DNA of 64,000 nt from Henckelia pumila (taxonomy: Eukaryota; Streptophyta; Magnoliopsida; Lamiales; Gesneriaceae), in NCBI RefSeq assembly GCF_033568475.1, contig NC_133121.1, forward strand, positions 136,556,375 to 136,620,374, written 5' to 3'. Every line of letters starts with the position of its first letter. Within the stretch, counting starts at the first letter, position 1. The translations under genes and the position numbers were made by a program. This document shows, in pieces, positions 1-64,000 of this stretch. A model generated the notes under the pieces. The model ran no database searches. It saw only the letters and a list, made by a program, of their open reading frames with translations, and was not told the DNA's origin.

Positions 1-1060
1 ATTAACGTATTTGGAAAAAAGAATACAAACAGATTGGAAAGTTAATATTATTTTTGTGAGATACTTAACGTTTTTTTTTTTCCTTAGATTTCGTTTCTTT
101 TTTTTGCAGGCTAAGTTTTTACGCTTTTTTTTAAAAAAATATTATACGTGTTCAAACGAGAATTAATCGATAAAATGGGGGAAAATATTATTTAATTTTC
201 TTTAAAATATATAGTTCATATTTTTTTATTTTTTGCTAAATATATAGTTCATATTTTAAAAAGGCTTATACACCGTTTATACTAGTCAACGAAGCACACG
301 CAGCGCGTGTAACATAATACATGAAATTTATTTGAAAATATTTTGTGTTGTTACGGTATTTTAATTTTAATATTATGATTTAAATGATACTTAATAATTA
401 AAATTTATTATAGAGAAACACTAAATTAAGAGGATATATATTTATGCAAGAATATGTAACAAAATGATGGATGAGAGATTGAGAAACATGGGAGGAAATG
501 GAGATAAGTGGGAAAGTTTTGCATATGAAATTATCATTTTGCCTTTTTTGATAAAAAAAAATTGAAAAAAACAACCAAAAATATATTAATACACTCACAT
601 TAATGACCAAAATCAGTTTTTCTATGAAATTCATCTATTATTAAATAGTAAAATATTTGGGTCCACTCTAATAATGAAGATGTCCAAAAGGATTGAATTG
701 GACTTGGCATCTGGCATGATTTGGGATAATGCTTTATATTTTATAATAAGCACTTCCGCATTCCTTATTTTATTTCAAGCAGGGAATTGGTGAGATGTGT
801 TAGTCACGTTATTATTTATAATAAAAAATAATATTTTAATAAAAAATGATATTTTTTATGAATGATTTAAATAAAAGATTAGTCTCATAAAATTTATCTA
901 TAAAATTTTCTCACATAAGATTTTGTGATTTATTTTATATGTGAAAACCACGATATTTTTTTGATTTGGTCTTTTATGAGGAAGTCTAACAGATTTTTTT
1001 CTATGAAACGACTCAACCCTACTCATATGTTTCGATATACGTGAGATAAAATTTTGAGCT
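1..1060. other. AT-rich intergenic spacer
   Basis: No coding region, RNA gene or recognisable element was found here. The sequence is A+T-rich with short homopolymer runs. The short open frames on the minus strand show no family similarity and read as chance. Confidence 0.6.
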
Positions 1061-1094
1061 AATACTATAGTATATATATATATTGTCGGATGAT

Positions 1095-1277
1095 TGAACT
1101 CAGAATAAAATTTCCCGAAAAAGATCCATGCTCCCATACAAAATGAGAGGAGGATGAAAAAGCAAAAGCAGCAATCGAGTGAGCCACCCGATTAGCCGAC
1201 CTCCAAACGTGAGATAGGTAAATTGAATCATAAGTCTCCAGAAGTCTGCAAATATGCAATGCAATTGAACCCACGTA
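1095..1277 (-). pseudogene. RNase H-like fragment of a plant LINE
   Basis: The minus strand reads an isolated piece resembling the C-terminal part of the RNase H-like (RVT_3) domain found in plant non-LTR retrotransposons and in derived genes. The diagnostic stretch is SHVWRSANRVAHSIAAFAF, near 1160-1220; its Arg-x-x-Asn-x-x-Ala-His core is the usual signature. No reverse transcriptase or start codon precedes it and the frame begins without ATG. It is therefore best read as a 5'-truncated scrap of a LINE, and less likely as an exon of a domesticated RNase H-like gene. Confidence 0.5.
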
Positions 1278-1744
1278 GCTAAAATCCTCCTAATTATACT
1301 TTACAATTTTAATCGTACAAATAAAGATGACTATACTGACATTGTACATAAATTTTCTATTATACAACACGTATCATGTTATGCCATTTTATTAGATATG
1401 GACAATATTCTAATTTATTCAATTACATATCATATACTCAGCAAAAGAATATATTTATTTTGTCAGAAATACTTGGTTACAATTGAGTTTCAAACCCACT
1501 CATACATATACTGATATACATACATATATAACTCATATTACAATAGGTTTTTTTTTTAATGATATTGCAATACATTTTTCATTCTAGTTTGTTTTGTGGG
1601 TCAAAATGTTTCCCCACTAAGATGTATCAAGATTAGAAAATTTCCATTTTTAAATTGAGTTAGGAATTTTATTGAATATGATGTACTTTAAAGGGTTGAG
1701 TTTATAAAAGCAAAGTGTATTACTCTAACGTAAAAGCAAAAGAT

Positions 1745-1915
1745 TAAGGTAGTGTTCGAAAGAGTTTTTAGGAATAATTTTTCAACTTTTCTTTCACAAA
1801 ATTTTAAATTTTTGTGAATGAAAAGTTGAGAAGTAATTCCTTAAAACTCTTCCAAACACTTTTGTAAATGAAAAGTTGAGGAGTGCTTCCTAAAAACTCT
1901 CCCAAACACGACCTA
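1745..1915. repeat. hAT-like MITE, fold-back
   Basis: This is a short element with complementary ends: the left end has TAGTGTTCGAAAGAG and the right end reads CTCCCAAACACGACCTA. The body folds on itself through the motif around AAAAGTTGAG. The right arm is present twice in tandem, at about 1820-1856 and 1866-1914, so one arm has been duplicated. The GTGTTTGG-type terminus is common in non-autonomous hAT-like elements of dicots; family assignment is by terminus only. Confidence 0.5.
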
Positions 1916-2115
1916 AAATTCAGATATATAATGTCATTCAGAACCCGGAGATATCATGTTATATGGATTATATATAACTAAATGTAACGTGAAATATTAA
2001 ATTTTCATTAAAATATAATTTAAGTATCATTAACACAAAGGAAAAACAATTGGACAATTTGGCCAATTGGGGGTATTGCCATTGCCTGAAATATAAGAAA
2101 ATTCCACACGCGTAT

Positions 2116-2147
2116 GATTATTATTATTATTATTATTATTATTATTT
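2116..2147. repeat. (ATT)n microsatellite
   Basis: About ten ATT triplets in a row. Confidence 0.9.
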
Positions 2148-2711
2148 GATTTTTTCGGGATAGCGTGCATCAAATGTGATTCTCTTTAGGTGTGTTATAT
2201 TTTAATGTGTTGACTGTTGGATTCCTAAATGATGTCATCTCACAAAAATTTATATCCAATTTAATAATCATTTACCAATTTAATAATCATTTGCTTGTAT
2301 GATTTTTAAAATATTTTCCCACCAGTGTCAAATATCATTGTCTGGTTTGATTACAAAAACAATTAACTTTTTTTTAAATACCGTTTTAAAATATGCCATA
2401 GAATGACTATATAGCAAAATCCTTATATATTTATACAGGTTAATACAAAATAATCATATAACATAAAATAATATAAATTTTGAATATAGTTAACTAAAAT
2501 TCGTGAAATTAATTCATTTTTACTATGGATTTTTGTCGTCTTGTGGGCTGTGGCATGTGATCTCCAAAGTTCAAGTTCGAGATCCAAGAACCACCGCATT
2601 CCCAGCTTAAAAAATAGACACAAACACACAAACTTTATATATATATATATATATATACTAGATAAAGAACTACTTGAATTCCCATCTCAGCAACAAGAAA
2701 TCGGCCAAGAA

Positions 2712-2933
2712 ATGACATCACCAATTGCAGTGGAGGTTTCGAGATCCACACAAGTGCATAACAACCCAAGTACTAGTAGTTGTGTGGTAGGCTCGCAAAG
2801 CAGCTTTGATGTGGATGATTTCTTTGATTTTCCTAACGAGGGTCCTTCACTTTGGAATGGTTTACCAAGTTTCTCGAGAATGATCGTTCTTGATTTTGAA
2901 TCATCTACATTGTATTTTTCAGTTCCAGTGTAA
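2712..2933 (+). CDS. Small hypothetical ORF, unrecognised
   Basis: This is a 73-residue open frame starting at the ATG at 2712 and ending with TAA at 2931-2933. It is rich in Ser and acidic or Phe residues (core DVDDFFDFPNEGP). A TA-rich run lies about 55 bases upstream and could be read as a TATA region. The frame is open further upstream to 2541, but that part translates the TA microsatellite and looks non-coding. No family is recognised. It could be the first exon of a gene, a gene fragment or chance. Confidence 0.2.
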   Translation: MTSPIAVEVSRSTQVHNNPSTSSCVVGSQSSFDVDDFFDFPNEGPSLWNGLPSFSRMIVLDFESSTLYFSVPV

Positions 2934-3506
2934 AAGAAAACGAAGTGTCCATTGCATGTTCAAACATGATCCATACAGTTGTTTCGAAACAATGGTGTTT
3001 TCGACCCGAATTCTAAAATCTACCAACTCAACTTAAAAGATAGCAGAATTTTAAGTAACGAGTTAATGGAAAAGTGTAAAGAAACGGTGAAATTATAAGT
3101 ACAAACGCCTGGAAGATGCTACTAGAAAGTGTCAATCAAGTTCAAACTCATTTACACATAAACATGCTATCAATTATTATCCATCTGAAAATAAAAGATT
3201 ATGTGGGGGAGGCTGAGGATCGTTTCTATTGGTTAATTTTGCTCAGATCCAAAGACAACAATTATGGAAAGAATGCATGTTTGCTTCAGTAAAACCTGCA
3301 TGCATAATCAAGTTGGCACGAGTAAGTAAAAACCAAACTACCATAACATCATATTGCCAGAAAAATTAAGATATATATAACATAATCGAGGGATCATAAA
3401 AAACATAACAACGAAAACTTACTTAAACATTGTGCGCAGACAAGACGGAAAATGATGATTGTGTTCCACACCAAATAAACAGTTAGTCGACAGCATTTGC
3501 TAGTAG

Positions 3507-5515
3507 TCAACCCCAGGCCATGGAGCACGCATAATTAACCACTAATTTACCATCAAAACCAAAATTCTGAAATGCAAAGATGATTGTTAAAGACAAATAA
3601 GCAAAATAATATCTGCATAACTCTATTTCTCAAAAGTTGGGAGTTATAATAGGACAAGGTTAGAATAAAACTTGCAATGTCCTAAACTCATAGGATCCGA
3701 ACCATTAGGAAATTAAAACTCGACCTTCTTTTCAAGGCATATCCTCAAAATTAATAAAAGCTCCACATAGATAAACAAAGGATAATTCGGCTAAGTCGAA
3801 TCAACATAACTCCAGAACTACGGCACAAACAGCAGATCCCATAAAAAAATGACTCATAAGATTATAGACTTACATTATATAGATCGATGACCAACTCATC
3901 TGGATTTGGCGAGAAGGCGCTGTTCACATACACAAACTACCAAAAAAAAGAGGAAATTTAGAACATTTCGAATATGACTTAAATTTCATGACCATTTTCA
4001 AATGCATAAAATCACTTGCCAAAGTTTCCCTGTGAAGTTGACGACGAAGAAAATCAATCACTTTTACAAACTTATCAGCCCCAGCAATCTGCATTTCAGT
4101 AAAATTCAACTCACTGCATAGAAACATAAAATTGAATCTCGAGACAAGAAAATTCTCTTTCCTGAGAATTTCAAATAAACAAAACTTTGATTTCAAATGA
4201 ACAAAACTTTTTTATAGCGCCCCAAGGTTATCGAAAGTTTGTAAGAAATAAATGTTGAACTGTGATATTTCCCAGTGTTTTCATAACCGGACCGGTAATC
4301 GAACCGGTCTACATGGAAAAAACGGTCCAACCGGTCGGACCGTTTTAACCGGACGATCGAACCGGAAAACCGTTTATATAATTTAATATAATAAATAATA
4401 TATTTTAAATTTTAAAAACTCAAAAATTATGTAAATAGACAAAAAAATATATATTTAACATATTTTGAAAACTAAATAAACATTTAAATATATTCAAAAT
4501 ATCAATTATAATTATAAATTATTTAAATAATAAATTATCTGATTTTAAAAAAACAATAATTATTAAAATAAATTTTTAAATGAAGTAAAAATTCTAAATA
4601 ATAATGTATATATATATATATAAATAATAAATTTAAAGTTTTAAAAATAAAAAAATCTTAAATTTTCAAAAAAAAAAAAAAAAAAATTCGAAAAACCGGT
4701 TCAACCGGTTCTTGAACGGTCCAACCGGTTCTTGACCGGTTTTGACCGGTTGGACCGATTTTCCGGTTTTTGGAGTCGGTCCGGACCGGAGAACCGACCG
4801 GTTCCCGGTCGAACCGGCCGGTCCGGTCCGGTTCCAAAAACATTGATATTTCCCATTATCAATTATCTATTAAAGTAAAAAGAAATCAGGTAAATTACTT
4901 GGGTATGAATATTGATGATAGAATAAATCATTTTGGCTCTTGCATTGTGACATTGAAGTAATAGTCATTTAATTTTTGGTACATGTTATTTCAGTAATGA
5001 ATAAAACATGTTTTAACTGAATCTGTAAGTGGAACGAAGGATGAGTTTGTCAGCTAAGATCACACTCTTTTTACTTGTCATTCGTATTAGTTTAACCATT
5101 CTGATATGAACCTGAACCAGTCTAGATTGGATCCTCAGGTTCCATCAAATTCGAACACAAAGAAGAAGAATTTAAACCCAGAAACAAGCTCCAATCATCA
5201 CTCACTCTCTATCAGAGATAAAAACCAGTAAGTCATGCAAAAAATTTATCGAATGCAAGAAAAACAAAAAAAAAACCTTGAATTTAGCTTGTTTGAGGAT
5301 TGGAGCGTCACCGGTTGCTCTTAGGTGAACTACCACTGCATCAAAATCAATATGAACTGATAATATGGAGGGAGAATGGGAGAGAAATTATCTACCATGA
5401 TCGGATTATTAACAAATTAATTGGAAAAAGTTAACATTCAAACTATAAATAAATAAAAAAAAACAAAAATTTTGCAAATTGGAAGAAACCAACCTTTACG
5501 GGTCTCCGACGTCAT
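3507..5515 (-). CDS. ATG12: Ubiquitin-like autophagy protein ATG12
   Basis: Five coding exons: 5515-5494, 5335-5277, 4088-4020, 3936-3874 and 3566-3507, giving 90 residues and a TGA stop. ATG12 is a ubiquitin-fold modifier conjugated to ATG5 through its C-terminal glycine; the conjugate drives ATG8 lipidation in autophagy. Visible hallmarks are [16 protein letters not shown] near the N-terminus, [14 protein letters not shown] in the middle, [14 protein letters not shown], and the conserved tail NYACSMAWG ending in the conjugating Gly90. Arabidopsis ATG12 proteins are a few residues longer at the N-terminus. All phases join cleanly. The donor after exon 3 is GC (TTG|GCAAGT), so intron 3 is predicted as GC-AG. 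Intron 2 (1188 nt) carries a fold-back element. An LTR-like repeat begins 6 nt upstream of the ATG, so the native leader is either displaced or replaced. Confidence 0.93.
4275..4843. mobile_element. Fold-back/MITE-like DNA element in ATG12 intron 2
   Basis: A 569-bp element whose ends are inverted: the left reads GTGTTTTCATAACCGGACCGG-like sequence and the right reads CCGGTCCGGTTCCAAAAACAT. It is flanked by identical 12-bp direct repeats, TGATATTTCCCA, at 4263-4274 and 4844-4855, which look like a target-site duplication. Both arms are dense in CCGGT/ACCGG motifs (about 4288-4375 and 4695-4840) around an AT-rich core. It has no coding capacity. The duplication length fits Mutator-type insertion (9-12 bp) better than hAT (8 bp), but the superfamily is inferred. 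Confidence 0.7.
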
Positions 5516-5521
5516 CGTAAA

Positions 5522-6763
5522 TGTAGTGACCCGCCTGGATCACCTACTAACTAGCTGTGTTAAGCATGCAATTAGCTTAATATTTAACAAAACAGTTATT
5601 ATTCAAACTTAATAGAGTTTATCACGGAAACTTAAATACAAACTAATTTACAAGATAACCGGCATAACACAATAAACCTAACAAAATCCAAGTGTTTTCA
5701 CCCAAAATATATACACACGAAATCGACTGTAGCATAAAACTCATGACATCTCCCGAACCTGCAACTAACCCTGTCTTGTCCACCTGCTCCATCCAGTTTT
5801 AGACCAGCCCCGTGGAATGGGGTGTCCAAAATAATACCAAGGACGTGAGCGACTAACGCCCAGTATGTAAATATGAGTACACAAAACTTAATATGATGCA
5901 TGTAGCGTGATGTGATTGGGGTGACTGGTCAAGTATCAAGTCTAGCTCAGACTAGGCGTCAATAAGTATGTAGATCTGGGAGTCCAACCACTGGTGACTC
6001 ACACACTCGTCTAGATCAACGTAGTATCAGTCTCCGCTCATGGGGTAACTCCCGGTGTCAAACAATATAAATAGGTGTAGGGCTGAGTGACCTACGACAA
6101 AGACTATCTCGAAGGAGATACGGTTCAACGTGTATGTGCACATATGTTTAAAGCAGTAAAACATGTATAATGATTCATGACACATAAAATGCAACACATA
6201 AGTATGCATACTCAGTCAATAATTAAGTACATCAACCAACACTTAATTTACCACAGAAAATATCAAGTATTTCTCGAATAATCCAATCCTGAGGCAAAAT
6301 CATTTATTTCACACATCAAACTAACATTTTCAGAAATTCATAATTCATATTAAAGCATCCTATCAATGCCCAATTAACATTCTGGAATTTCCGAAAAATG
6401 ACCATAAATTCCAGAACTACTATATACAATTTTTAAAGTATTCCAAAACTCAGGTATCCAATAATTCAACTCAATAATTCGAAACTCTCGAAACAAATAT
6501 ACTGAAAAAATAGAAAATTTGATCGATAACTCCAATCGGCTCAAATATAGCACCTGTGACCAACAAATAATCATATATAAATCATATAATTTCGAAATTA
6601 CGAATCCCCAAATTCGAAACCCTAGAATTCGATTTATACCTCAAGACTTCGAATTAAATCTCCAAACGACTAAAAAAGATCTCCCCTAAGCTGATCGGCG
6701 GTCTTCGACGGCAAGATACGGCGGAAGCCGGAATTCGGGTTTCGGGTAACGCGATAAAACCTT
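5522..6763 (-). mobile_element. LTR-like repeat abutting the ATG12 start
   Basis: This repeat on the minus strand ends in GGGTCACTACA, a typical 3' end of Ty3/gypsy-type plant LTRs. It contains the phrase GACACCCCATTCCACGGGGC and a GGGCGTTAGTCGCTCACGTCC-like stretch that I associate with such LTRs. GTAAA is present on both sides (5517-5521 and 6764-6768), which could be the target duplication, although the far inner end is not the canonical TG. There is no internal region, so it would be a solo or partial LTR and a fossil. It lies in the same orientation as ATG12 and stops 6 nt before its ATG. Age cannot be judged from one LTR. Confidence 0.45.
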
Positions 6764-6978
6764 GTAAAATGAGTAAGTACCACTAGTTAGCTCTATTCGC
6801 AAGGATTCCGAATCCATACTTATTTTTTATTTTCGAAAATGGCCACAAATGAAAGAGATATATGTATAAAAAGTGACGGGAAAAGTTTTGGAAAAAAAAA
6901 TAAAATAGAAAAGAACCGAGAAACTAAGGAGATGATTTTAGTAGGAGAAAGAAACGTTACACACACACATTATATCAT

Positions 6979-7742
6979 AAGATTAAAAATTATTTTGGTA
7001 CATACATTTTTGATAAAATGTTAAATTGATACCTGAACTATTGAAAATGATTTAATTGGTATATGTTGATCAAAATCAAAAGTCAATTTTGTCCTTTACT
7101 TAAATTGTTTTTGAGTTTAATATTGTTATTAAATTTATTAATTGAACTACATAAATATTTTTGTCTTTTAAAGTAATATATTAATTATAATTATAAATAT
7201 AAATTCATATTTACTAATTACTATACTATAAAAAATATTATATATCATGTATACAAAAAAATATTCAACGTAAAATTTTTAGATCATAAATGAAAAGACA
7301 CACACATATATATCATTTTTATTTTGATTAATATAAATAATAATATTATAACATAGATAAACAAAAAAATATCTTTTATTATATATTTTTAATATATATT
7401 ATTTTTGAATATATAATTTATCAATTGTTGTATATATGTGTATGTACATGTTTGTATTAATTAATATTTACAATGTTTCGTACAAAAAATACGATCCCTT
7501 GTTTATAATATAAAATTTAAATAAATATAAATTTATGCTTATAATTGTATTAATAAACTAATTTTGAAAAATAAAATGTGTATCTATTTTAATTTAACAA
7601 AAATATTAGACTTTGAAATAATGTAGATAAAGGGTAAAATTGACTTTATAAGTTGATTATGTACCAATTAAATCATTTTCAATAGTTCATGTACCAATTT
7701 AACATTTTATCAATAATTTGTGTATCAAAATGAATTTTACTC
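6979..7742. repeat. Long-TIR non-autonomous element
   Basis: A 760-bp segment with inverted arms of about 110 bp. The left arm around TTAAATTGATACCTGAACTA is matched in reverse by TAGTTCATGTACCAATTTAA on the right. The middle is almost pure A+T with no open frame. It is probably a MITE or fold-back transposon; no clear target duplication was found. Confidence 0.55.
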
Positions 7743-7910
7743 ATTATCACAATGTAACAATAACAATAACAATATCAATAAAATTTGTCAAAAAAAAATA
7801 TCAATATAATTGTGTGTATTTTTAAAAACTTGACCTGATTTAAAATTATTTCAACTGCAATGTACCATAAATTAAATATGTATTTTAATGTCTTCTATCA
7901 CCCAATATTT

Positions 7911-8373
7911 ACTGATACATATTTTTAACACACAATTCAATTATTTGGCTTAATTAACTTTAAAAATAAAATACGTTTTACTACAGTTGATCATCGGAAG
8001 AAGTATACTCCCTCACAAGCTCTAACCGTCTCGCATTTTTTATGCCTAATAATAATACACCATTTACTCATCTTTAGATAATGAAGAATTTTTTTTAAAA
8101 GAAAAGTATTTTTATTGATTATTATTAGAATTTACTAATACATATTTTTAACACACAATTCAATTATTTGACTTAATTAACTTTAAAAACAAGGCACGTG
8201 TTATTACAGTTGATCAGCGAAAGAAGTCTACTTCCTCACAAGCCTTCGCCGTCTCACATTCTTTTATAACTAATAATAATACATAATTTACTCAAATTTC
8301 AAAAACATCTTTAGATTATCTGTGAAGATTTTTTTTAAAAAGAAAAGTATTTTTTTATTGAATATTATTAGAT
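7911..8373. repeat. Tandem duplication, two units of about 225-240 bp
   Basis: Unit 1 (7911-8131) and unit 2 (8133-8373) start with almost the same sequence (ACTGATACATATTTTTAACA and ACTAATACATATTTTTAACA) and stay alignable through to ATTATTAG. The second unit carries small insertions. There is no coding frame in either unit. Confidence 0.65.
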
Positions 8374-8576
8374 TTTTAAAAATAAAAAATAGCATTTTTT
8401 TGAGTAAAAAAAAAAATATTTAATATGATCATCCGACTCAAAAATCAATTAGATCTCAGGTTTGAAACGTATATGTAACAAATCTTTTAAATCTTTCGTA
8501 ATGTTGTAAGTTTGACTTTATTTTGTTATATTTTGGATCGTTTTTTTAAATATATATATATATATATATATATTGA

Positions 8577-8691
8577 TGAGTGCACCTTATGGTGCAAAAA
8601 ATCTGTGTGCGATCGAGTTTTAGTGATTCTTTTTTGCATCACTAAAACCTGATCGCACACAGATTTTCTGAACCCTACGGTGCAGGTGATG
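8577..8691. repeat. Short hairpin MITE
   Basis: A near-complete inverted repeat: AATCTGTGTGCGATC then TTTTAGTGAT on the left, ATCACTAAAAC then GATCGCACACAGATT on the right, with outer arms containing GCACC and GGTGC. The apex sequence (TTTTAGTGAT ... GCATCACTAAAAC) also occurs between the units of the palindromic array at 9058-9878, so the two are probably one family. Confidence 0.65.
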
Positions 8692-8981
8692 AAAATAAAT
8701 AATTGGAAAAAAAACACATTAATTATGTAATAATAGATTTAAAATATTAATAGTATTTTACTTTTTTGTATTTGAAAGAGTGCATGATAGAATTTTTAAA
8801 TAAATTAATTAATTCAAGAGTCATATATAAATAAATAATTGGAAAAACACATTAATTATGTAATAATAGAGAAAGAATAGTCATGTAAATTCACAAATGA
8901 ACTCACTTATTTATAAATGTAGTAATAGTAATAATGATAATAATAATAATATTACAAGTTTTGCCCGTCAAAAAAAAAAAT

Positions 8982-8983
<2 letters not shown>

Positions 8984-9044
<61 letters not shown>
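8984..9044. repeat. (TA)n microsatellite
   Basis: About thirty uninterrupted TA units directly in front of the palindromic array. Confidence 0.95.
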
Positions 9045-9048
<4 letters not shown>

Positions 9049-9057
9049 GAGTTCTTT

Positions 9058-9496
9058 TATGGTGCCCAACATTATATGTCCACTTCATGTCCACCATGTA
9101 CAATAGATGAGTTGACCGGTACACGGTACCGGGTTTCAGTGGTTGGGGACGAGTTGAACATCATTGGTTGGGCAGCTGAGAAAGGACTTTTCAGCTGCCC
9201 AACAATATTTCTCCACCTCGTCCCCGACCACCGGGTTTTAGTTGTTTTTTCTTTATTTTTCGCATCACTAAAACACGGTACCGGGTTTTAGTGGTTGGGG
9301 ACGAGTTGAACATCATTGGTTGGGCAGCTGAGAAAGGACTTTTCAGCTACCCAACAATATTTTTCCACCTCGTCCCCGATTACTAAAACCCGGTATCGGG
9401 TTTTAGTTATTTTTTTTATTTTTCGCATCACTAAAACACAGTACCGAGTTTTAGTGGTTGGGGACGAGTTGGACATCATTGGTTGGACAACTGAGA

Positions 9497-9534
<38 letters not shown>

Positions 9535-9646
9535 ATTTTCAGTCGGGTTTTAGTTATTTTTTTAAAAAAAATTCGTATCACTAAAACCCACTACCGGGTT
9601 TTAGTTGTCGGGGACGAGTTGGTTATCATTGGTTGGGCAGCTGAAA

Positions 9647-9698
<52 letters not shown>

Positions 9699-9878
9699 GT
9701 CCAACAATTTCTGTCCACCTCGTTCCCGACCACTAAAACCCGGTACCGGATTTTAGATGTTTTTTTTTAATTTTTCGCATCACTAAAACACGATACAGGA
9801 TTTTAGTGGTCGGAAACGAGTTGAACATTATTAGTTGGGAGCTGAAAATTTCTATATATATATATATATAAAATCTCG
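9058..9878. repeat. Array of five nested palindromic units
   Basis: About five copies of a 160-200-bp unit, each an imperfect inverted repeat. The left arm contains GGTTGGGGACGAGTTG and TTGGTTGGGCAGCTGA; the right arm contains TCAGCTGCCCAACAA and CCACCTCGTCCCCGACC. Units are separated by a spacer ending in CGCATCACTAAAACAC. Units begin near 9110, 9275, 9438, 9588 and 9788. The first two have a short loop (AAAGGACTTT). In units 3, 4 and 5 the loop is a (TA)n run (about 9500-9531, 9651-9696 and 9854-9871), and units 3 and 5 have lost most of the right arm. It looks like a MITE that multiplied in tandem. It has no real coding frame; ORFs across it translate repeats. Confidence 0.75.
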
Positions 9879-10210
9879 ATGATGGCCGATGGGGTTAAAC
9901 ATACAAGTGTAAACTTTATTTGTCACCAACTGCAAGGACAATCAAGAATTTCTTTATTAATTACATCCCTTTTCACAATTTGTATGAAGCACAACACAAG
10001 CTTCCACTCAGACCAAAAAAATGAAGTAAAAAAAAAAGAAGAAATAAACAGAGGAAAAAAAAGAAGACATGACAAAATGAAAGGTCACTTAAGTTATTCC
10101 TCGGTCCTCACTCCTCTCACCAACCTCTTTATATACTATAAAACATAAAACATGAGCTTTGATTCTAAAACAAGCCACTTCTGTTAGGATGGAAATCACT
10201 CCGAAGCCAG

Positions 10211-13200
10211 CTAATGCCTTCGTAAATCTTCTGTTGGCGTTTGGATGTAAGGGTTCACTGGATTGACAATTGGATAAGCCTCTTTGAGGTCTAGCCGCGG
10301 GGAAGAAACAGGAGATAAATCCTCAGTTGTTACCATGACTGCTCCATGTGGAATTGTGGGAGTTGGTGGGAGAGAAGAGGTAGTGAAAATGGACTGCATG
10401 CTGGTGGGTGTAGTTACATTGATGGGGTAAACCTCGGTGACCTCTTCGCTGCCTTCATCGAAGTACACAACATCCTGCATGGTGAGCTGGTGGTACTCGA
10501 CAATTTCCCTCAAGAAACGATTCTCCCGTGCATAGACCGAATTCTCTTGCGCGAGTCGAGCTTTCTCAGCCAAAAGGGTCTCGAGTTGAAGCCTTATCTG
10601 AGAAGTAAATGTTGACATAAAGTCTTGTCAAATATGTAATTGGAGAAAAACTTCGAATGAAATCTGTCAATACTAGTGCCATGGTAAATTGCCACACAAT
10701 TGTACCTACTGTTTTCAAGCACTACGAAGAAAAGCCAATTAAGAAATGAGATATTAAGATTGAACAAGTCAGTGACTAAGGAGAGGAAGCTAGCTAAGTT
10801 AAATGGACCCTTGTTTGTGAGGATTTATCAAGCCTAATTAGAAAAAAGATTTAACATACGATCCCACAAGTCATAGATCGTTTGTTCTAAATATTCTTTA
10901 AATAGGATCATTTTTTCAATATGTTGACATAAAATCACTTTTATAACTTTTTGAAACATAAAACATCTTGTCAAAAAAGTAAAAACACAAAAAGTTCACG
11001 CTTTCTGATTTTTAGAGAAGAAACATTCATTAAACAAATATATGGATATAAGGCATCTGCCAAACAAAAATGATATAACCACGGCATATCTGAATTTGGG
11101 ACTCCTGGAGATTAAACAACAGAAAAGAATGATGATGAAAGGAGCCACATATGCCAAGTTTTTCAGCTTAAAGGGTTTTGCTTTTTATGGAAGATAAGAT
11201 TACCAAATCGTCATCTTCTGGATTGCCGCCTTTTTCACGGCTCTCCCTGAGAATTCTGTTTTCTTCTTCCAGCTGACCACAGCGTTCCTTTGCAAAAGCC
11301 AGGTCAGCCTTGATTGTCTTCAGCTCTCGCAGAAGAAGTTTCGCCTTTGCAGCCATTGCCATAGCAACCTGAAATTTAAAATAGATCTATCATGCATCTC
11401 ACATAGATGATAAGTTTATCATACAATAAACATGCAGCCATAAGCATAGTGCATGAAAATGTCCATGAAGGCCACAAGAGCAGGCACATGCCACCACCAT
11501 TCCGCCACCCGTAATCATATCAGCCCAACATAAAATAACCCACTGAAAATTGCATTGATATTATTGGACTGCATAGGATTTAAAACGACCATTGATATTA
11601 AAACGACCACTGAATCATATCTGCGAGTCTGCGACAGTACAATATCTGTGTAATTAGTGTCCCCCGCAAATATGTTCAAAAGGAGTTTTCTTGAACCGAG
11701 TCTAAGCTCTTTTTGCAGTAAGACTCCTTTCAACCGGATTTTCTCTGCTTTACTTTCACCACACCCAACTTCTTATTCTGTTATAGAATGTTCCATTTGC
11801 AATAAAATATGATTAAACCAAGTGAACCCATAAATCAGTAGAGTTCGATCTTTGGATACCAATAGTTTCGGCATCCCTTAAGAACTCTTTAATCTTAAAA
11901 TTATAGCTGCAATAATTGAACTCTTGATAACTGAATGTGTCATGTTGCTAATCGACTGAGTGATGAAAACATAGCACACGTTCTACTATAGGATAAAGAA
12001 CTTAAAATAGCAAAAGGAAAGCCAAAAGCAAGTCACCACAAGCAAATAGGTTTAGGTTATAACACCACAGCAACACAGCTGCCACCTTACGTCTCGAGAA
12101 GCTTTCAGTTGTGTTTCCAAGTCAGTGTGTGTCTGAGGCTGCACACGAGTCTGCATAACAGGTTGTCGCAAGCTACCAAGACTTGGATCCTGATTCTGTG
12201 AGACAAGGTTACTGCTCTTTTTCCTTATCTGAATTTTACGAGTTTCTTGAATTATGCCTGCAGTACGGTTTTCGACAGCAGTGATACCTTCCTGCAAAAA
12301 GGAAAGAGTAAACAATTTGTTGCATGAAAAAATAAGGTTAATCTGGAGACTAGTGGTGCCTCCACGAGAATTGCAACCCAACGGCAAAAGGACATATATA
12401 AAAATGTGTCAGTTTATATTCTCTCTCATTAATCATTATCAGTATTGTCATTACTTTTGGGGATTTCTTGAATATCAAAGAAAATTCATGATGGAACAGG
12501 GAACTGTGAGTTATTTACCCAACAAACATTAGTCCCAATTCCCAAAATTATTGGTTTCAATCAAACGAAAGAAAATTTTCCAAACCCATAAGACATCCTT
12601 CTATCCATGATAAACCCCTCTCTTTCAATTAAGAGGCTTCCCTGATTAATGGCAACTCTTGATTGGATGGAATGCCAAGTTCTCCAAAGGGATTCATCAT
12701 ACTCATTTTCCAACAAGAACTAAATAATTATCAGCTTTGTGCCACGACCACGTGATCATGTCATAGGTACCATGAGGAACATGAAAGAAAATAAAACTTC
12801 TTCACATTTCACTAGATAATTTTCTAAATCGGCACCCATGACTTTCAATATGGGAAATAAGAGTGCTGGGATTAATTTTTTCCCTAGAAGTCATGCTCAA
12901 TCTCATAATATCTGCCACGGAATTCACATATAACATTTATAAGATCTAAAAATGGCTGGATCTCTAAAATGGGCGGGATTTGCTTGAAAATCATAATTTG
13001 CCACTTTAGTAGCGACAAAGGCATCATCATAAAAGATCACACTTTTAAAAATTCAAGTATCTTTATGCAATTTTTGTACCAAAAAAAGTCCTTACTACAG
13101 ACTTAACAAAACCATGCCTTCTTTCCATCAGCATTCAAGTTCAAAGGACTCAATTTCTCATCGCCTAAGATACAGCAACGCTCCGCTAATTTTTAGTATA

Positions 13201-15919
13201 AACCTGGCCGCTTGTTATGCCATGAGATAATTTCAGAAGAAATTCTTGATCTCTAACAATCCCTTGACATTAAGATCTTTACCCGAGAACAATAATTCGA
13301 TTTAAAAGTATCAAATAAATTCACTTAAAGTATTAAATATATTCACTTAAAGTATTAAATAAATTCACTTTAAGGTAATTGCTACGAACCCATCCGGCCC
13401 GAAAAGTATTAAATAAATTCACTTTAAGCCATACCTCAAGAGCATTACCAATTGTACCACCAATAAAATTAAGTGATGATGCAATCCTATCTAGTCCTTT
13501 GTGTAGAGAAGCGCTGTCAGTTTTTCGATGGTTTTCTGGAGAGTTGTATCCGTTATGGTACTGAAAATCAAGAAGAATGGAAATCAGTTAAACAATACTT
13601 CCGCGTTTCTGCGCACAAACCTAGAGAATATTACCGCATGAGAATATAGGACATTTATAAAACCAACTGCAAATAAGTGATCAAACCTATTTCTGAAGAG
13701 AAAAAATGATCTTTCCCAAAAAAGTAGGACCATATGTTTTAAAAACAAAAATGTTCATTAAATAGAATTGTTAGTCAACACCCTCTTTTGATAAAATTTA
13801 ATGCGCTGTGTGGTCAACTAGGTCAACAGCCGGAAGCAACTCGATTTAAATTTCAACAAATTCTCACCTGCCCGTTTTTGGTTCTATCAGATGTCTGAAC
13901 TGTAGTTCCTACAGCTGTTTCTTGTGGTTGAACTACATTATCATCATCAATAACTGCTTTAGCTTTCCGGGCCAGAACACCCCAGAAACCTTGTTTAGAT
14001 TCACTCATGTTTGTCTTTGCTGTATAGAAGGATGAATCCTATATTCCATGATCACAATATTACTCGAGAACAATAATAATGCTGAGCTAGAAACCAGTAT
14101 ATTGCACTCTCAATCAAAATGAAAAATATTTCTAACATTCACATCAGAACATAAAAAACCCATTTTTTTCCACAATGGACCGGAAAGTTTAAAGCATGAT
14201 GAGCTATGTAAAATATAGGTGATACCTGCACCAATATAAACACTCAACAGATACTGTATGTGCGTCATTTAATTTGGAAAGCAAAGTAGCACCAAACCAA
14301 AACTTTGATAAAATCAATTTTTCCTCTACATCAGGAAATGGGGCAATCATAAGAAGGAGAGGGCGGCGGATTTAAGGTGAACATAGAGCATGGAAGGTTC
14401 CAATCCGTAAAAAGATGGCTAAAAAAACAGCCATTTCATTAGGAGGTCATACATGGATTAGTGCTATCTATTCGCATTGGACGTACCAAAGGATCCAGGT
14501 TCACTTCATCTCTTCAACAAATTTGATAGTCTTATTCACGATAAACCTTTAATGTTAAAGACGATATATAAATCGGTTATTAGGTGTGTTAACACAGTAT
14601 TTAAAATTACAATGACCGTGGAAATCAACGGTTTTTAATTGGTGGTGGTGCCATCCATCTACACGCAGAGGTAAGCTGATTCATTTAGGGCTCAAATATA
14701 TGCAATTATGCATAAAAGAATGAACACACCAATGCCATTGCATTTGACAGCTGCCACATTTTAGCACAATGAAACTGAAAAATTCTTGCTCCCTTGGTCC
14801 ATTATTTCCCGAAGACATCAAAATTTTCATCCACAGATAGAGCACAAAATTTAGCACCATGAAGATTTGATCCCAGAATTAAAGAAAAAGTTCTGCACAT
14901 GATTGTAGTCAATACATTTATCTTCTAAACTAGTACTTCTATAAAGTATATTTCATGTCAATTTACACGAGACACTATTACATTTTTCATGATATAAAAT
15001 ATTTGCTCATTTAATGATGACCTTGCCTTTGCAATTTATCTCAACATTATCAACTGTTAACGCGTCTTCTAGAACATATAAATGAATAAACGGTATCCTT
15101 CTGAAAGATCTGCATGGGACAGGAAAAGAGAAACACCACATTTCTACCCTTCGTTACCAGTAAATCAGTGCCCCGGCATCCCAGATCACACCTACTCATA
15201 TTTTAGGCTCTATCATCCTTCAGATCTAAAGCAATCATTCAAAAGTCATTGCCAAATGTTTTAGCTTATTCAAACCATCGTGATGGTACAAATCAAAGTA
15301 ACTTTTACAATAACCCGGTAAGAAGTCAATTCATTCCTGTAAAAAATACATGCTTGAGACATAATTAAGCAATGTGGCAACCAATCCATATGTTTTTTCA
15401 CCAACCAATGAGAACCTACCTAAAAACTTTACACAATTCAATTGCATTATCGTTTAAGATGAAGGTCTTTTTTTTTTTCTGGCCGACGTAAAGATTAATT
15501 CCCATGATCTATCACATATCAAAGAGAAAGAAAAGGCATTCATCATGATTAAAAAAAAAACATCACAAAAAATAACCATCACCTTTCACACACAAATAAT
15601 AAAAAGCAAATGTCACTTGAATCTCGGCGACCTAATCAAACAAAAAGGAAATTGATCTAAGCTGGTACTACACCTTAGAAGGGGAAGATGAGAAGTCGCG
15701 TCGCGAGGAGAGAGCGGTTTGTTCATAGGCGGAAGATAGCGAAGAATCTCTGTAAGCCGCCGAAGCTCTGATCGCTTTCGTGGCCAGCGAGGAGGCTGAG
15801 GAATTCGAGGACGATCTGCCGTCCGCCGCCGTATTCGGCGGCGGAGGATCGGAATCATAATTGTGACTTGAAGAGAAGGCATCAGGCCTCCCACCTTGCT
15901 GCCTCCTCCTGTAAGCCAT
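10211..15919 (-). CDS. Coiled-coil protein, plant ELKS/CAST-annotated family
   Basis: Six coding exons: 15919-15674, 14038-13868, 13560-13435, 12291-12091, 11368-11204 and 10597-10211, giving 431 residues with all junctions in frame (GT-AG). The N-terminus (MAYRRRQQ) is low-complexity and Ser-rich. A conserved block near residues 93-112 reads [19 protein letters not shown]. Residues about 240-350 form a long predicted coiled coil with Glu/Leu heptads, split across exons 4-6. The C-terminal 80 residues are Pro/Thr-rich. It resembles a small plant family that I recall being annotated ELKS/Rab6-interacting/CAST-like (for example Arabidopsis At4g02880 and At1g03290). No biochemical role is known to me, so a trafficking role would be inference from that label. 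An in-frame ATG two codons upstream (15925) is possible, but MAYRRR is the family start. Confidence 0.85.
13308..13432. repeat. Short tandem repeat in intron
   Basis: Four copies of an approximately 22-bp motif, AAGTATTAAATAAATTCACTT. Three are contiguous; the fourth is separated by about 40 bases and lies just inside intron 3, next to the exon 3 donor of the coiled-coil protein gene. Confidence 0.7.
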
Positions 15920-15925
15920 TTTCAA

Positions 15926-17196
15926 GTGAATTAATGCTTTCTTTTCTTTGCTTATGTTATGATTTCAAGCTAATCATTTATTTTTTAATATGTAAAATTT
16001 CCTTAAAAATTTCTCTCATAACAAAATATTTAATTTCTTCGATTCACAAAAAATACTTAATTTCCTAAAAATAACGATGGATCCATAACATGCAATTTTT
16101 TAGATGATTTTAATTTAATTATTCACATTTCAATTTCAACTTTTAACAATTTATATTATATTGTTATAATAACTATTATACTAAATTTCAAATTTATTCA
16201 ATATTAAAATCTATACTCTAAACCTCTCCATCCTAATACAATATTTTTCGTTCAAATGCAATCAACCGATATTTTCAGTATCAAAAGTAAATGATATTTT
16301 ACTAATACTTTTACTTAAATCAAAATGGGAAAATTAATCGTGCCAAAAAACCTTATTATTCTTTAATAAAATTATAAGTTTTGCAAAAATACGGGAAAAT
16401 ATTGAACCTATGAGCAAATTATGCATAAAAACGACCGGTAACATAATATTAAAAGTTATACACCACATTTGAGTTTGGAGAAAGAGATTTTAAGGCAATT
16501 TACCTTAAAATAAGTTACATATATATAATCAATCATATTGATGATCAAATAATGCAATTATTAGTAGGATAAAATTAGGTTCTACGATGGTGTATTGGGG
16601 GATATTTATATCATTATAAAGTTACGCGGATGAATAAATGCATACCATTTGACTTTAAAAAAAAAATACCATTTATTAATTCCAAAATAATCACACACAA
16701 TGAGCTATCTAATTCTCGTTGTTACAATGACATAAACCTCTTCGAACAAAAGACACATCTGAGCATGGGGAAAAAACCCCGAAAAGTAATGAAAACGTAT
16801 ACATAAAATAGGCCGATATAGGGACAAAAACTATGACTTTTCATGCAACACAAATACTTTTGTAGGACGACGATCACACGAGTTAATATTGTAAGACGAA
16901 TAACTTATTTTGATCATCCATAAAAATATATTAATTTTTATGTCGAAAACATTACTTATTATTTTAAATACGAGTAGATTTGACACATCACAAGAGACGT
17001 GTTCTATACTCTAAATACAAATTGTGATGATCCGAATCCACTCGCTACATGGGCAACCCATTTCCATATATTTGAACCACACACAATGGCCCAAAATCGC
17101 CGCACTAATGAGAGCCAAGAATCCATCTCTTATCTTCCTTTCGACCGTATGAGATATGGAAAAACAAAATTTCCAAATTCCATAATATTGCACCAA
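15926..17196. other. Intergenic region between divergent genes
   Basis: A shared upstream region for the coiled-coil gene (minus) and ndhN (plus). It is AT-rich with no element recognised. An open frame from 16999 runs in phase into the ndhN start and is discussed under that gene. Confidence 0.6.
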
Positions 17197-18675
17197 ATGG
17201 CTGCAGCAGCCTCCTATACATCATCACTTCTCCCTTCAATAAGCCACACCAGCCAAAAACATCTCCCCAAGTCCCACAAGATGAGCAAAGTGACACAACG
17301 TAGGACGAACATGCCAATTATAACAAAGTGCAGCAGAGGCCTACAAGATTTCATCGGAGGAGACCTGGTGAAGTTGGATTTAGGACAATGGCTGGAGGAC
17401 GTGGAGGAGCACAAGGCGTTGGCCATATACTCGCCTCACGAGGGAGGATACGAGGGCCGATACCTTAATCGTCTGCGCTACAAAGGTTATCATTTCTTGG
17501 ACTTGTCGGCACGAGGCCTGGGCGATCCCGAGACCACTCTCACCAAGTTCCACCCAGTTTGTCCCGTAAGCAAGTTTTTCATGCGTTCGTGGCAATTTGC
17601 ATACGTCACTCTTGTGAAATCCTTCTTGTGAAATCCTAAAATTTTCTATAAAAAGAGAAAGATCTATCACTGATTGTGCTTTGAAATATTGAACGCATAT
17701 GCTTCTAAATTTTGAGCACAAAACCTCTTGTTAATAAATATGTGCAATGAATTCTAGTACGTGCACAAACTTCATAGTATTGAGCACATACTAGTATGTG
17801 CAATGAATTCTAGTATATATTATTAGAAATATTTTTTTTTTACAATTTTTTTTAATCTATCTATATAGGCTCATGTGGGAAAGCAACCAATAGCACGGTG
17901 GTGGTTTCCTCCGGAAGTTGATTATAGGCTCTCTTTGCTCCCTCCTAATGCTAAAGGACTAGTGGTTTGGATTATTGAAGCCAAGGTTCTAATTGTCATT
18001 TCACTCCCTAGTTATATATGTTTTATCTTATTTTTTATCACTCCCTAGTTATATATGTTTTATCTGATCTTTTATCGTTTGGTACGAAAGATAAGATGTT
18101 CGATGATTATATCGATATGTTATCGTAACATGTTAATATTGGTTGTAAGTTATCCATGATTCTCAATTTTTTTCCCTGCCACTTTAGGTTTTATCCAAGG
18201 CGGAGCTGCAATTTCTTGCTATACTTCCATCACTGAGACCCAGAGTCAAAGTGATTGCAGAATGTGGTAACTGGTATATATATATAGTCTTTGAATTCTA
18301 TCTTGTTTTATTCTTTATAGTATATGATAAATTAATTTCGACGACATTAATCACTCCATATACTTCATGTGCTGGATTGTACTAAATATGTAACATGACT
18401 CGTATTAGAACACACACAATCTCGCAAAAAAAAAAATAAATAACCTGAAATTTTTTTTTAAAGAAAAGAAATCAATGGAGTGGAAAGTTTCTTGCAATTT
18501 TTGCAAAAGTATAGGAAATAGAAAAACCACACACTATTAATTTTCTTGTTTTGAGAAATTTATATTCCGAATTTCCGATGTGTTTGCTTTTTTGTATATG
18601 CTATAATGATACAGGAGAAAGTTTGTGTGGAAACCACTCAAAGAAATTGCAGGATTATCAGCGCAAGAAGTGTAA
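17197..18675 (+). CDS. ndhN: Chloroplast NDH complex subunit N
   Basis: Four exons: 17197-17565, 17869-17985, 18188-18273 and 18615-18675, giving 210 residues. NdhN belongs to the membrane-anchored stromal subcomplex A of the chloroplast NAD(P)H dehydrogenase-like complex, which works in cyclic electron flow around photosystem I. The mature region is clear: GGDLVKLDLGQWLEDVEEHK, YSPHEGGYEGRYLNRLRYKG, SARGLGDPETTL, ARWWFPPEVDYRL, then the C-terminus WKPLKEIAGLSAQEV. The first 50 or so residues are Ser/Ala/Thr-rich and basic, as expected for a chloroplast transit peptide. The MAAAASY start at 17197 is chosen because it gives the family length (about 209 in Arabidopsis). The frame stays open for 66 codons upstream to an ATG at 16999, but that part has no transit-peptide look. 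The gene is convergent with YCF54. Confidence 0.95.
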
Positions 18676-19459
18676 ATATTTGGCAATTCACTCGAGGAAA
18701 AAGGCAACAATTCGAGTTGTGTATCATAAATTATATTAGATTTTCACAACAGTTTTGAGGCCAAGGCTGAACGTCAGCAGGCAAGTAGTTCACTAGTGAT
18801 GATATATGGTCAAGTTACACCAGATACGTTGAATCATGTACATGTAATAGCATTGAAGTTGTTGACATGATGCAAATTTTTCGATTCGAGGAACAAGGGT
18901 ATGTTCAAGACTAGTGAACAAAACACACGCGCTTGTGAATCTGTGTAAAAATATAGAATGAATTGATCTTTCACGAAGGGAGATTCACATAGCATGTTTG
19001 TTCTATATTCGCAATGAGTCTGATTTACAGGTATTTAGATTGTCTGGATAACTGTATTAACATCATGAACGCGGCATCTAAATCAAGAAATGATTCAAAG
19101 TGTGTTGAAATATTGTCCCACATTGCTGAGAGCCCTTTGTATAGACAAGGGCAATCATCACCTCTTGAGCTAGCTTTTGAGATGAGTTAGGTCCAAGTCT
19201 CATTTCTAACATGATGGGCAAAGCGAAAAGATGGTTTATATTGGTTCCACGCCGGATCCACAAGGCTAGACATTATAACGTAGTGGTCGCAAACACAAGT
19301 TAGAGCTTGAGGAACTAATATAAAACACATCTGAAAAAAGTTTTAATACAAGCCTTTCGTTTGCGTCCCTAAAGACGAATCCGTAACCCATCTCATCACT
19401 AACAATTTGAATCTACTGTAAAACGCACAATCTCTCAAAAAGGGTAGATATATTGCTCT
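18676..19459. other. Convergent intergenic region
   Basis: The 3' ends of ndhN and YCF54 face each other here. A piece at about 19105-19215 resembles a common dispersed plant repeat (ATTGTCCCACATTGC followed by an ATCATCACCTCTTGAGCTAG stretch) but is too short to classify. Nothing else is seen. Confidence 0.4.
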
Positions 19460-21237
19460 TCATACCGATGATGTCTTTGGGGGAAGGAACGGCTCCCACC
19501 ACCCATATTCGTATTTGGCATAAGGAGCTGTCCAATTTTCAGGCTTTTCAAACTCGAGATTAACAGGATTTGATGCAAGAGCTTCTTCTACGTTGTCAGC
19601 TTCGAAGCTATCTTGCAACACACGGTCCAGTCTTAACTTCATGAACCTACATTCAAAACACAAAATCATTCACTCATTGTGACATTGAAGTTTGCAGATC
19701 TATTCTTGTGCAATGGAATAGCACAAAAAGACACTAAAATGTATGAGAAAACAAAGAGATGCATAAGTTTACATAATTAGACTCAGTTAAAACCAGTGGC
19801 GAAGCCACTTTCAATCTCATCAAAAAGTGTGAAAATAGTTGCTAAATTTTGCCCCTAACTCTACATACTTGGCTAAAGACCAAGCCAACAAGGAAATCAC
19901 AGATTTCAATCTCTCAACCATATCCTCACTCACACCTCAATCCTAATATGCATAAGATCCGACCCCACCCAACTCTAGCAGCGCGCAGTCTGAGTATATA
20001 CAGATGTCCACATGTCCATGCTGATCAGGCCAATTGCCTCTGTTTAGTGAACTAAAGTCCATTTATCCTTTTCTATCAATCTTTAGGCAGGGAATAGTTT
20101 TAGTCCAAATACACGATAATTCAACATCTACGCTATGCCACATAAAAAGGGAATAAAAATGTAGATGAATATAAATTGAAGATGGACTTCACAATCCATG
20201 TTCTTTTAAGCCAAAAGTTACGCTAAATGATGCATTGACCGTTGGATATTTCATGATAAAAGATTAATTGATCACTACAGTTATTGAACTATCGTTCTTA
20301 CTTAATCCAAGTGCCATTGGTTGAAACAAGAGCGACAGCAGGTCTCTTGAGTCTCTTGGTAACATTGGGGAACTTGTCCAAGAATTTAGGTTCAGTCACC
20401 AGCCAAAAATCTTGCTCTTTGTCCCTCTCCCCATAAAGCCTAAGACGCTCAGCTAGAAGTTCCTTGAAATGCTCTTCTTCATCCAACATGAATTTGGCAT
20501 TCGCCACAAGAAAATGATATGTTTTTTTCCCCTCAGCTTGTTCTTCCTGTTCTCCCAAAAACAATCCAACATTAATCTCAGTCAACACATATGACATAAC
20601 CTTATGCGCTCCAAAATTTAAGAAACTCGGTTCCGGAATGATTCATATCTCCAGAAATAAAACCAAATACAACCAGATCATTTTCATTACTTTTCCCAAA
20701 ACCTTATTATCAGTCACATTTTCAAAACTCTCAACTTAGTCGCCATTTGAAATCCAATTTTTCACTAAAACCTCTTCAATTATTACATTATATTCTAACA
20801 CAAAATGCTTACAGTTAAAAAAAACTAAATATTTATAATGCTTACAGAAAATATATATATCCCATAATGACATAACTCAAACCCACGTCTCATTTTCCTA
20901 AAAAGAATTACGAAGTTTCCAGATACGTGAAGTTGCACCCTCCATCGAAATTCTTGGTCCACCCTGCTTTTACCGATCGACAAAGAACAAGATAAGTTAA
21001 AATATCATAACAGGCAGAGAAAAAGCTCACCTTTTCAGTGGGATCAGAAGAATCAACCGCAGCCACTGCCGTTTTCACTGAAATTCTCGATTTCCAGCTG
21101 CCGATGGGTTTCGAAGAATTCAACAAAGGCAGCGGTTTCGTTGCAGGGATCAAGAAAGGTTTACTGGCATTGCTGGCGGGAGCATTCAGCATCACGCCAC
21201 CTAAACAACCCAAATTCAGTGTAGTACAACCCAGCAT
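19460..21237 (-). CDS. YCF54: YCF54-like chlorophyll biosynthesis factor
   Basis: Three exons: 21237-21031, 20546-20302 and 19646-19460, giving 212 residues. The protein matches plant YCF54 (Arabidopsis At5g58250, EMB3143/LCAA). It supports the aerobic Mg-protoporphyrin IX monomethyl ester cyclase, the step forming the fifth ring of chlorophyll. Residues 1 to about 68 are a Ser/Ala/Lys-rich chloroplast transit peptide. The conserved domain follows with KKTYHFLVANAKFMLDEEEH, DFWLVTEPKFLDKFP, RPAVALVSTNGTWI and FMKLRLDRVL, and the tail contains WTAPYAKYEYGWWEPFLP. The ATG at 21237 is the first in frame. Exon 2 ends inside the Lys codon of TWIK and exon 3 resumes with its last base. The 5' end faces the 3' end of RPL17. 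Confidence 0.95.
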
Positions 21238-22056
21238 AGCTGCCAAAAAACGAAGTAAAATTTCAATTCTTTTTCTTGTGGTCCGTAAAAGACACCCTTT
21301 TGCAATTTCTCTTCGTTTCTCGGTTCTAAGCTACAGCTTTTAAGTGGGAAAATAGCAAAGCATAAGCACCAACCTTATCTGATATAATCACGCTCCCCTT
21401 ATCCCTCGACTTTTTCCAACCCCCTCATAGTTGAGAAAATTGCAATGTAACCCCACTTTTCTTATATCTCAGTTATATTATTGTTAAAAACAGATTGACC
21501 CCCGAAGGTATCTCATTTCAGATGAGAGATTTATTGGCTTGCATTCGAGGAAGTTACGTTTTTGTTGGCCGCTAGTATAAAAAGGCATAAAATTTTGGGT
21601 GCTAAATTAAAATATTTTTTTTTCTCGTTTGTTTCACGAAATTAACACGTGAGATTATTTTAGAGTGAGATTATTTTAGAGTTTTTGTGTAAATATTATA
21701 TGATCCAACAAGTAAACAGCCTCCTAAATCTTATTGTCCGAAGCTCAAGATCTAAAGTTGAATGGATCAGGAATATTTGAATCAGCCACACCTTTAGCTC
21801 GATGGTGCAGCAATTAATTTCTTGAAACTTAGATTTAAGGCATGTGAAAAAATTAGCGCCAACTTGCATCTTGGGATAATCAAACACAAGAGCAGAAGAT
21901 TCAAGAAATGAAAAACCTATCATTTGATTGATTCAAACTTCAAGTGCAGAGCCATGGAAAGAACAATTAAGTGTATCTTTCAAATATAAACACAGCAGAA
22001 GAATTTGTTACAAAATTTTCAAGAATTGTTAAAACAGACGAGCTTCCTCGAATCAA

Positions 22057-24086
22057 TCAGACAAGCTCGATATAGGCCATGGGTGCATTGTCCCCTCGTC
22101 TGGGTAGAGTTCGGATTATCCTTGTATACCCTCCCTCTCGTTCACTGTATCTCTCCGGAACCTCCGCAAACAAAGCATGAACAATTTGTTTTTCGTAGAT
22201 GAAGCCAAGGGCTTGCCTTCTCTTGTGTAGAGAACCGTCCTTTGCCAGAGTGATCATTTTGTCGACGTATTTTCTCACTGCACTAGCCCTGGCTCTTGTT
22301 GTTTTTATACGGCCATGTTTCAGAAGTTGAGTTGTCAAGCCTCGTAAAAGAGCACGACGCTGGTCAGGGGGGCGGTTAAGTTTTGGCACCCTCCTCCCAT
22401 GTCTCATGGCGGAGACTCGTCCACCATTGTCAATCACGGTGAAGGAATGGTTAAAATTTGTAGAATCTGCAGAAGTACAACTCATTACATGAATTAGAGA
22501 ACACAGAAAAAAAAAATGTCATGGTAGAATTTGGGCACCATCAATGAGAAAGGTTCTCTCTCAAGGTACAGATCTAGACAAAACATTGACATTATAGAAT
22601 TTTGGCACCATCAAGAACGATTATTTAGATTTGACTAGTTTGGGCATAAATATTAAAAAACAAAACAAAAACAATCAGAATGCTGACCAGAGCAAGACTA
22701 TAGATTTCGATATAAAATGCAGCTTAACACTATACTCAGAGGGTAACGGCTTTGCAAAGTTAAAGCAAAATTTTCAGAATTCACCCATCACGATGTCTTG
22801 GAAAATAAAAAAAAAGTCAAATTTTAATGGTTTACTGCCACTCTTGTGAAAGACCCATAATTAACAAAAGGCAAAATTCTTCTTCAACTACAATGATGCT
22901 TTGAACAAATGCTCTCTTCGATTAAAATTCATTAAAAAAAGGAAGGAGAATTGATGCTGAAACATGAAGGATAATACGTCACTGGTTCACACAAAGTGCT
23001 GCAAATTTAAGTCTATCTCAACACTATCTATTCTTCCTGCTTCCATATCCCCAAGAGCTAAAACTCAGCTAAATATTTCCTGAACCACTTTCCCATTAGG
23101 TCCATAACATAGATATAGAACAAGAAGAAAAAACGACAGAGCTAAAATACCAAGCCTTCTTCAAACAACGTGAAATGGAGGGCTCTCACAGCATAGAGAC
23201 AGGAAGTTAAAGGGACAAATTGCAGTACATAAACCATCAATTACCAAACCAGAGAACCTCCAATGAAAGCAGTGAATTGCATGGCCATTCCCAAAGTCTA
23301 AATCCCAGAAGGATTGATATTGCACTCAACAATCACATTAACACACTAACAAGCACATAGGAGACAAACATATCTTAAGGTTTTTCAAAAGTGGTGCTGC
23401 TAAATATGATATCTGAATTTACGAAATAAATACATGGGCAGATTGTGGAAAAGAACCCGGTCATAACATCATTGATCCAATCTACCTAGCAAACAACATA
23501 TACTGATCAAATATTCCAGATTAGTTGCTAATTTCTTAATAAAATTTCAACTTCAATCCCACACTTCCAACGTGTTTGAGTTTTAACCTCAACAACAAAT
23601 AAAAGGAGGGGGGAGATTTCATTCTCTTAGTTGCACAACGTACACTTGAATCAATAGCATATTTCAACACAACTCTGCCCATTCTGCACCGGCTTTTGGT
23701 ATGAAAATGTATCAAAAACTAAAAACTACAACTATTAGTAAACTTTGTCATCCAATCCCAAGTCTTAGCATGACTGAACATCAAGAATTGCGACTACTGA
23801 CCAAAGAATTTCAATGAGAAAGAACAAAGAGATTCGCAAAAATCACTAGTTCAAACCCAAAACTACAAAAGAACGTAAATGCGGTACCTTGGGAAGAGAG
23901 GAGTGGGTGCAAAGGGGCCAGACCCACAAAAGAGTTTAGAGGTCTCGGGGCGGTTCTGGGCTTGGATAACCCGAGGCGAGAAGGGGTGGGCCCGTTTGGA
24001 AATAAAACGGAAGGGCCCGAAGAAGAGGCGTGAACAGAAGGTAGTGCAGCCCGAAGAGAACAGAGATTCCAGGTACAAGACGCCAT
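22057..24086 (-). CDS. RPL17: Chloroplast 50S ribosomal protein L17
   Basis: Two exons: 24086-23888 and 22466-22057, giving 202 residues. The second exon carries a full bacterial-type L17 domain from about residue 87 ([18 protein letters not shown]) through [20 protein letters not shown] and [19 protein letters not shown] to [12 protein letters not shown] at the end. The first 66 residues are Ser/Pro/Arg-rich with few acidic residues, typical of a chloroplast transit peptide, and resemble Arabidopsis At3g54210 ([15 protein letters not shown]). bL17 binds domain-level 23S rRNA near the tunnel exit of the large subunit. The single 1.4-kb intron splits the transit peptide from the mature protein. 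A GC-rich exon 1 sits in an AT-rich region, and its promoter faces FHIT across a 1.8-kb spacer. Confidence 0.95.
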
Positions 24087-24497
24087 TTTGGGGTTTCTTC
24101 TTCCCTGTGAGCGCTTTGCGAGCTTCGTTTCGTTGAGATAAGCAAATTGATCAGTGCTCGCTCCGTCAGTAAATGGATAATTTCATTTTGGTCCCTTTAT
24201 TTTATTTATATTCTTTTTTTGGCTCCTTTTTTTCCCACTTAAAGCAATAAATAAAAAATATTAGAAATGAGTAAGTTATAAAAGTTTAAAAGTTTAAGAG
24301 ATTAAAAGTTTTAAATAAAAAAAACTGATATTTAAGAGAATAGTAAGTTATTTAATTTCAAATATAAAAATATTAGAAATGAGTAATAGAAAAATTTGTA
24401 CAGGTAGTAATAGAAATTATTGACTTCAAAATTTTCAGAATTAATGGTAAACTTTATAATAATTATATGTATAAATATAAAAATAATTTGCTTTAAC

Positions 24498-24933
24498 ACT
24501 GTGTTTGGAATCACGAAATTGCATTGGATTTGGTGGGATTTGGAATTGAAAATACCGTTTTAGTGTTTGGCAAAACGGGATTTCAAAACGGGATTCGTAT
24601 TTGATGAGATTTCATGGAATTTCATTTAACTAATTGAAATCCTTATAAAATTGGTCGGATTTCATAAGATTTCACGGGATTTGAGTTTATAAAAATAATA
24701 AAAATATTTTAATAATAAATATATATAAGTTGGTTATAAATTTTAAGTTTTCTTCAATTTTTTTTTAAAAAATATCATTTATATAAAATTTATATCATCA
24801 AATTCCAAAATATATTTTAATTTTTTTTCAAACAACAAAATAGAATTTCAATTCCATATATTTAAAATCCAATTTCAAATTCAATTCTAATTAAAATTTC
24901 AAATCCTATTTTTTAGGTATCCAAACACACTGT
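24498..24933. repeat. hAT-like MITE, GTGTTTGG family
   Basis: The left end ACTGTGTTTGGAA is matched in reverse by the right end ATCCAAACACACTGT. The interior repeats TTTCA/GGATTT motifs and has no coding frame. A clearly related copy lies at 38335-38690, sharing CATTTTAGTGTTTGG and GGATTTCATGAGATTTCATT-like blocks. Confidence 0.6.
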
Positions 24934-25604
24934 AAATCTTCGAACTCAAACTTTAGTTCACATTCCATTTGTGTCAAAAAAATACATGTTTTTGTTTAAT
25001 AAACACTAGAAAATCACACACGCGATAATTCGCGTACACAAATTTTTTACGTAATTAAATTTTTCTTTACAAAATGTCTAAGATTTTTTTAAAAAAATAT
25101 TTAAGATATTGATTATAATTAACAAATCATTTTAGTTTTTAAATTTACTGAAATAAATTTGTTGTAACAAATTTTATTGGATGAAATAAATAAGGATATT
25201 TTTATCCATTCATTAAATTACCAAGTTAGTTACTCTAAAGTGTTGATGCTTTATTAGATAATATAGATTATAATCTAATAACTTTTTACCATATTTTATA
25301 GTGTAAGGTATGCCACGACAAAACAATAATAATATTAGCTCCTATAATAATAATAATCATAATCATAATCATAATCATTATTATTATTTCCTATTTATTC
25401 AAATTGATTGTGATTATTTTATAAAGAAATGAACCAAAATAAAATATATTTTTCAATATATTTTAATTTTTTAAATCAACTTCAAGTTCTATATAAAATT
25501 TTCTAATTAAAAACTATAATTTTTTAATGATTCGAGTTTTGAAGAGGCTAACTCAAATTAAATTTGGTTTTGTTGGATTTGTTGCGGATAATTTTTTCAG
25601 TCGG

Positions 25605-25606
<2 letters not shown>

Positions 25607-25643
<37 letters not shown>
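25607..25643. repeat. (TA)n microsatellite
   Basis: About eighteen TA units upstream of FHIT. Confidence 0.95.
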
Positions 25644-25646
<3 letters not shown>

Positions 25647-25921
25647 AGAAAACGAGATTGCAGAAACTCAATCCAATCAAAGCGTACCAACGTACAGATT
25701 TTAGAAATTTGTTTTTATATTTTGTTAGTTTTTTTTACTGTGTATTTTTTGGAGGAAAAAAAACCTATAAATTTTTATATGTATGAGTCAAAGTTTAAGA
25801 ATATTTGTGTGAATGCTAAAGTACACACGACTTTACCATAGGTGGCATCTTCTTGACACGACTTTACCTCTCCTATTTCAGAGACTGCTGCTGCGGCGTC
25901 GCCGTTGGGACTCCAACGCTC

Positions 25922-28294
25922 ATGTTAAAGCTGTCGCCTTTGTTCTCTTCCCTTAAATTCATCACACCATTTCTACATTTACGACACCTCTCCACACCTC
26001 CGAGGTTTTCCCTTCATTCTACGGCTGCCACTCTCACCAGGGTTCCCTCTAATCTCACCAGAGCTTCCTCTTCTTTCTTGCAACCGCCTACTGAGGCATG
26101 TGTTGAGCTTTGACTTTTCTTCTAATTACTGGAATGATTGTGTTTGATTGTTGTCTTGTTGATCTTTCTGTCGACTATTTTGATGCCCAGATGGGTTCTG
26201 AGAGTTACATGTTTGGCCCATACAAAATCGATGCAAGAGAAGTGTTCTACTCGACTCAGCTTTCATATGCTTTGGTCAATCTCCGTCCTCTTGTTCCTGG
26301 TATGCAAGTTTCATCTTTTGGTATTTGCGAAGTTTAGATGATGTGAATGTTCTTTAGTACCCGATCGAAGTGAAAACAAAATTGAATTTTAAGTTCTCCC
26401 AGTAGTCGGGGTCTAAGTTTGTTGTCTCTCTTGTTTTATTTGCTAGTGTTTGATGGATAGTTAGATAATATAACTGCTGCTTTGGCATCATGTCTCTCTA
26501 CTTTTATTTTTTCAAAACAAGAATAATTCCCTTCGAGTCGGGGGCAGGAGCGTTAATTCTACCATGTTCGTAAATGTTTTCTGTTTAGGATCATAATGAG
26601 CTAAAATCATCGGGTCAATGGTGAAAAAATGGGAAAGAATAAATTTTATGTGGTCTGGAGTCTGGGCTGTAGCATCCATCATTGACATTTGGGTTAGCTT
26701 ATTCCGTTTTCTGTTTCTTGACATTGCAGGTCATATCCTCTCGGCTTTCCATATTTGAATAATGCTTCGTGGTAGAGTTGAGCTTGTAGTGCCATACACA
26801 GATTTACAGGGTAGAAATATGTGGAATAAATCGATCTCATTGATCTGATGAGACGATGAATTGTTTCTTTGTTACTTCGCCATTTTGTCATCTTGAATTA
26901 ACAGCAAAATCCTGATTGGTTCTTGAAATGTGTTAGTTCAAGGGGTTGCTGCTAGCTTAGGAAGTTTGTGGTTTATCAAAATATGCCTCAGACATCATAG
27001 CACAATCATGTTTAGATTCACCTTCTAATTTTCTTTCAGTTCCCTTAAGATTTCTTGAACTCTGCATTGTATATCAGACCATGTAACCCATTAAAATATA
27101 ATTAGATTATACAATATAGCAACCCCAGGGTTGTGTTTCCTTATTTGGTTGACTTAACACAACATACACGTGCTTGTCTGCCCGAGGCGTGAAGTTAAAC
27201 GCTTTCTTGATCTTAGTGCTGATGAGACCAGTGATCTATGGCTTACAGCACAGAAGGTGGGGCGCCAACTTGAGTCCTACCACAATACATCTTCACTTAC
27301 ATTTGCAATCCAAGTAAGATCACGGATTATTTTTTTGAGGGCGGTCATTTGTTATTTTTTCAGTCTTCGTGTTTCTTCATCTGTTATGTATTAATTGAAT
27401 CGAGTAATTTTCCAATAAACCGTCTTGTCAATTACCTCCAAACGCTGACATCATGTAGTGAAATAAACCAAGTAATAGTACTTCTATTTGTTATCATGGC
27501 ACCTACATGATCTGACCTGCAAAAGGTTACCAATATGATAGGAACTATATGTTGTTTGATGCATCTTCGGTTGAAATTTTTGAGATGACATTGTTGGCAT
27601 TTTGAGGGCATGTAAAGCATGCATGAACACAGCCACATGGCCCACAACCTACTGCCACTCCCGTAATTTATTTTAAAGAACTAAATTCTCTCAAGATTTT
27701 TCCCCTCTTCCCTTGTTTTTACTAAGGTGATACTCACTCACATGCACACAAAAACAATCCCAAGAAAAAGAAACAAAGAAATAAATCACATCGATATTCA
27801 TTATGAGATTCAATGTTGATATGTTTATATTTTTTTGGTGAAATTGACAATATTTTACGGACATTTTTTTGCGTATGTAGTAATTTTATCATGATTATAT
27901 ACATGTTCTTGTGATGAACTGTAATTTATGAAAGATTCGCCTTTCTGTAATAGCTATCTCTGCTCTTTGACTGTTACTGTCTCAATTTTTATTGTCATCC
28001 TAGGATGGACCTCAGGCTGGACAGACTGTTCCACATGTTCATATTCACATACTCCCCCGCAAAAGTGGTGATTTTGAAAAAAACGATGAGATCTACGATG
28101 CTGTGAGACACAATAATGCTTATAATTTTATTCATTTGCAACTGGTTTTTGTTTCTTGCTGCTAACCCGTTGTGCAGATTGATTTGAAGGAGAAGGAGTT
28201 GACCCAGAAGCTTGATCTTGATAAAGAGAGGAAAGACAGAAGCGTAGCAGAAATGGCCGACGAGGCAGATGAATACAGAAAGCTTTTTCTGTAA
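25922..28294 (+). CDS. FHIT: FHIT diadenosine triphosphate/APS hydrolase
   Basis: Predicted exons: 25922-26095, 26191-26299, a 3-nt exon 26730-26732, 27168-27313, 28004-28102 and 28178-28294, giving 215 residues. FHIT (Arabidopsis At5g58240) is a histidine-triad enzyme that cleaves Ap3A and, in plants, adenylylsulfate. The HIT motif is HVHIH, with histidines at 155, 157 (catalytic by alignment to human His96) and 159. Other hallmarks are [37 protein letters not shown] and [11 protein letters not shown]. The joined set is open throughout. Exon 1 supplies a 58-residue Arg/Ser/Thr-rich, organelle-type leader and needs a GC donor (GAG|GCATGT); without it, translation could start at the ATG at 26191. 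The intron preceding exon 4 is AT-AC with U12 signals. The last codon lies in a good GT donor context (CT|GTAAGTAT), so a further exon is possible. Confidence 0.88.
26730..26732 (+). other. Predicted 3-nt microexon of FHIT (GTC)
   Basis: Exon 2 ends CCTG before a GT donor. The next good acceptor, TTGACATTGCAG, is followed by GTC and at once by ATATCCTC, a U12-type donor. The downstream exon resumes ACGTGCTTGTC. Only CCTG+GTC+ACGTG rebuilds the family-conserved Pro-Gly-His-Val-Leu-Val. Skipping GTC keeps frame but turns Gly-His into Asp. Confidence 0.6.
26733..27167 (+). other. Predicted U12-type AT-AC intron in FHIT
   Basis: A 435-nt intron starting ATATCCTC (consensus ATATCCTT) and ending ATAC. 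TGACTTAAC, close to the U12 branch consensus TTCCTTAAC, places the branch adenosine (27157) about 10 nt before the 3' splice site. No AG dinucleotide is available at the required junction, so an ordinary GT-AG intron cannot end here. Confidence 0.7.
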
Positions 28295-28885
28295 GTATCT
28301 TTACTGTTGAGTTCATGGAAATTCCAAGGATTTGGAATAATTTATGATCGAATTTGTGGCCCGTCAGAAGGTGGATTTTTTTGGTTTTTACAACCAGATA
28401 AGGGTCACGCTTTTGAAATTATATCAGAATTAATTTTGATGTTTATTTGTGGACTGTTAAATTCCTTCTATTAATGGAAGTTTATTTGTGGATTGTTATA
28501 TGGTTTCTTTTGTCTTTCTTGATGTGCTAATTGCTATGGATATATACTCAGAGACACATAGCGTAAACATTGTAATAGTTCATATATGTGCTGTGAAATA
28601 GCTCTCAATTCAGTCCTAAGAGTAGAACCAGGGAGCCAATTATTTCATGAGTAACGGTAACGTCCTTCAACTTGGCCGTAAGTAATGTTAAAGTAAAATT
28701 AGAATAATGCCGATGAACACTGTATCTAGATACAAAATTCCCTTTGAATGGTTCAATATAGGACAAATGGTGAACCATGTAGCTAGATTGGGCGCTTTTA
28801 GTTTGTAAAATTGGGAGCTTTAGTTTGTAACATGTAAGGTAAAAAATAAGCCTAAAAGTCAATAACATGGGTAGATTGCGTGATA

Positions 28886-30369
28886 TCAGTGACCGTGTAA
28901 AAGGTCCTCTGGTTCCACTTCCACCCCTGTTCGTCTTTTGATGGATGCACACGAATAATCCACGGGCAATTTGCATTTGTTCTGCAAGTCTAAAAACCTC
29001 TGAATATCAAAGTTGTGCTTCTTTATGAGCTTCCTCTGCCTTGAGAGGAAGAGTCTTTTCAGCAGATCTTGGTAACTCGGATCTCTTGATGTTACCAGAA
29101 AATAAGTATAGCCTATTATAATTCCAGCGGTGGTAGTGAAAAATGCAATTGGCTCCATCACGTCCCAAGAAAATTCCCAGAATGTGAGGCGAAAGAAAAA
29201 TCCCACCTGCACCACAGCAAGCCCCAATCCAGTCCACAATATGCGGCGCACTTGCTTGTGTGCTAGCATGTCGATTTCTTCCTTCTTCTCCTGCAGTTTC
29301 TTGAGCTCATCCTTACATGGGTCGTCCTCGGGTAAAAGAGCAAGAGGAACTGCCCTCCGAACCAGATCAACCACCTGAAGAGATGCACATTGAATTGAAA
29401 GAAAAATGATGCTATGCTTTCAGTATTTATAACCAACCAGAAAATTTACACAAAACACATTGCTATTCAACTGCATCGAGATTCTTAATGATGGCAACAC
29501 ACAATCGTAACTGGATGGTGTATCGTAATCTCTTTTTTAAAAATGTACTTTCTAAGATCTGCTTAACCAAAAGCTTTCTGATTTTTGGTTCTTCTGGCAT
29601 TCAAACAGAGAACGGCCTTCTTCGGTTAGCATGAAAAAGTGTAAGATGAATGTTTTTATTTCATCCTGATATGATTGTTCACTATTGATCAAACAAACAA
29701 CTAAAATAAATACTTGGTCATTGCAATCTAGAATTCAAAGCATCAAACAGTCCCTTTGTCATCTAACATCAGAAGCACAAGCTCAACTATTCTTTCCCCA
29801 CTTTAACCAACATTCAACTGTAGGAATCCCAAAGCCTAAATCAAGATCATCCCCAGTTCACAAAACCTTTTGTAAATCATTCCCTATTATTGTTATTCAG
29901 CACCCAATTCACATAAAAGTATAACATTATAGATAAATAAAGAATGTGAATCCGATACCTTCTCGGGATGGAGATAAACTTTGTCCCGGAAGAGCAAAAC
30001 GACGCCGGCCTCATCCAAAACCCGAGCGAACGCGGCGGCTTCATCCGCCGACTTGGCTACACCCAAGCTCTCACAGGCGCGCAACAGCTCTCTGTAGGTG
30101 ATCACCTCCTTGTTCTCCATACCAAGCTTCTCCTTCAACGACTCCACATTCACCAGCCTCATCAGCCTCTTCGCCTCCGCATAAGTCATCGTAGTCTCAC
30201 CACCACAGTTGTTCTCATCTACACTACCGCCGCCGCCGCCCACGGCGGAGCTACAGAATCGATAAAACGATGAACCCATCACTCGGGAAACGGGTCTGGG
30301 CCTGGAGCCCCGGATGGCTGAATCAAACGCCCGTTTCAGCAGATTCGAGCCGGTAGTTGTTCTCCACAT
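28886..30369 (-). CDS. MCU: Mitochondrial calcium uniporter (MCU) pore protein
   Basis: Two exons: 30369-29959 and 29374-28886, giving 299 residues. This is a plant MCU-domain protein of the inner mitochondrial membrane, the pore of calcium uptake into the matrix. Residues 1-45 are rich in Arg/Ser ([21 protein letters not shown]) and fit a mitochondrial presequence. The C-terminal domain starts at about 137, has a coiled coil ([15 protein letters not shown]), a first membrane helix ([17 protein letters not shown]), the selectivity-filter motif WDVMEP at 207-212, and a second helix ([19 protein letters not shown]). The filter has Val where most family members have Ile (WDIMEP), a conservative change. 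The start is the ATG at 30369; the frame upstream lacks another ATG. The gene is convergent with FHIT (590 bp between stops). Confidence 0.93.
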
Positions 30370-30569
30370 GTTGAAATTCACTATACGATTTGGGGAGTGG
30401 GTGGTGTTAATCTTTCATTGAAAAAAATGGCTAAAATAAAGAGTGGGTGATTGCTAGATTCTGAGGTAGGCCATTGATGAATCGTTGAAAAACAACAAAT
30501 CTTGGAAGAAAAAGGTCAGATCTTTTGGGAAGCTACAAAAACTCAAAAAAGTTCAGTACATAAAGCAAG

Positions 30570-30598
<29 letters not shown>
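30570..30598. repeat. Poly(T) tract
   Basis: A run of about 29 T residues upstream of MCU, flanked by two copies of CATAAAGCAAGTTTT (about 30558 and 30607). This looks like a small duplication around the tract, possibly a poly(A)-tailed insertion footprint. Confidence 0.8.
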
Positions 30599-30600
<2 letters not shown>

Positions 30601-30619
30601 GAAAGTGCATAAAGCAAGT

Positions 30620-32835
30620 TTTAGGAGACAAGTTAATTAAATTTTAATTATCTCCTACATTAATTACTTCCATAGGTTAGTTAAACCTTCTTTAAAATTA
30701 TGAATATTTTTTACACTTTCCAATTTTTCTTTCCAATTTCCTATCTCTTAATACTTATACAAATAAAAGATTGATATTTCCTTTTTTCCAAAAAGGTTTT
30801 TATTTTGTAGTCAAAAGTTTTTTTTTAAGGAAAGTTTCTTTGAAGTTATGAATTTCATTTGTCAATAATAATAATACTGCAAAATATTAAACTCAATTAG
30901 ACATCAGCAAATTATGTATTTAGAAATCACTTCGAAATAATTCTCGTTATCAACAAATTTACATGTATTGACTGACATTCACATAAAATGTGACTACAAT
31001 GTTATAAATAAACATCCTTTTTACAAATTCCCGTTTTATTTCACAAGTTTGACAATAAAATTAATCGAAATATTTAGCTATTTTTTCCCATGATAAGTAT
31101 AACTCATCTGCAATTCCGTCTTTTACTGAACAGTTTATTTAAAAATTTTAGGAGTATATCGAGCTGAATTTCTATTATCATTACTGTTTTTGCTTTACGA
31201 GTTTCATGTATTCATATGAATTTCGTATGTCCAAAACCAATTTTGTACCTTCGAATCTGAGGGTACTATTCAGCTGAGTTCATGTAAATATAAAGATAGT
31301 ATTTTGATGTAAATGCAAACTCAAAAGATTCAAAATTGATTAGAACCGTAAGGCCCATAAAAATATATATACCTCACATAACCAAAATGAAGTTAGAGGG
31401 TTGAATGTAATATTAAGATATTATGTTGCACTAGTATCTCAAATTCTCAATTACCTTTATAATAGTATGGACTTGACCCAAACATAAGCAAACCCTCTTT
31501 GACTTGTGTCTTTTTTAACTTAGTAAAGTATTTGACCAACTCCCATAAGTCAGTTTTGTACAGAAAATCTACATTTTAAAATGTAGTGATAATGACCAAC
31601 TTTACTTTTTTCTTTATGTTGTTGCTTTTGGATCAAGTCATTTGAATCTATAAAATTTTTATTATAGTTTTATTATTAATTAATGAAATATTATATCAAA
31701 ATTTTAAATTCATATATTATATATTTACACATGAGTTATAAACATCATTTTTTGATGAACTTAAAATTCATCATAACTAACATGAAATACTAAACAACCA
31801 TTAAAGATGTATATTTAAAGTTTATTATGAGCTTACTTCTCCAAATAACAAAACCACATTTCAACATGGATTTAATTTCTATCCCAGCACAAACTTATAC
31901 AATTAACAAAATTATCCTTACATTTTTTTTTTTCAAAAGATGAATATAATTTTCCAAAATATTACACGCATATATATATTTTTCAACAATGAAAAAAATA
32001 CTCCTGTTATAGTAATTAAAACTATTATGTCACATGTTTTTTAGAGATATTTTATTGAATAATTTTTTTTTTCATAACGTGAGAATTCGTGGTAACTATT
32101 TTTTGATGTGTACCAAGTAAACTTTCGAGTTTCGAGGTAACGTAATAACTTGCAAATCACGTTTAGGCTGTTAAATCGCACTTTTGTGCAAAACATTTGT
32201 CCAAAAAAAAAAACATTAGTAGGTGAAATCAAACATCCATTGACTAAACGTTAAGGTACTCTACCAACTCGAAATTAAACGAACATCCATTGATTAAAAG
32301 CTACCGTACTCCACCAACTCGAAACAAAATTTTCTAATTTTTGGATCAAATACAAAATTAGTCTATGGTGAATGTATTGGAATACGCAACAAATCTCAAT
32401 TTATCAAAATAAACGAATTGAATCGAATCATTATTATGATTACGTCAAACTCATGCGCGGTGCGCCACAGTAAACGGGCAATTTCCAATAATAATAATTA
32501 TTATTAACAGCAGAAATTAATCAGAATTAGAATGGTAGCTGAATGCAAGAACTTTGTTTCATGTTTTGGAAGCCAGTTAATTTTTTTTAAATTAAAAAAT
32601 TTATCTGGGCAGTAATGGTAACTAATGGTAGACCTCACTCGTCGATAGAGCTAAACTCGAGCTCAAAATATTTATCTTTCAAATCCCGAGACAACTAAAA
32701 ATATTTAAACTCGAGGTCAGCACAAGAACACGTGGGAAGATACAGTTTATATCTATATCACTGAGTATATTGACATTGTGACTTTAGTACAACTTAGGCA
32801 ACCTCGGATGCTAAAGAACTATACCATGAAGAATG
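30620..32835. other. Intergenic spacer MCU/TLC gene
   Basis: 2.2 kb of AT-rich sequence. A stretch near 32085-32165 (AAACTTTCGAG, then AACGTAATAACTTGCAAATC) recurs in diverged form at about 40415-40460 and is part of an unidentified dispersed repeat. No gene is seen. Confidence 0.5.
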
Positions 32836-35800
32836 TCATTTGCTATGCCTGGCCTTGTTCAAGGTTTTAACCATACCTCTAGCAATTTTCCAGAACCAGA
32901 ACAAGTTCATCATTGTCAACACAGGAGGTACCGCAAGCAAACTGTAAAATCCGACCGGAAACACTTTCTTGACCTGGTAGAAACAGCAAAGACCAAAATA
33001 ACGTCACATATCTAAGGCGAGTTTTGCATTTTGTTGTGAACCTAGACTACCAGACAGACCATAGCAGACTCACCCCACTCGACAAAAGTTTGGTGCGCGT
33101 GCATTTCAAGACCTGTGATTAGATATGAACCAGAATCCAATATTCGACATGGAAACAAAGTTTTACTCAGTTAGAAAGAGCGATTTCCAGATCACCACAA
33201 TTTTTTGTATAGACTCACAGTGTTATTAAATGATGGGCTAAGATTCTATGCTTGTTACTACCGAGTACTCAAATTTTTAAAGTCAACTTACCTGATCAAA
33301 ATGCATGAACATGTGGTAGAAAAAGTACACGAACAAGATAATCCTGGCAACCTGAATCAAAAAGTATACATTGTTACAGCAATCTTAATACGAAGTACAA
33401 CCACAGAAATATGAATAAGATTATATACTTCGCATTCAATACATTTTACAATTGTAGGATACTTTTGCAAATATGGCAAGAAATTAAATTTCAGTAATTT
33501 GAAAGCAAGTAAAAAAGATTATGCATACCAACCACCCAAAGAACAAAGCAACACCATTGTAAGTGTAGAGTTTAGAATTCTTCAAGCCAGCGACATCAAG
33601 GTACCTGAATGTGAGTTCAAACTGAATTAATATCATACCTCAAGAGACAACTAAAGGAGGAGATTGCAAAATTAACATCTCCAACTCTTACCATCTCAGA
33701 TTAACAAATGGAGTAGTGCTTTCAGTAAAAAGAACCATCAATATATAGAATTGTGCTTGACCGCTCCAAAGAGATTGAATGATTGAGTACATAGAGAGTC
33801 CATGATGCACCACCTTGCCAGGGGAAAAAAAACCCAAAAAAAAAGGGAAAAAAAAAAAAAAAAAAAAAAATAAGCACCAACATGAAAACCACTCCCGTGA
33901 ACTAAGTAACAGCAAACATTTTTCACGTATTGAAATTTGCCTGGTCTATAATGATATAATCAAGTGCAGCAATCGTGAAGCAAATTCCAAAAAAAGTAAA
34001 AAGAGAAAGCAATCAAGATGTTCTCTCTCCCCGAGTCGATAACAAGGCAAGATAAAATATTAAGATAGGTAGTGATAACAAAATGCACAAGCGAATTTGG
34101 TGGGATTCCAGTACTTACATATTCCATTCCACCTAAAGTTGGAAAGTAGAAAAATATCATTGCCAAGTCTGATAGAAAGTAGCCGATGGAAACCTGAAAC
34201 GTTAAAAATAAAATAAAACTCAAGAGGAATAGAGGATATATCAATGAGAAATGTAAATAAGATCCACAAAACTTATAATCGCATATGAGGTGAATCTAAC
34301 GCAAATGGGAAAGAGGAGCATGCTGTCTCAAGTGAGTTTGATAAACAGACAATTCCATTATTTTTTCAATTTAGCCTTTTTATAGACACCCACTTAGATG
34401 CTACTGCAAATCTATGTATCAGCATAACACTGGGAAGGAGATATTTTCCTCAGGGTAAGAGAACAGAATGCTATAACAGTTATACATATTATTACAGCCT
34501 TAAAAAATAAGAAATGACCCCCCTCATGGCTAAACAAACTGACAAACATAAAATACACATTTCAAGCTATATAAATTAGCATTACCCCCATTATAGTGTC
34601 AGATAGATTTGATGCTCTATTAATCATCAACTCGTTTTGTGTGTCAACAAAAAGATCCGAAACAGCCAACAGATATAGAGAACCAGCAGCTACTACAATT
34701 GCATGGAAAGTGGAGAATCCCCTGTATCATTAACAGTTTATCACAACCAAAGCCTGGGTTGCAACAATAAATTTGGGACAAAACTTAAATCGAAAAGAAT
34801 CGATGAACATGGGAAAGAATTATAACCTGTTGTTCCACTCTAGTTTTTTATTATTGTCAAGCTTGGGATATCCCTTAAAGAATATACCGCTGACTACACC
34901 TGTTAATTCATAGACCTTCAACACCAAAATTGTATCACTTCAAATGGGAAATAGAGGTGAGCAAAATACCGATAGCATTCAAGAGTATAAAAGTCATTCG
35001 AATCCAGTGTATCGTGAATGTTAAATCATGAAAAAATTGTTCTTCCTCCAATTAATCCTATATCCTGTTTCGGCATTGGGAAGCTTCTACTTCCTTAAAC
35101 AGAGGTGAATAAAGCTGCTTCAGGGCAATAACATAAATTTAAATTTATTCATTTTTTCTATGATATTATCAAAGCACCACACGTTAAGGATTTTGAAAAT
35201 AAGCTCAACTACAAAACAAAATGATAGAAGAATTCGCGAGCTCTCTAAATTCACGCCCACACCCACAGTTGAGATCCTCAGTAAATACATTTCTTATTGA
35301 TAGTGGTAGGACGTCATTTAACAAAGTTGCGCTGATATGATTCCACAGTGGTCCCACGAGCAATTATGTAATAATTAATAATTAATAAAGGTTGCAAACT
35401 CTCCCACCAATTAATCAAGTCTCTGAATTTGGACCAACTAATTGTTTAATATAGGCAATGAAGAGCTATTTTGGGGAGTAGGACAACCATTGAGTTGGCA
35501 TCGATTGAAACCCACCGAGCGCATCAGCTTTTGAAGGAGAGCAATGTCACTACATGAACTCGGTTTCACGGGCAACTGTTCGAGAGGCTCTAAAAGGTAA
35601 CATGCTAGTCTTTTGGATTTGTACTCTCCTATAGGTGTTATGAGATAAAATCTTAGTCCATCCACGTACTTCCATTTGCACAACTCTAGACACAATCTCT
35701 CAAGTAATCAGAGAAGCGAAAATACCAGGAAGAACTCTCCATCTAACAAGCACAAAAATCCCCCCTAAGTTTTCCCTAAATCAAATATCAATAAAAGATA

Positions 35801-36024
35801 GTGATGCCTTGTGTTACAAAACACAATGCCCAGCAAATATCCAAACGCAGATGAACACAGCACAAACAAATATCATACAAGAAATGAGAGAAAAGGCAGG
35901 ACTAACTCACAGTTTTGCACATCAAAATCCCAACAAAAACAGAAGACAGCCAATGTAACTGTTTGGATGGTGTGGCATGACCCGCGATGCCAATCAACCC
36001 AACTCCAATCCCCAAAACCCACAT
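32836..36024 (-). CDS. TLC (TRAM/LAG1/CLN8) domain membrane protein
   Basis: Eight exons: 36024-35911, 34915-34827, 34721-34586, 34193-34119, 33813-33692, 33604-33529, 33351-33292 and 32973-32836, giving 269 residues with every phase consistent. Family signs are YFLSDLAMIFFYFPTLGGME, VVHHGLSMYSII, TESTTPFVNLRWYLD, FFYHMFMHFDQ and the tail MMNLFWFWKIARGMVKTL. There are several hydrophobic membrane segments: residues about 2-15, 25-36 and 40-52, the first half of exon 3, and both C-terminal exons. It resembles the Arabidopsis TLC lipid-sensing proteins At1g31300/At4g19645. TLC proteins bind or make membrane lipids (ceramide synthases are members), but the substrate of this subgroup is unknown to me. 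The exon 5 acceptor lies after a long T/C tract (33817-33871 on the plus strand reads as A/G). A 5'-UTR intron is likely, since CTTGCAG precedes the ATG by 10 nt. Confidence 0.9.
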
Positions 36025-36711
36025 CCCTTTTTCCTGCAAGAACACAACAATTCCACTTACTCCTAGAGAAAATCCAACATAAACCTCTCCCGGAGACGTA
36101 TATATGGTGCGTTACATCATCTATATAGCAAGAAAACAACTACTATAAGTTACCCGTAGAATCGGAAGATGATGAAGATGATCAAAGCTGAACTGAACAG
36201 TATTTTATTGTGGAAAAACACTGCTAATAAAAAAGGGAGACGAATCCCATTTGCAGAGAAGGTGGGCCTCCCCGTTTTACTAACAATCACACAAATGACA
36301 CGACGCAAATTCCGAAAATAATTCAGGAAAAATCAAGAATGTATCCCTTACCGCGAGTAGTAATAGAAAATTTGATCTTGTGGGCAGCAGTCAGCAGATT
36401 GCAAATCGGAGTTAATATTCTATTGAAAAATTACTGATAAAATTATAAAATATAGTGTACTTTTACAGCTGAATATAATAAATAAGGCTCCAACTACATT
36501 CACAAGCACTGTTTCCTACTGAAAATCTGTTCGCAATTATTAGCTACCGGCAATACCAATTTACGGTGCCCAACTTGAGTTTTTTGAGGTATGAGGCGAG
36601 CATAAAAAATATTGGTGGCCTTAAAGTTTAATATTCATATATTTTTATCGATAAATATGATGGTATAAATTACATGACTTCTAAAAATAAAATTAAAGAT
36701 AGATAAAAATA
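36025..36711. other. Upstream region of the TLC gene
   Basis: Probable 5' UTR and promoter. Nothing further is recognised beyond AT-rich sequence. Confidence 0.5.
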
Positions 36712-37549
36712 TGTTTGATATACCTCAATAAAGTGATCTCCTTAGATGAACTGATGAAATTCCTCCAACAGATGAAATGAAGAAATTCCTCTAACAGAAG
36801 ATGAGTTGTTGCTGACCTGAAACCACGAACAAGAGTGTTAAAGGGGGCCGGCATATCCCCTCCGACGCTCAAGTCAGACGCTAGGATAGCGAAATATAGA
36901 GAGTGGTGTGTGTACACGAGTGAAAATTAAGATACAAATAATGAAAGTGAACATGGTATTTATAGGAAAGAGCTTCGTATTTAACGTCTACCTTCCTTAT
37001 CAAGAACCCGAGAATCCCGGGATCACAATCCCGAATATCTAGGCTGAGATCTCGCCCGAATCTTATCTTAAACACTGATCCTAACATCCTAGCTGGCTCA
37101 CCAAGGTTGCCGAACAAATCTACGAAGCTAACTCCCTAATGACCTCAGGGCTGAGCTGAGCTCCCAAATTTCCGAGCTTAGCTGGGAAGTAGGGCGGGAG
37201 AGCATGGCCGAGCTCCCGAGCTGAGCTGGGAATTATGGTGGGGGAGCTTGGCCGAGCTCCCGAGCTAAGCTCCCGACCTGAGCTGGGAATTATGGTGGGG
37301 AAGCTTGGCCGAGCTCCCGAGCTAAGCTCCCGACCTGAGCTGGGAATTATGGTGGGGAAGCTTGGCCGAGCTCCCGAGCTAAGCTCCCGACCTGAGCTGG
37401 GAATTATGGTGGGGGAGCTTGGCCGAGCTCCCGACCTGCCGAGGCCGAGTTCCCTATCTCTATCATAGCTTGCCAAATAATAACTCTTGGAGCTTAGGGT
37501 CATCGATGGGCTGAGAGAATCTCCTCCCGGGGTATCAATGTCATAAACA
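36712..37549. mobile_element. Solo LTR (fossil)
   Basis: An 838-bp segment with perfect short inverted termini, TGTTT at the left and AAACA at the right. AATA flanks both sides (36708-36711 and 37550-37553), fitting a partial target duplication. It contains GGGGTATCAATGTCAT near one end and GC-rich direct repeats inside, unlike its AT-rich surroundings. No internal coding part is adjacent, so it is an excised (solo) LTR; the family is not determined and the age is unclear. Confidence 0.55.
37200..37440. repeat. 57-bp GC-rich minisatellite in the solo LTR
   Basis: Copies of GAGCTTGGCCGAGCTCCC plus GAGCTAAGCTCCCGACCTGA plus GCTGGGAATTATGGTGGGG. The anchor GGCCGAGCTCCC lies at 37206, 37250, 37307, 37364 and 37421: one 44-bp step, then three exact 57-bp steps. 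57 is divisible by three, so both strands show long open frames with a 19-residue repeat (GARPSFPTIIPSSGRELSS on minus); these are almost certainly artefacts of the period. Confidence 0.85.
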
Positions 37550-38334
37550 AATACTAATAAAGTTAAGATCATCCAAACAAAATGTGAAATTTATGTTTTG
37601 AACCAGTACATATTCACTTGAATATAGATCGTCTCTCAGTTTTGGAAGCGAAAATATTGATTAATTTTGCATAATAAGTGTTCTCAAACACTTTTTTTCT
37701 TGATTGATTCATAGTCAAGTCATTTATCTTTCATATAACATAGTTGATTGAAGATGATTTTCGCACAAATTCAACTTGAAAAACTCTCTTTCGGTAAATA
37801 CAACTTCTTATGGATCACAAAACTTATGCAGTCAAGTGTTGGAAAATATCCTGAAACGAATCGATAAATAGAGATCGTGTGATTGCGAGCTTGATTATCA
37901 TATAATAGTGGGTATTTGGTTTTTAGCTGGAACTTACTAGATAGATATTTCATATTGATTATCGATTCTTGCTGAATGTTTACGAGAGATCAAAAGATAA
38001 ATGGACAATGAGACTTCAAGTTTTCATTATAGGCTACTACATATTAAATATTATTCATGGGATGAGGTCATGAATTAATTATATACTATACTAGTAATTT
38101 TTTAAAATTTTGTTGCCCCCAAAATTTTGGGACCCGAGACATTTGCCTCAAAATTCATATTACAGGTCCGGGCCTGCCAATTTATTAACTGTTTTTATAT
38201 TAAATGTTTGCAAAATTAAAGTTTGCTTATAATTTTATTGTAATAGATTTAAAATTTTAAATGATATTATTATTGGATAAATTTGAAATTAGGCTTTTAT
38301 ACGATATTATTTGTTCTAAACATAAGAACATTAG
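37550..38334. other. Intergenic, unclassified
   Basis: AT-rich sequence with a CCCAAAATTTTGGG palindrome and TACAGGTCCGGGCCTGCC near 38105-38180. The latter resembles ends of decayed hAT-type elements but no partner end was secured. Confidence 0.35.
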
Positions 38335-38690
38335 AACCAATGGTTTGTATGGAATTCCGTGGGATTTGAAATTCCAAATATCATTTTAGTGTTTGGTAAA
38401 TGAAAGTTTGAAACGAGATTGATATTTGATGGATTTCATGAGATTTCATTTAACTGAATAAAATTCTTATGAAATTTGTCTGATTTCGTGGAATTTCATA
38501 GAAATTTTGAAATCATACAAAGTTCGAAGTTTTTATATGATATTTCGTGTGATTTTATTGAAATTTTATTTTAGTCTTCACACTATTATATTTTAAATTT
38601 TTATCAAACACCAAAATGGAATTTCAATTTCATGTATTTGAAATCCAAATCTAAATCCATTTTCAAATCATAACGGTGTGTTTGGATGTC
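38335..38690. repeat. MITE, second copy of the GTGTTTGG family
   Basis: Shares CATTTTAGTGTTTGG, GATTTCATGAGATTTCATT and the right end ACGGTGTGTTTGGATG with the copy at 24498-24933. The left end is diverged. Confidence 0.5.
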
Positions 38691-38857
38691 TAAAAAATGA
38701 AATTTGGAATTGGATTTGGATTTGGAATTGGATTTGGATTTTAAAATCCATGGAATTGAAATTCCATTTTGAAGTGATTGATTTTAAATTAATGGTATTG
38801 CTTATTTGTACAACAAAACACATTTGATATTCTTACGTCTAATCACAAATTGAAGTT

Positions 38858-39170
38858 TGGATTAAACATTCAAAAGAGAAAAAATGTTTTTTTTTTATAA
38901 AAAAATAAGTGATTTTATTGTTTCAAATATGTTTGGATTGATTTAAAGTGATTTTAAAAGCACTTTAAGAAAAAAAAAGTGTTTTTTTTTAAAAAAAATA
39001 ACTTGCATTCAGTTTTTCAAATGTTTTTAAAAACTCAATAAAAAAATGTTTTAAATCTATTTATCCCAACACAAAATTATAACAGTTTTTACTTAAAAAA
39101 CACTTTTAAAAATCAACTTAAAAAAACACTTTTTTTAAACAAAATACTTTTGTATTCAAACTGACCGAAA
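38858..39170. repeat. Fold-back region
   Basis: Imperfect inverted repeats built on GTTTGGATTGATTTAAAGTG at the left and TTTTAAAAATCAACTT with GTATTCAAACTGACC at the right, in A/T-rich sequence. Probably another small non-autonomous element. Confidence 0.4.
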
Positions 39171-40064
39171 TGTTTGTGAGAGATAGAGTTTGATGGTACA
39201 TCCGTAAATTGTAAATGGTGATTTGTTAATAGACAAAAATATTGAGAGTAAGAGTGTCTCGAACAATTTCTATTTATTTTCCAAAATATTAGAATAAATT
39301 TTGATTAATCGGAATCATTGTGAGACCAAATTCTGGATTTGAATAGACATACATAGTAAAAAGGAAAAAAATTAATTGCAAGTTCTGGTGATTTAGTTTA
39401 TATTAATTACTTCAATTTAAATAATTTTATTGTTTTATAAATTCACCATTTTATGACAAATGGTACGGGTAACTATGCCGTTAATATTTATATGAAATTC
39501 GGCTTATTAACTTTTTTTGGACAGCTTATTAAGCAACTTCTATTTATTTATTTTGGAATCCGGGGATCGAACTTGTGTATCGACCTAAATTTGAAAATTT
39601 GATGTCAAATGCTATAAATTGAATAATTACTTTGATGTTAAATTAACGCGGTTTAGTTTTGTTTTCGTTCAAAAAAAATTATATGATATTTGAATCTATC
39701 TACTTGTTAAATTAAATGGATGATGTGGTTGGGAACTTGGGAAGTACCGCTACACTCATTTGATGCAACCTTCTAACCGATTGAGGTTGACCATGATCAA
39801 GTGTGGGTAAAACTTTTTAGAGTTTGCTCAAATTTAAATTTATGGTTTATTTCAAAATAAATAATATATATAAAAATCAGTATTTATGTTTGTATATTTT
39901 AATATATAATATAATAATAATATAAATAACTGTTGTCACATGACACTCAATAAAGTGACACTTGTTTTTTGGGAGGTAGGGTTTGAAATTGAGAGCATCT
40001 TTGTGTGGAAATTGGAATTCTCCCACTCTCCACGTAGCGTGAAAGCTGTCTACGTTGAAAACGT

Positions 40065-40069
<5 letters not shown>
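39171..40069. other. Intergenic, nothing recognised
   Basis: AT-rich; no coding or repeat structure supported. Confidence 0.5.

Positions 40070-40127
<58 letters not shown>
40070..40127. repeat. (TA)n microsatellite
   Basis: About 29 TA units. Confidence 0.95.
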
Positions 40128-40495
40128 TTATAACATTGTTTGAGTGTTGTCTAATATCTATATCTCAGTGAGAGTGTTGAATAGTTTACACATAATATTT
40201 ATATGAGCATCTAATATGAAAATAAAAGTATTGATAGATACAACATCGTTTTTTTAATACAAGATGTTTATGAACATTTTGCATGAACTAAAAACAATTA
40301 AAGCTTATTTTACACAAGAAAAAAATGCCACAAATTTTGATATTTGAAACGCATAAAATAGTTTTTTTATATTTATGACGTGGGAACGCGCAATCTCTAT
40401 CTTCAATATACACTGGATAAACTTTCGAACTAACGTAATAATTTGCAAGTCACGTTAACCAAATAAACCTCGATGAACAAAGAGTTTGTCAATAC

Positions 40496-40764
40496 TATAG
40501 TGGGGTAATACCCCCAATGTAGTTGTGCCGCCTTTAAGTGACCACACATACATTACATGTGGGGTCCACGTGAAATTATGCCAATGAGGTGCTTACATCC
40601 AACAAATGAATGGTAAATAAAGTATTGGGTCGAGGGAGAACGTTCGATGCTACCATGGGTAGCGTGGAGGGCTCTCAGTGGGCCCCACATAAAAGTGTGT
40701 GAGGCCCATTGATTTGGGCCAATCATGGAGGGCCACAATGCCTATGAGATACTACCCCATGAGC
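40496..40764. repeat. MITE-like element next to the MULE
   Basis: The left end ATAGTGGGGTAATACC is matched by the right end ATACTACCCCATGAG in reverse. Internal arms ACATGTGGGGTCCAC and GTGGGCCCCACAT also pair. 270 bp, GC-richer than its surroundings, no coding frame. Confidence 0.5.
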
Positions 40765-40868
40765 AACATGTACAAAACCGGTAGAGGGAATGAAAAATCT
40801 GACCGTTGACCAAGTAATAAATAATCCATTAATTTGGACATCTCTCAAAAGCAAAGTAGTTTATTTAT

Positions 40869-41684
40869 CGGAGATTTGGTGATAAATCCCTATACCCAAA
40901 AACACATTTACAATCAGTCCCCATGTCCCTAAATACATTACTGCACTCTCTGATACTCATAAATTATTTGTTTGAGATCCCTAGTCAACAAATCACATTA
41001 ATTTATATTTATCTTTCTTCTTTCCCTTCTCGTTTTTTACCCTTCTTTCTCATCCCCTCTTTCACGCACAGTAAATCCCTAGCTATGGAAGACTAAGGCG
41101 CCTGTAGACGAAGCATAATCTTTTTTCTAAAAATTCAACGATAAATCATCTTCTCCCCTCATTCTTTATTTCGTTTTTTTCCTTCTCGTGGATACGATCT
41201 TCACTTCACGATTTCTCCTCTCCTCTATTTCACGAATTCTACAGTAAATCACTAGCCCCTTGGACGACGAAGGACTGGAAGAGCACGAGGGGCAGTCTAA
41301 CCTGTACCTGTGCGAGTGAAAGAAGATGACATTAGAAATCCTTGAATCGATATCTGTAATCTCTGCCGTTTTTTCTGTCGTTCTCCTGGATTTGCTTTTT
41401 CACTGTTATGCCCGTGATTTTGATTCAATTTTCTTGGTGCGCATGTAATGGATTTTGTTGTTTTGAACGGTGTTGAATGATCGAATCAAAGAAGCAGTAG
41501 CAGTAGAGTATTTTGCTCAAACATTTTATAAGAGGCAGTAGCGACTCTATTCAAAATGCTCTCAATCTATTTTTTTTTTTAAAAAAAATTGAAGCCTCTT
41601 TGGTTCCATTTTGTAAGTCATGATTATAGAGTAGATGATTATTTGAATTTGCAAAGCGATGGAGATGACAAAGTATTGATTTAT
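40869..41684 (+). repeat. Left terminal inverted repeat of the MULE
   Basis: Matches 54336-53514 in reverse with scattered substitutions and a few small indels. It contains CTATACCCAAAAACACATTT near the tip and a CT-rich stretch (41020-41060), which could hold promoter elements for the plus-strand gene; that function is inference from other MULEs. Confidence 0.9.
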
Positions 41685-41836
41685 TTCTTGGATAATTTCC
41701 TATTTTAGCTAGTAGAAATTGCAAGTATTTTTTCTACAATTGTCAATAAAATGTTAGCAACTAGAAGATTTACTCATCTTGTACTCTACATCCATCTTAT
41801 TTATCATGATTGTCGTATAACACGAGAACTACGATA

Positions 41837-44800
41837 ATGGCTCCACGGGGAAGAAAACAATCTCGAAACCTACTGTCCCTTGAAGCTGACCGATCGAGGA
41901 AGACCCCCAACCAACAAATGCCTCCGACCAAGGAAAAATTAGGTTTGTACTTATTGTGTTATATTCGTCATATTTTTGTGCAAATTTTGTGATGATATTT
42001 TTGTTTGTGTCAATTTAATTTGTTTAACGCTATTTGTTTCGTTGTCATCCTTTTTTAATTGTGTTTGTTTTCTTGAAATTTTTTGTTTCTGATTTTGATG
42101 TGACTAACTGATTTTGATTCAAATTATACTGGTTTTGAAGCATTATATTTTGATAAAATGAATGAAATAGAGTATTTGAACTAGTTGGATAGCAATATAT
42201 TTGGTAATATGAAATATTTTTTCGAAAAGGATTCCACTTCACTGTAATTTGAAGTTTGTGTTAGTTTTTCTTCAAATTATGTTGCGGTTTCAAACATTGC
42301 GTTCGATATTATGTGTTGTTTGGACGAAGTTAAGAATTTTATGATTTCTACTGGAATTAGTTGTTTTAGTGATATTGTTTTAATTTTTTTATGCAGATAT
42401 GGTTGAAGATGAAAATTGTATTGACGAAAACGAGCGAAATGGGTCGATTGGAAAGGATGTAATGTCACGCTGTTCTTCAACCTATTTTAGAAAAGTAATG
42501 AACAAGCTAGAACCGAAACTTAGTGAGAAGCAATTGGACAGGATAAAAAGTACGCCTTTCTGCAAATGGTTGAATATGCCCAAACTCTCAATATATCGCA
42601 CTAGAGTAGACGTTGTATTGAAGAGATTTGACAGTTACTCCTCATCTTTCTTTATTGGGAAGGATATTATCGTCCCTTTCATATCATTTGAGTTCTCCCT
42701 CGTACTTGGTCTGCCACATGCAGGCCCGCAGGTTGACCTAGATCTCAGAACACAATCAAACTTTTTATCACGATATTTTTCAGGGAAACTTTGCAATGCC
42801 ACGAGGAAGAAAATTTCTGAGAATCTCTTGTTATTAGCTGAATGAAATGATGACTTGCAGCTAGATGATTTTATCAGAATGTTTATCTTGTTTGCATTCA
42901 ATTGCATAGTATTTCCATTGAGTACCTATATGACACCTCGGTTTGTGTTCTCTTATATTGATGATTTCTCGAACTTTTTCGAGTACTCATGGGGAGACGC
43001 TGCATATAGATTTCTGTGTGATAAAATAGCAACACATATTGTTGAGCCTGATGGAACGGTTGCAGGAACTATTTGGATGGTTGCGTTGTTGGGATGATGG
43101 TCAGTTTGTATTATGTTTTCTAAATAAGATTTTATCATTTTTTGTATCATATGATTTATATTTTTGTTCATCTAGGCTTGGTTTTACGAAAAATTCCCTT
43201 CCCTAGGAGTATTATTTGGTTCTTTACGTACATTTCCCCGATTGTTTAAGTGGTGTGAGAGCAAGATACCATTGAATGTTGAAGCTGCGGATGCTCTACT
43301 GAAAAAGATTACGCGTACTAAGGTATTTTATTTTAAGCTTAATTTGTAGTTTTTCAGATGCGACATTTCACTTTTATTTGTGAATAGGTGTTGAGAATAA
43401 CTCCATTTGGTGAGGAAATATAGATTTTTGGTGAGAGCCATAGAAATGAACGGGTAAATTATTTAATGTCAGAAAATGTATTATATGATTACAATTAAGA
43501 ATTTATATTGATTTAAATGAGTTAATTTTTTAGGTTTCATCTAAAATAAAAGAGGAAGAAACGACGTGTAGAATACAGAGGTTGGAGAAAACTGTGGAGG
43601 ATCAACTCCATGAGATTTAAAGGCTTAAAGAATCATGCCAAACAAATAGAATCATTAAGAAAGAAATCGGGGCTAGTTTGGCTGATGGTGAGGCGGTTGA
43701 GAAGAAAAATGATGGCAAGAATGTTCCTATTGTAGATGAATTCAAAGATTTGACAAATACGAAGGTGGATATGATGAAAGCTGGAATATTAATGTTGTTG
43801 CTGATTTCAAAGGCGATGGTGCTTCTTTCTCTAAGTTGAATTTTGAAAATAAGATTATTGAGGATGCTTCTTTGAGAGAGGTTGTGGATGAACGCAACAG
43901 TGAAAGTGCTATCACAGACTCCGAAGAAGAAAACGTCAGTAATCTTATATCTTCGATTGTCAAGAATGTAATGACAAGAACTGGTCGTGTGAAAAAGAGA
44001 AAAACAGATATGTTTGTGACTCCTCCGAGTTCCACTCCAAGACATAAAACAAAGTCTGTAATGCGAGACAGAGACTTTACCATAATCAGTGACGAGGTAC
44101 CATAATTTTTTTAAAAAAGATTCTAGTATTTCATTTTTTGATTTTTTTTTCTCGAAGGAAAGCAAAGGCACAAATGAATCTGGTTATGAAGATGAGTCGG
44201 CCCTCGATATATACAAAGGCCGAGAATATTTCTGTGGTAGCATAGATGTCTCGAGTGATGATCCCAAAATTATTATGGATTATCTAACGCAAGAAAAAAA
44301 TATGGTACGGCTCGTATGATATCTTTAATTGATTTAATTTTTTTTTATATAATCATGTTCTTGTTTATCTAGTGGCACTGTGTGGGAAGGAGAAAGATTC
44401 CCAATTTTTGGAGATCAATTGTGTCATTTGCTATTTGGGAAAAAAGTCAGAGGTGATATCATCAATTGTTATATGCAAATTGTAAGTGGATATAGTCGGA
44501 AAAATGGTTTTGACATACTTTGCATGGATACAACAGTACAGGTATACGTTTTTGTAGACTTTGAATGATTTTTTTTTCATGTATGGTTAATAATTAGTAA
44601 CTTATGATATTCAGGATGAGGTGTTGAGTGCGTTAGAAAGGTCAAACAAAAAGCGAATGTTGAAAGATGATGATTATCTTCATTTTTTGTCACAATTGAC
44701 AAAAGATTTGAGGAAACAACTGGAGGAAGTAAATAAAAACTCAATGGATCGGTGCAGATTTTTATTGTTTCCAATGAATAGAAATGACCATTGGTTCTTG

Positions 44801-45217
44801 TTGATATACAAAACAGAGACAAGAGAGTTTGAATTAAGGAACTCAATACACACTCCTCAGGCACTTGGAACCGCAAGATCTTACGTAAGTTTTATATTTA
44901 ACTACATTTCTACTACTTTCAAATGTTGTTTTTGTTATTTAATGGTCAATACGTTTTCACAGGTAAATATTTTGATGGGTTATATGAGGGTTATGTTCGG
45001 TTACGACATGGATAAACATATTAAACGAGTTAATTGTCAGCAACAAGGTGCAGATTTGGATTGTGGAATTTAAACATGTTTGTGGTTGGAGTGCTACGCT
45101 CGAGACGACGATGAAACATGTATCTATGAAAAAGATTGCACAATGAATAGTGTCAGAGCACGGATTGCCGCAACCATATTGTCCGACAAAAATGGATTGT
45201 TCGGAAAAGTTTCATGA
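41837..45217 (+). pseudogene. Ulp1-like C48 cysteine protease carried by the MULE
   Basis: Plus-strand pieces. A short basic first exon (MAPRGRKQSR, 41837-41941) is followed by an exon from 42398 with a DUF1985/plant-mobile-type region (KWLNMPKLSIYRTR, FISFEFSLVLGLPHAGPQVD) and then, around 43177-43322, AWFYEKFPSLGVLFGSLRTF. A Ser/Glu-rich linker follows (about 43830-44100), and then the C48 peptidase part (WEGERFPIFGDQL, RNDHWFLLIYKTE, QQQGADLDCG). The catalytic His (DHW) and Cys (DCG) motifs are visible; the usual Asp position reads Asn (ELRNS). The frame is broken by at least three in-frame stops: after LLLAE near 42843, in the linker near 43617, and right after DCGI at 45071. There is at least one frame change near 43750-43830. 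Active relatives cleave SUMO from proteins; this copy is not expected to be functional. Confidence 0.85.
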
Positions 45218-45678
45218 AATATATAATTTATTATGTTGGATATGTTTGCAAAGGGACACATGTTAAGTTAGCAGATGCATCATTCCCTTGATCTTTTTGC
45301 GAGACTCACTTTTTGATTTTATTGTAATGTGTTGAGTCGTAAGCCATATTACTTGTGTGGAGCTAATCCATGTGCTCACTTTGATTTTATTTAGTTTTCA
45401 TGCCCGACCGGCACTTGTTGGTATAGTATTTTAGATTTTTGAGGTCATAGTTTGAATTAATTTCATATAAATTGCTGAATGAGTTTTCGAGATGTCCTAT
45501 TTATAAAGAGGTCATGCCAAAAATTTTGTAGGCCAAAAATACTTCTTTTTAAATCAATCGTTAATAGTTTATTTTGTTTCAATGTTAAGTTATTTTATAC
45601 CGAATATTATGCTAAAATAAGTAGACCAATAAATATAAAAAGAATAGAGATATCGTAAAGAATCTTCGTGTAAATAAT
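45218..45678. other. Spacer between Ulp1 pseudogene and satellite
   Basis: AT-rich. At 45585-45613 it holds an inverted copy (TTATTTTATACCGAATATTA) of the start of the 219-bp unit, so the array is entered through a short palindrome. Confidence 0.6.
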
Positions 45679-48600
45679 ATTATTTTTACATAATATTCGG
45701 TATAGAAATAGCTTAAAGTTAGCATATATCGGATAAATTCCGGCATAATCTTGGTCTATTTTAGCACATAACGAGGGTATTCGAGCACATATATTTGGAA
45801 GAAAGTTGTGCTACACTTTCAAAGTATCTCATCTCCTTGAAGTAGTTTAGTGGTGGAAATAAAAATCTTGATGTCATTTGCATCTAATGTTAAAGAAATT
45901 ATTTTTACATAATATTCGGTATAGAAATAGCTTAAAGTTAGCATATATCGGATAAATTTCGGCATAATCTTGGCCTATGTTAGCACATAACGAGGGTATT
46001 CGAGCACATATATTTAGAAGAAAGTTGTGCTACACTTTCAAAGTATATCATTTCCTTGAAGTAGTTTAGTGGTGGAAATAAAAATCTTGATGTCATTTGC
46101 ATCTAATGTTAAAGAAATTATTTTTACATAATATTCGGTATAGAAATAACTTAAAGTTAGCATATATCGGATAAATTCCGACATAATCTTGGCCTATTTT
46201 AGCACATAACGAGGGTATTCGAGCACATATATTTGGAAGAAAGTTGTGCTCCACTTTCAAAGTATCTCATCTCCTTGAAGTAGTTTAGTGGTGGAAATAA
46301 AAATATTGATGTCATTGCATCTAATGTTAAAGAAAATATTTTTACATAATATTCGGTATAGAAATAGTTTAAAGTTAGCATGTATCGGATAAATTCCGGC
46401 ATAATCTTGGCCTATTTTAGCACATAACGAGGGTATTCGAGCACATATATTTGGAAGAAAGTTGTGCTACACTTTCAAAGTATCGCATCTTCTTGAAGTA
46501 GTTTAGTGGTGGAAATAAAAATCTTGATGTCATTTGCATCTAATATTAAAGAAATAATTTTTAATAATATTATGTATAGAAATAGCTTAAAGTTAGCATA
46601 TATCGGATAAATTCCGGCATAATATTGGCCTATTTTAGCACATAACGAGTGTATTCGAGCACATATATTTGGAAGAAAGTTGTGCTCCACTTTCAAAGTA
46701 TCTCATCTCCTTGAAGTAGTTTAGTGGTGAAAATAAAAATATTGATGTCATTTGCATCTAATGTTAAAGAAATTATTTTTACGTAATATTCGGTATAAAA
46801 ATAGTTTAAAGTTAGCATATATCGGATAAATTCTGGCATAATCTTGGCCTATTTTAGCACATAACGAGGGTATTCGAGCACATATATTTGGAAAAAAGTT
46901 GAACTCCACTTTCAAAGTATCTCATCTCCTTGAAGTAGTTTAGTGGTGAAAATAAAAATCTTGATGTCATTTGCATCTAATGTTAAAGAAATTATTTTTA
47001 CATAATATTCGGTATAGAAATAACTTAAAGTTAGCATATATCGGATAAATTCCGGCATAATCTTGGCCTATTTTAGCACATAACGAGGGTATTCGAGCAC
47101 ATATATTTTGTAGAAAGTTGTGCTCCACTTTCAAAGTGTCTCATCTCCTTGAAGTAGTTTAGTGGTGGAAATAAAAATCTTGATGTCATTTGCATCTAAT
47201 GTTAAAGAAATTATTTTTACATAATATTTAGTATATAAATAGCTTAAATTTAGCATATATCGGATAAATTCCGGCATAATCTTGGCCTATTTTAGCACAT
47301 AACGAGGGTATTCAAGCACATATATTTGAAAGAAAGTTGTGCTACACTTTCAAAGTATCTCATCTCTTTGAAGTAGTTTAGTGGTGGAAATAAAAATCTT
47401 GATGTCATTTGCATCTAATGTTAAAGAAATTATGTTTACATAATATTCGATATAGAAATAGTTTAAAGTTAGCATATATCGGATAAATTCCGGCATAATC
47501 TTGGCCTATTTTAGCACATAACGAGGGTATTCGAGCACATATATTTGGAAGAAAGTTGTGCTCCACTTTCAAAGTATCTCATCTCCTTGAAGTAGTTTAG
47601 TGGTGGAAATAAAAATCTTGATGTCATTTGCATCTAATGTTAAAGAAATTATTTTTACATAATATTTAGTATATAACATATATCGGATAAATTTCGGCAT
47701 AATCTTGGCCTATTTTAGCACATAACGAGGGTATTCGAGCACATATATTTGGAAGAAAGTTGTGCTACACTTTCAAAGTATCTCATCTCCTTGAAGTAGT
47801 TTAGTGGTGAAAATAAAAATCTTGATGTCATTTGCATCTAATGTTAAAGAAATTATTTTTACATAATATTCGGTATAGAAATAGCTTAAAGTTAGCATAT
47901 ATCGGATAAATTCCGACATAATCTTGGCCTATTTTAGCACATAACGAGGGTATTCGAGCACATATATTTGAAAGAAAGTTGTGCTCCACTTTCAGAGTAT
48001 CTCATCTCCTTGAAGTAGTTTAGTGGTGGAAATAAAAATCTTGATGTCATTTGCATCTAATGTTAAATAAATAATTTTTAATAATATTATGTATAGAAAT
48101 AGCTTAATATATCGAATAAATTCCGGCATAATCTTGGCCCATTTTAGCACATAACGAGGGTATTCGAGCATATATATTTGGAAGAAAGTTGTGCTCCACT
48201 TTCAAAGTATCTCATCTCCTTGAAGTAGTTTAGTGGTGGAAATAAAAATCTTGATGTCATTTGCATCTAATGTTAAAGAAATTATTTTTACATAATATTC
48301 GGTATAGAAATAGCTTAAAGTTAGCATATATCGGATAAATTCCGGCATAATCTTGGCCTATTTTAGCATATAACGAGGGTATTCGAGCACATATATTTGA
48401 AAGAAAGTTGTGCTCCACTTTCAAAGTATCTCATCTCCTTGAAGTAGTTTAGTGGTGGAAATAAAAATCTTGATGTCATTTGCATCTAATGTTAAAGAAA
48501 TTATTTTTGCATAATATTCGGTATAGAAATAGCTTAAAGTTAGCATATATCGGATAAATTTCGGCATAATCTCGGCCTATTTTAGCACATAACGAGGGTA

Positions 48601-49168
48601 TTCGAGCACATATATTTTGTAGAAAGTTGTGCTCCACTTTCAAAGTGTCTCATCTCCTTGAAGTAGTTTAGTGGTGGAAATAAAAATCTTGATGTCATTT
48701 GCATCTGATGTTAAAAAAATTATTTTTAAATAATATTCGGTATAGAAATAGCTTAAAGTTAGCATATATCGGATAAATTCCGGCATAATCTTTGCCTATT
48801 TTAGCACATAAAGAGGGTATTCGAGCACATATATTTGGAAGAAAGTTGTGCTCTACTTTCAAAGTATCTCATCTCCTTGAAGTAGTTTAGTGGTGGAAAT
48901 AAAAATCTTGATGTCATTTGCATCTAATGTTAAAGAAATTATTTTTACATAATATTCGGTATAGAAATAGCTTAAAGTTAGCATATATCGGATAAATGCC
49001 GACATAATCTTGGCCTATTTTAGCACATAATGAGGGTATTCGAGCACATATATTTGGTAGAAAGTTGTGCTCCACTTTCAAAGTATCTCATCTCCTTGAA
49101 GTAGTTTAGTGATGGAAATAAAAATCTTGATGTCATTTGCATCTAATGTCAAAGAAATTATTTTTACA
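45679..49168. repeat. Tandem array, 16 copies of a 219-bp unit, inside the MULE
   Basis: The anchor TTAGCACATAACGAGG recurs at 45761, 45980, 46199, 46417, 46635, 46854, 47073, 47292, 47511, 47715, 47934, 48144, 48363, 48582, 48801 and 49020. The step is 218-219 bp, with two shorter steps (204 and 210) caused by the same type of deletion after the ATAATATT block. Copies differ by only a few bases each, so amplification was recent or homogenised. Neither strand codes; short minus ORFs are repeats of the unit. It lies between the two MULE genes, downstream of both. Confidence 0.95.
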
Positions 49169-50097
49169 TGAAATTCTTATTTAATACATGTACTAATTAT
49201 TGTTATTTGATAACACCTTGGTATTATGTAAGTAAAGGTGATTTAAAATCCGCATGAATTCGTGATAACACAATTTCTACCGTTCTCGTAGGAAAAAATG
49301 CTGAATGTTAAAAATATTTGAATTATCATAATATATCACAAAATAACGCGATAAAATAGCCATTGATAGTTTGTTAAATTATAATAAGTCGAGAAACTAG
49401 AACTTAGTCATTGACAGATTGTTATATTTCAGTAATATTATATCCTATTTTGTCAAAACCCATGTCCCTTGTCGTCGCCCTGTAGATAGATTAATTCCTT
49501 CGGCCATGGGTTTTGATGGATGTTTCTTGCGTGAGGAGGAGTGGGTTTAGAAGGGAGAAGAATGATCCGTGACATATATATGGAATTCTATTAGTGACAA
49601 ATATTAATTTAGTGAAAATAATCACAATGCAAGCAGAAGTTTATACTCACTAGCAAACAAAGATATGACAAGAAAGTAAAATTGGGCAAAAATGATACAA
49701 ATTTAAATTGTCTACAAAATATGCAAATTCATGTTTGCAACAGAAAGTATACCTACCCAGAACAAGAAGAAATAAGTCACTGAAAACAAGTCGAAATTCA
49801 TCACCACCATATAGGTACATGGCTTACGACTAACATAATAGAAAAAAATAAAATAGAGTCTCGCAAAAGGATCAAGGGTATGATGCATCACCAATACTTC
49901 CACCGGATCGAGTAAACCGTTTTGTATACGTGGTTTCACAAAGTCTGTGATCTACCATCCTCCTTTTCCTATGAATTAGAAAACATATTAGTTTCTTTTT
50001 TCAAATAAATCATAATATTTCAAGACACAAATATAGGATGAAAATATTACTTGTACGCAAAACTACCAAAACATGTTAACAAAACATAATCCAAAGG
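49169..50097. other. Spacer between satellite and transposase pseudogene
   Basis: AT-rich and without recognisable coding sequence; it would contain the transposase 3' UTR. One minus ORF (49712-49939) shows no family similarity. Confidence 0.5.
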
Positions 50098-52571
50098 CTA
50101 GGAAATGGGTTCTTTGCAACTTCGTTGATTGTGGCCTTGTTTACGACACCGACCACACTTTGACGCCTGAAGTACTACTTGCGATGGTATCCTTTGAGTT
50201 CTTCTTCGACCAGGTTGGCTTCAAACATCGGGAGGATTGATTACAAGCATGTGACTGACATTGGATTCATGCATTTCAAATGTAGGAATTGGATTTAGGA
50301 TTCCTGCGTAACTTTCACGATATAACTCCATCGTAAAGTATTTGTCACAAAAGTCATATATAGACAATGACTTGGACTCTATCGCGGCACATGCATGCTT
50401 GCATGGAAGTCTATTAAGCTGCCAGGCTTTGCAAGAACAACTTGTAGAAAACAAATCAACAACTAACGATTTGTCCACGTCCACAACCTCAAAACTCCAA
50501 CCACTTGCCTTGCGTACTTGCAAGTTGCAAGATTCAGCATATGTTCTTGCAAGAACATTCTATTTTTATGGACTCAACCTTTTGTTCATCTTCATTGTCG
50601 CTTCACGTCGTCTGTGCATCATGTCCATAATTTGAATGCGTATGTGGTCCACCATGCCCACAATAGGGAGAAACCGTGCCGCTTTAACCCAACTATTCCA
50701 ACACTCAGCCATATTATTGTTTATTACAACCCATCGATTTTCACGAAACAATGCATATGCCCACCTTTCTGGACATGAATTGACAATGAAGTCTCTGGAA
50801 AGTGGCATTGACGTAAGAATATTGTTAATATGTTGTTCAAACTCCGATTTCGATGGAGCATATGCAGCTTTTTTGAACACAGATGACCAATGTTTCTTGT
50901 TGTGAAGCGGGTATCTTCGCATCACCTACGTACAAAAAACGTATAAAAGATTGTAAACAAAAAAATATATAATACTATAATATTTTTAAAAAATGTGTCA
51001 CGACAAAAACATTAAATTATTTACCAACCTGTTTCACAAAATTATCTACCAAATGACGTAGACAATAAACATGTTGACTGCTTGGGAATATTAACTCAAG
51101 ACCCTTGATTATTCCGGGATGCCGATCAGAGAAAAAAGTGTACTCATCGAACCTCGTAGAATTATGTAAACACAGAGCATCTTTAAGTTGGAAACAAAAC
51201 CATCTCCAATTATCATCATTTTTAGCATCCACAACTGCGTACGCTAATGTAAAAAAATCATCATTATCATCTTTCACAACCAATGGCCTATATCCATGGA
51301 CAAAACCAGTTGCACATGCATTGAAGCATATGAATAGCCGTTTAAATTTATTACTGCATTGTTCAATTTCACACTCAACAATACTTTCAGGATTAGTTTC
51401 TTTGATGGCACTACAATACCATCTTAATTTATCATAAGACTCATCATCCATACCGTGAATGTCATGCATAGCCAATTCTTTCCCTTTCCAAGCCTTGTGG
51501 TAACTGAGCTCGACTCCAAAATCTCTTTGTATATCTTTCAAAATCATACATGGTCGATATGACGGCTCTCCCCTCAGTCTTTCCACCACAATATTAGAAA
51601 CCCAAGCAGAATCAGCTCTAGGATGTCCTCTAGAACGAAGATTGTCATCTCCACATGTATGTATCAGATTACATTTTCTAATGCCAAAGAGATTGTCAGC
51701 TTTATGTCGCGAGGCATAAATTCTCCAAGAACAATTGTTAGCAGCGCACACACAAGAATGATCTTCTCATTATCATTCTTTTTGTACAAAAAAGAACGTC
51801 TCGTACTAATTGCATAATTTTTAGCATAAACTCTAAATTCAGCCGCGTCTTTAAAAACCTGACCCTCTCCACGGATGCAGTAACTCCAAACGTCTATGGA
51901 GTTTCTTAAAAAACCAACTTCAAGATGATTATCATTACTACTCACCATCTCATCTTCACATTCAACCCTATTTTAAGTAATGGAAATATATGTTAACCTT
52001 CCATTTTGTACCTTCTACAAAATTATTAATGTAAGACAAATGAAATAATACTAGAGATCAAGATAACAAAGAAATGGATCAGTTATTTGACAAACTATAA
52101 CCGATACATCATCAAGATTCATAACAAGCACACTCACAACATATCTCCACAAAACATACGATATAAAACAAGAAGAGAAAAATATATCATAAGTTGTACC
52201 ATGTAGATGACTTACCAAATCCATGTGAGAAGTACATATTAATAAATAACTTTTTACCTCTGTAGATTGCAGCCTTCCATTTCGTCCTTTCTCACTGCCC
52301 TCATATTAATTATTGTCAGTTTCATAGATGTGTGAAGATGAGTCATGATACGAACATCATCATCTTCATTCAACGTCACATACTTCTTTTGATGAGGGGC
52401 TAGATATTGTAGAGTCACGGTTTGCTGAGAAATATCCTTACATTTTCTCTCAATATTAAGGAACAACTCCATTAAACCAAAGCCATTAAAAATGGAAATC
52501 ATATAGAGCTCATTTTTATATTCGCAGCTACCCAGGAATGAAAAATTTGATGATCCAGATCCAGATTCCAT
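50098..52571 (-). pseudogene. mudrA-type MULE transposase
   Basis: Minus-strand pieces in order. A PB1-like N-terminal exon (52571-52254, with LQYLAPHQKKYVTLNEDDDV) is followed by a MuDR N-terminal region (51948-51664) and a transposase exon (51751-51017, with CAANNCSWRIYASRHKADN and FFSDRHPGIIKGLE). Then come an exon with NNNMAECWNSWV (50925-50566), a SWIM zinc finger CSCKAWQLNRLPCKH (near 50400-50450) and a C-terminal zinc knuckle CGRCRKQGHNQRSC (near 50120-50165). The second Asp (SDRHPG) and the Glu (MAEC) of the DDE triad are visible. The stretch that normally lies between GYRPL and the following small-residue strand, holding the first Asp, is missing, apparently an in-frame loss of about 20 codons. 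A frame change near 51700 and an in-frame stop before the zinc knuckle (near 50220) are also present, so this copy is inactive. Confidence 0.88.
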
Positions 52572-53316
52572 TGTGCCAATAAATCAAACAAGTATCTGCG
52601 CCAACTGAGTGGTTAAATTTTTTAATGAAAATTACTAAATAAATAATTTTAAATAATTATTCACAAAAAAGCAGAATAAAAAAGATCTTCATTTATAAAT
52701 TCATAAAACATTTACCAAATATAATAAAAGTATTTATAAATTATAAAAACATTATAACAACAAAATTATAATACATACAACTAAAAAAAGAGTGACCTTA
52801 CGACAAATATATTACAATAATAACCACTAAAAAAAACACATAAATTTGAACAAAATACACAACAATCAAGGACAATTTGAAAAAAATAAATAATTCGAAG
52901 TACAATTACCAGCAGACCAATAACATGTAGATGAATCACACAAACATAAGTCTTACACTTAAACCAACTCAAACTAAAGAAAATCCAAACATGTCCTACT
53001 GTTAGAGATTTATCTTTTTTCACTTTCTAGATTTTTCGTTATGATAAAATCTTGATAAGTAAAAAATAATGATCCAAAACAAATATTTAGGAATCACTTC
53101 ATAAATATAATAACATATATTAGTCATCATTGAATCATAACATTAAATTCACAAAATAATAACAGTAAACTGACATTAAAAACAAATTGAACTTAAAACA
53201 CCACACCAGTTCAACTATAATCATAAAATATCAGCACATGTTGACTCCACATAAATATCATCATTTATTTAACAATTGATGTCAGTCTCATAATTTCCAA
53301 CACAACAAACAATCAG

Positions 53317-53370
<54 letters not shown>

Positions 53371-53513
53371 TTACCATTGACACAAAGTAGATTGAAAGCA
53401 AATTAATCAACGCACCACGCAAGGAGTTCGAATGCAAAAAATAAATCAGTCACCTTATTCCTTCGCCCTTTAATGACGGCAAAATGTAGCTTAAAAACTT
53501 GGATAAAATGAAT
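52572..53513. other. MULE internal non-coding region
   Basis: AT-rich sequence between the transposase start and the right TIR. It includes a (TA)n tract at 53320-53368; no gene is seen. It presumably contains the transposase promoter. Confidence 0.5.
53320..53368. repeat. (TA)n microsatellite
   Basis: About 24 TA units inside the MULE. Confidence 0.95.
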
Positions 53514-54336
53514 ATAAATCAATACTTTGTCATCTTCATCGTTTTACAAATTCAAATAATCATCTACTCTATAATCATGACTTGCAAAATGGAATCAGCG
53601 AGGCTTCAATTTTTTTAAAAAAAACAAAAATAGATTGAGAGCGTTTTGAATAGAGTCACTACTGCCTCTTATAAAATGTTTGAGCAAAATACTCTACTTC
53701 TACTGCTACTGCTTCTTTGATTCGGTCATTCAACAACGTTCAAAACAACAAAATCCATTACATGCGCACCAAGAAAATTGAATCAAAATCACGGGCATAA
53801 CAGTGAAAAAGCAAATCCAGGAGAACGACAGAAAAAACGACAGGGATTACAGATATCGATTCAAGGATTTCTGATGTCCTCTTCTTTCACTTGCACAGGT
53901 ACAGGTTAGACTGCCCCTCGTGCTCTTCCAGTCCTTCGTCGTCCAAGGGGCTAGTGATTTACTGTAGAATTCGTGAAATAGAGGAGAGGAGAAATCGTGA
54001 AGTGAAGATCGTATCCACGAGAAGGAAAAAAACGAAATAAAGAATGAGGGGAGAAGATGATTTACCGTAGAATTTTTAGAAAAAAATTTCGCTTCCTCTA
54101 CAGGCGCCTTCGTCTTCCATAGCTACGGATTTACTGTGCGTGAAAGAGGGGATGAGAAAGAAGGGTAAAAAACGAGAAGGTAAGGAAGAAAGATAAATAT
54201 AAATTAACGTGATTTGTTGACTAGGGATCTCAAACAAATAATTTATGAGTATCAGGGACTACAGTAATGAATTTAGGGACATGGAGACTGATTGTAAATG
54301 TGTGTTTGGGTATAGGGATTTATCACCAAATCCCCC
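53514..54336 (-). repeat. Right terminal inverted repeat of the MULE
   Basis: Reverse complement of the left TIR; both TIRs contain the GACTGATTGTAAATGTG/CACATTTACAATCAGTC block and the CTTCGTCGTCCAAGGGGCTA block in opposite orientation. Confidence 0.9.
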
Positions 54337-54345
54337 TTTATTTAT

Positions 54346-56125
54346 TTATTATAAATTCAATCTCGTACACCTAAAAGCTATAAATCAACGGAAAATTGAA
54401 CGGCCGTTTGCTTCTCGAGTTAGTATCAATGTTTGGTGGTGTATGTAAATGATTTAGAAAAAATGACCGTGGATTGTTTTTTTACAAAATTTGTAAATAC
54501 AATTCATAATCATTTATTCAATCATTCGAAAATATTTTTTTTTTATTGATTAGCTCGTATCATTATTAGTAAAAATAAGTCAATGATATTATATTATCCA
54601 ACCAAGATGAAGATTTAGTGTTCACCCCATAAAAATGTGTAGAAAATGAAATAACAAATTGTGCTAAAAAATTAGTCACGCGAGTAACTGAACATTTAGC
54701 ACCTGGCCTGATGTAAACAAACTATCATTGGCGTCACCATCATATCACGTTATGATATTATCATGCGAACAAATTTAATGATATTTATTTATTCTATCTG
54801 TTGACTGTGAGTCACATAAAAAATCACGAACATAAAAACAAACTTGAATTGTTAGACAAAAATTTGTATAACACTTTAAAATCAAATTTGCATCCAAAAT
54901 ATTTGGATGGATTTGATTAGAATTCAACTTCTCAAATCAATTATATTTATTTTATTCAAAATTAGAATAATTATTTGATTCATTCAGGTACGAAGAATCG
55001 ACTGGCGATGACAATTGAGAATCAAATTGTAATTGAATTGTTTTTAGATAATTCATCTTGAACCATTAAAAAAAATTAAAATAATCGAAAATAGTGAACG
55101 ATTCATTTATTTAGTCAACCCTTTTTTGATTATTTTATTTTATCAAAACGTACCCACTCGTGGGCTGGCAGCCAGTCGCAACATCCATGGGCTTCACAAT
55201 TTGGACTAATTCTAAAACATCACTGCATTATCATCTAAATCAAATATATTATAGCTATTCGTAAATATTCGCTGTGTGTTTGCGGGGTGTGTTTGCGGGG
55301 CGTGTGACGAAAATTTGATTTTTTTTATTAAATTTAATTTTTAATAAAAAAATTTAATAAATTTATATATTATAATAAGAAAAATTGTTTTTTTGGGTAA
55401 AGAATAATGAACATAGGAAACGAGTAAAAAAAGGTAAAAAACAAGATAACCGTGAGAAACAGTTAAAACTGTTATATATTATATCAGTTATTTCTCACTT
55501 ATTTTTTTATTTACTATAATTTGAAATTTGAAAATAGATAGAAATTAAGATTAACGTTATGGTTATGATGTCATACGAAGAAATATGTATAAATTAAAAA
55601 AACTGTTTAGACAGTTAGATTAAAAAAAAATAAAATTATCACCAAATCAAATCCACTAAAACATTCAATATTAAGAAACTTGTCAGAAAATAAAATTTTT
55701 TTAATTCAAAATATTTTACCCCAAATTATAAATAAAATCAGTATTTTTTCGTCCAGTCTCCATAGAACTCCAAACAGCGTAGCGGAGCTTCGTCTACCGA
55801 GAAAAAAAGGCCAAAAACACGCAGTAAGTCGCCGCCTCTCCGCCGCCGTTCGCGGTCTCCCAGCTTGAAGTGGTCGGTAGTAATCTTTAATTTACCGAGG
55901 GGCTTCGTGAGTTTTGTTTCGTATGGATTGACAGTGCGTCTTAGCTTATTTTTGTGGAAATAATTAGGTTTAGTTTTGCTATTGCGTGCAGTGTTGTGTG
56001 TTCAACGCTTTCCGTGTCTAAATTGTGAGTTTTGTGGAGAATCTGAATGTATAATGCATAAAACTCGTGCTTTTATAAACCTAAACTGTAAATTTTGGAA
56101 TTTTGCAGTTGTTGGATTAAACATC
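54346..56125. other. Spacer and 5' region of the UCH gene
   Basis: Mostly AT-rich up to about 55700, with a short tandem GTGTTTGCGGGG duplication near 55277. 55750-55870 turns GC-rich (GCCGCCTCTCCGCCGCCG) and probably holds the untranslated first exon of the downstream UCH gene, whose intron would end at TTTTGCAG (56108). Confidence 0.5.
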
Positions 56126-59100
56126 ATGTCTTGGTGCACTATTGAGTCGGATCCTGGTATGTTTTTCTTTGGTGTTTCATATTATGTTCCTGTTTGTTGA
56201 AATGGAATGTCTTGGCTAATTTGTTTTTTGCTAAGTGGGAGGCGTCTGAATTTCACTATTTTTTTGGCGTTCAAGGGTCGGTATTTTATAGCAAAAATTC
56301 AATTATTTTTTGCATCTTTGATTGGAAAATTTTGATTCCTGACATATCCTTATTTCATTCACGTACAACATGAGAAAGAACACTAATGTAGAACCCAATG
56401 GTGTTTTTTTTTTGCGCTCTCATCTATAATTTAGTATTCTAATACTTGTTTTGTTGGAGTGTTTAAGGGATGGTTGGAATGAAATTTGTACTCGTAAAGT
56501 TGTTTATCTTCATTATGCAGTCATGCATAGTTGTTGTTTTATATTGGTTTTCCCATAAATTTTTTCACTCAGTGACAAGGACGCATCTCTTCATATCCTC
56601 GATTACATATCTCTACTCCTGTAAAGGATAATGCATGGATTCTAATGTTTTGCTTGAACTCATTTGATCTTAAGTACTAAAACCATAAATGTAGCCAAAG
56701 AAACGGTCTCGATATTTAGGGCGAAGTTTAGTAGCCTTGGTGTATAGACACATGGGCGGAGCCAGCTAAGGAGCCCACACTGGGCCCAAAAAAAAATGTT
56801 GTATATATATATAGGCCCAGAACATTATATATATATATATATATATATACACTAGCAATTTAATGCAATTTGTGCACAAAATTAATTTTTTGCGTGAAAT
56901 TTATTGAGGTTGAAGTATCTTTGAATTTAATATAATTTTATGTTTTGGTATCTCACTAACATGATCTTACTTAATATATATAGTGTGTGTATATATTTTG
57001 TATAATTTTAGATTCAAATTTTTAAGTTTTAATTTATATGCTATTATTTATATGCTTAGTTGTTCACGCTAAACCCAAAAAAATACTGACTATTTTTCTT
57101 TTTATAAATTTTTAGACCCAAATTTTAGATTCAAATTTTTACCTCATCTACACAGTTTATACAATGTATTTTCCTCACGAGTCACGAGTGTCATGCGTTT
57201 TGAATTTTGATTAACAACCATTACAATTCATATTACTTGTTTCATATTTCAAATTCTTTACAAAACCCACAATTTCACCAAATTTTAGGTCTACTTTTTT
57301 CATTCAATGTTTGTCAATTATTAAACTGTTTTTAGATTGTCTCTTTTTTGCTATCAGGAGTGAATATAATTCATGCTTATTTTTCGAATGTAGAGTTTAC
57401 ATTTTCTATCAAATTTACTTTTGATTACTGATTTATGTACGTAATGTTCTTCGTCATTTTTTTTGGCGTTTTTCCATCAAGTAAATGTGCTTCTGACCAT
57501 GTGTAGTTTGTGTTCGAACTTAAGACACATTATTTATGGTTGTCGATTAAAATGTGGTTTTTTTTGCGTTATAATTATAATATATTGTTGTCTACACTCA
57601 ACCAAAATCCTAGCTCCACATGATTGCAGAAGTGTCATCCAAAAGGTATACTTCCTTAGAAAGCTACAGAGGCAAGTAATTTTGACTTCTGATTTCTGAA
57701 TCTCGAGTTTTAGTAAACCAATTGTGAACGATGTATTCACCCTAATTTTGAATCTTATTTTCTGTGAAAATTTGGCTTCTTTTCTGTTTTTGAAACATAG
57801 CTCAGCAATCTTCCGTTTGTTCTTAAATTTTCGACACCTTTCTAAATGTCCCCAGTAAACTTGAGAAAACAGCTTTTATATTCCTTGTTCAAGACTATGA
57901 ATTATGCTAAAGTTCTTTCTCCTGCATTTGTTTTGGCTTTTTCCTTAAATTGACTCTGTTGGAACACTCTTTTGAGATGCTATTCTGCGCTTGGAACATG
58001 AAACCCAAATTTTGCATTCCGTTGTATTGAGTTTTCTTTCTTGCTGCAGGAGTTTTCACCGAACTCATTCAGCAGATGCAAGTTAAAGGTGTTCAGGTAT
58101 TGTTCTTGATGCATATTCATCTTGCTAGGTGCTCTGAAATTGAGATTGTATTGCTTAGATATGCTATTCAGCATTACTCATAATAGGATTTCCTTTTGTT
58201 TTGGAAAATCTTTTTCGTTGAATTTTGGATGATCTGAACTTGAAAACTCTAGTTTAAGTAAACAGTTGGAAATGGGAAGATTGGAATATATATAAGGTTC
58301 TGTTTCCTTTTTATTTTTTGGGGGTTGGGGGTAAGCATTGGGTTTTAAATGATTGGAATGTGGTCAGATTTGAAGAAAGAAAAGATTATTGCTTCAGTAA
58401 GGCATCTCAAGGAACATCTGAAATTGCCCTGTGTTTTGCCGCAACAATTTCACACTTACTGCAGAAATATTAGATGGGTTAAGCTGTTCTGCCTGATGAA
58501 CAGATAGGACTAGATGAATATAAGTGCTTCCAAATCCAGACTATAAGCTAGATAAGCTCAAAGATGCTTTTGAGTTGTTGGGTTCCTGGGGAGAACCCTC
58601 TTTGGACTCGGAAAAAGGTTAATATGTTCACATCCTACTTTCTGGTGATCAGTTTTATTTTACTTCATGGCATTTAACTATTTATTAAAAACCAAATCCA
58701 ATTGTTTGTTCATGTATCCAAAAGAAAGACATTATTTTTACCCTCTAGGAGGTCTCTATACTCTGATGCTTAGAGCCTCAGCCTCAGCTTCAAGAGTCAT
58801 AATACTGAAGATTTTGGTAGTTATTATTTAATTTTGATCCCGTGTTGGAATTATCCTATGGAAAGTACTAGTATTTTCAATTTTGGTGTTAACTTCGGAG
58901 TAGCACCTAATTCAAAAATGGAAGTCTGGAAAGTATATTGGAGTTATCTTGTGACAAGCATTCGTTTCTTTCCCATATCCGTTACGAGAATTTTGCGAGC
59001 TGGACATGAATGAAAAAGTTATTGTTTGAATAACTAGTTTGGTTTAAGACTGAAGGAAAAATGGAATTCTGTTAGCTGGCTGACCTAGTTCTCTTGAATA

Positions 59101-60254
59101 TTTGTTTACTTATAATGGTTTAGCTTCCTTACTTTGCTATTCTCAAGCAGGTCGAGGAGTTGTATTCACTTGACCTCGATTCTCTAAATAGTCTACGGTA
59201 AATTGATTAATACAAGTCACTGTTAAAAAATCTTTCGTCATATTCTCTCTCATTAGCCAAAACTTTTTGGATCTCTGTTTTTCAGGCCAATATATGGGCT
59301 CATATTCCTCTTCAAATGGCGCCCTGGTGAAAAGGATGATCGCGTGGTTATTAAGGATCCAAGCCCAAACTTATTTTTTGCCAGCCAGGTTCATGTCCAC
59401 AACATTTATTTTGGCAGATATGAGATATGTTTAGTAGAATTCTAGGATAATGCAATATATCTTTTCTTTAATGATTATAGGTGATCAACAACGCTTGTGC
59501 CACACAAGCTATCCTGTCTATTCTGATTAACAGCCCTGACATTGATATTGGCCCAGAGCTGACCGCACTGAAAGAATTCACGAAAAACTTTCCACCTGAG
59601 CTTAAAGGTTTGGCTATCAATAATAGTGAAGCTATTCGTGTGGCACACAATAGTTTCGCGAGGCCTGAGCCCTTTGTACCTGAAGAGCAGAAGTCTGCTG
59701 GTAAAGACGATGATGTCTATCACTTCATAAGTTACATACCTGTTGATGGCATACTGTACGAGCTCGATGGACTGAAGGAGGGACCTATAAGCCTGGGACA
59801 GTGCCCCAATGGACAAGATGACGTGGAATGGCTACAAATGGTGCAACCAGTGATTCAAGAACGTATAGAGAGATACTCAAAGAACGAGATAAGGTTTAAT
59901 CTGCTTGCGATAATAAGGAACAGGAAAGAGATGTACACGGCGGAGCTCAAGGAACTCCAAAGGAAGAGGGAGCGAATTCTCCAGCAGCTTGCTGCCTTAC
60001 AGTCAGAAAGAATGATGGACGGCAGTAACATGGAATCGCTAAATATAACACTTTCAGAAACAAATGCTGGGATCGAAGCTGCTACTGAGAAGATACTGAT
60101 GGAGGAGGAAAAATTCAAGAAATGGAGAACTGAAAACATACGCCGTAAGCACAACTACATACCTTTCTTGTTCAACTTCTTAAAGATACTAGCTGAGAAG
60201 AAGCAGCTGAGACCCCTCATAGAGAAGGCCAAACAAAAAGCAACCAAATCCTAG
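56126..60254 (+). CDS. UCH2: Ubiquitin C-terminal hydrolase, UCH37/UCHL5 type
   Basis: Five coding exons: 56126-56156, 58050-58096, 59151-59197, 59286-59388 and 59481-60254, giving 333 residues. This is a C12 cysteine protease that removes ubiquitin and works with the 26S proteasome or chromatin complexes in other eukaryotes; the closest plant proteins are Arabidopsis UCH1/UCH2. The oxyanion Gln76 (FFASQ), catalytic Cys82 (NNACATQA), His157 (DDVYHFISY) and Asp172 (YELDGL) are all visible. The C-terminal half has a long helical, Lys/Glu-rich segment (residues about 215-300) and a ULD-like tail ending [19 protein letters not shown]. The start [17 protein letters not shown] is the family start. 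Intron 1 is 1.9 kb and contains a repeat scrap with a TA run (about 56750-56850). The gene lies downstream of the MULE in the + orientation. Confidence 0.95.
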
Positions 60255-61186
60255 AAGAGTGAGCTGCAGTCATTGACCTTTTTGCTTGATGACAACTGTT
60301 GATGATTCAGTAACTGAGTATTTATCTGGATATGTATCATATGGAATGCATATACTTTTACTTATGGATTAGTATTTAGGAATGCTTCTCTTTCTCTCCT
60401 CTCTTTCTTTGTTTAGTTGTGCCTACTGGACGAAGGCAGTCGATGTATGAGATGTTTAATAAGCTAAGCTATCGATAACATGATTGAGAATGAAGCATTT
60501 ACTGTAACTTAAAGATTTAAAATTTGTTCATAATTGTTTCGAGTGCATATAGTTCAAGCTCTAGTTACTGATGAAAAGACTCGGGTTATAATAACATTAA
60601 TTTAATAATATAAGGTAAATAATGTGAATTGAGCTTGGGCAACTCCGTTCATGTGATGAAATCGAACCATTCTCAGTCTCGAGTTTGGATGATTTAATAA
60701 TAGATTTGAGCCTGTCCAGGAATTGTAGTCTACTTGTGTACTCTTTAAAGATAAAAGCTACGTAATAATAAGAATCTGCCATATAACCATGATATGAAAG
60801 TGGCATTGATAAAAATCAATTATACACTTCAGGAGAAGAAAGTGAAAGGTGCAGTATCATTAACAGTGTGTGTAACCGCATGTTGCCCTTTACTTTCTTT
60901 CTTTTTTTGCCTCACAACACTTAAATGTGTTTTTTGGGCAAACAACTATAAGTTTTTGATGCTGAATCCCACTTTTCATTTTCTGCTGTCAAACTTCAAA
61001 AGAACAAAATATATACTTCATCCAGCTGATTTCGACTGATCAAGCGGACATTTGTATGGCACGCATCAACTGTTCCTTGTCTGTTCTATAAATTTCCTTT
61101 TACACTGGCTACAAACTTAGGCAAAAGCTGAATTTACTGACGAGAAACTAGTTACTTCAGCAAGTATCTTCAATAAGTGATACCGT
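60255..61186. other. Convergent intergenic region
   Basis: 3' ends of the UCH gene and the DDHD gene. Nothing further is recognised. Confidence 0.5.
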
Positions 61187-63675
61187 TCAGTCTCTCATAA
61201 TTTTCTTTGCTCTTCGGGAGAAATTTTTTACCAGCATGTCATCACCAAAGGTCAACGGGAGTTCTTCATCAGCCAACTCCCTAGGATCAGACCAGCCCTT
61301 CATGTTACTCTCGTCTTTTGGGTGTTGCTCATTTGATAAGAAAGGTTCATCTGGTATATCACGATATAAGTGCTTTAACATGAAAAGAACGGTATCGTTA
61401 TCTCTCCAATAGTTTCTGTGAAGAAATAATCATTTGAAGTAAAAGTTCAGCACTCAGTACAACAAGCTGCCAAAGCACGGAACCCAACAAAAATCTAAAT
61501 GATATTTGATATGTTAGAATTGAGAAGGTGGCGCTTACGTATGAGCCCCAATAGCCGATACATATGGGTGGCGAAAGGTTTTATCCTGCATTAGTAAAAG
61601 CCAAAGAGAAAATAAAAACATCAGCAAATAACAAAACATACCTACAGCTTGGACTGATACAATCAGCAAATTACAAAACATTACTAAAGATGCAACAATT
61701 GCTTTTAAATATATTATAAGCAAGGAAGAGCACATACTTGTAAAACATGATCAATTTGTCCATCTTCGCTCCCTGTTAGCTTCTCCATCATAATCAAGCC
61801 ATATGACCTCTCTTCCTTTTCTTGGATATGTTCATATTCCTCTGCATGAGATATTCTAAATTCTTCAGTGTATGAAAGTCTTCCAGGCTATATTACATGA
61901 ATAACATCAAACAATATGTAGGAATGGAAACCATAGTTAAAAGAAACAATGCTTACCATCATGGGCATTTTCATTTTTTGATTGACAGAGTGTAAGCACT
62001 TTAACCTAAGCAAAAAATCTTAGGATAAGACTAATAGGTAATATAACAGTGAAGTCTACTTTATGTATTAATTATTCACTATTTACAAACAAAACCGGAG
62101 TTATGCTAAGCATAATACAATCTACAGAAAGACAGAAAATAATCAAATCCGCTTGTATAATTGCACTTACCTATATACTCACACATGCACGTTGATAATT
62201 TTACAAGCAATAATTTCATAAAGTCAAAGAATGAACCCATTAGGTTATGCCATCCAAAATAAGCTTTGAGAATGTTCATCACAGTAATTATGTCCGAAAA
62301 AGCAACAATTTGTACGTGCTCTACTCATCCATGCCATTTCTAATTTATCACAAAAACAGAAGACCGCACAATTATTTGAACACCAACTGTTTCTCACATG
62401 TTCAAAATTTATATCAATGTTTAATGTTTTAAAGGAATATACACAAACAAAACCGGTTAATGTATCCTAAATGGTTAACCATTTGAACAAGGTAAATTAA
62501 ACATCATTGGGGTAAGATCCGAAAGTGAAATTACAAGTGTAAACTGAGTATAAATATTCGGAGTCCCGAGTATCGATAGCAGGTAGACATTTATAACCTT
62601 TACTCCATATGAATAATACTGATACTGACATGGTAACCTACATATATGCGTGTGTCAGTGTGTGTGTGACACATCAGTAAGAAAAAAATGAATTTTGATT
62701 TGTTTCTACCAAGATCACATCATTCAAGAGGGGCTAAAAGACAAAAGGAAAAGAACTGACATAATCAACAATGGAGCATCGATAGACATATCTACCTACC
62801 TGAATAGCGCTCATGTGATACATCATAGCCTTGGAATGTGAAGCCAATCCTTCCTTAAATTCCTGAGTGACATTGTATCAGTACATAAAGTGGTATTATT
62901 AGTTATCACAACCTTTTTTTGGTCTAATGAGAGAATGCAGAGCATAAACCATTTCGGATTTTCCAATGCACCAACCTGAAGCCCAACATACAGCCGCTTC
63001 CCACCTCGGTGGTAAGGGATAATAACTGCCCGTTTGTGTATAAATTCTTTACAGATCAGTGGTTCTATTCTGAAAGGAAAAAAGAAATTAACTTATCTGA
63101 TGCTATCAAGAATTTAATTCATGAATAATCTGTTCTTAACTGTACAAGACGGACCTATATGCCACAGGATCATAAGGATGAAAGATGTTAAACATTCGCC
63201 GACATGCTGGCATCTCCTCGTTTATGTTTTCCTCTCCCCAATATTCTTTCCCTTCGCCTAGAATCCAAACAGCAGAAAGTATCTTAGACAACAATTATGT
63301 GTTCAGTTGATAAATAGAATGAACAAAAACTAAGGAGCAATTAAGACAACATCTTCAAAAGGAGTTCTCTACTAGAATTTTAATAAATAGACAGGCCTAT
63401 CTACAGAACAAAATCCAGAGAACTCATATGTCACCCTTACATACTACTTTTCTCTGACACCAAATGGAGTCTAAGAAATTATTTTGATTTTTGAAGCAAG
63501 AAATGATTCCTTCCCAGAGTTTCAAGAATTCCTAGCTCTTCAAACATGAGAAAAATGACAAACTAAAATAGGGGTATGCAAGTATTAGGTCTCAGCTATT
63601 ACCAATTCCAATGCGAACATTGCGGAGGGAAAGAAACACTCCAAGAGGAGACCCAACAGCAAAAAATGTGTCAAC
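61187..63675 (-). CDS. SGR2: SGR2-like DDHD phospholipase, C-terminal part
   Basis: Eight exons in the window: 63675-63603, 63257-63155, 63069-62976, 62862-62800, 62005-61957, 61841-61738, 61585-61539 and 61415-61187. Together they form an open 253-residue C-terminus; the gene continues beyond the right edge. The DDHD domain is recognisable from FFAVGSPLGVFLSLRN, MFNIFHPYDPVAYRIEP, RAVIIPYHRGGKRLYVGLQ and KVLTLCQSK, and the C-terminus DKTFRHPYVSAIGAHTNYWR is very similar to what I recall of Arabidopsis SHOOT GRAVITROPISM 2 (At1g31480). SGR2 is a phosphatidic-acid-preferring phospholipase A1-like protein needed for vacuolar membrane function and gravity sensing in endodermal cells. The catalytic Ser motif lies in the missing upstream part. 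The exon at 61841 uses the acceptor ATGCAG; using an upstream ATATAG would break the frame. Confidence 0.9.
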
Positions 63676-64000
63676 CTGAAACAAAAATCCTCGTGTATAA
63701 GCCTGCTGTGCATAAGTTGCAAAAACAAAAGATGATGGTGATATGAAATTAAGAAAGACACATGCAATGTGGGTGTACAACAAAATCGTTTAGTCACAGA
63801 GATATAAGACAAGAAGTTGTGGCTTATCCGCAAGAAACTAGAGCGATATACTCTACTTCAAATGAAATTTAAATGGAAAGAACCAACTTATTAATGTTTT
63901 GGCTAAGAAATTTTGTGAGACCATGGAATATCCCATTTGAGCAAGTGGCATAAGAGCCCATTTTCAAGTTTCAGCAGCTCAATTTTCTTGCCTCCAATAG
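63676..64000. other. Intron of the DDHD gene, window edge
   Basis: No exon of the DDHD domain could be identified here. A minus-strand frame near 63910-63990 (KKIELLKLENGLL) is open but matches nothing I know of in the family, so it is left as intron. Confidence 0.4.

Follow-up and report, generated by a model that had tools for sequence, protein, structure and literature searches.

Plants carry microexons of only 1–15 nt, for example in AP2, invertase, APC11 and VPS55 (PMC8831610; MEPDB, PMC12409088), and 124 of them have been recorded in Arabidopsis (PMC8831610). The splicing machinery cannot assemble on both ends of such an exon simultaneously, and the introns flanking plant microexons are likely removed consecutively (PMC8831610). 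The survey that reports this, and its predictor, admit only GT-AG or GC-AG introns (PMC8831610). Hence, a microexon flanked by a U12-type AT-AC intron could not be detected there. The main text of that paper mentions neither FHIT nor U12, AT-AC or the minor spliceosome.

U12-type introns make up less than 0.5% of introns (PMC3584512). Their 5' splice site has the consensus ATATCCTT and their branch point the consensus TCCTTAAC (PMC2426677); U12 scoring matrices are described in PMC7367187. The optimal branch distance is 11–13 nt and a distinct polypyrimidine tract is absent (PMC3584512). Microexons and minor introns are treated separately in PMC4667643, and human FHIT is among the test genes of PMC3358663. 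Among the matches listed in our literature search, which covered mostly papers outside subscription journals, there was no case of a U12-flanked microexon or of a U12 intron in FHIT. If intron class and microexon status are independent, 124 microexons and a U12 share below 0.5% lead to an expectation of about one U12-flanked microexon per genome, or fewer. Such an exon is therefore rare, but not implausible.

Here we describe a candidate. The window, that is the whole 64,000-nt stretch of Henckelia pumila DNA that was analysed, contains a gene in which the three bases GTC very probably form an exon of their own, placed between a major-spliceosome GT-AG intron and a minor-spliceosome AT-AC intron and normally included in the message. 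This reading is based on the genomic letters and their translation. The features are collected in Table 1.

Table 1. Predicted features of the FHIT gene and its two introns around GTC (positions in the window).
Feature	Position	Strand	Basis
FHIT gene, whole (most likely)	26191-28294	+	157 aa, frame uninterrupted from start to stop codon
FHIT coding exon, conservative start ATG 26191, end ...CTT GTT CCT G	26191..26299	+	translation; PDB and Pfam matches
U2-type intron, 430 nt, GTATGC...TTGACATTGCAG	26300..26729	+	sequence; GT-AG
3-nt microexon GTC (very probable), which closes the Gly37 codon and supplies base 1 of His38	26730-26732	+	sole motif-keeping parse with two introns and a U12 donor in the ranges enumerated
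Putative U12-type AT-AC intron, 435 nt	26733..27167	+	ATATCCTC, branch motif, AC end
Putative U12 5' splice site ATATCCTC	26733-26740	+	1/8 mismatch to ATATCCTT
Putative U12 branch-point motif TGACTTAAC	27150-27158	+	last 8 bases with 2/8 mismatches to TCCTTAAC
FHIT coding exon, 146 nt, opening ACGTGCTTGTC	27168..27313	+	sequence
FHIT coding exon with histidine triad HVHIH	28004..28102	+	sequence; PDB match
Final FHIT coding exon, including stop	28178..28294	+	sequence

The five coding exons of Table 1 join into a 157-residue product that carries the motif PGHVLVCP. This product matches the PDB entries 9uch (E = 5.6e-45) and 1fhi, a FHIT entry (E = 3.7e-43). It scores 94.2 bits against the Pfam HIT family PF01230, for which the cut-off is 21.5 bits. 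Leaving out GTC turns Pro-Gly-His-Val into Pro-Asp-Val and thereby lowers the score to 78.5 bits; the three bases add 15.7 bits. Gly-His-Val is present in all five PDB alignments among the matches listed (of 14 hits). Two NCBIfam models also match, both far under their curated cut-offs. The gene with the three-base exon is most likely a plant FHIT, and open frames beside it, judged by eye, likewise point to a plant; the Arabidopsis counterpart is, we assume, At5g58240.

Upstream of the conservative start there is a further open frame (25922-26190) that begins with the ATG at 25922, and by eye its start resembles an organelle targeting peptide. It could be joined in frame to FHIT via a GC-AG intron at 26096-26190 (TGAG/GCATGT...CCCAG/ATGG), and three further candidate donors likewise preserve the frame. 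The FHIT protein may have a longer, targeted N-terminal form. On the minus strand, two long open frames downstream of FHIT (28886-30414) resemble a mitochondrial calcium uniporter by eye, and one at 22057-22518 resembles a bacterial-type ribosomal protein L17, again by eye.

The left intron begins at CCTG/GTATGC (26300) and ends at TTGACATTGCAG/GTC, with its AG at 26728-26729. The acceptor is decent, but some other AGs close by are richer in pyrimidines: its pyrimidine fraction of 0.73 is about the fourth highest (tied) among 43 AGs.

The right intron appears to be U12-type, a putative substrate of the minor spliceosome. We scored its signals against the consensus strings ATATCCTT and TCCTTAAC (PMC2426677) instead of position matrices. 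Its 5' splice site, its branch motif with the distance to the intron end, and its unmixed AT-AC ends all agree with a U12 intron: the AT is at 26733-26734, and the intron closes ...CATAC/ACGTG with the AC at 27166-27167. The last eight bases of the branch motif are GACTTAAC. Counted back from the final intron base, its two A's stand at 11 and 10 nt, which falls in the span of about 10–15 nt taken as the criterion for a U12 branch point and is at or just under the published optimum (PMC3584512). Within the last 50 nt of the intron GACTTAAC is the best match to the branch consensus, tied at two mismatches with TCCTTATT at 27138, which lacks the AAC. The splice signals around GTC are therefore good but not perfect, given one mismatch in the donor, two in the branch motif and a left acceptor that ranks about fourth.

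The joins from 26299 to GTC and from GTC to 27168 rebuild the PGHVLV motif, and the predicted message across both junctions reads CCTGGTCACGTG. Omitting GTC gives PDVLVCP instead of PGHVLVCP and leaves the frame intact. Much of this had been proposed in an earlier note on this DNA, and every stretch of letters that it quoted is found where it placed it. Its identification of FHIT is borne out by the 1fhi and PF01230 matches, its U2-type left intron by the GT-AG ends and the length of 430 nt, and its U12-type AT-AC right intron by ATATCCTC, TGACTTAAC and the AC end. The translation agrees with its claim that skipping GTC would stay in frame and exchange Gly-His for Asp (PDVLV). Its view that the exon consists of GTC alone also holds in the enumerated ranges, as follows.

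We consider it unlikely that a single intron, ordinary or non-canonical, spans about 26300-27167 and that GTC and the signals beside it are coincidental. The coding sequence itself offers such a reading, since CCTGGT and CACGTG joined at 26301/27167 would give Pro-Gly-His-Val without GTC. However, an intron cut in this way would start with AT and finish with TA, and a GT-AC intron from 26300 to 27167 leads to PDVLV. We enumerated single introns with the upstream exon ending at 26260-26419 and the downstream exon starting at 26800-27189, allowing GT-AG, GC-AG, AT-AC, AT-AG and GT-AC ends. In these ranges 31 introns leave the frame open, none of which (0/31) preserves PGHVLVCP. With two introns, a middle exon of 1–60 nt, GT/GC-AG ends on the left, GT/GC-AG or AT-AC ends on the right, an upstream exon ending at 26290-26329 and a downstream exon starting at 27140-27179, two parses keep the motif. 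The parse with GTC is the only one of them that has a U12 donor.

Random introns never gave the full set of signals either. Of 40,000 random introns from a first-order model, each given a terminal GT and AC, 7 had a U12-like donor after an AG-bounded, motif-restoring exon and 209 had a CTTRAC branch motif 4–20 nt from the end; restoring exon, donor and branch motif occurred together in 0/40,000. When restoration of the motif was not required, 1,088 of the 40,000 had an open-frame exon with a donor, and 7 had the branch motif as well. A second control of 20,000 random introns, built to the composition of the entire window, gave a donor with a restoring exon twice, a branch motif 146 times, an AC end 1,036 times and all three in 0/20,000. 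The donor motif RTATCCTY alone is not enriched in the window (13 matches vs 9.2 expected, both strands), and for 5 of the 13 donors, including the one at 26733, a partner made up of a branch motif and an AC lies no more than 6 kb away. Because the donor motif is common and partners are frequent, the strength of the case comes from the coupling of the signals to the coding junction. Elsewhere in the window, at 42313-42667 on the minus strand, a U12-like donor ATATCCTTC and a branch motif TTCTTAAC occur with AC ends 350-355 nt away, possibly by chance.

The frame survives when GTC is skipped, so a sizeable share of messages could in principle skip it through a GT-AC splice and encode a FHIT variant with Asp in place of Gly-His. 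We regard this as distinctly improbable. The skip would replace the conserved Gly-His. It would also have to pair a U2 GT donor with an AC acceptor of the U12 class, which should make it rare. Even among U12 introns, ends that mix the two types (GT-AC or AT-AG) are described as disfavoured (PMC3584512); that statement covers mixed ends inside U12 introns, and we extend it to the pairing of a U2 donor and an acceptor of the U12 class. If the two are not readily joined, GTC would be difficult to skip. Matters differ for a microexon flanked by GT-AG introns on both sides, as its outer sites are compatible and skipping would always compete with inclusion. For GTC, failed splicing would instead produce retained introns, or a skip of GTC together with the next exon (149 nt, a frameshift), and no clean skip of GTC. 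Intron retention leads to stops at codon 46 or 49.

A middle exon that is shifted or longer is very improbable. The second motif-keeping parse moves the right intron by two bases to GTCAT/ATCCTCTCG, with the AC at 27168-27169; this five-base exon preserves Gly-His-Val and has AT-AC ends, but the donor ATCCTCTCG is without the U12 consensus. A 60-nt exon (26673-26732) shares the U12 donor of the GTC parse and keeps the frame open without keeping the motif whole. It would add 19 residues between Pro36 and Gly-His, and there are none at this place in the five PDB relatives among the matches listed. That CAG/GTC is a recursive, zero-length splice point within one long U2 intron is close to negligible: GTC does start with GT, so that a join of 26299 to 26730 restores G/GT, but no usable AG precedes CACGTG, and all three open parses with an AG end rely on 27187, at the cost of PGHVLV.

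If GTC is an exon between two introns of different class, their removal would be sequential, as simultaneous binding would place U2AF/U2 on the left acceptor three bases from U11 on the right donor. Exon definition across GTC would be impossible for either intron, so that recognition would have to span the intron itself or come from the side facing away from GTC. Vertebrate spliceosomes assist each other across exons via U11-59K and U2AF (PMC8034651), a bridge for which three bases probably leave no room. Removing the U2 intron first would create CCTGGTC/ATATCC, an ordinary minor-intron donor. Removing the U12 intron first would create CAG/GTCACGTG, an ordinary 149-nt exon behind a U2 acceptor. 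Since both orders give second substrates that look normal, we infer that either would be workable.

The sequential splicing suggested in the earlier note is a well-founded inference and consistent with the plant microexon literature (PMC8831610). The same note had the U2 intron removed first, which as stated lacks support. For 16 of 69 Arabidopsis microexons intermediates with only the downstream intron removed were found, and none with only the upstream intron removed; the reverse holds for 4/69. Both kinds occur for 49/69, and 32 of these 49 have more downstream reads (PMC8831610). Judged by 16/69 vs 4/69, the precedent therefore leans towards the downstream intron first, which here would be the U12 intron. 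U12 introns are removed more slowly (PMC3584512), which argues for the U2 intron first, opposite to the microexon precedent.

The two introns may differ in age. Residue 38 (His) of this FHIT aligns without gaps with residue 35 of 1fhi, and Gln86 aligns with Gln83. Human FHIT presumably has coding junctions at c.103/104, behind base 1 of codon 35, and at c.249/250; we take these to match the U12 intron and the following intron (27314) here. If these human junctions are right, the U12 position predates the split of plants and animals, and the newcomer is the U2 intron that lies three bases upstream of it. It is plausible that the U2 intron was gained beside an old minor-intron donor. Human and Arabidopsis have 20 U12 positions in common in 133 alignments (PMC2426677), which would fit an old U12 position. 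Against this, later work finds that the conservation of minor introns is slightly lower than that of major ones (PMC10639083).

We rejected a tandem duplication as the origin of either intron: among repeats of at least 14 nt none runs across the intron ends, and the two weak direct repeats that occur are internal to the introns flanking GTC. We found no relative among the 9 pattern-matching stretches in viral contigs. Genome contigs contained 82 stretches and one relative, in a bacterial MAG, which is uninformative for intron positions. This relative, at 4001-4255 of the Actinomycetota MAG contig L001, is a HIT protein that is 42% identical (best segment) and covers FHIT residues 26-109.

It is possible, if rather doubtful, that the mixing of intron classes locks microexons into messages more generally, that plants hold a hidden set of such exons missed by GT/GC-AG surveys, and that a U2 intron gained beside an ancient minor donor is one way in which they originate. 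AT-AC-bounded microexons are excluded by the filters of PMC8831610, and gene models at such microexons may therefore err by one or two residues. If the reading of GTC is true, the gene illustrates how the message can retain an exon that is too small to be recognised by itself. If confirmed, the locus would be a natural test of two spliceosomes that share three RNA bases; it would test whether exon bridging between spliceosomes is dispensable and whether class mismatch enforces inclusion.

GTC resembles the conserved plant microexons in being an ultra-short internal coding exon within a conserved motif, and probably also in the consecutive removal of its flanking introns. With 3 nt and a preserved frame it falls within their range of length and phase (1–15 nt, internal, coding). 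It differs in its right intron: the microexons of PMC8831610 have two GT/GC-AG introns by filter, and the AT-AC intron puts GTC outside the cluster definition used there. The right intron in turn resembles U12 AT-AC introns of plants and animals in donor, branch motif, spacing and AC end (PMC2426677; PMC3584512). Unlike in usual U12 AT-AC introns, the upstream exon has only 3 nt, which leaves too little length for exon bridging. U2/U12 twintrons such as that of prospero (PMC3564746) likewise bring two intron classes to nearly one coding position. Their introns are alternatives in one place, whereas those of FHIT are tandem and non-overlapping in the gene model, and both have to be removed. Recursive splice sites (PMC13149111) share the stepwise removal through an AG/GT point. 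In contrast to them, FHIT would keep three bases, and the second step would be carried out by the other machinery.
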